64,000 nucleotides of DNA, from contig CM028334.1 of assembly GCA_016647705.1 (NCBI GenBank), positions 8,713,546 to 8,777,545 on the forward strand. Direction: 5' to 3'. This document shows, in pieces, positions 1-64,000 of the stretch (position 1 is its first letter; the number at the start of each line of letters is the position of its first letter). Source of the DNA: Eucommia ulmoides (taxonomy: Eukaryota > Streptophyta > Magnoliopsida > Garryales > Eucommiaceae). The notes under the pieces were generated by a model. The model ran no database searches and was not told the DNA's origin. It saw nothing but the letters and a program-made list of their open reading frames with translations. The position numbers and the translations under genes were made by a program.

Positions 1-732
1 TAACTTTCATAGTAAAGGAGAGTCTAATGGGGCCAAAGAAAATCATTTTATCTGAGACTGGTAGATAATATTAGCTTTAAGACCTAATCAACATCTTGAT
101 TACCTAATGAAAACAAGAAAGAACATGTGCATGGACCTTATAATCATATTGTCTAAGTTAATATCTCTCTTTTATATGCATACTTGGTCATTTTGACACC
201 TAAGATAGTTTTTTTTTTTTTTTCTTCACATCATGTCCGAAATTGTTGAATCCTACACTGATGTTGGCCCACCCAATATCCGTTTACAGTGGTTTGTCAA
301 AGTCTAACATGTGCGTGAGGGGGCGTGTTGAAACCCACATCGCTCGTGTTACCTGATTTTGAGCTACCTACAAAGCCTAGGGCAACCCGTCTCTTACAAG
401 ATATCTTTTGACAGTGAGTCAGGCAATTCTATGTTCATGTCCTATCGTGTCCCTTTTTTAGCATCGATTTCCGAGTTAATTTGAGTTATGAAAGTGAGTA
501 TAAAAAAAATTAATCCTAATGAACTGGGTTCATCCTCATCTTTGCTCACACTGTATTTGGTTTGGATTGAAGGGATTGGAAAAAAGAAAAAGAGTCCCAT
601 AAGAGGAAAAAAATAGAAAAAGGGAAAGAATTACTCTCTCTGTTGTGTTTAGGTAGTTTATTAAGAAAAGAAGAGAAAGTGTTTTTATATCAATTAATTT
701 CCTGGTATGCCCTACCCTATAAAAAAAAACAA

Positions 733-1270
733 TAAGGGTCCGTTGGGATTGAGAGAAATCGAATATGTAAATGGGTGTTTCTCTTCATGTGCCTTGTTTT
801 AAAGAGGAGAGAAGGAAAGAAAAAGGAGGGGAAATGAAGAGAATTTCTTTGCAAAAGATAGAATAGTGTTTTCTCCTTAAATTGGAGAGATTTGGAAGGA
901 AATGGAGAGAAAAAGAAGACAATGCCGATAAAGTCCTTGACCTCTTTTTTTCTTTTTACAAAATAGAGCGTTCTAGTCATTGTACTAGAATAATCATACT
1001 TTCTAGGGGTGATCACGGGTCGGGTCAGTCAGGTGTACCCGAATTGAATTGGACAGCTCTGAATACCAAACTGCAGGCTGCGGCTCACCCCTATTTTTTC
1101 ACCAATTTCGTCCATTCTGGTGCAGCAAACCTCCAGGTCGGGTAATTTTGGGCAGGTGTGGATCGGGTTGTCGTGTTTTTGCACACCCTTAACACTTTCG
1201 CTTCTTCTCCCATTTTCTCTTAATGAAATCTCCTCTTCTCGCCATTTCTCTCAATCCAAACAAACCCTAA
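733..1270. mobile_element. Tourist-like (PIF/Harbinger-type) MITE, carrying a nested MITE
   Basis: Terminal inverted repeats face each other at 736-760 and about 1243-1267. The left end begins GGGTCCGTTGGGATTGAGAG and the right end reads as the reverse complement of GGGTTTGTTTGGATTGAGAG. A TAA trinucleotide lies outside both ends (733-735 and 1268-1270), as expected for PIF/Harbinger target duplications. The interior is purine-rich on the left and pyrimidine-rich on the right, so it folds back. A second small element sits inside it at 1004-1191. It has no coding capacity. Class is inferred from TIR and TSD only. Confidence 0.75.
996..1199. mobile_element. hAT-like MITE nested in the Tourist-like MITE
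   Basis: The element spans 1004-1191. It starts TAGGGGTG and ends with the near-complement CACACCCTTA. Eight-base flanks ATACTTTC (996-1003) and ACACTTTC (1192-1199) match at 7 of 8 positions, fitting the 8-bp duplication made by hAT transposases. The interior has GGGTCGGGT-type motifs common in plant hAT MITEs. There is no ORF of interest. It must have inserted after the surrounding MITE. Confidence 0.7.
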
Positions 1271-1570
1271 AGTTTCATAAACTTATATTGGTCTCTTATC
1301 ACTATTTCCTTACATTTTTCTCCAAATATCACAAATTTGGGGGGACAGAATATTTCCAATTTGTAAATAAAACTTTCCCTTCATTTCTCCTTATTTCTCT
1401 TTTCATTCCATATTAACCAAACAAGAAAAATGGGAAGAAACCATATTCCTTTCTTCTCTCTTCTCCACATTTCTCTATATCCAAACAAAGCCTTAATAGA
1501 ACAGTTCATCATGACTTGATTTACCACAGTGAAAACCTTAAAGGCAGTGAGCCTGTGACCAAGTACCCCA
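1271..1570. other. Intergenic, pyrimidine-rich, no gene seen
   Basis: The sequence is rich in CTTCTCTTCTCC-type runs and ends with CCAAACAAAGCCTTAA at 1482-1497, which resembles a Tourist-type MITE end. A matching left end could not be fixed near 550. No coding signal was seen. Confidence 0.4.
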
Positions 1571-1950
1571 CTTAGGATTTTTGGATTATGGAGTAGGTCA
1601 CGTCGACCCGTGGAGCGCCCATATGGGCCTCAAGTTCCATGAATAGCCACCAAATGAATGGGTGTGAGCGACTCTTGGTCTCAAGAATCACATCTATTTG
1701 ATAGACATCAATTGGAAATTACACTCTTTAGAATTCTCTCTATAAATAGGTATTGATATGTCAATGGTATCTAATCCTATCAAATTACAGAAAATTTGAG
1801 TGGTATTAGTTTGTAAGTGTGTGAATATTATCAAAAAATACTCTAGTAGTATTTTTTATTTTTTTTGCCGACAAGAAAAAAAATCGAAGTGTAAGTTGTA
1901 AACGAGTCTTCCAAATCCGAAAAGTATGCTTCCGTTTTATTAATATTTTT
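1571..1950 (+). repeat. Dispersed LTR-like repeat, copy 1
   Basis: About 380 bp match a second copy at 9940-10315 through a series of shared blocks: GACCCGTGGAG, the TATA-like TCTATAAATAGG, CTAATC then ATCAAATTACA, GTGTGTGAATATTAT, AAAATACTCT and TCCGAAAAGTATGCTTCCG. The order TATA box, short leader, GTGTGTGAATATT resembles the R/U5 part of plant copia LTRs. No internal retroelement sequence adjoins it, so it is called a solo or partial LTR. Family assignment is inference. Confidence 0.55.
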
Positions 1951-2439
1951 TTACAAAGACAGCCTATCAAATGCAGCTAAGAATAATGGTGATCTCACTT
2001 GAAGAACAGTGACGATGGAAAAGCAATTCAATACTGATATCAGCAGAGTAAGTATCTTTCAGAACCAGATTCATTTAGCTAAAGAAGGGTTTATTATATA
2101 TTCGATGTGCTATTATTGTGGGATCAGATGCAACAGCCACAAAGACCCTACCCCCAAATAAGAACATCTGGATACCGATTAGCCACGTAAACAATCAAAA
2201 CATCCATCGAATTGGTTCACAAGATTCTATGCATAGCTATAAAGAGTATGAACAGAATTGATTCTTCATGAACATGACAGTGAAACAATGGAATCTGATG
2301 CAAATTTATGTTGGATCGTCGAATTCCGCGATCAATTCTTAAATGTACACGTAGAATCATCGATTCATGGAAATATTTAGTTAGAGATACAAAGTATCCA
2401 TTGATTTCGTCCCTAACTAAGCATGTAGATAGATAATTC

Positions 2440-2690
2440 ATAAATGACCGATAAAAGGTGTAAACGAATTAGGGTTCTTACTGCGTTCCCTTTCTCGCTC
2501 ACGAATAAACAACTGGCGGTGCGACTCTGTACGAATGCTCGCCGTTGGAAATAAGAAAATTATCGCCGAAGATAGAACGCCGTCGCCGGACATGGTTTCC
2601 GGCATTAGATTGGCTGAAATGCAGATAAAATCAGTGAAAAAGAAAAAAAAAAAATGCATTTTGGGCTGTTTTTTGGAATCCGGGCCCATG
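2440..2690 (-). other. Possible first exon of an unidentified minus-strand gene
   Basis: Reading leftward from about 2690 there is an open frame with start codons at about 2612 (MPET) and 2600 (MSGDGV). It encodes a GC-richer stretch than its surroundings, then the Arg/Glu-rich string RERERERS. A possible donor (GTAAGAACCC on the minus strand) follows at about 2485. The protein was not recognised and no convincing second exon was found to the left. The main support is the promoter-like motif cluster to its right. It could be a short untranslated or non-coding transcript. Confidence 0.25.
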
Positions 2691-2790
2691 GGCTTATAAG
2701 ATGAGTTCCGTGCATCCTACGAAACCCGTTTAGGCCCATAAATCGTATTTAAGGCCCAAACCTAATGGAACATTTGAGGCCCATAAATCA
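2670..2790 (-). promoter_or_regulatory. Cluster of GGCCCA (site II-like) motifs
   Basis: GGGCCCATGGGC, TAGGCCCATA, AAGGCCCAAA and GAGGCCCATA occur within about 110 bp. Repeated TGGGCC/GGCCCA elements are a known feature of plant promoters for growth and ribosomal or mitochondrial genes. Their position beside the leftward frame suggests a minus-strand promoter. Confidence 0.4.
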
Positions 2791-3094
2791 TTATTATATA
2801 ATTAATTAAAAAAAATCATTATTATACAATTCATTATTTTTTTTATTTCTAAAATTTTCTATCTTATTAAAGAGTATTTTGTCTTTTAGAGTTTATCAAC
2901 TCATTTTTTTATTAATATTTTATCTAATTTTAACTATCATATCAAATACAAATACAAATTTTAACTAAAGAAAGGTAGATTATTCAAAAAATAAAATAAA
3001 ATAAATAAATATACAAAAAAAAAATTATAAATAATTTAATTTATCAGAAAATTTAATAATTTCTCGGTAACTAAATTCCACTTGCTCAACAACT
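2791..3094. other. AT-rich intergenic stretch
   Basis: Very AT-rich with A- and T-runs. No coding sequence, RNA gene or clear repeat was seen. Confidence 0.5.
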
Positions 3095-3462
3095 AATACA
3101 ATAAAGGCTAAATCACACTTTTCATTCTAATGGCTACAACTTTAATGTATCCTTTAATATTTTGATTTTCACATGTTTTTTGACAATATTTTTTTGCATT
3201 TAATTGGTTCGATTGACATATTTTAGCCAGATGACATGCCAGATCAACATGTGGATGATATATTGATGAAAAAATCAAATCGTGTGAGTGCACTGGTTGT
3301 TAATCTTCAAACTAAGATGATTGAAACGTATTGATTGAATCTATTAGAGGCAAAATTCAAATTTCAAGGCATATATTGCGAAAATTGGAACATCAAAAGA
3401 CACCTTCAGGTTGGACTCAAACTTAGAGAGTACAAAGTGTAATTCAGCCTAGAATACATTAA
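3095..3462. mobile_element. MITE with AGGCTAAATCACACTTT ends
   Basis: The left end AGGCTAAATCACACTTT (from 3105) and the right end AAAGTGTAATTCAGCCT (to 3450) form imperfect inverted repeats of about 17 bp. Flanks AATACAATAA (3095-3104) and AATACATTAA (3453-3462) match at 9 of 10, with two extra bases on the right. This suggests a Mutator-type target duplication. No coding capacity. Confidence 0.5.
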
Positions 3463-3827
3463 AAACTTCCAAACCATTTTTTTAATTTTTCTTTTTAAAA
3501 AAGGGAAAATAGTGTGCAATTTGCAGTAAGATAATGATGGTTTCCTAGTTGAGGATGAGTGAAGTGAATGTTTCCACGTATGAGTTATTCTTTCATAGTT
3601 TAATTATTTAATTGTTCTGAAATTTGAGACTTGGGAGAACCAATCCGATGGAAGTTTCAGGAATAAAATCACCCAACTTGGTTGCATGCAATTTAATTAG
3701 AAAAAGGGAAAAAAATGCAAGTTGCCATGCATGTTAATCAGAGCTGCTATAACATTTTCCAAGTTACAATGCTCTTCCAATTTTCATTTTCATTTTTATT
3801 TTTTGGGCCGACTTCATTGTTTTTTGT

Positions 3828-4088
3828 GTTAATTACTCCTTGTCGCCCATGGTTAAGCCGTTTTGCACTTTATTTCCTCTAGTATTTTTATTACTACTTT
3901 ATCCCATATAGTTAGATCTTGTTGTACTTTATCCCTTGATGTAGGCCTAACTACATGGGACAAAGTGCTGACAAACGAGGTAAAATACAACAAAAACCTA
4001 ACTACGGGGGGATAAAATAGTGAAGGCCTAACCGAAAAGAGACAAAGTGCAAAACGATCTAAGCACAAAGAACAAAGAGTGATTAACC
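3828..4088. mobile_element. Foldback MITE
   Basis: TTAATTACTCCTTGTC on the left faces AACAAAGAGTGATTAA on the right. Inside, GCACTTTAT-type and GACAAAGTGC-type words alternate on the two arms, so most of the 260 bp can fold back. No coding capacity. Superfamily not determined. Confidence 0.5.
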
Positions 4089-5535
4089 CTTGTTTTTTCT
4101 ATTAAACAAAAACAACAAGGTTTTATTCTAGAATAATTTAATTATTGGAAAGTCTTAAGTAGATACTTTAATTTATTCTTAAGTTGATTTTAAATTTTAC
4201 TTTAAATATAATCTTGGCCCCAAAATGCCTTAGATGTATTTATAGATTAATGAAAACTCTGTTTCATCAATAGGGTAAGTCAATAAAACCAAGAAATTAG
4301 TAAGGGTCAAATAACATATGATCAAAATCTGATCAAATATTATAAATATCACAAATCATTTTTAAATAAATATATTTAAAAATGAATTATAAACATTCCA
4401 AATAAATTATAAATAATTTAAAAATATTTCCAAATAATTTGAAATAATTAATCATGAAAAATAATGCAATGATTTGATCAACAAAACACTTAAAAATACA
4501 TACGCATCTTTTTCGGATGCTCGGTCGACGTTTCATCGTTAAATTACAAACCTTAAACTCTTTCTACTCTAGTTAATTGTCTAGTCAGTGTCAATCTGTT
4601 GACTGGCATTCTATGGAATCCGATATCTAGGATTCGCAGTTTGAATTGATGGACTGACCATTACATTCAGTTGACCATTTATGCATGACTAACATATTTA
4701 AATATTTTGTGTCAACTGGTCGATTATCCAATCTCTTCAATTAACTGTGTGCGACATATTTTTTAAATTAGCATTTTTATTTAAGAACAACTTACCGTCT
4801 TCCATTTTAATTGACTGTTTCGGACAAAATCTAAATTTTTAAAAAGTTTAAACATGTTTATAAAACCAAAATTTATATCTCAAAAAAGGTTATTTCTACA
4901 CATATGATGATGCAACTTATGAGTTGATTGTTTCTGGATACATATTATAGATATATTATATATATGTTTTTGAGTTTTTTTTTTAGCGAGAACAGTCTAT
5001 GACGAAAAAAAATCTATACGCTTTCAGTTCGGATTTCGGTTTTAAATTTCAGGTAGAATTTATAATTCTTTTAATATTTGTATTTAATCTCTCCCTCTTG
5101 ATTATGTGATTTATGCTGAAGTTGCTACTAAATTTTAACTGTTAGTTTTCATGAAATATTTAGGATTATTATGTGAAAATAATGTAAAAACACGTATATG
5201 TGTACATTTATTTGTGAAATGATTAAATGCACGTAGTAAAGGGATTAAAATTCTACTAAGATTTGGCTCACAACCTCACAGTTTTGATTGTAGGATCAGT
5301 AAGAATTAAACTGAGTCAGGAATTTTATTTGAATTTCTATTTAATTTGTAATAATTGTTTATTATTTACTGTTGCAAAATTGACTCAATAAATCGATAAT
5401 TATAGTTATCGTTGTTGTATAGTAAAATTTCTCTGATTTTATAAAATGAAATATTAGTCATTCGGTTTTAGAATTAATTCTCCAAAGGGTGAAACCGCAT
5501 ACGAAAAACCGCATATGACAAATACTCGACAAATC
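4089..5535. other. AT-rich intergenic stretch, no gene seen
   Basis: Long A/T-rich sequence with scattered TTTAAATAAT words and no frame resembling a known protein. Some stretches (about 4530-4740) have moderate complexity but gave no recognisable product. No RNA gene was found. Confidence 0.45.
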
Positions 5536-5539
5536 CATA

Positions 5540-5680
5540 AGGCTTAATATAGATCAATACTTAAGTATTAATTCAAAGACTCCACCAATATTGGTAGACA
5601 TGAATTAACACTTAAGTATCCATAAGGCTTCTAGTATTAATTCTCCACATGAATTAATACTTAAGTATTAATGCAACAAT
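5540..5680. repeat. Palindromic AATACTTAAGTATT repeats
   Basis: CAATACTTAAGTATTAATT (about 5552), AACACTTAAGTATCC (about 5606) and ATTAATACTTAAGTATTAAT (about 5653-5672) are spaced by about 50 bp. CCATAAGGCTT and CACATGAATTAA blocks are also repeated between them. The last copy is a perfect 20-bp palindrome. Confidence 0.6.
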
Positions 5681-5839
5681 ATTAATTTTACAATTATTTC
5701 GATTATTCAGTTTAAGTATTAATTCTATTTGGGAGAAATCGCGTGACGGCTGGGAATCCGGATCGTTACAAAGTAGTATCAAGGTAGGTTTGCGACCACC
5801 ATAGACTTGGGTTATGATACCCATTGGTCCATTACTCAT

Positions 5840-6544
5840 AATAAATTAAGTGATATTAAAAATAAAAAATAAAAAATAAATAAATAAAATAAAATTTCGC
5901 GGAATTTCTAACCTTGTTACTTGAGTTATTTATTGATAGCAATGTATTCAATAATAGTTGTAGCTGAGACGTAGGAAACCTTTGAGTAGATTATTTTTAT
6001 AAATAATTGGAGACATAGATGTAGTAATAATAATGTGATTATGCTTATTAGTTTGTACTTGTGGTTTAGTTCTTAATTCCAATTATGTAATTCCAATTAT
6101 GAGGGTCCAATTCCTTCCAGCCAAACGCTCCCTTATGATATCTTTTAAGGTCTGTTCGGCTTCACTACACTGAAAAAAAAGAAAAAAAGAAAAAAAAAAA
6201 GGGACTTGGACACTTTGTATCCTTGAAGTTTGTTCAAAATTTCACTTTTATCCCTACAGTTTTAATTTGAACATTTTAACATCTTAGATGACGTTTGATT
6301 AATACAACTTATCTATAGTAAGTTAAGTAAGACTTGGTGAGTGTCGTGTTAGTCATGGACCATAGGATAAGTTTTGAAAGTATCAATTTAAAAGTGTTTA
6401 ATGTTTTCCATATAAATCATCAAACTATATTTTCGTATTAAATTGTGAAAAAAAAAAAAGTGTTGATGAAAATAGACAGTTTTACGATAGTTAATCGATC
6501 AAGTAAATTTTTAAGTGTGGAGATTAATTTTTATTATCCTGTTA
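5840..6544. other. AT-rich intergenic stretch with A-rich tract
   Basis: Contains an A-rich tract at 6171-6200 followed by GGGACTTGGACACTTTGTATCC, which resembles a MITE end; the partner end was not located. No coding sequence was recognised. Confidence 0.4.
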
Positions 6545-6725
6545 TGTCATAGTTGTCTCGTCAAGAGGGCACGTCCTGCGAGATATTGTTGGTCTTTATA
6601 GAAGGGCATGTCTTGTAGAACGTTGTGTTGTGACCTAACAGGAAAGCAAATCTTGCAGGTGATTGAATATGTTGTGCTGAGACTTGTCAAGAGGGAAAGT
6701 CCTACAGGTAATTGATATTATAACT
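6545..6725. repeat. Degenerate minisatellite, about four units
   Basis: Units of roughly 45 bp share a core like GTCAAGAGGGCACGTCCTG, then a GATATTGTTG-like tail. The four cores begin near 6558, 6600, 6637 and 6686 and are diverged. Such repeats occur in some retroelement leaders, but no element boundary was fixed here. Confidence 0.4.
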
Positions 6726-7379
6726 CCCAATCGTGAGATAAAACGATCCTATGACTAGTAGGAAAATATGTTTCTGGTATTTTGTTATGTAGAAGTGATT
6801 TGATTAGTTAATTTATATTATGTTGCTATATGATGATGATATTTGTGAATTTCGTTACTGTTCAGTGCAGTTATATTCTATTTTGGAAATATCACCGTGA
6901 TTATATTCTATTTTGAAAATGGATTCTGACAAATGTACTTGATCCAAAAATTATTTTTATATTATGAAGACAGTACACCGATAAAATATTTGGTCTTAGG
7001 AACTCTAGTTAGAGACGAGTCCACTACTGGCTAGATAGAGTCAGGGAGTGGTGTGACAGTTTGAGGCAGGCAAGACAGATGTTGATCAGGAAGTGTTTGA
7101 ATTCTGTAGTTTTTCTATGAAATAGTTGGTCATATCCAATCATTGAATTTTGAACTGAAAAAAATATATTATTATTAATTCTATCAGAGTGGCACAGAGG
7201 AAGCGTGGCGGTGGAGTGATTTGTATTTTTTCAATATTTCTCCTTAAAAATAAAAGGAAGAAACCAAATGGTAACCCTAGGAAACCAGGTAGCTACAACT
7301 ACTCTCTTCTAGTATGAGCCTCAATCTTATCATGAAGCCAGTTATAACCCTTGTTGGCAACAAGCCAGGACAAATGACT
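6726..7379. other. Intergenic, possibly leader of a decayed retroelement
   Basis: A short direct repeat GATTATATTCTATTTTG lies near 6840-6920. At 7178 the words TTCTATCAGAGTGGCAC recall the TATCAGAG primer-binding site of many plant LTR elements, and a copia pol remnant begins about 200 bp later. The link is an inference. No gene seen. Confidence 0.3.
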
Positions 7380-8690
7380 TTCATGATTCGAAAAAAAAAC
7401 AACATACATGAGACCTAGTAGAACTTCCACCAGGAAAACATGGTATAGGATGCGAGTGGATCTACAAAATTAAATCCTTCTCCGATGGATCAACTAAACT
7501 CCAAAAGGAGTGCTTAGTTGCAAGAGGATTCACTCAAAAGTACAACATTGATTACAATGAGACTTTTGCCTCAGTTTTTTAACTTACTTCTTTCCGCCCT
7601 CTATTTTTTGTTACTGAATTTCTTTCAAATGGACATCAAAAAGACATTTCTCAATAGGGATCTCCTCGATAAGGTATACATGAAACCGCATCTTGGATTA
7701 TATAATCACCCACCGAAAATAGGTTGCCTACTCAGATATGCATTATATCGGCTGAAATAGGCCATTTGTGTATGGTTTACAAAATTTATTACGACAACAC
7801 ATTAGTTTGGCTTCACTTCCAATTCCCATAACTCTACTCTACTCTGTGTTGATGATACGATCATTATAGATAATGTTCTTCAAGACATCTCAGTTCTCAA
7901 GAAATTCTTCAACACTCAATTTGGCCTGGTGATCTCTCAAAACACAGATGGTTATTTTTTTTCTCAAGCAAAATACTCCTATGATCTATTGCAAAAATCC
8001 AGTATCACTAATCCAAAGAATATTAGCACTCCTATATAGCCAAATGCTCGACTCACTCTATTGAACAATACTCGTCTTCCTGATTCTACCTTGTTCCGTA
8101 AGTTGGTGGTAGCTTAGCATACTTTATAATGTCGTCAACCAGATCTGTTCATACCACGGGTTGTTCAATACTCAACAATTATGTGTATTTTGCGATACAC
8201 CAAGCGGACACTCTGCCATAGTCTTCACTTCTCTTCATAGTTCTCTCCAATTTTATATGCCTAGACATACGTTGATTGTGCGAAAATTCCCACTGATCGG
8301 TGCTCTACTACATGAGGCAAAAAGAAAACCGTTGTGCTCGATCTAGTACATAAGCAAAGTATCGTGATCTTCTTGATGTTCAAGAATTATTTTGGCTCCG
8401 ATGGTTACTTGACATGGGAGTGCCTTCTCCAGATTTGACCACTATTTATTGTGTCAATCAGAGTGCATTCAAATAGCTCAAATAATATTTTCCATAAGCG
8501 TGCCAAATACATCGAGATTGATTGTCAATTTATTTGTTATCATATTTTCTAGAATATTCTATTCAATCAGCTTTGATTAGACTGCATATATCTTCACCAA
8601 AACCCATACTCCCGAGCAGTTTCACAGTTTACTTGTCAAATTCAAGTTGATATTGGTTTTACCACTGTGAGTTTGAAGGAGGCACTATGA
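7380..8690 (+). mobile_element. Decayed Ty1/copia pol (reverse transcriptase and RNase H)
   Basis: Conceptual translation across several frames gives, in order: the copia RT entry region with GCEWIYKIK and LVARGFTQKYNIDYNETFA, VYMKPHLG and ALYRLK, a VDDTIII block at the active site, FSQAKYSYDLL, and the RNase H end near KRAKYIEIDCQF. Stops and frameshifts break it throughout, so it cannot encode a working protein. The RT active site reads CVDD rather than the usual YVDD. A purine tract near 8672-8687 (GAAGGAGGCAC) could be a polypurine tract leading into a 3' LTR, but no paired LTR was found. Confidence 0.85.
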
Positions 8691-9452
8691 TAAAATTCAC
8701 CTTTAAGGGCACTAAATTTATCTTAAGATATACAATTTTGGGACATATTAAGTATTGAAATAATTAAAAAGTGTCCCATAAAAGATTTTCCCAATAATTT
8801 ATAAGGACAATTATTTTATTGCATTAGTTTATATTTATCAGAAAAATCTTTATTCTTTCTTATATTTTTTAAAATGTGTCTTATTAAATAAATATTATGA
8901 GGATAATATGATTAAGCGTCTCAATAAGAATTTAAAATGATATTATTTACAAATCGTCTCTAAAAATGTTGTCCTAATATGTAACTTTTGTTGTAGTAAG
9001 GATGTTAATATATGTATATATGACTTATCCATTAGATGAAATCCTAATCCTTTTCTATATAGGCAGTTTTGTACATTTTAGTAATTTATAACGGTTACAT
9101 ATATCAATATAATTTTTTTATATTCTTGTTAAATATTTTCTCTCTCAATTAACCTAATAATGTAAAAAAAATAATAATAATAATAATAATAATTAATTGT
9201 GATTTGTTTTTTAATTATGATGCAACAAAAAGGTTTTGAAGGTAGTACTGTAGGAAAAGATAGGAAATGCAGGCCGCGCATGCAACAGTCAAAACCTTGA
9301 AACTCGATCATGAATCATGATCGTATATCAATATTTATGGTCTTAAAAAGCTTGGCCTTGGAGCTAATAAAATATGACAGGCACTCTGATCTATGGAGTC
9401 AGTCATAACACGAGATCGAAATTCGAAAGTCTTCTTCTCTCCTTAAACTAAA

Positions 9453-9495
<43 letters not shown>

Positions 9496-9939
9496 AAAAA
9501 TTAGATCTAATGTCATTTTTTCTCTAATTTTATGATTTTTAATGAAAATTTTAAAATATCAAGTTCGTTTTAAATGATTAGTAAGAATCTTGTTAAATTG
9601 AGCTTGTGCAAGGCACAAGTATTTCCATTATGTATTTTCAATTTTTTTTTAAATATTATTTTTATTTAAAGGTGATTGACCCCCACTTCAACTATACATC
9701 ATTTATTCATTTTCTGCATTTACAATTTAAAATTGATCTCGCGGATCATTATACCCTTGAATTTTTATATTATAACTCTTAATTAATATTCTTTTGTTGA
9801 ATAATTGAATCCTTAAATATGAGTGATTGAGTGGACTTTTTTTTTTTTTTTTTTAATGATTCTAAATAGAAAAACATAATACAATTCTAGTATATATGTG
9901 TCCCCAAATTTAGAGAGCAATTGACTTTTTAGATTATAG
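8691..9939. other. Intergenic, AT-rich, with CT microsatellite
   Basis: May include a copia 3' LTR at its left side (TATA-like TCTATATAGG near 9055). It holds an AAT run at 9168-9190 and a (CT)n tract at 9456-9489. No gene was recognised; short open frames here have no family resemblance. Confidence 0.4.
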
Positions 9940-10315
9940 AGCAAGTCGGGTTGACCCGTAGAGTGTTCACATGGACCCCAAGTTTTCATTAACAACCACC
10001 ATATGAATGAGTACTACTTTTAGTCTCAAGGATCGCGTCTATTACAAAAAACTTGAGTGACCTTTGAAATTCGGTAGACATCTATTAGAAATGACACATC
10101 CTTTGGAATTCCCTCTGTAAATAGACATTGATATATCTAAGATTTCTAATCTCATCAAATTACAAAAAACTTAAGTGATCTTGATTAGTGAGTGTGTGAA
10201 TATTATTGAAAAATACTCTATTAGTGTTTTTTTTGCCAACGAGAAGAAACGAAGAACGAGTTGTAAACAAGTCTTTCAAATTCGAAAGGTACGTTTCCGT
10301 TTTAATATTTTTAAA
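9940..10315 (+). repeat. Dispersed LTR-like repeat, copy 2
   Basis: Second copy of the repeat at 1571-1950. It shares GACCCGTAGAG, CTGTAAATAGACATTGATAT, AATCTCATCAAATTACA, GTGTGTGAATATTAT and the terminal GTTTCCGTTTTAATA. It contains a short internal duplication of ACAAAAAACTTGAGTGA. It is a solo or partial LTR-like sequence without adjoining pol. Both copies lie in the same orientation, 8.4 kb apart. Confidence 0.55.
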
Positions 10316-10878
10316 TTAATTTACACAAAAAATGGTTCGAATGAAATATGAAACTAAAAATAGATTAAGGTCTTGCCATTTATTGGATAAAACGTTGATT
10401 TTTCCGTAAATTTATTACTGATCTCACATGCACCTGTTTCTAAATTCAACTCATTTTGAGAATGACTTAGAATCTTTTTGACATTGGAGGGACGTGATTG
10501 AAAATATGAAATATTAAGCACCAATTTGAAAATAACTCCAAACATTAGAGGATGACAATGTAATTTATCGCCCCTGCCTCTGCGGTAGATCTAATGCACG
10601 AGGATGAAGAGAAGATGCTGATTGAAAGTCCACCAAGAATGCATGCATGCATGTACGTGCATTTACTAGGGTTTCACAAAAACCTTAATTAGGGCCTATT
10701 ATTAATAATAATACTATGAAAACAACAAACAATTTGGTCGGTTTGACAGTTATTAATGGCGGTTAAAAGCTAAAAACCATTTATTAAATGCTCTTATCTC
10801 TAAGCTTTCTCGTTCCTACACCGACTTTATAACAGGTGACGATTAAACCATCTCTGAAGAAAATTGAATTTTTTATAC

Positions 10879-10933
<55 letters not shown>

Positions 10934-11079
10934 AGGGGTTCCACGTGACTTCTAGTACAGTCTTCGCTGTTCATTGAATCAAAGGTCATGTGCCTCCGAG
11001 ATGCATGCTGACCAATCTCCCTATTATATATATTTCTCCTAAATTTGATTTCCTCTATTTTATTTTTATAGGGGTTGAA
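10316..11079. other. Intergenic with ACAT/AT microsatellite
   Basis: Contains an (ACAT)n to (AT)n tract at about 10876-10931 and GCATGCATGCATG near 10640. No gene recognised. Confidence 0.45.
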
Positions 11080-11770
11080 ATTTGGTTGACTCGCAGTTGG
11101 TCCAGTCAGAATTTAGGTGGATTTCCTTCGTTCGAGTGGTAGTCACGTGTATAGTGAATACTACCAGGTGAACGGCCAATGGTCAATGTTCTTGTGGTCC
11201 AAGTTTTGTACCTGCATAAAGACCCGCTGAGGTGTGCCCAATGAATTTCTTCTAGTGTGAGAGTAAAAGCTCAGGAAAAAAGAATGTGGTATTGACTTAA
11301 GTGGAAGTTTTTAGCATATCTGGAGCATTTATTACCTGCTATTTATAAGAGAGGAATCGGATTACCCCGCAAAATTAGGGTCCTGCGCGCAGTCAATTAA
11401 TTTAATCTGGTGCGTGACCAATGAAAAGGTGCATACCCTAATTTAGCTTTGCGTTTTGGTCCACCAAGAGAAGCCCATAGGTTGGCCCAAAGGATCAGGA
11501 GACGGGGCTCCATGGACGCAAAGGAATTCAGTTGATAGATATGGAGACTCTGCCTGGTGCCCAGTGGGCGGTAGCCGGGCCAGGCAGGGCAAACAAAGAC
11601 GAATACCCAAGCTCTGGTCATTGGGCAGTAATTGATCAAGACAAACCTCTAGATCGGTCTGGACACGAGCTCTAGCGGTCCAATCAGCTTCCTCGGTGAA
11701 CGTTGACCGGTCAATAGCACCTTCTCAGAGTCCCACCTATTATGTATAGGGTCGTGAGTGGTCCGTGGTG
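11080..11770 (-). mobile_element. Ty3/gypsy LTR-like fragment
   Basis: This is a GC-richer island in AT-rich DNA. The block at about 11210-11295 (ACCTGCATAAAGACCCGCTG, then TAGTGTGAGAGTAAAAGC) aligns with the reverse complement of the LTR at 36838-37889 and with the LTR at 33245-34181, including the spacing of CTGCACAAAGGA-like and GTGAGAAT-like words. It is called a diverged relative of that LTR family in minus orientation. Exact ends were not found and no pol adjoins it. Confidence 0.4.
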
Positions 11771-12200
11771 CCCCCAAAAAATACCTCTCATCAATTTTTA
11801 CATGGTTAGTGTATTAATAGTTTATTTAAATATATATATATATATATATATATATTATCAATACATAGCGACAATTATAATCTCTTTTATTGTAAGATTT
11901 GTTTGTGTGCTAATGAAAAACTGCGACGACAAGAGTGAGGTAGTAGTCAAACTTCAAGGGTGCAAAGTGTAAAAAACCCTTCACATGTTATTGCATTTTT
12001 ACACACTTAATTTTCATTTCGATCAGATTGTATCCTAAACTTCAGAAGTTATGGCTAGAAGGCCCCCATTCGCCAACTCTTGTTAAAACAATCACTAGAA
12101 ATTTTTTGGCAAAAATATCACCAAAATCTTACAATAAAATTCTATTTTTCAGTTAATTTTTTACACTTACTAGACACACACAAAACAAATTACACGCAAT
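11771..12200. other. Intergenic, AT microsatellite
   Basis: Has an (AT)n tract at about 11829-11855. A short frame across it has no recognisable product. Confidence 0.45.
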
Positions 12201-12201
12201 T

Positions 12202-12417
12202 CGTGTTAGTCTGATTGGTAAGAGGAGATGTCATTTTCTTGTGAACTAAGGTTTGATTCTGGAGAACACTTTTGAGAATTGAATTTTAAATTTAATTCTA
12301 AATGCATCAAGGTCGATGTGGGTGTATGCGTTTTTAAGAACGCCCGGAAAAGTGATTAATTGAGGTGCACGTGCTGGTCCGGACACACCTTACCATAAAA
12401 CCAAAAAAAAAAAAAAA
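12202..12417 (+). mobile_element. tRNA-derived SINE, full-length-looking copy
   Basis: The head carries a pol III A-box-like TTAGTCTGATTGGTAAGAGG near 12206-12225 and a B-box-like GGTTTGATTCTGG at 12250-12262. The body includes GTGATTAATTGAGGTGCACG and GTCCGGACACACCTTACC, and the copy ends in an A tract (12403-12417). The 3' body matches fragments at 13136-13262 and 19709-19921 on the opposite strand. The layout fits tRNA-related plant SINEs. It has no coding function. Confidence 0.75.
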
Positions 12418-12533
12418 TTGAATTTTCAGTGTACTTGAAACCATGTGTAAACTTTTCTTACTGCAAATCATAATAAGAAAAAAACAAAGGGTTAAAAAAC
12501 AAACAAATAAATGATTTTCATGTCAAAGGAATC
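12418..12533. other. Short AT-rich spacer
   Basis: Nothing recognised between the SINE tail and the putative exon. Confidence 0.4.
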
Positions 12534-12623
12534 TTATAAACTATTTGAACCATTGGCTCCTTCATGACCATGTGCTCCATGAAAAATCATAGTAAGGGCC
12601 TCATTTCTATAATTGATCATCTG
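12534..12623 (-). pseudogene. Possible terminal exon of an unidentified gene
   Basis: On the minus strand a good acceptor (TTTTGCAG) precedes 30 codons that begin QMINYRNEALTM, continue HGAHGHEGANGSNSL and end in TAA at 12534-12536. The composition is protein-like and unlike the surrounding A/T runs. Open frame after a consensus acceptor suggests a last exon. No donor-linked upstream exon was recognised in the next kilobases to the right, so it may be a gene relic or chance. The family was not identified. Confidence 0.3.
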
Positions 12624-13135
12624 CTGCAAAATATCAAATTCATCAGAAATTAAGAATCAAAGAGAGATTATCACATGCCACAGACCATGCCAAATGAGAT
12701 TACCTTTTATTTTCTGTATTTAATTAATTAAAATAAAAAGATTCCAAAATAAGATTTTGCCTATGCATTACCAGGTGGTCATGTCAAAACAACAAAAGAC
12801 TAATCATGTTTAGGTAATGTAAATTTAAGGGTTTGTTTAAAAAAATTATTTTTTCCTCAAAAAGTTATTTTTAGATTACAAGACAGAAGCATATAATTGA
12901 TACTTCATAGGATTCCTTCAGCCTTTGAAGTACTGATCACAGTAGAGTGAGCTAACTGCTGTTTTACATTTTTTTTTTCGTTTTTTTATTTACTTGCAAG
13001 TTGCAATTGTTAATTGTAGAATTTTCGAAATGTAGATTATTAATCTACATTTTAGAGAAAATACTATGTAATTATAATTATTACATTTCATTTTTTTTAA
13101 AATTTCAAGTACACCTTAATAATTTATTTATTTTG
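12624..13135. other. AT-rich intergenic stretch
   Basis: No gene, RNA or clear repeat was recognised. Confidence 0.4.
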
Positions 13136-13262
13136 GTTCAACTTACGCACACCTCGACAAATCACCTCCCCGGACGATTTTAAGGGCACATTCCCTCACC
13201 ATTGACTTGAAGCATTCAAAATTTTACTAGTGGAGTACTCTTCAGGAGGATTAAACCCTAAT
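13136..13262 (-). mobile_element. SINE fragment, minus orientation
   Basis: The reverse complement contains GGTTTAATCCTCC, then TGCCCTTAAAATCGTCCGGG, GAGGTGATTTGTCGAGGTGT and GCGTAAGTTG. These are counterparts of the B box and 3' body of the SINE at 12202-12417. The head is truncated and no A tail remains. Confidence 0.6.
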
Positions 13263-13280
13263 TGACAAAAAAATTGTTAA

Positions 13281-14760
13281 TTTTTTTTTTTTTTTTGGAT
13301 AAGCAAATGGATATATATTAATAAGGGGAGGGTCTCCCTTGCTACACGGAAACAATTACCATGTAGCCTGTAAGACCCCCACAAATACCACCATCACATA
13401 GCTTCAAACAGGGACTGCTAGCCCCCAATCAAGGTACCCTCCAAACCCAAAAAAGGCATCCTAGGGCTCGGTTCCAAAATACAAAAGATCATCGAAACAT
13501 TATGATAATTATACACCATTACTACACTTACAAAAAACCAAAAAAATTGAAACTTCAGGCCTTAAGCAAGAAACCTGAGAGATAACTCCGATTGGCCATG
13601 ATCAATCCTCCGACAAGATCAAATTCTATCACTGAAGTTCAAGGTCCTTAAGAGTATAAAAGCAACCGACGAGACAAATGGCAACAAATGATCATTCAAA
13701 TTTCAGCTAAGGTTTGAGCAAGAAAATTTTCTATCACAACTCTTCCAAACCCTACATTTTCACCAAATTTCAGGATGTAATGGGTGCCCCACGACACACC
13801 CCAACCGGAATAGCAAACGGAAACGATCTAGCAAAGAATTACAAAAGAACACTAGGCATATATCTCACCAACACCCTTATCCCACTAGCTTCATTTGCTC
13901 CAACTTTACACCTCCCTAGCTTTCCACCGTGTCTCCAAGAGAAATCTTGGACCAAGGTCTTCAACACCTATTTTTACCAGGTTTGAGCCAATTTTAATAA
14001 ATCCAAATTGCCAATGACTTCTATCCGCGATTTTGGAAAAAATCTCATCAATTTCATCCTCTAATTTCAGGACGATTTCGAGACACCACTACTTTCCGAA
14101 TCACTTGAGAACGACCATTCTTGATTTGCAAAATCACTATCACTTTTAGCAATTGGTTCAATTGAATTGCTTTGGCAAAATGACTCCGCAAACTCACCCT
14201 CTTTTGAATCGTGACAACCATCTTTAACATTTGACATATTCTCTCCGAGAACAACATTGTGAGAAGATTTTGTCGCTACTCTCGAGTTCAAATCACCATG
14301 AAGCAAGTTTCATTGCACCCACTTGTTCCACGCCTTCATCTAAATCTTACGGTAATATACCTTCAACCCTATTGGACACCACTGCGTCCCATTCCCTAAG
14401 AATCAGATTTGCAATCATATCTCTGAATTTCAATCTATTCGTAGACAGACAAACCTAAAACTTTTCCATAATCCATCACCTTTCCTACCCTATGCAACAC
14501 TAATTTGATTCTATAAACCATATCCCTATTACAGGTAGAGATCTCAATATTATCAAGATCATTTAGCGATCGAACTACTGATAGATTCACAGGACATGAA
14601 AAAGCAGAGTTTAACGAATCAGTACCCCACCTCATCCTGGCAAGTGAAGGCTTGAAAGCGGGAGAAGAAACAATGGGTTCACAACTTGAAGTTCCTAAAC
14701 CGCCTCCTTATTTTTTAATCCACTCACTTTTCACCCTAAATGCATGAGATTTTTTACTGG
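13281..14760 (-). mobile_element. 5'-truncated LINE-type retroposon, minus orientation
   Basis: A T tract at 13281-13296 is the poly(A) tail of a minus-strand insert. Immediately upstream on that strand are GGGTCTTACAGGCTACATGG, CCGTGTAGCAAGGGAGACCC and TTATTAATATATATCC. These match the LINE tail at 21545-21815 and are typical of plant LINE 3' UTRs. Broken frames further in (14435-14635 and 14054-14306) resemble no domain that could be named. No reverse transcriptase remains. The 5' boundary near 14.76 kb is approximate. Confidence 0.55.
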
Positions 14761-15000
14761 ACAAAGTTTTTACATTTATTCTGTACTTCGATTTTTTTAA
14801 AATTTAGAATTTAAAATTATAAATCTTTGCACAAGATGTGTGTAGACCCTTTCCTCTCATCATGTAAAAACAAATGAAAATAGAGTGTATTTATAAATAT
14901 ATATTGTTGTTGCAGAAAATAAGTAAAGAACGAGTTTACCAAAATTTCTTGGGATGAGTCGCGGACTAGGTCGCTCTCTTTAAGACGTTTCGCGGCTCTG
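14761..15000. other. AT-rich spacer or distal end of copia LTR
   Basis: No gene seen. The distal end of the copia LTR to the right may lie here. Confidence 0.3.
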
Positions 15001-15544
15001 CCCAAGAACGTGCCAGCAGTGTATTAGCCCCGTCGTCCCCAAGATAAAACAGCCCAGAATTCTCCTCTGTCTAGGACGTTCTTTGCACTGTAGAAGTCCC
15101 GAAAACCAAACACCCCCACACACTGTTCGCAAAACGAACAAACTGCTCGGAAACTAAAATCGGACTGAAAAAAAACAGTACCGGAACAAATCGGAACAAT
15201 TCCGGAAGATCAAACCAAAAATTGTTTCGGAACAGAAACAGAAACAGAAGCAGAAACAGAAAAAAAAATCCGGAACAGAAACAGAAACAGTGCATATCAG
15301 GAACAGAAACAGTGCAGGAACAAAAATGAGGAACAATTCACTGTTTTTTTTTTCGTGCTTCAACTGAAAAAAAAAACTTCAATTTATAGGAATTTTTTTT
15401 TTGTTTTGAAACTGAAAGTAATAAATAAAAAAAAAACGTTTAAATATTAATTTAAAACGTTTTAACGTTTTTGTCTTAAAACGTTTGGATTTCAAAACGT
15501 TTTCCTTTTTTTTTTTTTTTTTTTATTTTAACGGTTTTCAAATT

Positions 15545-15590
<46 letters not shown>

Positions 15591-15919
15591 TTATTTAATT
15601 AAACTGTTTTATTAAAAAATATTTTTAAATAAATTTTTTCTAAAAAATAAATAAGTGCCACCTCATCACGCGCGGCTCGGACGGCGGCGGCGGCGCGCGC
15701 GCGTGTGTGGTAAACCGATAGGGATGTAACTCCTCTCCCCTCCACAAAATGTGGGTACCCCTTGGGGCACACCCCAAGTGTCTCACATACCCCTAGATAT
15801 CCACTTTAATTTTTTCTCTCCCAACCAATGTGGGACAAAAGATTTTGAGAGAAAAACTAATTTGACACATTTGGCACTTTCTATTCTAAAAATTAAATTA
15901 AAATTCATTTGTTTCAACA
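15000..15919 (-). mobile_element. Copia 3' LTR, minus orientation
   Basis: On the minus strand the LTR begins TGTTGAAAC at 15919, directly after a polypurine tract AAGTGGGGGAT (15920-15930). It continues with TTGTCCCACATTGGTTGGGA (a word common at plant LTR starts), a CG/GT microsatellite (15663-15707), an (AT)n tract (15549-15586), AAACGTTT words and a TATA-like CCTATAAATTG near 15380. A region with repeated GTTTCTGTTCC words follows, then GCACGTTCTTGGGCAGAGCC. The distal end is uncertain because no intact 5' LTR is present. Confidence 0.6.
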
Positions 15920-16473
15920 ATCCCCCACTTGAATTTTTAAAAACAATTTTTTCATCGAGCAGTATAATTCAATATAAGATTGTGCATAAGAAAAGGTGTC
16001 TATCGACTTGAACCTTTACATAGTGAAGATGCTTTAGATTATACTAGAGTAACTCGTAGTTTTGAACTCTATCTCTAACAACATCACACACACAATCCTA
16101 TCAGGGTGTAGTCCAAAAGCCCGTGCTTTACGGCCATGCACGTGTATCCCAGTATAGTGAATGCTCTAGAGAATTTTGCCCAAAATTCCATTGGAAGCGG
16201 CCACACTTCCACATTCACATAGGTGAATCTATCAAGAGTACTCTTGTAGCTAGGTACTCCACTAAAAAATAGAGTATAGATTTCATTAAGAGTTAATAAA
16301 AACTCAACCTTCTATCGCTTCAAGATATCATGCTTCAAACAGCGCATTTATGAAATAGAACTCAAATTTATAGCATGATTTTTCTCATATCACTTCATGA
16401 GTTGTTATTACCCTTTGAACCTATTTCTTGGGATCTCCAGTCTATAGGTTGGGTTTCCCTCACAAGTGACTCG

Positions 16474-17240
16474 TCAATCTATGGGCTTGAGTCCCATTCC
16501 TTTCGAGGTTTTGTAAACCTTTTCTCGAGCTAATCCTTTCGTCAAAGGATCGGCTAAGTTATCATCAGACCGTACATGATCCACTCTCACAGCCCCTGTA
16601 GAGATATACTCCCTAATAGTGCTGTGTTTGCGACGTATTTGTCGCTTTTTTCCGTTATAATAACGGTTCTGAATCTTTGCAATAGCCGCGGTACTATCAC
16701 AATGGATCAAGACAGCTGGTATCGGTCTCTCCCATAAAGGGGTATCAGAAAGCAGGCTCCTTAACCACCCTGCTTCCTCGCTAGTCGAAGCTAATGCAAT
16801 CATCTCAGACTCCATGGTAGATTGAGCCAAAATAGTCTGTTTCTTAGACTTCCAAGAAACAGCTCCACCAGCTATACTAAATATATAGCCGCTAGTTGCC
16901 TTGGAGTTATCTGAAAGGGTATTCCAATCAGCATCGCTATATCCTTCCAGAACAGCGGGAAACTTCTGATAATGTAATTCAAGGTTCATAGTTCTCTTTA
17001 GATATCTCATAATCCTATCAATAGCATGCCAATGTTCAATACTAGGTCTACTTGTAAACCTGCATAGTAATCCCACAGCATACGCTATGTCGGGCCTAGT
17101 GCAGTCAGTGGCATATCGGAGACTGCCAATGATGCTCGCATACTCAGTTTGTCTAACACCGTCACCGGTGTTCTTAAACAACTTCACACTAGGGTCATAA
17201 GGAGTACATGCTGGTTTACAATCAAAATAATTGTATTTCT
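16474..17240 (-). pseudogene. Copia pol C-terminus (RT end plus RNase H), open frame
   Basis: About 255 uninterrupted codons encode the end of copia pol. In order these are the post-RT segment ([32 protein letters not shown]), then [20 protein letters not shown], the RNase H core [49 protein letters not shown] and the C-terminal [20 protein letters not shown] and [15 protein letters not shown]. Stop is at 16474. Upstream the frame runs on to 17328 into LTR-like sequence. Gag, protease, integrase and most of RT are missing, so it cannot be an autonomous element. The frame is unusually intact beside other copia remnants here, suggesting a younger insertion. Confidence 0.85.
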
Positions 17241-17545
17241 TTAGAATCTTCTCTTCTTTTTTTTTTTTGTTTTCTGAAATGAAAAAAAATCTTGTATTTA
17301 TAGGAGGAGAAGAGAAAAAACGTTCCAAAAAAAAATCAATGAAACGTTTTAAAAACTGAAACGTTTTTTTTTTAAAAAAAACTGAAACGTTTTTTTTTTT
17401 TTAAAAAACTGAAACGTTTTTTTTTTTTTTTAAAAACTGAAACGTTTTTATCAGTTTTTTTTTTTTTAAAAAACGTTATCAGTTTTTTTTTTAAATGAAA
17501 CAGTGTTTTTTTTTATTTTTTATACACACACACATATATATATAT
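17241..17545 (-). mobile_element. Copia LTR piece fused to pol, with AAACGTTT repeats
   Basis: Reading leftward, an AT/GT microsatellite (17520-17570) is followed by about six units of roughly 25 bp. Each joins a T or A run to a CTGAAACGTTT-type core (17338-17510), and then comes a TATA-like CTCCTATAAATACAAG near 17300. The same order (AT repeat, AAACGTTT words, CCTATAAAT) occurs in the 3' LTR at 15.0-15.9 kb. The LTR-like sequence passes directly into pol at about 17235, implying an internal deletion. Confidence 0.5.
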
Positions 17546-18230
17546 ATATATACACATGTGTGTGTGTGTATTTTTTCTTGAGGAGCTGTTTGCAAGGCCT
17601 TGACTTGTCAGCCAATTGCATAATTAGGAACTAGGACTTGATTTTTTTCCCAATATAGTGAAAACAAAAACATGAAAGCTAATTTATGTTTTTTACTATT
17701 AATTTGATTTTCCCTCAAAAAAATAATTTTTATATGAAAAGTATTCCTATTTTGTGAATTAAAATATATTTTAGCTTGATTATGTTTTGTCTTGGTTTGA
17801 CTAATTTTTAAATTTGATTATTTACATACCAATTTTATTTTTAGAGCTGTACATCGTAGTTTATTCCCGGATGTTATGATTTTTGTTAATTGTTTTTGTA
17901 TCTAATTTGCATGTTACTCAATTTCGATCGAAATAAGGACTAACGTTCAAATGAAATTTAAATTTTAAAGATAAATTGTAATTTATAATTATGTTTTATT
18001 ATATTTTTAGCCGATCCCCTAATTAACATTAACGATAAAATTTATCACAATCAGTCAAACAAACAATTAAGTACCAAATTAAAAATGTACAAAAAACTTA
18101 CAACTTTGGACGATTTCTTATGTAAAGTATGATTGAGCTCAAGTCTAAGGACAACGCTATTTTGCACTCCTAAATTCAACCATTATACTCCTTTTTTTTT
18201 TTTAAGGTCAAAGTACCAAAACCCCATTTT
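17546..18230. other. AT-rich intergenic stretch
   Basis: No coding sequence, RNA gene or defined repeat was recognised. Confidence 0.45.
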
Positions 18231-18792
18231 CTTATATTGACTATTAAAACTCTAAGGTTACTTTGGGTTCTTAATTTGACAAATCCAAAAAGATCCACTT
18301 TGCATGCTTCTTGTGGTGGGGTTAGTCGAGATCACAGAGGTAAGATGTTTTTTGCATTCTCTTTTCCTCTTTCGGTTCATTCGAGCTTTCTTGCAAAGTT
18401 ACACGGTTTATTCATTGGGATTTAAAGGGCTCTTCTTTTGGGTTTCCATCCGCTTCTTGTGGAAAGTGATTCGCTGGCACTTGTGTAAGCTATCAAGAAG
18501 GATTGTCCTATTTGGTCGGTGTCAGTTCTTTGGAATACAATTAGATTTTACCTTTTATCTTTTGATATTTTCATTTCTCACATCTATCGTGAATGTAATT
18601 TTGTGGCAGACAGTTTAGCCAATGTCACTTCTAATAGTGTTATTTTCTTTCATTCCGAGAGTTTCTTACCTCCTTCCGTTAGTTCGTTCTTATGGGAGGA
18701 TCGTTAGGGACTTCCTCGTCTAAGGATGTAATCCTTTTTTATTCAATAAAATGCCCTAGTGGTCCTTTTCTTTAAAAAAAAAAAAAAAAAAT
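18231..18792 (+). mobile_element. LINE 3' end: RNase H fragment plus poly(A)
   Basis: Joining frames by eye gives a plant LINE RNase H tail: CGGVSRDHRGKMFFAFSFPL, LHGLFIGIKG, IFISHIYRECNFVADSLANV and FLWEDR. The motif HIYRECNFVADSLA is the conserved end of the LINE-encoded RNase H. Frameshifts are present. A 3' UTR with AATAAAATGCCC precedes an A tract (18774-18790). It is a 5'-truncated, dead insertion. Confidence 0.75.
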
Positions 18793-19262
18793 CCTTATTT
18801 GGATAACTATTTTAGGTGAAGAATTTGATTATATAATTTTATAATTCCCTTATAAGCAAAATATTTGCAAATGTAATTTAGAAATCATTGAATTTTAAGG
18901 GCCTATTGTATATTTTTTTCATCTTCTTCCTAAGATAACTACCATCACCGCCATGGTCGGGGACGGTGGCGGTGGCCGGCGGGCGGTGGGGTGGTCGGCG
19001 GCGGCGGGGGTTGGGGATGGTGGTGGGGGTCGGGGACGGTTTTGATTGGCGAGTAGCAGCGGTGGTGACAAAGGTGGTTGGGGACGGCGACAATGGTGGC
19101 CGGATCTGGAAGGCAGAAAAAATGAGTTAGAAATCCCTTATTGGATGAATTTGTAAATGACACCTAAAACAAAAGGATTTATAAATCCTCCTTTTACTCT
19201 ATTTTTCATTAGATCCAAGGGATTTTACAAATTTCTCCTAATAATTATCCAAATAAGAAATT
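18793..19262. mobile_element. Tourist-like MITE with GGT/GGC-rich interior
   Basis: CTTATTTGGATAACTATTTT near the left end is mirrored on the right by the reverse complement of CTTATTTGGATAATTATTAG (about 19236-19260). The element abuts the LINE poly(A) tract. Its interior (18950-19110) is a GGCGG/GGTGG-rich imperfect repeat of strongly contrasting base composition. Proline-rich frames there are by-products of the repeat. Confidence 0.5.
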
Positions 19263-19708
19263 TGTCAAAAAAATATTTTGATTTTTTTTTGAACAAATCA
19301 AATCTCTCCCCAAATCTCCTATCCAAACACAACCTAATTATATATTTAATAGAAATATTAAGATATGTATACAGATTCTAATTATTTAATTAAAAAATTG
19401 AATATAAAACTTTAAAAAAAAAATTATAACAAATATAAAATATAAATATTCAATTTAAATAGCATATATTACTATTTTTTTAACATGATATTTCTTTATT
19501 TTTATTTATTTATTTTAAATTATAACAAAATACATTTACATACAATAAAAATATAATAGTTGATACTTAAATAATGAAGTTATTAAAATTCATATGTGAT
19601 TTATTAATATAATTAGATGAATTATATTGATTATATAAAAAATTAAGTAGTTATAAATATGTTTGTAATATTACTTAAAACAAGATTAAAAAAAAGTATA
19701 ATATTTGA
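19263..19708. other. Very AT-rich spacer
   Basis: No gene or repeat recognised beyond A/T runs. Confidence 0.5.
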
Positions 19709-19921
19709 TTTTTTTTTAATTAAGCTGTAAGGTAGTCCACCTTATGCACACCTCAATTAATTATTTTTCTTGACGATTTTAAGAGCACATTCTTCTACAT
19801 CGATCTAATTCATTCATGATTAAATTTAAAATTTAATTTTTGAAATACTTCCTGATGTATTGGAAATCGATCACTGGTTGATAAGAAAAAACGTTATCCT
19901 TTGTTAACCAGCTAACACCAT
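19709..19921 (-). mobile_element. SINE copy, minus orientation
   Basis: The reverse complement begins GTGTTAGCTGGTTAACAAAGG (A-box-like) at about 19915, has GATCGATTTCC in B-box position, then TGCTCTTAAAATCGTCAAG and TTAATTGAGGTGTGCATAAG. It ends in the A tract seen as T's at 19709-19717. It is the same family as 12202-12417 and lies about 330 bp upstream of the PRE-type bHLH start codon. Confidence 0.65.
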
Positions 19922-20117
19922 TTGATTTTAAAAATGTGAATATCATTGTTTATTGAGATCTCAGAAGAGCTAAAAATAACATGGTATTGCGTGTAGCCTG
20001 ACACACACACACACACTGAAGCCCACTGAGATCAAACCTCCATTAAAAAAGTTGACAGTGTGTAGCGTATCTCTAGAAACTTGATTCAACTTATCTCTCT
20101 CTCTCTTCCCAAAAACC

Positions 20118-20129
20118 CTATTTAAATAC
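20118..20129 (+). promoter_or_regulatory. TATA-like box of the PRE-type gene
   Basis: CTATTTAAATAC lies about 130 bp before the start codon, after a CT-rich run (TATCTCTCTCTCTC, 20091-20106). The distance allows a leader of roughly 100 bp. Confidence 0.5.
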
Positions 20130-20256
20130 GAGCTCAGCCCACTTCTTTTTCCCATGCAATTGTCCTCTCTCCTTCCACTCCATCGCTCCTAGTGTTTTAC
20201 TCTCTCTCTAAAAGAAATAACATAAGCAGAAAACCCTAATAAATATCAAGATCATA

Positions 20257-21344
20257 ATGTCAAGCAGAAGATCATCAAGGTCAAGACAGTCAGGAGCTTC
20301 AAGGATCACAGATGACCAGATCAATGATCTTGTGTCCAAACTGCAACAGCTTCTTCCTCGCGATCACATCCGCAATCGTTGTTCCGATAAGGTTTGCTTT
20401 TATTAATCGACTTGCTACCTTCATTTCTTATAATTAATATAATTTTATCCGAAAATTGGGTCTTAAAATGGTAAATTCACTTTAAAATCGCCACTAATTC
20501 TGACGCCCGATGTCAACAAAAGGAGGAAAAGTTACTTTTTGACCCCCGAAATTATGTTTGATTTTACTTTGACGCCTTTCAAATTTTTTTTTTTTTTTTT
20601 TTTTTTAAATTTAATACTTTTTCTATTGCATTTTGTGTATACACCCAGTCCAATTGTTAGCATTTGTTTGGTAACAAAGGTGTCCCCCTACCGTTAATTT
20701 GCATAAAATATGGGCCAAATCGAGCCCTGCGAGTGAAGAAAACGAGTCATCCTCACCAACTAGCTAATCAAAGACAAGCCAACACACTTTAGCAATGTCT
20801 TCTTTTAGTTGGGACAGTTTCACTTTGAAACGAAGTATGTCATTTGCCAGGAATGTTACTAACACTAGTGGAACGTTCCATTTTTTTGAGTTATGCATTT
20901 GCGTGACGACACTAAGGAAATCCTAAGCTACCTATGGGATTGCTAGAAATTTTGATCAGAGTTTAACAATTGGACCAGGTAAACACAAAATGTGGTAGTT
21001 GAGACACCAAATTGGAAAAATTAATAGCTAGTAAATCAAATTGAAAATAAACTCATAATTTAATGGGTCAAAATATGTTAAAATTTTATTCAAACCCAGT
21101 TTTCAAAACAGTTTCAAATTTGCATCCAAACATAACCTAATAATTTTAGCTAATATTTTTTTTTTTCCTCATTATTATGTACTATTACACACAGGTATCG
21201 GCAACTAGGGTTTTGCAGGAGACATGCAACTACATTAGGAGCTTGCACAGAGAAGTTGACGACTTAAGCGAACGGCTGTCGGAGTTATTGGAAACCACAG
21301 ACACCACCCAAGCTGCCTTAATTAGGAGCCTACTCTTGCAATAA
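20257..21344 (+). CDS. PRE/ILI-type atypical (non-DNA-binding) bHLH protein
   Basis: The two-exon gene encodes 94 residues. Exon 1 is 20257-20391 (45 codons), the intron is 20392-21194 (GTTTGC...ACACAG, phase 0), and exon 2 is 21195-21344 (49 codons plus TAA). After a Ser/Arg-rich head ([17 protein letters not shown]), helix 1 reads [16 protein letters not shown]. The loop is [11 protein letters not shown], and helix 2 begins [18 protein letters not shown] and ends in a leucine-rich zipper-like tail (LIRSLLLQ). There is no basic region with the Glu/Arg contacts needed for E-box binding. Length, layout and the single intron match the PACLOBUTRAZOL RESISTANCE/ILI1/KIDARI family. Known members act in the nucleus as antagonists that sequester other HLH proteins and promote gibberellin-, brassinosteroid- and light-dependent cell elongation. 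Which paralogue this is cannot be told here. The first ATG after the TATA box was chosen; the ORF has no disruption. Confidence 0.93.
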
Positions 21345-21544
21345 TGAATTTAATCCCTTAATTACATGTTATGATTTTCTCTTCCTTTTATTTAATTTTT
21401 TTTCCTTGCCTAGGTTTTTTTCCATTTGACCATGGAAGGAGTTGCAACTACTGAATTAAGCTTTCGCTTAGTCATGAAAAATGTAATAAAATGCGACTAA
21501 TGAAGGAAGGAAAACTATCCCATTTTCTCATATATTGAGTAGGA

Positions 21545-21815
21545 CTTGAATCTCATACACTGATTTTGTTTGAGGGCTTTAGTGTTGGAGAGTAAGCTTG
21601 AGGCACCACTCTTAATAGAAATTGTTAATTTTCAGCGTGTTGGCAGTGGGGAAGCTTTCTGTAGTGTGTGTTATGGGTGCCTTGTTTTCATGGTGTAGAA
21701 CTTTGTATTGGGTGTTCATGGAGGGTCTCGCAGTCTACATGGTAAAAAAAATTCATGTAGTGAAGAAGACTCCTCCCCTCTATTTCTAATATAATGGTTT
21801 GCCTATAGAAAAAAT
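21545..21815 (+). mobile_element. LINE 3' UTR tail downstream of the PRE-type gene
   Basis: GGGTCTCGCAGTCTACATGG, AAATTCATGTAGTGAAG, CTCCTCCCCTCTATTTCTAA and GGTTTGCC end in an A-rich tail. Block for block this matches the LINE tail at 13281-13400 (minus). No RT sequence remains. It begins about 200 bp after the PRE stop codon and could supply 3'-end sequence to that transcript. Confidence 0.55.
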
Positions 21816-22640
21816 AGAAATTTAATTGTCAGATAATATATTCATTTTTTTTTTATTTAAATTGGAAATTACGAACTATTTTATCCTTTATAATTGTTTA
21901 TTAAAGTTAGAGAACTAAGGAAAGATTCAAATAATATTTTAGGGGTAGTAAACGCAATTTTCAAGACCGATTTACACTTTGATTTTCATCGATCAGTTAT
22001 ATTTCGGATTACTCCATTTTCTTTGAAGAGTTGTACTGAAAGATAGCAACGAGACGTAACCACAACGTAAGAATGATATTTGGATCCATTTGCTAATACA
22101 ATTGAATACTTAAAATTAACTATATTAAGTATTTAATAAAATAAATTTGATAAATATAATTAATCGGACTTAATTAATTAAGTGTCACTTAAAAATTTAA
22201 GTTAATAGACCTAAAATTTGAAGTCATTGGACTTTGACTTAATTTTCCAACACTTAATGGGTTCAACCTTTTTTTTTTTTAATTTTTTTGAGACATTTTT
22301 ACCCCTCAGCAGACCTAACATTAGGTCCTAAAATTAATTCCTGAATTTAATTTTTTTTTTTTTTGTTGAACTCTATGTTATTGTTGATTTATGATAATTC
22401 ATATATTTGAATTTTTTCGTTATTGGTTGTTTTATTTTATTATTTTATTTTTGAAATTTTTCCCGTGTTATTTTGATTTTAGAATTTAAGCGTAGTCATG
22501 TAAATTAAATAATTTTCAGTCTTTTTGTATTTATCAATTAAAATTTTAATTTTATCAAACAAATTACTAATATTTTCAGCACTTAAAATTTAAGCGGTTA
22601 ACAAATATCAACTTAGTCTCCAATTTCCAACAGTCAATTA
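21816..22640. other. AT-rich intergenic stretch
   Basis: No coding sequence, RNA gene or clear repeat recognised. It ends at the gypsy LTR boundary. Confidence 0.5.
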
Positions 22641-23648
22641 TGATGAGTGTAAAAATGGTCACTTCAACACAACTAACCGAAGGCCGCCACGTGTCCACAA
22701 TTCCCTATAAAATTCATAGCACATCAAAGGCTAAATATGGAAGATTCATCAAGAAGAGAAATCTCCTTAACTGTACCAATCGCCCCAAAGGATTCAGCAT
22801 CCTCCAGGACGGCCAGCAGGTCATCGCCGGGATGGGTGATCAATCCCTATCTCAGTGTTCTCCGTTGCAGCAATGCTTATCCTTTCTCGTCTCCATTCGT
22901 CCGGGAAGGGCAAGATTTAACCTCCTCATCCAGGCCGCAGCAGGGTAATGCCCTTCTCAATTCGTTCGCAAGTTAGCTCGGTTCTCCACTTTTTAAACAC
23001 TCTAAAATATCCTAAAATATCCCAAAATATCTCCCTGAATATCCTAAAATATCCATAATCATCATTGTGGCCCTCTTCCCTAACCGAAATATCTCCTAAA
23101 CATGGCCAAAACAAGAGCCCCTTGGCACATTCTCGTTGGCTACAAGCAAAGTTGACACCATGATGTGATCTTGAGAAGACATTAAACCCATGCTTAGCCC
23201 CTAAACTAATCTCCATCTTATCTATAAAAAGAAGAGCATACAATTTATCAAAGGTAGATGAACTTTGCTCACCACTCACTCTCCATTCTTCTCGGCAGTT
23301 ATATTATAAATTCTTCTTCCCGTACGCTGATTCTCATGCCAGAGGAGACACGCTGGGAAAACCACGACAAGTCCTTTGTATAGGTTTCCAAGTACTCATT
23401 CTTCCAAGAGCTGTTTAATTCCAAGTGCTAGTTCATCTCTCCAAGGATTACAAAGTATCATGTTCCTCCCCTTCTCGGCTTAAAAGGTTGTCGGGCCCAT
23501 CCCTATATCAGCCTCCCCTTTCCTGGACAGAGGTTTCTCCATGGATCCGAAGCTACACAGACCAAAGATCTCCATTCGAGGGTTCTCCAACACCCTCCAA
23601 GGCTGACCGGACCATACCGCTGGTGTTGACCAAAATTCAACATCAACA
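22641..23648 (+). mobile_element. Ty3/gypsy (Tat-type) 5' LTR, element 1
   Basis: The 1008-bp LTR starts TGATGAGTGTAAAAATGGTC and ends CAACATCAACA. It is followed by the primer-binding-like GTTTGGCACCGTCTTTGGG. It contains CCACGTGTCC, a run of CTAAAATATCC words (about 22998-23060) and a TATA-like CTATAAAAAG near 23221. Relatives are at 26167-26612, 33245-34181 and 36838-37889. Open frames inside it are non-coding. Confidence 0.85.
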
Positions 23649-23667
23649 GTTTGGCACCGTCTTTGGG
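23649..23667 (+). other. Primer-binding site, element 1
   Basis: GTTTGGCACCGTCTTTGGG follows the LTR end directly and resembles the TTGGCGCCGTCTGTGGG-type sites of many plant gypsy elements. Confidence 0.65.
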
Positions 23668-24960
23668 AAGCGCTACTAAAAGCCTTCCTCCAATCATCAT
23701 CTGCTCTCATCTCGAATAGAGGTTAGATGAATACAAGGTCTGGCCAGTCTTTGCGGCTAAGAGACCCTAACAGCACGGTGGATAGAAACCCGACTAGAGA
23801 AATGTCAAGAAATCCCAGGCCGAATGCGAGGACTATCATCCCCATCCCAGAATAAGAAGAAAATGCACTCCCTATCAACCAAGCAGGCCCGTTGGCCCCA
23901 CCTGCAGGAGCCCACGATGGACCGCCTCCCAGAGCTACGGATGCGGTTCGACTTGATAACTTCGAATGCCAATTATTTCAATTTCAAACCTGTCTCGACA
24001 CCATCATCTCTCGTTTTTCATCGGCCCTATATCAGCATAGATTGATTCTCCGAAATACAAGGGGAAGGGAACGTCATCTGCCACCAACTCTTGACCGAGG
24101 GAGACCGGTTCTTCGGCATGCATGGAGTGACTATCGCCGCCAAGAATTGGATCATGTGATTCACTCTGAAGGGCATGTCCTGAGAAATCAGTCTCGTCCA
24201 TGTGATCGATCGGTGAGGGCGCGAGATCTGGCCCACCGGTCGCTTCTAACAATACGCCTTTGCCCTCCCGGGGTCGCCGAATAGAGGATCGCCATGTTGT
24301 GGCACTACCCAGGGGAGAAGCCGCATTATAAAGGCGTGTTGCCAAAATGGAGGCAGCGCTCGTGCAAATATAGGGCCCGAAGGGACCGCTGGACTCTCTT
24401 CCAGGATAAGATCTCCTTTTGTCGATGATATTGTGTTTGAGGTAGTTCTGTACAGGTTCCCTAGCCCGCAAATAATTCCATATGATGGTACTATTGACTC
24501 CATTGATCACCTCTTCATTTTTGTTGCTTTTATGGACATGCACACGGCTTCCGTGGGAATGCGGTGTAAGTCATTTCCTTTCAACCTCACCAAAATAGCC
24601 AACACCTGGTTCCGAGAGTTAACTCTAGCTTCGATCTCAACATTCGCTCAATTGGAACAACTCTTCTTGGCCCGTTTTGACTGTTCTCAAAGAAAACCCA
24701 AAACAATGACTTACTTTCTCGCACTTTAGCAGGACATTGGAGAAAATTTGTGTGCTTTTGTGATGAGATTCCACGGGGAAAGCCTGTGTGGCGAAGGCAT
24801 TTTGGATGTCATGGCCTTAAACGCTTTTATTGACGAAGTAAGGCATCGAATACTAACTTATGATCTATGCTCCCGGCCCGCGCTAAACTTGGCTACCGCT
24901 TTGGCTAGAGGTACGAGCTTCTACAAGGCAGACATCAAAGTCGTAAAGTAGGACCGAGAA
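23668..24960 (+). pseudogene. Decayed gypsy gag, element 1
   Basis: In pieces of frame, the capsid-like part reads NTWFRELTLASISTFAQLEQ (from about 24600) and LFLARFDCSQRKPKTM. It continues past a stop as FVMRFHGESLCGEGILDVMA and ends near ARGTSFYKADIKV. This is the retrotransposon gag signature of plant Ty3/gypsy elements. The pre-capsid part is rearranged relative to the minus-strand copy at 30.8-31.6 kb: blocks matching it (for example around 24004-24540) lie on the opposite strand. Multiple stops make it non-functional. Confidence 0.7.
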
Positions 24961-26166
24961 GGGGCCGAGAAAAGGAATGACCAAGAAGAGGAAGAGCCGC
25001 AGAGGCGGGGATGAACAGCTCTTCGGCCCATCTCGGGTGGGGATGTGCAGCCCCTGGCCCCTCACCAAAAAGAAACCCTATCCCGGTACCTATAGACTGG
25101 AAACGGAAAAGGAAGTCCCCCTGAAACATCCCTAGAATGCGAAGCACTTGAAACACTACAACACTAGAGGGGGAGCTCCAATAAACTTGTAAAAACTTCT
25201 ACTTTTTGAAGCTTGTAAGGAAACTACTTTTCAATGGAAAAAATATTTTGTTCAACTAGTTTTCCATTCTCTAAATTTTGTTAATGGTAAGGAAGTGCAA
25301 CCCCCTTCCCATCTCGGATGGAAATGTGCAGCCCTCTGGCCTATCTCCATCAGCTATACTCTGACCCCTTGAGTCATGGATGATTCTCCAAATCCATATC
25401 CTTACTCTCGGCGTCTTGAGTGATTCTCCTCAATGGCATTCCGACCCCTCAAGTCTTATCCCAACTTTGATGTCGTAAATGATGCTCCTAAACGGTATTC
25501 CAACCTCTTGAGTCTCATCTTGACTCCGACGTCATGACTAATTTTCCTCAACGACATTCTAACCCCCCGAGTCTCATCCCGACTCCGACGTCAAAGGTGA
25601 TCTCCATAAAGAAATAGCATCCCGACACCCAACGTCGAGGGTGATCTCCATGAAAAAATGGTATCCCGATGCGCAACATCGAGGGTAATCTCCACAAAGA
25701 AGCCCATCCCAATGCACCGCGTCAGGGGTGTAACTAGACCCTCTCTACAAGTCGGTAGTCTGGAGCCCGGGGGTTGATAGCTATCATCTTCCGACGGCAG
25801 AACATTGACTTGGTCTGAGGGCCTACAGTCAAGCATCCCACCCCTGATAGCTGAGCTGAGCTCAGGCGACATAAAATGACGACTTCTGGAAGGAAAAATT
25901 TGGGATAACTTGAAAAGGCTCGGGGAAGAGCCCCATTAAGGAGAATCCATTAATAATTGAGCAGGGCTCAAGTCTTTCTCCAAGATGGGCTCAGGCAATC
26001 CACCGAGCAAAAGCTAAACTCCATACTTAGGCATCCTGCCGAGCTCAGATTCCTTCCCATCTCGGCATTTCCCGGATTGGGATGGGGCAAAGTTCCACCA
26101 ACAGGCGAAGGAATCAATATTACTACCTAATACCTCGTACCTCGATACTAAGGAGTGGGGGGTTAT
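24961..26166 (+). mobile_element. Non-coding internal region of element 1
   Basis: Protease, RT, RNase H and integrase are all missing between gag and the 3' LTR. The region holds tandem repeats (25370-25740) and ends in a polypurine tract AAGGAGTGGGGGGTTAT (26150-26166). The layout is that of a large gag-only, non-autonomous derivative. Confidence 0.6.
25370..25740 (+). repeat. Tandem repeats in element 1 internal region
   Basis: Two linked arrays are seen. In the first, about 62-bp units share CATTCCGACCCCTCAAGTC, then CCCGACTCCGACGTC and GATTCTCCT (25385-25600). In the second, three units of about 45 bp share ATCCCGACACCCAACGTCG and GGGTGATCTCCAT (25600-25740). Units are imperfect. Confidence 0.7.
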
Positions 26167-26612
26167 TGATAAGTGTAAAAATGGTCACTCTAATATAACT
26201 AACCGAAGGCCACCACGTGTCCATAATTCCCTATAAAATTCATAGCACATCAAAGGCTTAGTATGGAAGATTCACCGAGAAGATAAGCCTCTGCAACTGT
26301 ACCAGTCGCCCCAAAGGATTTAACATCCTCCAATACGGCCAATAGGTCATTGCCGGGATGGGTGATCACTCCCCATCTCGGTGTTCTTCGTTACAGCAAT
26401 ACTCATCCATTTCCGTCTTCGTTTGTCTGAGAAGGGCAAGAGTTAACTTTCTTGTCCCAGTTGCATAAAAATAATGTCCTCCTCAATTCGTCCGCAAGTT
26501 GGCTCGGTTCTCCACTTTTTAAACACTCCAAAATATCCTAAAATATCCCAAAATATCTCCCCAAACATCCTAAAATATCCATAATCATCATTGTGGCCCT
26601 CTTCCCTAACCT
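26167..26612 (+). mobile_element. Truncated 3' LTR of element 1
   Basis: It starts TGATAAGTGTAAAAATGGTC right after the polypurine tract and parallels 22641-23095. It stops within CCCTCTTCCCTAACC, where the 5' LTR continues GAAATATCTCC. The remaining 550 bp or so of LTR are gone, and integrase sequence of element 2 in opposite orientation follows at 26613. Confidence 0.85.
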
Positions 26613-29600
26613 GTCGGAGACAATGACCTTGGGTATTCCAAAATGGCAAACTACGCTTTTCCAAATGAAGTCTCTGATTTTTTTCTTCGAGATCCACTCG
26701 AGGGGCTTAGCCTCAACCCATTTTGTAAAATAGTTGATTGCAACAACAAGAAACTTCCTCTACCCGAACCCTTGAGGGAATGACCCTAGGAAGTCAATGC
26801 CCCACTAGGCAAAGAGCCAAGGACTCGTCATGGGGACGAGGACGGTTGGGGGCAGTTGGGGATGAAAGGCAAATCTTTTGGCATTTGTTTTATTTTTTTG
26901 TGAATTATATGGAGTCTTTATTCATATCTGTCCAGAATTATTCATGTCAGATGAGTTTGTGACCCATGGATCTTCTTCCCGAGTGGTTTCTACACACCCC
27001 TTCATGAATTTTCCTCATTACGTAATCAGCCTTTTTTGGCCTCAAACATTGAGAGTACGGACCCAAGAAGGACCTTCGGTATAGCACCCCATCAATGAGA
27101 ATGCACTTTGTAGACCTGTACCGCATCCTTCTAGCCTCTACTCGGTCGGATGAAAGCATTCCATGCTAGAGATAGTCCTTGATCGGGTCCATCCAAGTAG
27201 GCTTGTCAGAAAGGGCACATATAACGGATATTTGGTCAGATACAACCGTGCTCGGCCCTTCTAAGTACTCGACGAGAACACTTCTCTTTAGGCTGTATTC
27301 CACTATGGAGGCCAAGTTGGCCAGAGCGTCGGCCTGTTTGTTCTCTTCTCCGGGGATTTGGTTTACCTGGACATTTTCGAAATTTTCCATTAGTGCCTTT
27401 ACCTCCCAAGATAAGCAGTCATGCTTGGGTCCTTGGCCGCGTAGTCTCCATTGACTTGGTTTACCACAAGTTGTGAGTTGTAGAAGACTTGGAGATTTTT
27501 GGCGTTGAATTTTCTTGTCAGCTTGAATCCAGCAAGAAGGGCTTCGTATTCAACTTCATTGTTGGTGGCCCTAAACCCCAATCGGAGGGCATATTCAATA
27601 TCTTCTCGGTCCGGGGTTACCAGAACCATCCCAGCCCCACAACCTCCTACGTTTAAAGAACTGTCCATGAAGAGATGCCACTTATCTGTGCCGAGATCAT
27701 CGTTTGATTTGAGATAGAATGAGGTCCCTTCCAGGATCGGTGCCTCCGACGGACCGAGCTGTGTCTTACGCTAGGCAGGATCCAAGCCATCCAGGCTGGG
27801 CTCTTCCGGGAGGGTTAGCTTAGCAATAAAGTCAGTCAGGATCTATCTCTTGATGGTTGTTCGTGGCCGATAGTCGATGTGGGATTGGCTTAGCTCGAGG
27901 CTGTATTTCATGAGTCGGCCAGAGACATCTGGGGAGTGAAGAATTTTCCTCAAAGGTTGATCAGTAAGAACGACGACTATGTGCGCTTGGAAGTATTGTC
28001 TCAGTTTTCTTGACGCAATGAGAAGGGCATAGACCAACTTCTCAAATTGCTGGTATCTTATCTCAGCATTGGTAAGCACTCGGCTCGAATAACACACAGG
28101 TCTTTCGACTCCATCTTTTTTCCAAACAAGGGTCACATTGACTGCTGTGTCCAAAGCGACGATATACAGGAATAATTCCTCCTTGTCCATGGGGGTACTC
28201 AGTAGCAACGCCGATAAGAGGTAAGTTTTGAACTCCTAGAAGGTAGCCTCATATTTTGTTGTTCATTCAAAGGTTTTATTGCCCCACAAAATTTTAAAGA
28301 AGGGGAGACATTTCTCCGAGGAGCGTGAAATAAAGCGGTTCAGGGCGAGCAGCCTCCCAGTGAGCATTTGGACTTCTTTCTTTGTATGAGGTAAGGCCAT
28401 TCTGAGAACGACACTTATCTGATCGGGATTGGCATCAATGTCGCGCTGGGATACCATGTAACGCAGGAACTTCCCCACTGAGACCCCAAAAATGTACTTA
28501 GTAAGGTTTAGCTTCATGCGATGGGCTCGGAGCTTGTCAAAGTAGTTCTGGAGATGGGAGATGTGATCAGATGCTTTGGTGCTCTTTAAGATCATATCAT
28601 TGATGTAGACTTCTATCGTTGAGCCAATCTCCTTCTTGAACATCTTGTTCACGAGCCTTTAATAGGTTGCCCCGGCATTACGAAGGCCAAAAGGCATGAC
28701 CTTGTAGTAGTAGGTGGCTTTGTCCATGATGAACAAAGTCTTACTTTTATCAGGAAAAACATAGGAATTTGGTTGTATCTAGCATAGGCGTCTAGGAAAC
28801 TCAAGAGCTCGTGCCCTATCGTAGCGTCTATGACCAAGTCTATTCTCGGCAATAGAAAGAAATCCTTAGGGCATGCCTTGTTGAGAAAAGTCCATGCAAA
28901 GTTGCCACTTATTCCCAGTCTTAGGGGCGAGGATGACGTTGAAGAGCTAATCTGGGAACTCCACTTCCTCCACCATGGCAGATTTCACTAACTTGTCCAC
29001 TTTTTGCTTAATGATTTTCTAGCGCTCTGGGTGGAATTTCTTTCTCTTCTACCTCAAGGGGGGATGATGGGGATCGGCGTAGAGATAGTGTATGGCTACA
29101 GCCAAATCAATCCCAGGAAGTTCATTGTGAGACCAACCGAATACGTCATAGTTTTTCCTGAGGAGATCAGTGAGCTCTTCTCACCGGGCCGCTTTGAGCT
29201 TGGCATTTATTCTGACAGTTCTCCCCTCGATGGTGGGGTGAATGGATACCTCCAATAGATCCTCACGGGGCCAAGGACGGGGTTCTTCATCTTGGGGATC
29301 GTCAATCGATATAGTTCTGAGATCAGATAAGGCCCTCTTGGTGCAAGACCTGGCTACCTCTTAGTCTTCTCTTACTTCTCCCATCTCTTCTTCTGTATCA
29401 TTTGGTGATAGGAAGAACTCACAGCCTTTAAGGTGGTTAAAGTTGGTCATCCCTTGATTGCGTTGTACGACGAAGGTCTGTCTATGATAAGAAACTTGGC
29501 CCACACCGTGGCCGACGTGGGCTTAGCACCGACCGTGATAGGAAGAGAGATCATGCCAATGGAGCTTACCACGTCTCTACCAAAATCAACAACGGAGGAG

Positions 29601-31626
29601 GTAGTGGGTTGCACGGAACCTGAGTTCACATTCATTTTCTCGAATACCCATTTAAAGATGATATCCGTGGAGCTTTTTCCGTTGACAAGAAGCCTTCCTA
29701 CCTTATAGTGTTTAATTAGGGTCGATATTACCAAGGCTGCGTCGTGAGGGGTGTGCACCTCTCTGAGGTCGGCTTCGCTGAAGAAGATGACGTTATGTGA
29801 GGCAGTATCTATCGTGCTCATCGTGTACACGTCCTCGTCAACTTTCCTTTTTGTTTTACCCTCGTACCTCTTCTAGGAAGAGGTTGTCTCCCCTCCAAAA
29901 CTAAGGCCACCGTGGATCACACTTATCTTACCGTCTACCTATAAGTCATCATCGTATTCTTCTCTTTCACTTCTCGATGGGGTTCGGCCATGGGTTTCCC
30001 TTCTCTGCTACCCCATGCGCTCGTCTCGGTTGTTGTCATCCCCTGACCCTACGTTCTCTCTATGGACATAGTGCCCAAGGTACCTTTTTTTTATGAGGAA
30101 CTCTAACTCTTCTCGGAGCTAGAAATATTCATCCATCGTGTGACCCAGGACGTAGTGGAATTCACAATATTTGTTGACGAATTTTCGCATGGGTTTTCCT
30201 CTTGAGGGAGGTACAAGAGGGAAGAATCCTCTTCTAGAATTTTCGACGAAGATTATTATTATAGATGCTGTTAAAGGGTTCAACCTTTGTCGAATCCCTA
30301 GGGGTGAACGAAGCCTCCGATCCCCTGGAAATGGTCCCAACTGCCCCTCAGTCTGTAGCCTACGCGGGCCTTGGGCCCTGTTCGGCATCTCCTCAACTCG
30401 GCCTTTCTTTTTCTGGACTTTTTCTTGGTCTTTCTTCATGGTATCTTTGAGGCCTGTCTCATAGAATCTTGTACCTCTGTCCGTGGTAGTAATTAGGTTA
30501 GGAGCGGGCTATGAACATAGGTTATATAACAACCTTCGGTGTCTCAGACCGTTAATAAAAGCGTTTAGGGCCACAGTATCTGGGAGACCCTCGCAGCATA
30601 GGCTTTCTCTGTGGAATCTATTTACATAATTGCCCAAATTTTCTCTAATCTTCTATTGGAAGGTGAGAACATGGGTCGCAGTCTTGGGCTGACATCAGGA
30701 ACAGTTGAAGCAGGTCAGGAAGAGCTCTTCAAGCTGAGGAAAGATTGAGATCAAGGCTGGGGCCAAGTCTTGGAACAAAGTGTTGGCCATCTCTGCAAGG
30801 GTGAGAGAAAATGATTTACACCCCACTGCCATAGAGGCCGTATGCATATCCATGAAGGAGACAAACAAGAAGAGGTAGTCAACGGGGTCAGTAGTCCCAT
30901 CGTAAGGAACTATCTGTGGACTGGGAAACTTGTACGGAGTTTCTCAAGCACGATCTCATCAACGAAAGGGGACCTCATCCCTAAAGAGAACCCAGCTGCC
31001 CCCCAACGCTCCGTATCTACACAAGTGCAGCCTCTATCTCGGCAATACATCATTCCAAGGTTGTTTCTCCCCTGGGCGGCATGGTAAAATGGCTAGCAGC
31101 CACTCTAGACCCCTGTCTTCTGGCTGGAGGGGAGTGGGAGTCCATCTTCCGAGCGCGGGGAATCCTATGCTTAGAATGGGTACGTTACCTTAAGTTCTTC
31201 CCGGCTAGGGCAAAGACGCAAAGTTCAAAGTGGCTAATGGGACTAAATCTCGTTCCTAGACCGAGCATTCGTGAGGATGGGGGTGATCTCTTGGGGTATT
31301 CCATTCAGAGTGAATTACACGATTCAATTCTTGGCGGCACTCATATTCCCCTACATTTTGGAGAATCGGTCACCCCTGAGCTGGGGCTGGTGACAGGCGA
31401 GAGATGATGATTTGGAGAAAATATTGAAATTGGCCTAGTTGGCGTTCCAAGTTGTCAAGTCACGATGCATCCACAGCTCCAGAAGTTGGGCCAACGTAGA
31501 CTCCTAAGGGTGGAGCTAACGGGCCCGCCTGTCCAATGGGGAGTATATTTTCTTCTTCTACCGGGATAGGGATTGAGGCCCTAGCATCTGATTTAGGGAC
31601 TCTCGACATCACTCTAGCCACGTTGT
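26613..31626 (-). pseudogene. Tat-lineage Ty3/gypsy gag-pol remnant, element 2
   Basis: On the minus strand, reading right to left: gag (31.6-30.1 kb) with a zinc-knuckle-like YCEFHYVLGHTMDEYF near 30120-30170. Next is the aspartic protease domain (29830-29447, VGRLLVNGKSSTDIIFKWVF, where DIIF stands near the usual catalytic triplet). RT (about 28.9-28.26 kb) has VYINDMILKS at the active site. The first RNase H (28208-27843) has YIVALDTAVNVTLVW, RPVCYSSRVLTNAE and LRQYFQAH. A second, archaeal-type RNase H (27668-27166) has NNEVEYEALLAGFKL and QADALANLAS. Integrase follows, with its H2C2 part (EGVCRNHSGRRSM) and core start (VAINYFTKWVEAKPL), broken at 26613. Two RNase H domains are characteristic of the Tat group. 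The RT active site has Asn where Asp is required, and stops abound. Inactive. Confidence 0.85.
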
Positions 31627-33113
31627 TGATAGGTGTAAAATACCTATCTACTTCTAAACTGGATTTGGTAATTTTCGAGTGTTTTATTTATATTTAATTG
31701 TTTTTTAGTTTGTTTTTATATAATTCAGGTGTAGGGACGCAAACAAGAGGCAAATGAGCGAAAACGGTGGAAAAATGGTGAAAATGTGCAAAGCCGGTGC
31801 AGGTGCTGTAACTTCAAGCCTATTCTTGACTACGATGCAATCCGATTTTGGAACAACTAAAAACTTGGAAGTTGTATATCTCTTAGCTTTCTATAGGTTT
31901 TTGAATCATCTCAATCGGAGCTCGGACAAAGATGCTACAGTCAAAACAAGAAAGTGTGTCAGGGTCAAGGCGGAAATAACTTTGCCTAGGCAAAGTAGCG
32001 ACAGAAAGTTAACCGACTTAAATTCGCCTAGGCGGAAATTCCTTCGCCTAGGCGAAAATTTGATAGCACAGAGATAGTTTCTGAGATATTTTGAACCCTT
32101 GTGCCTATTTATATCATTTATCCCACTTCCCTTAGGATGCTTAGATATTTTGAGACCCCCTTTCACCATGGATAGGATTAGATAATTTAGGAGTATATTA
32201 GATTAGTTTTAGGAAGTGTTCTTGGCCAAATCTTGAAGAACTAAAAGAGGAAGATCATTAATGGAGAAGAGGAAGCTCGGGAGGATCGTTCTTTGGCGAA
32301 AGTGGACTACTCCACTTTGAGATTTGTTTTTTCTTTCCTTGTTTCCATCTTTATACTTAATGTTTATTATTGATGATGATTATCTCCTCTTAATTTAATA
32401 TTGTAATGGCTAAGATCATGTTAGTTTAGTTAGATATTAGTTAGGGTTATATATAATTCATGTAAATATCTCTTTGGTTGAATATAAGTTATTTTAATGG
32501 TTTGTTATCCGTTTCCAATTGTGTTTACCGTTATGTCACGTTTATTATGTCTATTACGATAAACCGAGAATACGGGATTTGACACTTGGGAGAAGTAACC
32601 CCGGATTCGGACTAAGGATAAACACAACGCGACAATCCAATAACTCGGGAGGGAGTTGAATTATGTGCAATTCATGAGGTTGGGTCAAGACTCACGTGAC
32701 TATGTGTTCGGAAAGGCGTTCGAGGGGGACTTCGGCGTTAACGTGAAGTCATGTATTCGCTCGCTTTTTACTTGGAAAAGGGAGCGAGTGAGTTATAGAT
32801 ACCCAGATTGTTAGATGTGATAATAACCGTTATTGATAACTAAACTAATCCAAAAATATACTAAGTGAATGAAATCGATCCCTAGTTAATTAGTGTAATT
32901 AGAATTAATCCTTAGGAGTAGTTTTAATTAGTTTAATTTAAATATTAAATTGAATCATCAGGATAATATGAGACTACGTAAATTGTGGTACTCAATTATT
33001 CACACTTTTTCTGTGGACACGATACCCGATCTTAACCGATCCACTATATTAAAACTTTGACCTCATATACTTGCGAGAGTAAGTAGCGACGTATTTCACG
33101 TGCTACCAGTTGT
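31622..33113 (+). mobile_element. Solo LTR (1482 bp) with 5-bp target duplication
   Basis: The insert spans 31627-33108, beginning TGATAGGTGTAAAATACC and ending TTTCACGTGCTACCA. GTTGT flanks it exactly on both sides (31622-31626 and 33109-33113). Both outer flanks belong to the gag leader of element 2, which resumes on either side. The sequence is unlike the TGATGAGTG LTR family. It contains an inverted motif TTCGCCTAGGCGAA near 32040 and AAGTGGACTACTCCACTTTG near 32300. No pol is present, so it arose by LTR-LTR recombination. Orientation was assigned from the TG/CA ends only and is uncertain. Confidence 0.85.
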
Positions 33114-33244
33114 TATTCACCGTACTATTCTGATCTCTCGGCCGTGTAGAATGACTAGACCTTATGATCATTAAGCTTTAGCCGAGCTGGGAGTTGATGA
33201 ATGGAGAAAGACTTTTAGTAATCTTCCCATAGACGGTGTCAAAC
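33114..33244 (-). mobile_element. Element 2 leader and primer-binding site
   Basis: Next to the LTR end, the minus strand reads GTTTGACACCGTCTATGGG, the same primer-binding-type sequence as element 1. The leader continues toward gag and is interrupted by the solo LTR. Confidence 0.6.
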
Positions 33245-34181
33245 TGTTGATGCCAAATCTTGGCTAACGGTATGGTCTAGTCAAGGTGTTGTGGTCTTCT
33301 TTAGTGTTAGGATGAAGGTTTAGATGTTCCGAGATCAGTCCATCCGATCCGAACTAGGGTGGAGTTGGAGTGGTCCGAGATGGACAATGAAGCAACCTGA
33401 GTCTTCTGATCCGAGAAGAGTCCTTGTCTGAGAAGAGTACTAATCCGAGTTGGGATAAGATCCAACCTATTACTTGCGCAAAGGACTTACCAGGGTGGAC
33501 CCGGCGTGTTCCCTCCGGCGTGAGAATAAGAGCTCAAGAGAAGGCAGTAAAAATCCTTTTGAGAGTTGAGAAAGGAAGTAAGCACCTCACTTTTACCTCA
33601 CTTTTACCTTCCTTTATATAGGCAGTGGGTTGATTAGTAGTTGGAGGATTAGGGGCCTAAGTAGGGATTAGTGTCCTGATCTCGGCGCATGGCCACTGTC
33701 AGGGAAAGTGGGGGGATTAAGCCAGTGGGCCTGGAATTTTTGGCCTTTTTGCTGAGGCCGATGGATGATAGGTACTCACAAGTAGACAAATGGCCCGGTC
33801 CATGATGCCAGACGAATTCTTCCTACCACCCAGATTGCGAGGAGTTTCCTTCTCTGCCCTTCCTAGATGGTTGGAGACAAGAAGTGGGGTGTTTTTTTGA
33901 GAAGCTTGTTGAGTCGATATCCGAGATGGGCAATGTTGGCCTGAGAATAATACCAAGATGGAGAAGAGGTTCTTCATCCCTACAACGGCTCCGCTCGCTG
34001 TTCCAGGAAGATATTGCTAGTGAAGTCTCGGGTTGATCGGCATGGGCTGAGACACACCTATGGCCAGCACAATCTCCATACCTTTGCCTTTGTAGGAACT
34101 GGTCACATTGGAGAGTTACATACACATGGCGGTCTTTCGTTGGTTGCTTGGGGGTGACCATTTTCATTTTTACACTCATCA
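33245..34181 (-). mobile_element. 5' LTR of element 2, minus orientation
   Basis: On the minus strand it starts TGATGAGTGTAAAAATG at 34181 and ends TTGGCATCAACA at 33245 (937 bp). A TATA-like CTATATAAAGG lies near 33615 on that strand. It is related to the other TGATGAGTG LTRs but diverged. Its partner 3' LTR is absent, having been lost at the 26612/26613 breakpoint. Confidence 0.8.
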
Positions 34182-35103
34182 AAAGCATATATATGGAAGT
34201 ATTTCATTTGAAAGAGAACCAAATTGGGAACCAGAAATGGAAACGAGGAAGAAGAACTGGCGAGCAGTAACTAAAAAAGTATGTATGTGGCACTGTTGCA
34301 TGCGTTTCGTTAGCTGGGAGATGAAACGTGAAAAATAAAAGAAAATGTGATATATACGCAGGTAAGAAATTGTAGAAAACGGGAAAGAAAAGACGAGGGC
34401 ATATATGATATTTCCAAAATTGGTAATAAACCCTTTTTTAGAAAAGAAAATAAAGCATGAGGATGTCTAGTGATGGAGCTAAAAAATTTGTCAGCGTAAC
34501 GTAACCGTCGGAGGCCTGTCGCGATGGCTGGCGGTGGAGACATTGTCATTATCGTGGACTGATTTTGTGCGAAAATGAAAGACAAAGAGCCATCGTCTAG
34601 CTTTCTAAAATCAGTGACGTTCATTTGTATTCCTAGCGACGAACGATAAAGCTCCAGTGGAAAAGAACAGCCACTACCGAATTAGACCTCTCTTCGGCCT
34701 CTCTTTCTCCGGTGGGAGGGTGTGAGAATAGAACACTAAAATGAGTCCAATAAAGATATGAGGCATTAGGGTGTTAGGCTATAGGTGAGGAGGAAAATTA
34801 CAAATGAAGCCCTACACTTGCTATGGTAAATGATGCATGAGGACAAAGATCAAATGAAATTACGACATTGCCATTAGATATGGATAATTACAATAATACC
34901 CAGCGTTGGGGAAAATTAGGATAACATAATATGAAAAAGAACAAAATCAACCTCAATATTGCAAACTTGCTATTGTATTCACATTTTTATATATGTTATA
35001 AAAATAAGAAGCAAAAAGATCTCAGAACTCTCAAAGAAAAATTGTAGAACTATCTTCGAAAGAAAAAGATGGACTTGAAAAAAGCAAAAAGAAGATAAAA
35101 AAT
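34182..35103 (+). mobile_element. Probable 5' region of a decayed LINE
   Basis: No gene was recognised. CGGCCTCTCTTTCTCCGGTG and GGGAGGGTGTGAG near 34700 resemble leaders of plant LINEs, and LINE ORF1 begins 400 bp later. The 5' boundary is not fixed. Confidence 0.35.
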
Positions 35104-36390
35104 GTGCATGATCATCTCGAAATCATAGTAGATATGCAAGAGTCAGAAGAAGAAGATGAGAGAATGAGTGAGGATGACCCTGACTCGATGATGAAGTTGG
35201 TCCATGAGTCAATGATGAACTTCTCATTTGAACAAGCTGCTCATGTTGAATCTTCCATGCACAGCCAGACCAAATCCTTCAAGAATGCTCTAAATGGGAG
35301 AAAATATCATCCGAGGAAGATCCTAGAGAAGATGTATTTCGATGCGAAAGATAAGGAGATGGATGGGGAGGAAAACCCTAATCCAGGGTCTGAGGAGGAT
35401 TTGCATGGTGATGATATTCGTAAAGTCTTCATTCCTAAGTTAATCATCTCCTAAATTAGGGAGAGGTGGAAAGATACGTTGATTATTAGGTTCATGGGAA
35501 GATCGATAGGCTACAAAGTACTTTGTGACAGGGCTAGGATGATTTGGAAGCTCTAAGAGGACTTTGAGCTCATTGATCTTAACTATGGGTTCTATTTGGC
35601 CAAATTTGATCAGGTTGCTGATGCTCACAAAGTTCTTACTGAGGGTCATTGGGTTATCCTTAATCACTATCTCACAGTTAGAAAATGGAAGCCTGATTTC
35701 AAACCAAAGTTTGCTACGAAGTTACGTACGATTGTCTAGGTGAGACTTCCTAATATCCTTTTCCAATACTACGAATCTTTGGTTCTTTTCAGAATTGGTA
35801 GAAAATTTGGAAGACCTATTAAAATCGATGGAACCACAGCGGTGTCACACAAAGGCAAATTTGCAAGGCTCTATGTAGAAATTGATCTTAACAAGCCTCT
35901 GGTAGCCCACTTCCAAATGAAAGGTTTAGTTATCAGAGTTGAATATGAAAGTTTGCATGAGATTTTCTATACTTGTAGTCGTGTGAATCATCACACGAAG
36001 ATGTGTCCCTATGGAAAATCCTTACCGGAGAAAACTGGAACGCCGCCGAAGACAACGACCGGAATAGCTGAGGGCTCCACAACAGGAAACTCGAGTTCCA
36101 AGACTAATGATAATCATGGGGTCAACGTCAAATCTTCTCTGATGGAGCTAGGGGTAGAGGAACCCGTTGCCCTAGATGCAAGGGATGGTGGCTACGGGCC
36201 TTGGTTACCAGTTAAAAAGCAAAGAAAATTTGGGAACCATAAGCCCAAAAGAGACGCTAATGGGAAGAATAAGGGTCCCGCATCTAATGCTAATTTGGGT
36301 CAACAAGGAAATGTGGGTTATAGGGCCAAGAAGGCCAAAGTGTCAAACCCCACTAGAGGGACGCCTATCCATCCCAACCGTCGTACCTAA
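35104..36390 (+). pseudogene. LINE ORF1 remnant (DUF4283 plus zinc knuckle)
   Basis: Translation with a few stops gives the plant LINE ORF1 plan. An acidic N-terminus comes first. A DUF4283-like nucleic-acid-binding part follows (DTLIIRFMGRSIGYKVLCDR, FDQVADAHKVLTEGHWVI), then LYVEIDLNKPLVAHFQM. A CCHC-type knuckle reads FYTCSRVNHHTKMC, where the first Cys of the expected C-x2-C is Tyr. The C-terminal part is Lys/Asn-rich (GPASNANLGQQGNVGYRAKK). In-frame stops occur at about 35452, 35554 and 35737. Product would bind element RNA in an active copy; this one is dead. Confidence 0.75.
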
Positions 36391-36837
36391 CAACGCCATA
36401 AAGGTACCTGGGAAAGACGCACCATTCAAAGGCCGTGCATCCATGTTTGGGCATGCCTGGTCGTATTAAAAAAGCACCACTGAAGAGGCGCCACTGAAGA
36501 AATGCCACTAGAGGGACACAGATACGATGGGATGTACACATGATAGTTTGTAGCTTTCTCGCCAATCTAGTGTAGGCCACTCATTGAGGATTCTTAGGCC
36601 GCGCAGTTGTGTTCTTCGGCCTTCATTTCTATTCTCGAGCTAACTGTTCCCGTCCCGGAATCAACCATCTCCTTCTTGGAAAGAAGACATGACCTATATA
36701 CAACGCCCCTCAAAGGCTAAATAAGGCCACTAACACCTCAAAAAGCCCTGATAAAAGCGTCAAAACTCTAGAAAAGACTCACAATAGAGTCCCCAGTCCT
36801 TCGAAATTCTTCTCAACACTAGGGACTGGGGGGCGAT
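36391..36837 (+). mobile_element. Gypsy internal 3' fragment with polypurine tract
   Basis: The sequence changes character after the LINE ORF1 frame and ends AGGGACTGGGGGGCGAT (36821-36837), directly before a gypsy LTR. It has no coding domain. The left boundary with the LINE is approximate. Confidence 0.45.
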
Positions 36838-37889
36838 TGATGAATATAAAAATGGTCACTCCAACGCAACTAATTGAAGACCGCCACATGTCTACAACTC
36901 CCTATAAAATTCAAAGCACACTAAAGACTAAGTATAGAGAATGTATCGGGAAAAAGAATATCTCCAACTATACCAGTCATCCCAAAGGCCTCAATACTCT
37001 CCGGGATGGGCCAGCAAGCCATCACCGGGATGGAGAACCTTTCTTCATCTTAGTGTTTCCCATTGCAGCATTACTCTCCTCATAAATCAACTTCAAATAT
37101 ATCCTCAACCAAAGCTCCCCTCCTTGTCTCCAATTATCCGAGAAGGGTAGGGCTGAGAAGCTTCTTATCCTCCCCTTTCCAGTCTCTGACTACCTAGGAA
37201 AGACAAGAGTCAAGCTCCCTATTTCGGCCGTAGCAGAGTTGTGTCTTCCTCAATTTATAATTTGGCTTAATTTCCTATATACAAATATCTCCTATAATAT
37301 CTCAAAATATCCCAAAATATCTGCAAACATCATTATGGCTCTCTTCCCCAGCCAAAATATTTCCAAATATCTTCTAAACATGGCCAAAACAAGCGTTCCT
37401 TGGCACATTTCCATTGGCTATATGTTAAGATGACACCATAATGTGATTTTGAGAAAACATTAACCTTTGCTTAAGCCCCTAAACTAATCTCCACATTGCC
37501 TATAAAAATGGGGGCATACAATTGTCCAAATGTAGATGAATTTTGCTCATTCTTCTCGGTAATTACTCTATAAATTCTTTCCCCCTTACGCTGATTCTCA
37601 CGTCAGATGGGACACCCCGAGACCATCCTAGCAAATCCTTTGTGCAGGTTTCCAGGTACTCGTCTTCCCGGAACTGATCAATTTTAAGTGTTGCTTCATC
37701 TTTCTGAGGATTGCAGTACATTTTGGTCCTTATCTTCTCGGCCTAGAAGGTTTTTGGGTCCTTTTCTATACAAACCCTCCCTTCTCAGCCAAAGGCCTCT
37801 CCACGGATTAGAAGCTACACGGATTGAAGATCTCCATCCAAGGCTAACCAAATCATACTATTGGTATCAACCAAAATTTGACATCAACA
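36838..37889 (+). mobile_element. Ty3/gypsy LTR, third copy of the family
   Basis: It starts TGATGAATATAAAAATGGTC and ends GACATCAACA, 1052 bp. It parallels the LTR at 22641-23648 along its length (CCTATAAAATTCAAAGCACA, CATGGCCAAAACAAG, CTGATTCTCACGTCAG, CCTTTGTGCAGGTTTCCAGG). It follows a polypurine tract, so it is a 3' LTR; its 5' partner is missing. It separates LINE ORF1 from LINE ORF2 sequence. Confidence 0.85.
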
Positions 37890-39700
37890 ATTACCAAGTT
37901 ATTTTCTATAAGAAAAAATGGGACAAGGTGGGCTGAAACCTGTGTGATTTTGTTAAATCTTATTTCCATGATAGGGATATACCACCTAAAATAAATGAGA
38001 CAATTATAGTGCTTATCCCCAATGTTGACATCCCAGAGAAAATTAATCAATTTAATCATATTAGCTTATGTAACGTTCCTTACAAACTTGTTACTAAAAT
38101 TTTGGTTGCTAAACTTAGGCCTCCTCTAGCAAATATTGTCGTGCCTTTTCAAAGTAGTTTCATTTCCGGTAGACAAATCATTGATAATATTATCATTGCC
38201 CAAGAACTGTTTCATAAATTGAAGAAATCTAAAGATAAAAAAAGGGTATAATTATTAAAATCGATCTTGAAAAAGCCTATGACATGTTAAATTGGGATTT
38301 TCTGGAAAATTCTCTTATTTATTTTAACTTTCCTCGTAACTGGACCGACTTGGTTATGAATTGTGTCAGGAAAGCGTCGGCCAGGGTCTTGTGGAATGGA
38401 GAACCCCTGGAAGGGTTTTCCCCCAAGAGAGGCTTGCGACCCTCTGTCCCCGTACCTCTTTGTTATGTACATGGAGAGATTTTCTAGTTTGATCAACGAA
38501 TAAGTCTCTTGCAAAAAGTGGAAAGGCTTGAAAGTGGCTAAAAATAGACCGATTTTATCCCACCTTTTGTTTGCGGATGATATTCTTCTTTTTGCTAAGG
38601 CTGACAGAGGCAACTGTGACTCTATTTCTAATACTTTGGCTACCTTTTCTGCTGCCTTGGGTCTTGTTGTTAATTTTAATAAATCCATGATTTTTGTTGC
38701 TCCTAAAGTCGGTGCCCACACAGCTAGAGAGATTAGCATAAACATGGGAATCCTTCTTTGTAGGGATCTAGGGACTTACCTTGGTACTCCGCTTTTACAT
38801 GAGAAATGTAATAAAAGGCAATTTAATTTCTTTTTGGAAAAAAAATGCAAAAAAAAGACTCTCCAGTTGGAAAGCCTCTGATCTTTCTATTGCAGGCAGG
38901 GTTACATTAATTAAATATGTTCTTACTTCGATTCCGCTATACTCTATGCAGATTAATCCCCTTCCCCTTAAATTTTGTGATAAAATTTTTAAATTGGTCG
39001 TGAGCTTTCTTTGGGAAGATTCAGATGAGAGAAGGAAGTATTACCTTGTCAATTGGGATAAGGTTTGCTTGCCTACTGGAATGGGAGGTCTTAACATAAG
39101 GAAGGCAAGACTTTCTAACTCTGGTTTTATCACTAAATTGCCTTGGAAAATTGTTTCTATTGATAAAAATTGTCTTTGGGTAGATGTGTTTATGAATAAG
39201 TATAATATGGATAGAAACTTGAATTGTTGGGAAAAAAAAAAAGGTTAAGGGGGCTCCCATATTTGGAGGGTCATTTTCAAATCTAACATCATTCTATCTA
39301 AAGATTTAAAATAGAAAATTGGTAACGGGGTGAATGTTAACCTTTGGACAGATTTGTGGTATGGGGATGGGCCTTTGGGCAATGATGAGTTCCAAAATAG
39401 CTTTGATCTTAAGATTGCGGATATTTTGGATGATTCAGGTAGTTGATTTCTTCTGCCAATCATCCACGTTATCTCTGACAGCCAAGTCAATGACATTCTT
39501 AACTCTGAGATCCCTAATCTTTCGAATGAGGATGTCGCCATTTGGTTTTCGAAAAATTCGGGAAAATTTTCTGTGAAATCGGCGTACTATATGATCGCGG
39601 ATTTTAACTTACCCAACTCCACTAATAACTAGGAGTGGATTTGGAAACTTAAAATCCCGCAATCTATTAAGTTCTTTCTTTGGAAAATTTTCCACAAAAG
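37890..39700 (+). pseudogene. LINE ORF2 remnant: reverse transcriptase
   Basis: The sequence enters the RT domain part-way (VIFYKKKWDKVG). It continues with INETIIVLIPNVDIPEKIN, the fingers motif LVAKLRPPLANIVVPFQSSF, then ISGRQIIDNIIIAQEL and IIKIDLEKAYDMLNWDFLEN. The active site LLFADDILLFAKA is intact. Thumb and connection pieces follow (LSSWKASDLSIAGRVTLIK, VCLPTGMGGLNIRKARLSN), with a zf-RVT-like WKLKIPQSIKFFLWKI near 39640. Frameshifts occur around 38250, 38490, 38880 and 39240. The endonuclease and first part of RT are absent, so this is not a simple continuation of the ORF1 piece. Confidence 0.85.
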
Positions 39701-40441
39701 GGAGATCTACTAAACCCCCCCTCTATGTATTTTTTTTGTGGCCATTATTTAGGAAATTTGGAAGGATAGAAACAAGGAAGTTATTGAAGGTTATATCCAA
39801 GACACTTCCCTGATTGTTTCCAAAATTAACTGTCTTGCGTATGATATATTGGAAGCTTTCTATCCCAACCAAACCCGTAACGACATTTTTATTTACTCTG
39901 GACCTAATTGGATTCCTCCCCCTGCAGGTGCCTTAAGCTTAACACGGATGGTAGCGCACTGCAATCCAGGGAAAGGTGGTGTTGGCGATCTGATAAGACG
40001 TATGGATGAAGCTTGGGTGATTGGCTTTTGGGGGCATTTGGATTCCTGTACCGTTTTGGATGCTGAGATCAGGGGCATTCATGCTGAGCTTTGCCTTGCA
40101 ATTACCAGAGGCTGCACGAGATTGATCGTGGAGTCCAATTCTCAAGATGCAGTCAACCTTATCAAAAGTGATTTCCCAGATACCTATCTCCTCAGAAAAT
40201 GGGTCATGGAATGTAAGTATATTTTTTAGAATCATGATTTCGAGCTTCAAGTCATCAGGAGAATCAACAACCGGTGTACAGACTTTCTTACTAGGATGGG
40301 GACGAATAGCAGAGTCGAGATGCACTATCTAGAAGAACCCCGGAAGGGCTTGAGAAGCTTTTGATTGCTGATATGTATTCGGAGGGTCCCCTCGTAGTTC
40401 CTTATGTTTTGTTTTTTCTTTCTCCACCTAAAAAAAAAAAT
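39701..40441 (+). pseudogene. LINE RNase H domain and 3' end
   Basis: From 39849 the frame gives GGVGDLIRRMDEAWVIGFWG, then LDAEIRGIHAELCLAITRGC, RLIVESNSQDAVNLI and, past a stop, VIRRINNRCTDFLTRMG. This is the LINE-encoded RNase H. The catalytic set is partly degenerate. A short 3' UTR ends in an A tract at 40431-40441, marking the LINE end. Confidence 0.75.
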
Positions 40442-40655
40442 AGATTTCAAAAATCTTTTTTAAAATATTTCAAATAACACAAATTAACTAAATAAATTTT
40501 CGATCGGGGTGTATCAAAGGTTGTATTAATTTGGCGAGTTGTTTAAACTTATAATGTATTTTTTTTTAAAAAATATTAAAATAGTATTACGTTTAACTTA
40601 TTTACGAAAGTAATCTCACCCGGGGATGTAATTCCGGGTTGGGGGGTCTGGCCGT

Positions 40656-40749
40656 ATACTCGGGGTTCGCAACCCCGAGTATGCAAAATTTGTACAAATT
40701 TTTTTTTTTTCGTTTTCCCTTTTAAACCTGGGGTTCAGTACCCCAGGTT
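40656..40749. repeat. Two perfect GC-rich hairpins in the left arm
   Basis: Hairpin 1: 40656-40667 pairs with 40671-40682, a 12-bp stem around loop CGC. Hairpin 2: AACCTGGGGT (40725-40734) pairs with ACCCCAGGTT (40740-40749) around a 5-base loop. Both are perfect, and the right arm carries only half-sites. Confidence 0.85.
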
Positions 40750-41365
40750 CTATGTAGAACCCGGGGTTTGCCTCCCCCCCCCCCCCCTCCAAAAAAACTA
40801 ACATTTTGGTCCAATAAATTTTTAAAGTTTTTAGCAATTTTGAGTTGATTAATGGTAATCTATCGATATTTTAAATAAATCTATTTTTTTTGTGTATAAA
40901 TTACGTTCAAAACACTCCATAATACTTTTTACAACAATAAAAATGGATAAATGGATGAATTTTAAAAAATCGCCAAAGTTGACCAGATGAGTTGTTTTGA
41001 TAATGGCGGAATTTTTTGGGCAATTTGGAATTAACAAAAGATTGCATGTCTGTAACAGAAATGAATCAAATTTTTTATATATAAACTATATTCATAACAC
41101 TACATAACAAAACTTAGAATACTAAAAACAGACTAATAAATAATTTTTAAATAATTATCAAAATTGGCCGGATGAGTTGTTTCGATGACGAGACAGTTTT
41201 TTTGAAAATTTTGAGTTAATAAAAGATAGTATATCCGTAACAGAAATGAACCTAATTTTTTTGTATACAAATTACGTTCATAACACTAAATAATAAAATC
41301 GAAAACATCAAAAATGAATGAGTGAATAATTTTTAAATAATGGTTATTGCCACAACATTTTATTG

Positions 41366-41755
41366 CTCTTCAACATTTCAAAAATAGTATGTTGCTCTTC
41401 AAATTTTGGATAGACATAATTTTGCGCTCGGTGGTCCGTTGGGGGCAATTTATTTTTTAAAAGTTGGGTCTGATCTGAATCATCACTCTGGTTGTTGAAG
41501 ATTTTAATTTTTCCAACGGGACAAGACGCACACTCGCGACGAAGATTTTAAATTTAGCCACCCAACACTTCAAATCCAAAATTGAATGTGAAAACGTGCT
41601 TTATTTGAAAAAATACTTGACCAAAACACCTATGGCGTTTGCCACACCTAGATCTCGAAAAAATACCGGAAATCAAAAAATAATTGCCCCAAACAGACCA
41701 TCGAGCGCAAAGTTATGTCCATCCAAACTTTTTCTATTATCTTACATAAGTTTTC
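41366..41755. mobile_element. Inner inverted-repeat element in the foldback loop
   Basis: The words GGATAGACATAATTTTGCGC and GGTGGTCCGTTGGGGGCAAT (41400-41455) face their reverse complements at about 41670-41735. The pairing is distinct from that of the outer arms. It may be a separate MITE nested in the loop or a former end of the same element. Confidence 0.55.
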
Positions 41756-42535
41756 TCTTCTCTTAACACCATATATTCCCTTATCCGTTTTTGGTGTTCT
41801 CGATTTTATTATTTAGCGTTATGAACGTAGTTTGTATGCAAAAAAATTAAGTGCATTTCTGTTACAGATATATGACTATTTTTCGTTAACTCAAAGTCTT
41901 CAAAAAAAAATTGTCTCGTCGTGAAAACAACTCATCCAACCAACTTTGATGATTATTTAAAAATTATTCACTGGTCCGTTTTTAGTATTATAAGTTTTGT
42001 CACTGGTCCGTTTTTAATATTATAAGTTTTGTTATGTAGTGTTATAAACATAGTTTATATACAAAAAATTTAATTTATTTCTGTTACGGACATGCAATAT
42101 TTTGTTAATTCCAAATTGCTAAAAAAAAATTGTCATTATCGAAACAAATCATCTGGTCAACTTTGGCGATTTTTTAAAATCCATCAACTTGTCTGTTTTT
42201 AGTGTTGTAAAAAGTATTATGTAAGGAGTGTTTTGAACATAATTTATTGCCAAAAAATTAGATTTGTTTAAAATATCGAGAGACCACCGTTAATTAACTC
42301 AAAGTTGCCAAAAACTTAAAAAAATTATTGGGCCAAAACGTTATTTTTTTGGGGGGGGGGGGGGGGGAGGGGGGGGGTTAAACTCGGGGTTCAGTACCCC
42401 AAGTATACGACCAAACCCCCAAACCCAGGGATCACATCCTCAGGTGAGATTATTTTCGTAAATAAGTTAAAAGTAATATTATTTCAGTATTTTTTTTTTA
42501 AGTAAATTATAAGTGTAAACAACTCTTAATTTGGC

Positions 42536-42895
42536 ACATATAGCAAGAATTGTTGTAGATGTTCTAGCATCATTTTTTATTTTATTTTTTGTCATTACTT
42601 CTTTACGAACAACCAAAGAGGGCGCAACCCCGCAAAGAGGACAAGCTCGACGAGGGCTATTCTAATAAGCGTCGGACTTCCTACAATGCTTACACTAATA
42701 ATCGCACACCCACATACAACTCGAGTTTGGCTATGATCTCGATCTTGAGTTCGATAATCGAGTGATAATTTCACTTTGGTTTTTGAGATCGTTGTTGAGG
42801 GATTTGTATAATAATTACGGTGATTAAGATTCTTGAGGGTTTTTTATTCGAATTTTGAGAAGTTGAGCAGGTGATTCAGAAAAAATCGGACAAAG
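42536..42895 (+). promoter_or_regulatory. VPS29 upstream region
   Basis: This is all that separates the foldback element from the VPS29 start codon. No convincing TATA box was seen. The stretch 42605-42740 is less AT-rich and may hold the transcription start and leader. The position of any leader intron was not determined. Confidence 0.4.
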
Positions 42896-44190
42896 ATGGT
42901 GCTGGTATTGGCATTGGGCGATCTTCACATGCCAGATAGGGCATCTGATCTGCCTGCGAAGTTCAAGTCAATGCTTGTTCCAGGAAAGATCCAGCACATC
43001 ATTTGCACTGGAAATCTATGTATTAAAGTAAGTTTATGTGTTTAATTCCTCTATCTTTGTAGATGACTTCTGTTTCATAGTCATGTTTAATTGTTGTATT
43101 TGTACTGATTCTAAGAACTATCATTAGAAAAGTTAGGGTTGTTCTTGCATTTCATTCGAGTTTTCACTTGATTTTGAACAGAACATTTGGAAATTGGTTT
43201 AGTGTGTTGGCATTTTTATACTAATTGAATAGGGAAGCATTTTTTTTTTTGGATACCATGTAAATTAGTCTGTGATTGTTTATTAATTACTTGTTAATTT
43301 GCGTGCAATTCCTCCGGTGAATTTAAATTTTCCCATAGAAAAATTGATGCCTTCCTTAAGCTGATGCAGGACTACACAGGTTATTAAGAAATAACAGAAA
43401 ATATTAAGATATTCGAGCACACGAAAAGTGGCAAGCGCAAGGCTTTATCTAGAAATGGTCGCATTGTGATATTTCTTAGTTCAACTAAAAAGCACCCTAA
43501 AATTGTGTTGTTATCTTAATTGTCTGATGAATTTGATGAAGCCAATATGTTCTTTCATTTTCCTGAAGTCATCCAATTGTTTTCTCTTTCATTGCATTCC
43601 GTGAGATTCATCATGAACCATGAATTTGTTCTCAATTTTGTTCTCATCATTAATATCAATGATGGATGCAGACAATTAACTGGACACATTTTTCATCACT
43701 AACTCTCTTACATTCACATGCCCATACTATGTATGAGCATTGGAGTTGTCTCTCACGTTGTCTTGCCGTTCTTAACCCCTCACCATAATATGCTTCTATA
43801 ATCATCTAATCTTAATCGCACACTAGAACTCTCTATGCCCCTTTTTTTTTCTCTTCCTTTTTTGTCTTTCTAGACATTCTTACTTTGTATGAATATACAT
43901 ATGAAACGCTTTGCCCATTTTCATATGTAGATTCATACAATTTAAGCCTTTTAAACTAATTGCCTGAAGAAAAAGAAGGTGATATTATTTCTGAAGAAAA
44001 TAAAAAGTTAACATGCTGATGCTAGTCGAAGATATCGCAGAGAAAGAATTGAATGCATTTGCCTTGAGGCATATATGTCCCAGCTTTAAGTTTGGTCGGG
44101 TTTATGATTGTTTTATAGTACATATTTTTCTTTTAACTCGAAATATTTGGTCATGTCCGATAAGTAATCCACTGCTAGCAGACTGAGAGT

Positions 44191-44230
<40 letters not shown>

Positions 44231-45664
44231 ATTTTTGGCATAGTAGGTTGCTATATTTTCGTAGAATGTCCATTCTTCACATACTATGATTTAAGTTTTT
44301 CTTTAATAATGAGATATCATGTATTGTGATAAGTTTTTGTGAGATTTTGGCATTCCTATTATAAAATTAATAATGATTACTCTATTTACAGGAAGTTCAT
44401 GATTACTTGAAAACTGTCTGTCCTGATCTACATATCACTCGTGGTGAATTTGATGAGGAAACACGATATCCAGAGACCAAAACGCTAACTATTGGACAAT
44501 TTAAGCTTGGAGTATGCCATGGTCACCAGGTTCAATTAATTTGCCTTTAAACAAGTACTTTTATTCTTTTTATCTTGAAAATCATAAGCTAAACATGTTT
44601 TAGGGTTCTTTTGGGGGATCGAAAGGGTTCTTTTTCATTTTTTTTATTATTTTTTTTTTATTTTTTTATGCAAATGATTCAGTATGATCTGCCTTCGAAC
44701 AGGTCTCCTAGACAAATCTGTTTTTTCCTTGTTTATAACTGTTTTAGATGTTAGTCTCACTACAAAAGGGAAAAAAGGAAAGAAAAAAAAAAACACTTAC
44801 AGGAGAAATATCATGTAGGGATTTATTTATTTTACTTGGAAAAAAAAATAACTCTAGTAGTTTTTACCACAAAAAAGGAATACCAACCGTATCAATGGTT
44901 ATCAGCCTTTCATTATATAAGATTTTCCGAGCAAATCTTCTCTTCCTTTGTGGTTTTGCAGTTTCCCACGGCATATTTAAGGCCCTGTTTGTTTAGTGTT
45001 TCTGTTCCACGATTTCTGTTTGTTTTCTTAGAAAACCAAGAAAATAAAACTGAAGTATGGAACAAAAAAAATTGTGTGCTCTGCATACAAACTGTTGGAA
45101 CAAATTACTTGCTGTAGAATAGAATTGTTTTCAGATTACTCTTTAATCTTTCCTTGAGAACAAAAACACTTAGGCACTGTTTGTTTAATGTTTCTGTTCT
45201 AAAAAAACTGGAGCAGAAAAATATGGAAAGAAAAGAATATGTACTTTTCCTCCCAGATTTTTCCAGAAATTTTCTGGAAGCATTACAGAATTGTTCCCAG
45301 AAGAGACACGAAACACCACCTAAATTTCTATCTTCTGCATTTTTAATGAATATCTGTTATCATTTTTAAGGTTATTCCATGGGGAGACCTAGATTCGTTG
45401 GCCATGCTCCAGCGGCAGTTAGACGTGGACATTCTCGTAACGGGCCACACTCATCAATTCACAGCCTACAAGCACGAGGCCGGGGTCGTCATAAACCCGG
45501 GGTCTGCCACAGGTGCATACAGTAGCATCACCTATGATGTTAACCCTAGCTTTGTTCTCATGGACATTGATGGGCTACGGGTTGTTGTCTATGTTTACGA
45601 ACTCATCGATGGGGAGGTTAAAGTTGACAAGATCGATTTCAAGAAGACGGCTGCAACTGCTTAG
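42896..45664 (+). CDS. VPS29: Vacuolar protein sorting-associated protein 29 (retromer core subunit)
   Basis: Three exons encode 187 residues: 42896-43027 (44 codons), 44392-44529 (46 codons) and 45371-45664 (97 codons plus TAG). All introns are GT-AG and phase 0. The protein has a calcineurin-like phosphoesterase fold, with LALGDLHMP (residues 5-13), ICTGNLCIK at the first junction, CHGHQ (86-90) and [13 protein letters not shown] (114-126), then [11 protein letters not shown]. It ends in [18 protein letters not shown]. In the family the fold no longer needs phosphatase activity and serves as a scaffold in the VPS35-VPS26-VPS29 retromer. That complex recycles vacuolar sorting receptors at the endosome; the Arabidopsis counterpart is MAIGO1. 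Length and motifs are complete. Intron 1 has a 38-T run and intron 2 has MITEs. Confidence 0.97.
44192..44229. repeat. Homopolymer T run in VPS29 intron 1
   Basis: Thirty-eight consecutive T's lie within the first intron, about 160 bp before the exon 2 acceptor. Length in assembled reads may be imprecise. Confidence 0.8.
44981..45320. mobile_element. Two adjacent MITE copies in VPS29 intron 2
   Basis: Copy 1 (44981-45170) starts CCTGTTTGTTTAGTGTTTCT and ends GAGAACAAAAACACTTAG. Copy 2 (45172-45320) starts CACTGTTTGTTTAATGTTTC and ends GACACGAAACACCACC. Both have terminal inverted repeats of about 20 bp and belong to the family also found in ABCA introns. The second ends only about 50 bp before the exon 3 acceptor. 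Confidence 0.6.
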
Positions 45665-46261
45665 GACCCGTTTTGGGGACTGTTTGGGAATCCTAAAAGT
45701 GATTTTAGGGTTTCAGATGGTCTGCCAAATGCGTTCTTTAAGTTTGATTTTATGGACTCTTTCCTTGTAGATTTGATTTTTTTTTTCCTTTTTTTTTTTT
45801 TGTTATAATTACTGTTCCGGCAAAATAAATGGCAGTTTGATTTGTCTGTTTGGAAAGTAAGATATGAACCCAAAAATTGGTTACTGGAATTTTTTTAATA
45901 TTTCATGCTGGATATGGTTTGTTTGTTATTATTTATATGGAAAACAATGTTTTTGTGTATTTCTTTTTATATAATTATTATTGGGGAAAAAAGGGCTAGA
46001 ATCACTTGTAGCTTTCCAAAATCTCCAATTTGAAAACAACACAAACGGCCTAAATTGGAATAACAATAAAAATCGAACCAACGGTTAATTAAACGAAATC
46101 GAATTGGATGGCCCGGTTTTGAAACTGGCTAAAAGGTTTGATTGTGGTTTTGGTTTTAAAATTAACAACCGAAACGGTTTCGGTTTTGGTTTTAGTTTTG
46201 ATTTTGAGATAGTAACTTTGAAACCGAACTGCGTAACGGAACCATGTAATTGATATTTTAG

Positions 46262-46319
<58 letters not shown>

Positions 46320-47182
46320 GACATATATATCCTTTTTTTTTTTATATATTTATAGTTTAATGTCTAATATATATATAGTATATATTATTGGACGATTATT
46401 TCTCGGTGTATTTTAATTATGGTTAAAAACATTTATTGTAATAATTAATAGTTTTGTGATTTGGTTTTATTTTTTGGAATTTATGTTTTATATTTTAGTT
46501 ATATTTTTGTTTATATATAAAAAACAACGATCCGCGATTTTGCGATTTTCGTTTTTTATAAAGTCAAATGGATCATTTTTAAAATCATTTAAAACACCTG
46601 ACAATTTTTATTGCGGTTTTGATTTAGTATACGTGGTTTTGGTTTAAAGGAAATCATAACAAACTTCTAGTTCTAGTTCCGGCAACATGATTATTTCAAA
46701 AATTTCAACTACATATTGACTTCTTGTGTAGATAATAATTCACACTCTTGGGAGTTTTTCACTAACCATGATTTTTATGTAACACAATTCTTTCCAAGAT
46801 TTGAATTTGTATTTAATTAAGGGATTATTATTTTTTAAGGGTGATTAAGCATAGGATCTAAATGTCATAGAGATTAAATAAAGTTATTCTCATCATACTT
46901 ATTTTTGTTATTTTTAACGAAAATCTTAATTCTTAAATATATAATATTCCATGACAAAAATATTCTTCAATCAATTTTTTTTTTCCAATTTTTCCGTAAT
47001 AAACACTTGTCACGCTAACAACCATTCATTTGTATCAATGTCACAACCACAACAACTTTTTACTATCACCACCACTATTACCAGAGGCACCAGTGGCCAC
47101 TATGTGCACAGAGAGATAGAGAGAGACTTCTAGTAGATTTGGGGCCTCAGGGTAGGTGATGATGTGAATTAGATATGGTGCT
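45665..47182. other. Intergenic downstream of VPS29, hAT-like remnants and AT repeat
   Basis: It probably includes the VPS29 3' UTR at its start. CGGTTTTGGTTTTAGTTTTG-type and GGTTTTGGTTTAAAG-type words (46090-46240 and 46600-46650) resemble plant hAT MITEs. An (AT)n tract runs 46265-46315. No gene was recognised. Confidence 0.45.
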
Positions 47183-47323
47183 TGTTACAATCTCTGAGAG
47201 GCAAGATATTGAGAGAAAATGATATTTGTATTGATTTATGAGGTGAGTAGGGTTAAGGTTTAGTTTTCCTAGTGAGATTAGGGTTTGACATAGTGGGTCA
47301 AGTTCTATATACATATTTTAACA
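47183..47323 (-). mobile_element. 3' LTR of decayed copia element
   Basis: On the minus strand it begins TGTTAAAATATG after a purine-rich tract (TTGAGTTTGAGAAGAAA) and ends GAGATTGTAACA, 141 bp with TGTTA/TAACA ends. Blocks ACTAGGAAAA, AAACC then TAACCCTAC, ATCAATACAA and CTCAATATC are shared with 51905-52040. Confidence 0.6.
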
Positions 47324-50300
47324 TTTCTTCTCAAACTCAAGGCGGTAAATAAGACATGAAGTTGAGTTTAGAAACCAGAGTGTGAAAGTGTTCGGGCAGA
47401 TGAGCCTGGGTGAAAATATTTTTTGTCTGATCAGCCGAACTGACAGATTGAAGGCGAACAGTAATCTAAAGAATATGGTGACGGATGAAATGACAATCAG
47501 TCTCAATGTGTTTTGTACACTCGGGAAAAATATCATTATGAGCGATCTGAATAACAATCATGTTGTCATAATGTGGACTAGTGGCAGTGGAGGATGAGAC
47601 TCCCATGTAAGCGAGGAGCGAACAAAGCCAAAGTAGTTTTGTGTTGCATTAGCAATGACACGGTATTCAGCTTCAGTATTGGAGCGGGTAACCACAATTT
47701 GTTTCTTACTATGCTAAGAAATGAGAAAGTTATCCAAAAAGAAACAGTAACCAATGCTTGAACGTTTGTAAATAGGACCTCCAGCCCAGTCGAAATCAGA
47801 ATAAACCTATAAAGTGAGAGCGAACTGGGAGGCGAAATAAAGTCCGTGAAATAAGGTGCCCTTAACATACCGAAGAATGCGAAGAACAATTGAGTAATAA
47901 GTGATTCGAGGAGCAGATAAAAACTAATTGACTTGATGGACAACATAGGTGATGTCTGGGCGAGTAATTATGAGATATACCAAACCTCCAAGTAGTTAGC
48001 GATAGAGAGTAACGTCCAAGATAAGAGAGTCATCTAGTGGAGTAAGTCTAATATTCAGCTCTAGATGAGTGTTGGCAATGGTGGAGTCAATGATGCTTGC
48101 CTTGGAAGGAAGTTTGGATGTATATTTGGCCTAAAAGATAAAGTATCCATCAGAACCAGTTGAAACTTCGAGATCAAGAAAATAAGTGAGCACGTCAAGG
48201 TCTTTTATCTCAAATTAACCACTAAGAAAAAAATTTAGTTCAGAGGTTCCACGTAAATCATCTCCTGTAATGATCATATCGTCCACATACAGTAAAAAGA
48301 GAATAACATCGTTGGTAGTTCGGGAAATAAAAAAGGCAAAATCATGAGCACTGGATATAAACTCGAATTGGTGGATGATGGTGCTGAATTTCGCAAACCA
48401 AGCACGTAAAGCTTGTTTCAGACCGTATATGGCACGACAAATGCGACAATATTTGTGTTAAGGAGCAACTAAACCAAGAGAAGTATGCATGTAAACTTTT
48501 TCAAGAAGGTCTTCCTTGAGAAAGACATTCTTGACATCCATACGAACAAGGGTCCATTTTCGAAAAAGTAACAACGTTAAGAAGAGTACGAATAGATGTA
48601 AGCCTAGCCATTAGATCAAAGTCTCTTCATAGTCAATGACATATTCCTGAACAAATTCCTTAGTAACGAGTCAGTATTTATAGCATTCAACGAAACCATT
48701 AGAAAGCGTTTTGATCTTGAATAACCACTTGCATCCAATAGGAGTTTTCCTGGGAAAGGTGAGGTCAACAAGATCCCAGGTATGAGTTTTGATTAGGGCA
48801 TGAAGATCTTTGTCCACTTCTTTATGGAAAAGAGGGTTAGTACTGACATCCTTATAGGATTGATGCTCATGCAAATTAAGTATGGTAGAAAAACAATAAT
48901 AGTCATTAAGATAAGGGGATGATGAGTTACCCTATTAGAGTGGCAAAAGTGATCTAGATGATGGGTCTCAGAAGGAGTCGATGCAGAATCATCAAACATA
49001 TGAGGTGCCTCAGGCACGGTCGATAGAGTTGGAGGGGTAAGATTAGTTGGTGGTTCTGGAGTGGCTTAGCTGGTGGTTCTGGAGTAGGCTCAACTATTGG
49101 TTCTAGAGTGGGCTCAATGGCATCTAGAAATGTATCCTCGTGGTAAAACTCAATATATGGATCAATAAAGAATCTGAAATTAGTAATGATTGATATATTA
49201 AAGGACCGTAAGGAAGAAAACATTTAATACTTTCAAAAAATAACATGACGAGAGACACAAAAAAATTTTAGAAATGGAATCCCAACATCAATACCTTTTA
49301 TGTTCAATGTCATATCCTAGAAAACAACATAAGTGGACCATTGGTTCCATGTTGTTGTGTTCATGTGGTTTGACAAGAACAAAACAAATATAATTAAGAC
49401 TTTGAGCTCAGAGTAAATGGGAGGGTTATCAAAAAGATGCTTAAATGGAGACTGGTGTTGAATTATAGCGAAAGAGACACGGTTTATTGTGTATACTGCG
49501 ATTAGGGCAGACTCACCCTAAAAGCGCTCAAGACAAGATGAAAAAATGAGGAGGGTACGAAGTATGTCAAGAATGTGTCTCTGTTTGTGTTCGGCTCATC
49601 CATTTTGTTGGGAGATTCCAAGACATGAGTGGTAGGAGAGAATGCCATTTTTGAGAATCATGTTGAGAAAAACATGATCATTGTATTCCATTGCATTATC
49701 TAAGCAAAAAACTTTGATATTTGAAGAAAACTGGGTCTGAACCATAGACGAAAAATCAGAATATATTTGGAATAATTTAGATCTATGTTTCATGAGGAAC
49801 AATTTATATCAAGAGTAGTTGTCTACAAATACAACAAAATAATGAAAACCTATCCATTGTTGCATGAGGAGAAGGTCCCTCAAACATCAGAATGCACTAA
49901 ATCAAATAGTGCAAGAGAAATAGTTGACTATCATTAAAAGGTAAGGTTAGTTGTTTTGCGAGTTGACAATGAATACAATTAAATATTTTGCGAGTTGACA
50001 ATGAATACAATTAAATGACTCATGTTGAACTAAAACTAACGGTCTACTAGAGATAAGTAATTTGAGACGGTTGGATAAAATATGACCTAACTGAGAATGC
50101 CAAATATAGAAGGATGGCAATGATGATGATGATGAGGAGGAGGAGGAAAATAATGAGAATGGTGATAGTGGTAGTGGCAGTAGTGGTGATAAGGATGATG
50201 ATGGTGGTGGTGGCGGCAGCGGTGGTAAGGTTGCACAAGTCGATGAAGGGGCATGAGGTGGTAGTAGTGGAGTTTGAGGTGAAAAGTGGAAACTACTGTG

Positions 50301-51904
50301 CTTAAATAGATGCCCAACTTTACGACTAGTTCCAAGGGATTTTCTTGTCCGAATATCCTGCACACAACAACCACTATTGAAAAATATCACTTCAAGTTCC
50401 AATTCACAGAGTCGCCCAATAATAAAATATTTAAAGTTAGTTAATTTCAAAATTAAATACGTGTTAGGAATAGAAAAATGTGAAGTAGAAATATAACCGT
50501 ATGAGTAACATGCAATTAAAAACCATCAGCGATATAAATAGTGGGGGCATTCACAACTAATAGTTTGGATAAGAAAATTTTTGGGATCAGAAGTCATACG
50601 ATTATAATAAGAATCAATGAAAAAAGAAGAATAACCTGTAGTAAGTGAAAGAGCAAGGGAAAGTTTGTACTATAATCGGAGATATAATTTTTGAAAAGTG
50701 AAGTTATATCCGTAATAGAGATGGTAACAACAGTAGAGATAGGATCATAACTTTTTGTGGCATTAAGAATAGTCAAGGAAGAACCACCCTTAGACATCGT
50801 CGTTGAATTGGATCAACAATATACAACAAAGTATATTGTATGATATGAATCTAGAAAAACTAAGGTCACATATGGATTTAAAACACTGAAATTATTTAGG
50901 AACTGGACTATAATACTGAAAAACCAATTGATGAATCCTTGAACCGGTCAAACTACCGTGTTCAAACGAATCAAAAAATATAAAGAGAACTATATTGTAT
51001 GATCTGAATTTGAGTAAACTGAGGCCACAGATGAAAATGCTAAAATTAGCCAATAATTGGTGTTAGATCTTTAAAGAACCGGTCAAATAATAGATGAACC
51101 AGTCCAATGAAATCTAATCTCTAAACTAGTCAACAATAGCAATTGACTAGGGTTGACGTGGCAAGGACAACTGACATGGAAATAAAGACCCAGAACAGAC
51201 TGACGTGGCACTAATGTATTATAGTAGTGGTGGTTGACTCTGTTGATGTGACAGCTAACGTGGCACGTCTTTGCTGACGTGGCGCAGAGTTGGCGATGAT
51301 ATGGTAACTAACGTGGCTAATGTGTGGCAGCTGGCGCACGAACAATACGATGGAGCAATACTATTTTTTGGGACGCACTCATGCGTAAGGAAACCGTTTG
51401 CGGTGATTTTGGTTGCGTTGGAATCGTCTCGATAAGACGGTTCAGATAGTGTGGTCGTGTATGATTTTGGAGCAACGGTTGTTGAGGTAGAGCCCAAAAA
51501 AAAGTGACGAAGATGGTGATGATACTTCTAGCTTGTGGCGGCGTGTAGAAGTACGTGAAGACTCCAATGGCGGTGGTTTTGGTGGCATTGTGCTTGTTTT
51601 TCAAGATGAAGGTGATGGTGTAATGAGTTTTGATATCGGAACGATGGTAAGGCCTATAGCAGTCAACTAGATGCCATGGACCTATGGGGGCTTGAGGCGG
51701 CGTGTAAGAACCCCGATGGGGATGATTTTAGTGTCGTTGAACTTATTTTGACGAAAAAAGTCTAATTGTAATTTTGAATATGGTGTTAGGGTGTTGAATG
51801 ATGAAAACGAGGTTGCGGGCAACGGCGCGGCGGAAAGCTTGAAAAGATTTAGTAGGAACAGGGACAATAAGAATTGGTTCTTGATTCCATATCAGAATAA
51901 TTGA
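47324..51904 (-). pseudogene. Decayed Ty1/copia gag-pol
   Basis: On the minus strand, from right to left: a gag-like low-complexity part (51.8-51.2 kb), then protease-side sequence (about 50.8 kb). A GAG-pre-integrase region (50450-49947) has SGCCVQDIRTRKSLGTSRKV, IWHSQLGHILSNRLKLL and CIHCQLAK. The integrase core (49802-49596) has VFCLDNAMEYNDHVF and GISQQNG. RT (about 48890-48240) has TWDLVDLTFPRKTPIGCKWL and a YVDDM-type active site near 48280. The RNase H end (48.0-47.3 kb) has SDFDWAGGPIYKRSS and NTEAEYRVIANAT. Stops and shifts occur throughout. The integrase N-terminal part is split by an in-frame Pro/Ser/His repeat coming from a trinucleotide-rich tract (50117-50230). Confidence 0.85.
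49954..50016. repeat. Perfect 32-bp-period tandem duplication
   Basis: A 31-base word beginning TTTTGCGAGTTGACAATGAA occurs at 49954-49984 and again at 49986-50016, with one base between. It lies in the integrase part of the dead copia element. Confidence 0.9.
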
Positions 51905-52040
51905 TAGGTAGGATATTGAGATAACATGAGAGGCTTGTATTGACTTATATGATTACATAGATATATAGGAAGTCTATATGTAGGAGATGATTGGGTAACC
52001 CTGGTAGGGTTAGGGTTTGATTTTCCTAGTGGTATGATGG
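51905..52040 (-). mobile_element. Probable 5' LTR of the copia element
   Basis: It shares several blocks in order with the LTR at 47183-47323 and is followed on the minus strand by ATTCTGATATGGAATC, in primer-binding-site position. Ends are approximate; identity between the LTRs is low, indicating an old insertion. Confidence 0.45.
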
Positions 52041-52464
52041 TGATGATGTGGTTGCGCAAAAGTGCACGAGGTTGGTGGTGGCACAGAGTGATAAATGATG
52101 GTGTTGGAGGAGCTGAAATAAAAGGAGATAAGGAGAAAGATATAAAGAGAAAGAAAGATTATATATCTAATCATCTCGGTTTTTTTATAAATAAGCGAGA
52201 TTATAAATAAGTAAACCATCTCGCATTTTGATTATCATCACAGCATTTTTACATCATCTATTATAGTTGGTAAACGTGATAATAAATATCGTACTTTGTA
52301 TCACACTTCCATTTATCACGATTAGTTTAGGAACAAAAATTGTGATAAAAAATCTTTTCATTGTTTTTAACTATGATAGATTTGGTTTTTTAGTGTGATG
52401 GTGGTGGTCTACGTGCGGTTGTGGTAGCGGTGGCATTTACTGTTGTAGGGTGGTAATGGAGCAG
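52041..52464. other. Intergenic, GGT-rich
   Basis: GATGGTGATGATGTGG-type trinucleotide-rich sequence without a recognised gene. Confidence 0.4.
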
Positions 52465-52672
52465 GTGATTAGGGAGAGAGAGAGAGAGAGAGATTGTTTG
52501 CCGGCCTTATTTCTAGATCTGAAAACCCAGATCTTGTTAATTTTCTGATTTGAAAATCACATGGTGGTGATTGGAGAGAGAGAGAGAGAGAGAGAGAGAT
52601 TGTTTGCCGGTCTTATTTTTCGATCTGAAAATCCAAATCTTATTAATTTTCTGATTTGAAAATCGCACGGTG
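52465..52672. repeat. Tandem duplication of about 102 bp around a GA microsatellite
   Basis: Unit 1 (52465-52566) and unit 2 (52567-about 52672) each run GTGATT, a (GA)n tract, GATTGTTTGCCGG, CTTATTT, GATCTGAAAA, and TTAATTTTCTGATTTGAAAA. They differ by point changes and GA length. Confidence 0.85.
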
Positions 52673-53825
52673 ATGGTGGTCGTCGCAAAGTTGTGGTAGT
52701 GATTGTGTTTATTATGAATCAATGATTGTGGATCCAGTTAGTCGAGGTGGTGGAGGCATGTGTTATGGTCTTCACGCGATTGTGATAGCGGTGGTGGAGA
52801 CATGCGCGATGGTGGCAACTATGACGCGGTGGTGCTGAGTCTGTGATTGGCAATAGAGGCGAAGGAAGAGAGACACGGGGGAAGAGATGGACGATTGGTT
52901 GAGTAGAGGGAGCCTAAGGTTGTTTTCGGAACAACAAAAACGTAAAATAAGATTATTATTTTTTTATAAAATGTATTTTAGAAAGAAAAAAAAAAAGGTT
53001 TAGAATCCATTTTGTATTTCATTGTTGAAAGTGAAATTGTCACTAAAATTTTATTTTCTTTAAGAAATATTAGACTCGATTACTATCAACTAAAAATTCC
53101 TAAAATGTAGCTTATTCTAAATTAGAACATAAACTCCTAACATTACCACGAACGGCATACAATATAATTTATTCTTTAATCCAAACAAATAAAACTCCTA
53201 GTTCCAGTCCAAGAAATATTAACTGTTAGGAAGTCATAATTTCCTATGGTGGGCACATAAAATTAATTAAACAATTATAATATGAGTTATTAATTTTATA
53301 GAAACCCAAACAAATAATATAATTAATGAGTTCAGAAAATATTTAATAGATATAGACTTCAAAATGTGTAGTTACCCATATTAGACAATTAAAGTTAATG
53401 GGACCTGTGTTGACTTAATATATAAAGAACATTACAAAGGTTATGGTTTCCAAGGCTAATAAGAAGGCTACTCATCTATTTTTTTTCCATTTGAAAAAGA
53501 GAGCTCATTGAGGAACATCAAGTAATTAGCATGTCAAAAACCTCTACCTCGACGATTCATTGTCATGGATTCAGATACTTTTATTTATGTATTAAAGAAC
53601 TTTTGATAATTTAACATAATGATTTGTGGCTAAGAATTCTATTAAGATTTATGAATTATTCCTAACATTAACATCAACTTTATGCTATATTAATGGAATC
53701 TTAATTCAAAAAAGGGTTAATGACCTTCTATTCCCTTATATTTTACTTATTTTTTTTTTATTCTATGTAGTCTAGAGTTTTACTAGATTGTTCCATTTTA
53801 ACTTAAAAAATTCAAAAATAAATAA
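52673..53825. other. Intergenic, no gene seen
   Basis: GGTGG-rich at the left (to about 52900), then AT-rich. Nothing recognised as coding or RNA. Confidence 0.45.
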
Positions 53826-54620
53826 AATTAAAATTTTCTTCCAAATTTAACATAAAATAAATAAAATTATTTTTTATGTTAATAGTTATATATTTATATC
53901 TTTACTAAAAAAATAGAAGTAAAGAAATAAAAAATAGAAGTAAAATGCAATTATTTTATACTTTTTAATAAATTATTAATATTTTCTCTTTAGTCAATAA
54001 TATTAAAGAGTGAAGTGTAAATTTATAGAAGAGATAGATAAATAAATTATGATCAAATTATAAGAAGAAAAAAAAAAAAAAACAATCGTTGAAACGAAAA
54101 ATCTCTTGTTCCGAACTTGACTTGGTCACTTTATCTACACATAAACCTACGTAATGCATATGAATCTATGTATGCGTGCGCGTCCTCCCGAATCTCATAA
54201 TAATAACAATACAGAGAGCACAACTCAATTCTATGAACATTCTTACACACAAGAAAGAAAGAGAATGAATCTAAAATTAAATATTTCATTCAAATTTTAC
54301 ATAAAATAAATAAAAAATTATATTTTATTTTAGTATTTATTTAAAAAATAGAAGTAAAGAAACAAAGAATAGAAGTAAAATTAAATTATGTTATACTTTT
54401 TAATAAATTACTAATCTTTAGTCAATATTATTAAGAAGTGAATGTAAATTTATAGAATATGTGGATAAAATAAAATAAGATCTAATTATAAGAGGTGTAA
54501 AAAGCAATTAACCGTTGAAAAAAATTATCTCCTATTCCGAACTGGACTTGACTTGGTCACCAACGTACTGGACTGCATATGAATCTATATATCTGCGTGC
54601 GCGTCCCCCCGAATCTCATT
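53826..54620 (+). repeat. Tandem duplication of the region upstream of the RING-H2 gene
   Basis: Unit A (about 53826-54199) and unit B (about 54272-54620) share, in order, CATAAAATAAATAAAA, AAATAGAAGTAAAGAAA, ATACTTTTTAATAAATTA, CTTTAGTCAATA, GTAAATTTATAGAA, CGTTGAAA and TTCCGAACT. They end with GCATATGAATCTAT, GCGTGCGCGTCC and CCGAATCTCAT. Unit B ends about 60 bp before the RING-H2 start codon; unit A is separated from it by about 70 bp of different sequence. The copies are diverged by substitutions and small gaps, so the duplication is not recent. Confidence 0.85.
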
Positions 54621-54632
54621 TCGCTTTCTTAG
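54579..54632 (+). other. Possible upstream ORF, 17 codons
   Basis: An ATG at 54579 opens a 17-codon frame (MNLYICVRVPPNLISLS) that ends in TAG at 54630-54632, 47 bases before the RING-H2 start and in another frame. If transcribed it would be a candidate uORF. The equivalent ATG in unit A is also present. Confidence 0.3.
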
Positions 54633-54679
54633 CCGTCAAGAAAACCCTATCATCCGCCGTTAATCTTTTTCTCTCCGCC

Positions 54680-55327
54680 ATGTTTTCCGACGATCTCACC
54701 GATGATTACTGCGACGCATGGCAGTCCGACGAATTACCAGTGCCCATAACGGTCCCGGAAACCGTAACCGCGCCTGTGTTCTACGTGGTGGTCGAAGCTG
54801 AATTCTTGTACGCGATGGCCGGTGACGAAGAGGAATCTCCGTTTCCGTTCAGAGATAGCCATGTCGTCAAGCACTACTGGGTCCCCTCTCCGGACCTCGT
54901 CCATCGCCGTTCCGCCGGAGCCACTATCAGCGACATTCTCTCAGGCGCCCGAATCCCAATCCACAAGCAGGCGGTGATGCTTCCCCGCATAGCCAAATGC
55001 GCCGCGGAGATTGCCGGCGCTGAATGCAACTCTGGACGCCGGATTCTCCCTATGATGATCTCTATTAGCGTGGTTTATGACTGCTCCGATTGCGATTGCG
55101 ACAACGCGGGTTTGGATGAGTTTGTGACGGCGGAGGCGGCGAAGGCGGCGATGCTGGAGAAGGTGAGGGTTGGAGACGATTACTGTTCGATATGTCTGGA
55201 AGGGTTTGAAGGCGGTTGTGTGGGGTCGAGAATGCCATGCCGCCATGTGTTTCACGGCGATTGTATCGTACGGTGGCTGGCTTTCGGCGATTCTTGTCCG
55301 TTGTGCCGCTTCCACATGGATCCTTGA
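54680..55327 (+). CDS. RING-H2 finger protein, probable E3 ubiquitin ligase
   Basis: The intronless gene encodes 215 residues from the ATG at 54680 (MFSDDLTDDYC) to TGA at 55325-55327. The frame is open further up to a TTG at 54515, but there is no earlier in-frame ATG and that part is the duplicated leader. A C3H2C3 RING-H2 finger lies at residues 169-209: C169, C172, C187, H189, H192, C195, C206 and C209, in the pattern YCSICLEGF, MPCRHVFHGDC and SCPLCRFH, with the usual Trp (W199) in the E2-contact helix. All eight zinc ligands are present. The N-terminal 165 residues contain no named domain; no transmembrane segment was seen. RING-H2 proteins of this class recruit E2-ubiquitin to substrates in cytosol or nucleus; the substrate is unknown. 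GC content is well above the flanks. Confidence 0.9.
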   Translation: MFSDDLTDDYCDAWQSDELPVPITVPETVTAPVFYVVVEAEFLYAMAGDEEESPFPFRDSHVVKHYWVPSPDLVHRRSAGATISDILSGARIPIHKQAVMLPRIAKCAAEIAGAECNSGRRILPMMISISVVYDCSDCDCDNAGLDEFVTAEAAKAAMLEKVRVGDDYCSICLEGFEGGCVGSRMPCRHVFHGDCIVRWLAFGDSCPLCRFHMDP

Positions 55328-55635
55328 TTGAATATTTAGAATTTTCCTTAAATTCATATTTACGGTTACGATTTTCTTGTTTTATTGTGCAGATTCTTTT
55401 TTTGGAAATTATGCCCCTAATTAATGCGTAGTCCATCAAGTTTCTTGTTTTGATTATTATTTTTATTTTAATTAGGAATTTTCTGTATTTAAAAATACTA
55501 TATTAACTTTTAAATTTCAAAATTTAAAGCTTAGTATATTAAAAATAATTATCCCTAGTATAGTTAATTAATTACACACCTTCAACATTATTTACAAAAA
55601 CTTATTTTACAAATTATCATAAATCCCCATAATCA
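55328..55635. other. Convergent spacer between RING-H2 and ABCA genes
   Basis: The AT-rich 308 bp must contain 3' ends of both convergent genes. No clear shared poly(A) signals beyond AATA-type words were fixed. Confidence 0.5.
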
Positions 55636-58600
55636 TCACGAGAGAACGTTGAACGCCTGGGCCCCGCGCGCCACCTTAATGAACACGTCCTCCAAGGTCG
55701 TGTCCGCTAGGCCCCACGCATGAACCACGAACTGGCTCTTGGCTTTCTCGACTACCCGGAAAACGTCAGAGATTTTGACCTCTTGCTTCGGGATCTCAAA
55801 CTTGAGGGTCCCGGATATTTGGTAGATCTTGTTGGCATTGGGCGACAGGTTGTGGACCAAACTCTCGACTTCGTCCTCGTGGTTTGACACGGTTGTCATT
55901 GTGAAAACATACGATCCTCCGTATCTTGCCTTCAACTGTAATTGGACAAAGAATTAATTGTGTTGTGTAATAATGTATCAGATGTACAAATAAAATGAAT
56001 AAACAACGTGATATTGTTGAACATGTTATTGTACAAGTTGGCAGATCCAGAAAATTGGCCAAGGAGAGGCTAAAAAAAAAAATAGGGATCTACTGGATAT
56101 TTGAAAGGATTGCAAGAAAGTTTTAAATTTTTACATGCATTCCTTTTTAATTTCAATTCCGAGGCCCAAAATCTACAATTCCAAACGCAACCTAAGAAGA
56201 AAAACATGTTTATGCTATACTGATACAAAACCCAAAATACCTCTTTGGGATTTCCGATACATTGCAGGCTGCCATCGACAAAGATTCCTAACCGATCGCA
56301 TAGATGCTCTGCTTCTTCCATTGAATGTGCTGATCAAACCATTTAAAAAAATAAATAAATAAATAAATAAAATTAATCCATATCATATTACAAGTTAGAA
56401 TCAATAAAATCAGACAATACACATCAAAAAGAAACGTACTGGTGAGAATAATGGCTCTATCTTGCTTAGCCCGTTTCACCACATTCCACAAGTTATTTCT
56501 TGAAGCTGGATCGAGTCCAGTACTGGGTTCATCCATGTAGACAACCTAGAAATGTTTTAAGAATTTGAGGTTAGTTGTATTTCAAGAAACATGTGTATTA
56601 TTACTCTGTCTGTGTGTAAAAAAGGAACATACTTTAGGATTGCCAATTAGTGAAATGGCAACGCTGAGCCTCCTCTTCATGCCGCCACTGTATTTTCCAG
56701 CTTTTTTATCAGCAACTCCTCCATGAAAAAGGTTAACGCTCTTCAGAGATTCCTCTACCGCCTGAAACATCAAAATATCATGAACATGGCAACCATGACA
56801 GGTGATGATTTTGTTATTAGAAGCTTCAGCCATAGAATGATGAACTTCTGGTAACTTGCTGGCATTTGTTTAGTGTTTCTGTTTCCCAAAAAACATGGAA
56901 CAGAAACATAAAATATAGGAGAAATTTTGTTCTCTCAAAAATTTATTCTAAAAATCTGCAAATCTGGGAACATAACAGAAATATAATCTGTGTTTAGTGT
57001 TCCTGTTCCCAGATTTCTGTAATTGATTCATTCTAAAAATCTTGGAGCAGAACAGACAGAACAGATTTTTTTAATTTCACACTTTTGTTTCTATTCTCAG
57101 TTTTTGGGGAACAAGAAATAGAAATCTGAGAACAGAAACACCAAACGAACGCCACCTTATGAATGATAGACACGTACGTGGCCTTCAAAAAAACAGAGTT
57201 TTTTTCCCTTTATCTGGACTACGGTTTGGTGGTCCCAAATCAATTGATTTGGGATTTTAAAACCGCAATTTGGGGTCTCCAAACTGCCTGCCAAACGGGT
57301 CTTTAATAGCTCTAAAATGCAAAGGGAAGGCAATGGTGACTTACTTGGGTTAAAGTAGCACCCTTAAGGTTCTTGAGCCTCCCATAGAAAAGTAGGTGCT
57401 CTCTTCCTGTTAGGGTTTCCCAGAGCAAACTGTACATAGTTTTCCAACATGAGATTAGGTCACAATGAAATATAATTTTGGGCATTCAGAAAAATGGAAA
57501 AAGAAAAATAATAATAGTATTTGTTCTTACTCATGCTGTGGGCAAACACCCATGTTTGCATATATAGTATCCATGTGAATCTGTATATCCATACCCTCAA
57601 CAAACGCTGCTCCAGAGGTTGGCTTTATGAGCCCGATCATCTGCAAATGCAGAACAAGTTAACTTCTTTCCCAAGTAAACAAAAGCCTCGCGTTTCTTGT
57701 ATTACAAGAAAAGATTAAATGGAATACATTCAAAGAAAACATATTTCATTTTTTTTTTTTTTTCGGGGGGGGGGGGGGGGAGGGCAAGGTGGGGGAGAGC
57801 TTACCATGTTAATAAACGAGGTTTTGCCAGCTCCATTGGGACCGAGCATACCAAAACATTCGCCTTGGGGTATAGCAAGTGACAACCCTCTCACTGCAAT
57901 TTTTTCCGGGTTCCCATCTCTTCCGGGATACACCTTCTTGAGGTTATCGCTTATGATCGAATGACCCGTGCTCGATTCAAGTAGTAATTGTTCAACCCTC
58001 TCTCTCTAAACAAAAAAGCAAGGAGCAAACTTGGGTGTTGTTATTCAACTGTGATACAAAACTCAAAAACTAATTTACAAATTTTCTTTACAATTATCAA
58101 TCACTTAACCTTTTTTTTTAATAGTATCCACCTTCATTATTTAACAAAAAATAATTTTTTTTTTCTACTCACATTTTTAGCTTTTTATCTCTACGCACAA
58201 TTTTCTCTCACACACACACATTCAATCAGTCACGTTAATAATTTATCACTTTTTAACTTTTAATCAAGCATATTGTATCACTTGTAATTTTATTCTTTTA
58301 ACCCCCACTTCGTTCTCCAAATTTCCAATAACCAAACAAATTTTCAAAAATTTTCAAGACTGTTTTTCGAGTTGTAAACCAAATGTCCCTTAATATTTGT
58401 TATGAATGAGATAGAACTCTATTTGAACAAAGAAAAAATCCATTTTTTTTACCTCCTGAGAAACATCGGGTTTTTCCATCTGAACAAAGACTTTGGATCC
58501 TTGTCTATGAAAACTAGGCCTCCGAAAAGAAGACGCAGCCTTTTTCCTGAAACTTTGGACAAAAAATAGAGGGCTTTTTCCTGTCGACATAACTTGATCT

Positions 58601-61600
58601 GTGTAATAAGCAATGAAAAGAACCAAAACCCATTCCACGAGAATGATAATCAACACTTCTTTCATCCCATTCCCACCATCGCCTAAATCTTTCCATCTCA
58701 TTCCGTCAGTTCCCATATAATTTCCGTTGAATGAGTATTGTGCAAACTCATATAGGCCTCGAAAAAGAGAAAAACCAGGATATAACTCCATAACAATGAT
58801 CCACCCTCCTACAAAAATTAAGATATTGATTTTATGATTAATCCAAAAAAAAGGGCTACAAATTTTGACCCAATAATCACCATAACTTGTATTTTCCATT
58901 TCTGCTTGCAAAATCAAGTCTAGGGATATCAACATATATGAACAATTATTTCTACTTACTTGGGAACGATTCGTCTTGAAGAAAGAATTGGAAAAGAAAG
59001 CCTCCTAAGAGCCCCGTTCCGAACACCATCATGTACCCAATGACTGAAATGAATAGACCTCAAACGTGAGTTTTCCATGGCCTTTTACTTTTCAACCATT
59101 TTTTTATGATCAAATTAGGAGTTTAGAAGCTACTGAGGGGCAATTGATGGGTGTTTCCGTTCCCATATTTTTTTGTTAACTTTTTTAAAACAACTGGGAA
59201 CAGAAACAGATATATGGGAACAAAACAAATTTGTTTCTGTTGTCAGTCTTTTAGAAAAAAAAAATATGGGAAAAAACTAATACTGTTCTTAGATTTAAAA
59301 ACTAATACTGTTCTTAGATTTTTGTATTTATTAGAAGTTTGTCTGGGAACAGAAACAATATGCGAATGCCACTTCACACCCTTTTATTTTTGTTCACCGT
59401 TACAAAAATATGGAAACAAAAAAAATGTTTTTCTGTTCTGTGCCTGGATTATTGTTTCTGGATTTCTGTTTTCATTCCCAGTTTTCTTGGAACAGAAACA
59501 GAAATTTGGGAACAGAAACACTAAAGAAACACAACTTAAAATAACAAAAAACATTTAGCGTATGGTCAAACCTTGAGCAATCTTCACATTGGTAAAAAAT
59601 GCAGCAACTAGAAAAGACAGTGAGATTTGCAAGTTTATGTAGATGAAATAAAACACAAATTGGATGCTGTAATCGTTCAGCGTGAAGAATTTTAGACCTG
59701 CACGGAATTATCATGTGATAAGGCAACTCAAACATAAATCAAAACAAATAAGACAGTCCGATGAATATTTGCATGTTAATTTACCTATGACTGAGCCAAA
59801 TATCACGAAACATAACATGTACATCGAAGATAAGGCAAGAAAATATGCATAGGAAATCATCCAATAAGGACCATCACCAAGCCCATGCATTTTCATCATT
59901 ATTCTCAGATTTTGTTGCTTCTCATAAACCAGAGAAATTAACACTACCTGCAAAATTTAATCAGTTACAAGAATTATAAAGAATAAATCAACAAAATAAA
60001 ATATACTGATTTAAAAAAATAATCACAAACAAATGAAGAGAATGCCACAAAAATCGATAAAGTTAAAAAAAAATATGCTTACAGGAAAGAGTTCGATAAT
60101 GACCCACGTAAAGAAAAGTGGTCCAAGAAGAGATGAGAAATCCAGCCTGAGTTTGGTTTCGGGCTTGGGCATTTCTTTGATAAATTCAAATATTATCCTC
60201 GTGGCCGGCCCTAGCAAAAATTGGAGGTATGCATTTGATGCCTGTTTGTATGCATCGAAAAAAGTAAGAAAATCTTGTGATTATTTTATTTATGTATTTA
60301 TTTTGTATGCAACCTAGTCATTGCAATTTACATACCAAATTTACTGATCGAGGAACTCGCACCAATGCAAGGGGAGAATTTCCAGAATCATTTTTATAGG
60401 TAGAGTTGTACCATATGCTGACATTAAAGTTGTTTGCATTGGAGTTCAAAAAATCATAGGCTGTGAAAAATATGAATGCCCAAGTTAAATTATTAAAAAT
60501 AAATGCAATTGTTATTACATTTGAGAAGAAGCAATGGCGAACCTGCTACTATCTCATTTATCTTGCCCTCCGAATTTCCTTTTCGATAGCCCTTGTATAG
60601 CTCATCATTAATCTCTGAAGAACTATTCCGCCACAGTTGTACACCTTGAACGCATCTCACTTCTAGTTTAAGACGTAAGGAACATTCAAGCAAACAATAT
60701 CAAATACTCGCACAAGGAAGGATGTCTATAGAGAGAGGGGGAGAGAAAGAGTTGCGACTAATGTAAAAGTGACTCCCCCTCCTTCCCTCCATATCCACTG
60801 AATCCCCCTGATGATTTAGACGAAAAATTGGTCCTTTCCTTTTATGTATTTATAATATGTACAAAGGGTGAACAAGGGGTTGGTTGGTCTCCCTCGTAGA
60901 TCTACTCATCCAATAAAAACTAGGGAATCTTGTTGAGAGATCTCAAAACTCAAAAAATCATTTTCTAAGGACTATGTCATGTGTTAAAAAATCACTGTTA
61001 CAGGGCCCCGCAGAGTAATGATTTTATGAAATGGAATCTTTCACCAAATTTCCCTAAAAACTAATATTTCTTTTAGACATGAGAACGTTTTCTCTTATGT
61101 CCCTTGAGAATATATATACGCACACACATAACATTAATTATAAAAGAACAATCTAGTGCACAAAACTCTCACATTGCCGAGTCTAGGAGGTCATATGTAC
61201 ATAGCTTACCCCCATAAGGGAAGGTTCTTTTTGTGTTTAACATTAATTAAATACCAAAAAAACTTATGAAATAGTTGTTACAATAAATATTTATTGTTAG
61301 AGGATACTTTAGTTTTTAGTGTTTGTATTAGAGTCCCTCATTAACGAGATAGTTGGTTAACCTCATTAATGAGGTGATTGGCTAACCTCATTAATGAGGT
61401 GAATGTGTAGTAGAATCCCTCATTAATGAGATGATTGGCTAACCTCATTAACGAAGTGGTTGGTTGATTAACTCCACCCTATAAATAGAGGGTGAGTGGT
61501 AATGGCAAAATACACTTATATATTGCCTTCCTTATAAGTCTTTTACTATAACATAGTATGAAGAGCAGGTTCAAATGGGTAATTAGTCCCGATCAGTCCG

Positions 61601-64000
61601 TTCTATATACATTTTTTTATTTCTTTTCATTTCTTTTCCTCTCTAAAAAAATACCCCAAAAGAGAGAGAGAGAGAAGCCTTTACTATCTTCAATTTTAGT
61701 TCGACTTGTTTTTTTTTTTATTTAGTTCAGTATATATCCTATTACAATTTCGTGGTTTGTTTGTTGCTCATGTTAAGTTTTTGTTTAGTTATGTCTTCGA
61801 CAGTACCATTAGTGTTAACCACTCAAATATTGAATGTTGACCAGTCTAGTGGTGCATGCCATAGTCACTCTCGAGGTGGTCGTATTGGGGGCTCTAGGGG
61901 TCGTCGTGGTCATGGCCAACATCGTCAATATTCTTTCTGTGACAAGGAAAATCATAGCAAAGAAACTTGTTGGGATTTAGTTGGTCATCCATGTTTCTAT
62001 CTTTCGTGACTTTTGTGCCGAAATCCAAACTCAATTCACTGTCCATGTCCATGTTTCTATCTTTCGTGACTTTCGTGACTTCAAGTAACTTATGTAAAGC
62101 TTGCATTTGTTTGCCTATTCATCTCTCTTGCATTCACATTTCATTGACCGTTACATAAGTTAGACATCAAGAATGCATTCCTAAATGACGATTTACTTGA
62201 AGGGCTGTATATGGAGCAACCTCCAAGGTTTGTTACTCAAGGGAAGTCAGGAAGGATTGGTATGCAGTTGAAGAAATCGATTTATGTGGGAGATTTAGTG
62301 ACGTAGTTACTGAGTTTGGTCTTCAACGATGTGGAGTCAATCATTCAGTGTTCTATAGACATGGTACCACGAGGAGGATATTACTGATTGTGTATTTTGA
62401 TGACATCATGATTACAGGAGACGACCAAAGTGGCATTGAAGTACTCAAACAGTTTTTGCATGGTAAGCTTCAAACTAAAGAGTTGGGACAATTGAAATAT
62501 TGCTTGGGTATGAAGTTGCTCGATCAAGTCAAAGTATTTACCTTTCTCAAAGGAAATATACCCTTGACTTGTTGGGTGAAGCAGGGATGTTGGAGTCCAA
62601 ACGAATAAACTCACCGATCGATCCAAACACAAAATTATAGGCAGACAAAGGAGAGTTATTGACGGACCCAGGATAATATAGACGATTAGTTGTGAGGTTC
62701 AATTATTTGACAATTACAAGACCTGATATATCCTTTGATGTTAGTGTTGTCAGTCAATTTTTAGATCATCCAAGAACGTGTCATTGGGAAGTTGTTGTCC
62801 GCATTCTTACATAATTAAAACCAGGATGTAGTATGTTATATAAGAATCATGGAAACACTCACGTAGAAGGATACACAGATGCTAATTGGGTAGGATCTCC
62901 TTCAGATTGAAAATCTACAACATGCTACTATGTATTTGTCGAAGGTAATCTGGTTTCGTGAAAGAGTAAGAAAAAAGCGTGGTAGCCCAATTAAGTGCCG
63001 AATCAAAGTATCAAGCAATGGATCATATCACCTGTGAGTTGATTTGGTTTAAGCACATGCTAGAACAACTTGGGTTCGACCATTCTCCTCCCATGAGTCT
63101 AGTGTGTGATAATCAAGCAACAATCCATATGGTATCAAACCCAGTTTTTCATGAGCAACCAAAACACATTGAGATTGATTGTCACTTCATTCGAGAGAAA
63201 CTACTACAAAAGTTGATTCGCACTTGACATGTTAACTCTCTTGATCAGTTAGTTAATTTATTCACAAAACCACTTGGGGGTTCTCAGATAAAATATATTT
63301 GCAACAAGTTGAGAGCATACATACATGCCCTAACTTGAGGGGGAGCGTTAGAGGATACTTTAGTTTTTATAGTGTTTGTAATGGACTCCCTCATTTATGC
63401 GGTGGTTGGCTAACCTCATTAATAAGGTGGTTGGTTGACGAACTCCTCCTCTATATATAAAGGGTTGAGTGGCAGTGGAAAAATACACTTTTACATAGCC
63501 TTTTTTATAAATCTTTCACTATAACATTTTTTATCTAGTTTATTAGAGATTTTTCAGCAAAAGCGAAAAGATGGATAAAGATCTTGGAACGGGTACTAGA
63601 ATCACTGTCTACAATTCTAGGTAACTTTCATTCTGACTTGATTATGTTATAGTAGTTTAGTAATGTTTATTTGAAGTTTATGATCATTGATCTGATATCA
63701 AACGGAAACTATTTTACAGGAAAAAAATAAGCAATGGTCAGGGACATAAATTTTTACCAAACTGCGATGTATTGGATCCAATTTGGATTGGAACAGAAAA
63801 TGTAGAGTTCGATGAACACTGAGTTTGAAGATGGTAGACAGGCAGATTAGAAAAGAAAGCCGGGTCAAGAAAATTTGAATACTCCGTCTTTGATTCAGAT
63901 CCCTGAAATATTTCAAATAGTGAAAATTTTATGGAACAAAGTAAAAAATTAAATTAAATCCACACAATGGAATGGAAGGGAAACTAACCAAGACATTATA
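55636..64000 (-). CDS. ABC transporter A family member, plant half-size ABCA (5' end outside window)
   Basis: Sixteen exon pieces were traced on the minus strand: 63989-64000 (partial), 63758-63902, 60543-60662, 60336-60460, 60083-60241, 59785-59947, 59572-59697, 58960-59043, 58453-58808, 57805-58005, 57531-57640, 57345-57429, 56633-56761, 56440-56545, 56241-56329 and 55636-55935. All junctions are GT-AG with matching phase, giving about 769 residues; the family is usually about 930-950, so roughly 170 N-terminal residues lie beyond 64000. The order is: extracellular loop (CVQGVQLWRNSSSEINDE), membrane domain (GPLFFTWVIIELFP, LVYEKQQNLRIMMKMHGLGD, FGTGLLGGFLFQFF, ELYPGFSLFRGLYEF), then one nucleotide-binding domain. 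That domain has Walker A GPNGAGKT, Q-loop CPQHDLLWE, signature YSGGMKRR, Walker B VVYMDEPSTGLDP and H-loop THSMEEAE, and a C-terminal tail ending FNVLS. All ATPase motifs are intact. Plant relatives are ATP-driven, mostly lipid-related transporters of internal membranes; the substrate is not known here. Confidence 0.95.
56860..57154. mobile_element. MITE in an ABCA intron (between exons 57345-57429 and 56633-56761)
   Basis: The left end GGCATTTGTTTAGTGTTTCT and the right end AGAAACACCAAACGAACGCC form inverted repeats of about 23 bp. The interior has repeated CTGTTCCCAGATTTCTGT-type words in both directions. No coding capacity. Same family as the VPS29 intron 2 copies. Confidence 0.65.
57760..57790. 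repeat. T/G homopolymer pair beside an ABCA splice donor
   Basis: A T run followed by CGGG and about 15 G's lies just inside the intron after exon 57805-58005 (in minus-strand terms a C run then an A run, some 15-40 bases past the donor). Confidence 0.7.
59135..59535. mobile_element. One or two MITE copies in an ABCA intron (between 58960-59043 and 59572-59697)
   Basis: It starts near GATGGGTGTTTCCGTTCCC and ends GGGAACAGAAACACTAAAG. An inner stretch GGGAACAGAAACAATATGCG, then AATGCCAC (59345-59372), resembles a right end of the same family, so two copies may be fused. The element comes within about 40 bp of the next exon. Confidence 0.55.
60664..61294. other. ABCA intron sequence left of the copia insertion
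   Basis: Intronic. GA-rich AGAGAGAGGGGGAGAGAAAG near 60730 and AT-rich sequence; no exon-like frame was recognised. Confidence 0.5.
61295..61553 (+). repeat. 5' LTR of the intronic copia, with internal duplication
   Basis: 259 bp from TGTTAGAGGATAC to CTATAACA. It contains two or more copies of a CTCATTAATGAGGTGATTGG-type unit, adding about 78 bp relative to the 3' LTR. A TATA-like CTATAAATAGAGG lies near 61479. Confidence 0.8.
63346..63526 (+). repeat. 3' LTR of the intronic copia
   Basis: 181 bp. It starts CGTTAGAGGATAC (first base changed from the expected TG) and ends CTATAACA. A TATA-like CTATATATAAAGG lies near 63452. It is colinear with the 5' LTR except for the missing repeat unit. 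Confidence 0.8.

Follow-up and report, generated by a model that had tools for sequence, protein, structure and literature searches.

Foldback MULEs are an already known kind of transposon, FARE and MuTAnT being examples, and the element described here is FARE-like in kind. FARE, the Arabidopsis foldback elements that are now placed within the MULEs, is described as having likewise long, palindromic and modular arms, with a MULE transposase in members of the family; this likeness is one between descriptions and not between sequences. MuTAnT of Medicago truncatula is similarly presented in PMC4486113 as a non-autonomous foldback MULE with modular long TIRs and a separate autonomous partner, often located near genes. 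Internal tandem structure in MULE arms, as observed here, is reported for the multiple-long-TIR MULEs (PMC3310237), and Tm1 of root-knot nematodes is described as a similar combination of composite foldback TIRs containing tandem repeats with a Mutator-type (Phantom) transposase (PMC3169594). In the account of Mu killer in maize (PMC3440606), an inverted Mutator sequence likewise adjoins a gene and is proposed as a source of hairpin RNA.

The stretch of DNA analysed here (the window, 64,000 nucleotides) corresponds to C10:8713546-8777545, and the genome that was searched with it comprises 946,670,599 bases in 391 contigs. An earlier note on this DNA had claimed a perfect 10-bp duplication around a 1990-bp element, and this was observed: TTAATTTGGC is present at 40526-40535 on the left and again, as a perfect copy, at 42526-42535 on the right, with no other occurrence on either strand of the 64 kb. 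A 10-mer repeated exactly 2000 bp downstream was found at 4 of 62000 positions, and the other three were homopolymers. The 10-bp length of the target-site duplication was confirmed in sibling copies, and the exact duplication around the window copy falls inside the range of 8-11 bp given for MULEs (PMC6446971). Between the two duplications lies the element itself (40536-42525, 1990 bp), which has the outline GAGTTGTTTA...TAAACAACTC, the final 10 bases being AAACAACTC with a T before them. Its boundaries are unambiguous, because the bases immediately outside both ends would not pair. The term 'near-complete', used previously, is too weak, since both ends are present and the element is complete.

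The arms, which had been put at about 800 bp each, were found to be longer. The left inverted arm occupies 40536-41458 on the plus strand (923 bp) and the right one 41675-42525 on the minus strand (851 bp), and they enclose an unpaired loop of 216 bp (41459-41674) without a recognisable protein. Alignment of the two arms gave 702 identities and 101 mismatches plus gaps, which corresponds to 87.4% of 803 ungapped sites and a K2P distance of 0.139. In all, ten inverted-repeat pairs of at least 60 bp within 8 kb were detected in the window; eight are those of the element, which leaves two pairs, at 71% and 79%.

From the outside inwards, each arm opens with an AT-rich terminal segment of ~85 bp; a GC-rich palindrome block carrying a C or G tract comes next, then three ~185-bp units in tandem, and last an inner segment. 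In the left arm (plus strand), the terminal segment with the GAGTTGTTTA end lies at 40536-40620, and it is followed at 40621-40798 by a GC-rich block with short palindromes of the form GGGGTTC...ACCCC and a C14 tract (40774-40787). Units 1, 2 and 3 then occupy 40801-40988, 40989-41173 and 41174-41358 respectively; both unit 2 and unit 3 begin with GAGTTGTTT, and the likeness of unit 3 fades past ~41340. In the right arm (minus strand), the terminal segment is at 42446-42525 and the palindromic block matching that of the left arm is at 42341-42445, with G17 and G9 tracts (42351-42377) and without ~80 bp of its left counterpart. Unit 1 of this arm is at 42151-42340, unit 2 at 41934-42150, enlarged by a 32-bp tandem duplication (41968-42032), and unit 3 at 41749-41933. 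The foldback anatomy suggested in the earlier note is thus borne out, as both arms are long, composite and inverted, with three tandem sub-repeats of ~185 bp in each.

Compared across the arms, the units are 87, 87 and 78% identical in register and 57-73% identical out of register. Since the in-register units are more alike, tandem growth either predates the present arm pair or the arms have been kept alike. We infer that the ~185-bp unit was multiplied in tandem, lengthening the arms, before the present copies spread. The C14 tract and the G17/G9 tracts occupy matching places in the two arms, and C or G runs of at least 8 were present in only some siblings. As regards the GGGGTTC-ACCCC palindromes (40656-40749 and 42382-42404), the lone one in the right arm has its centre inverted relative to the second one in the left arm, and looks as if it had been flipped in the hairpin.

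The DNA around the element was also annotated. On the plus strand upstream of it we identified a zinc knuckle and a DUF4283 domain (35740-36390), an RNase H-like RVT_3 domain (39753-40229) and an A-tract (40430-40440), which together we take to be a decayed plant LINE. The LINE-like A-tract end lies ~85 bp before the left duplication of the element, and a search for the LINE's target duplication gave no exact match of at least 10 bases between 40429-40535 and 32000-36000. A retrotransposon fragment with RT and RNase H on the minus strand (27300-28700), presumably of the Ty3 type, had 1638 first-look candidates in the genome. The 4-kb bin at 52001-56000 is CpG-rich (O/E 1.19 vs 0.52-0.85 in the other 15 bins), and an ORF with a RING-H2 domain lies inside it at 54512-55327. 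No RNA family at gathering score and no tRNA was found in the window. Further copies of the element inside the window were looked for and rejected, as the four weak matches obtained (best 42.5 bits) were at chance level, with 2 of 40 local resamplings scoring higher.

In the genome-wide search, 40 of 1826 first-look candidates were scored; one was the window copy itself and the other 39 were all analysed as siblings. These 39, drawn from the best 40 of the 1826 candidates, are 79-86% identical to the window element, and in 14 of them the alignment starts exactly at query base 11, where the element begins. Once alignment had placed the ends, a 10-bp duplication was observed beside the GAGTT/AACTC ends of the siblings, exact in 16 of the 39 and with at most one mismatch in 20, while duplication lengths of 7, 8, 9, 11 and 12 were each seen in at most one copy. 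At this threshold of one mismatch the 10-bp duplication was not seen in 19 of the 39 siblings, and the ends were mispaired in at least five (L027, L030, L031, L042, L046). The 64 ends of 32 copies read GAGTT(G/C)TTTAC, with 10 of the 11 bases fixed in at least 58. Copies ending elsewhere, which had been named as the case that would speak against the element, were not seen among the siblings with placed ends.

For the end pattern of the window subfamily the genome has 89 forward and 92 reverse matches; the reversed control had none. Among 100 of the 181 places, we counted 23 inward-facing end pairs (two share one right end), of which 14 were spaced 1.7-2.3 kb, and no outward-facing pair; long inward-facing pairs of 10.5 kb (C10:10888014-10898466), 4.9 and 4.7 kb were also present among these 100 places. 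Pair counts here, and those given below for the transposase-encoding relatives, are lower bounds, the lists of ends covering 100 of 181 and 100 of 188 places respectively and the list of MULE hits 150 of 2936 candidates. Arm statistics were computed from 33 siblings and the window copy, after dropping those with a placed-end length outside 1500-2300 (L027, L030, L031, L042, L045, L046), and substitution counts from 30 siblings and the window copy, L009, L015 and L047 being additionally dropped. Arm identity in the 33 siblings was 84-91%, save for one short copy at 76%. Within a copy, left and right arm differ by a distance of 0.104, compared with 0.125 between opposite arms of different copies; belonging to one copy thus makes two arms only a little more alike.

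Empty sites were sought for four copies by searching their joined flanks genome-wide. Sibling L011 (C8:16151940-16153978) interrupts another repeat, and 16 of the 40 listed matches, 68-73% identical, run through the junction and cover 30 nt or more to either side of it. Other copies of the short repeat that hosts L011 are sometimes found side by side in opposite orientation, and this repeat is perhaps an inverted-repeat element itself. For sibling L036, a short (~60 bp) uninterrupted copy of the target was found a few dozen bases away. The joined flanks of the window copy matched only themselves in the genome search.

No transposase was found in the window element by Pfam among the 10 of its 36 ORFs of at least 30 aa that were scanned, the longest (95 aa) included. 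To this extent the earlier statement that the element carries no transposase stands, and on the 10 ORFs scanned it does not encode the transposase that would make it an autonomous MULE. A captured gene in the loop was considered and rejected, as neither Pfam nor PDB (at E <= 1) gave a match to the 95-aa ORF; we regarded as noise a lone hit to Baculoviridae Ac81 in a different frame, whose E of 0.045 did not pass the cut-off.

We therefore turn to elements elsewhere in the genome that do encode a transposase. A search with PF10551 gave 150 scored hits of 2936 candidates, of which 18 have an open frame of 757 codons; 15 of these share one score and, by score alone, are probably nearly identical. 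The equal scores among these MULE open frames suggest a recent spread. At C3:5816083-5826343 (10,261 bp; L078, L081, L082) an element was delimited with the ends GAGTTGTTTAC...GTAAACAACTC and the duplication CATGTTTCAC on both sides. It contains an ORF of 754 aa in which a PF10551 MULE domain was identified at E 3.5e-17; a MuDR DNA-binding domain narrowly missed the cut-off (E 2e-5). Units of ~190 bp in tandem make up its arms (191 bp x 16.1 and 187 bp x 3.6 by TRF), and its left arm is a 3-kb array of them.

The ends of this C3 element align with the right end of the window element from the first base, at ~75% identity over 80 bp (E 8e-9), a score that 0 of 500 shuffles attained. Their match to the left end is weak (E 1.6e-4 and 4.4e-4), the score being reached by 1 and 5 of 500 shuffles. 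Sibling L040 has the body of the window element (83%), yet its ends are 81% identical to those of the C3 element over 53-58 bp, and it can be regarded as a bridge between the window element and the transposase-encoding one. Convincing family ends were found at L078 alone among 33 MULE loci, 30 of which were examined with 1.5-kb flanks only. No family end was found at L079 and L080 (8 kb each), and thus the genome also contains other MULE families. The 30-base end of the transposase-encoding element has 94 + 94 occurrences in the genome, and 14 of the 26 facing-end pairs among 100 of the 188 places hold a MULE hit. On contigs 1-13, 29 of 109 MULE hits have a listed end no more than 12 kb away, where 200 random placements gave a mean of 0.28 and a maximum of 2. 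Exact 10-bp duplications were seen around 4 of 5 further transposase-encoding elements of the C3 kind, and the duplication was missing from 1 of the 6 transposase-encoding elements examined.

Taken together, the element is very probably a complete, non-autonomous foldback MULE. Its GAGTTGTTTA ends would have been recognised by a MULE transposase supplied in trans, and its insertion into TTAATTTGGC in the region upstream of VPS29 would have duplicated exactly 10 bp. The MULE class, proposed earlier from structure, holds because the siblings share ends and 10-bp duplications (20 of 39 with at most one mismatch) and because related-ended elements that also have 10-bp duplications encode a MULE transposase. 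By the ends it shares with a MULE-transposase element the window copy is counted a MULE, with the reserve that the transposase was read in related-ended elements and not between exact window-subfamily ends. It would not be unreasonable to suppose that the transposase of the C3 element, or its close kin, moved the window subfamily. A MITE is a very short non-autonomous element of a few hundred bp, and this designation was rejected for an element of 1990 bp.

Exon 1 of VPS29 is located at 42896-43027 on the plus strand (match to VPS29 in PDB, E 1.8e-18), and its start codon lies 370 bp beyond the end of the element, in agreement with the distance given earlier. The later VPS29 exons, recognised by short peptides, are present as well. 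In a literature search we found no published account of such an insertion at a plant VPS29 promoter. Folded as RNA, the element forms one long hairpin with 700 arm-arm base pairs at -956 kcal/mol, while 25 dinucleotide shuffles fold at a mean of -400 kcal/mol (SD 12), which places the element at a z of about -45. As an addition compatible with its being a foldback MULE, the element might act as a source of hairpin RNA, from which dsRNA and small RNAs would direct methylation that reaches the VPS29 promoter. We regard this as a possibility, though an unlikely one, and an effect on VPS29 as less likely still. The hairpin is imperfect, the only two exact arm-arm matches of at least 21 nt being 32 and 23 nt long. 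Moreover, VPS29 is transcribed away from the element, so that its own promoter does not transcribe the hairpin, which leaves read-through from upstream or the element itself.

Published systems point in both directions. In PMC12595863, 634 of 885 Arabidopsis inverted repeats are given as lying within 3 kb of a gene and ~486 of the 634 as yielding 24-nt siRNAs, and a MITE upstream of sunflower HaWRKY6 is described as altering chromatin loops. For rice, TIRs of gene-carrying MULEs are reported with 24-nt small RNAs and CHH methylation (PMC4858842). Against this, read-through transcripts of Mu killer are described as occurring in plants that failed to silence (PMC3440606).

Cytosine decay in the family was also examined. 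Relative to the family majority, C-to-T (or G-to-A) decay in 31 copies was 14% in CG, 16% in CHG and 12% in CHH, vs 1.5% for A/T sites; with C/T mixtures read as C, the values in the family copies were 18, 18, 16 and 1.1%. Decay in all three contexts alike speaks for a hairpin source. However, seven other repeat pairs in the window likewise decay in all contexts (pooled CG 0.32, CHG 0.39, CHH 0.26), and therefore all-context decay is no speciality of hairpins here and the siRNA reading is weakened. The arms and the loop differ in a manner that favours it. In the arms CHH decay exceeds that of the loop (16.4 vs 11.2%, p 0.008; stricter, 12.8 vs 10.1%, p 0.025) and still does so after trinucleotide matching (p 0.005 and 0.012 at two thresholds), and CG decay is lower in the arms than in the loop when matched for context (p 0.037 and 0.017). 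These p-values are approximate, since sites share ancestry, and the arm-loop comparison was conceived only once decay in all contexts had been noticed. The ratio of CHH to CG decay is 1.01 in the family arms, 0.63 in the loop and 0.83 in the seven other repeat pairs.

The window copy itself ranks first of 31 for CG decay and also for A/T transitions, and general divergence may therefore account for some of its CG excess; its rank of 24 for CHH decay speaks against a hairpin source. Low CpG as a sign of methylation was tried and rejected, as the CpG O/E of the element is 1.08 vs 0.72 for the window, a sign against heavy methylation at CG; values in the 33 siblings range from 1.10 to 1.74, making the window copy the lowest.

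The arm-loop pattern of the family is faintly suggestive of a footprint of hairpin-guided methylation. With CHH decay faster in the arms and CG decay the opposite, the family might be a long-standing, self-made source of small RNA that methylates its own arms and, in trans, MULEs with similar ends, a proposal that we consider doubtful and advance only tentatively. If it were true, copies beside genes such as VPS29 would be standing nuclei of methylation. Long-armed foldback copies near genes provide a natural test of whether methylation is drawn by the shape of a hairpin alone, and the comparison of CHH decay between arm and loop offers a sequence-based way to ask this in any genome with a large foldback family.

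Other identities for the element can be weighed against the foldback MULE. One is that it belongs to the MULEs with duplicated, or tandem, terminal repeats described by Ferguson and Jiang and is not a foldback. In favour of this, left units 2 and 3 and right unit 3 all begin with the terminal 9-mer GAGTTGTTT; five exact copies of it are present in the 64-kb window, all inside the element, where 0.9 were expected. For that class PMC3310237 states a requirement of at least 100 bp common to external and internal TIR, which the arms do not have. Past the 9-mer no significant likeness was detected between the terminal segment and the units in eight comparisons, the scores being reached by 23 to 224 of 300 shuffles, and the idea that the terminal segment is a full copy of an arm unit was rejected on the same basis. 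We consider this identity very improbable.

Target duplications of the P and hAT superfamilies are 7-8 bp in length. The duplication here is 10 bp and related-ended elements encode a PF10551 MULE transposase, which makes a foldback element from another superfamily, P/Galileo-like or hAT, extremely improbable. In its favour, several superfamilies are described as having evolved foldback arms (PMC3169594). The inverted structure is all that speaks for a palindrome formed in place, by inverted tandem duplication or by chance, with no transposon involved; this reading is refuted by the exact 10-bp duplication, the same-ended siblings genome-wide and the empty sites of siblings, which leave it next to no probability.

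The foldback MULE described here also differs from the known systems in several respects. In the account of MuTAnT (PMC4486113), 90% of the elements are 200-300 bp long, with a 9-bp duplication, GGGG ends and TA-microsatellite targets, whereas the window family is 2 kb long with a 10-bp duplication and GAGTT ends. In the multiple-long-TIR MULEs, as described in PMC3310237, whole TIRs of at least 100 bp are duplicated, while in the window element just the end 9-mer recurs. Tm1, according to PMC3169594, has an animal host, a repeat unit of ~14 bp and a 9-bp duplication. Terminal inverted repeats, often long ones, are a mark of MULEs, and the arms of 923 and 851 bp exceed even the 14-500 bp that PMC6446971 names in its text for its own set of elements, although one table row there reads 640 bp. 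Mu killer is described as a rearranged MuDR copy with mudrA sequence for which silencing was shown (PMC3440606), the window element being at most a candidate for it. What was a structural guess is now a defined family: its ends are exact, its duplication measures 10 bp, it has siblings, and a related foldback MULE encodes a transposase.
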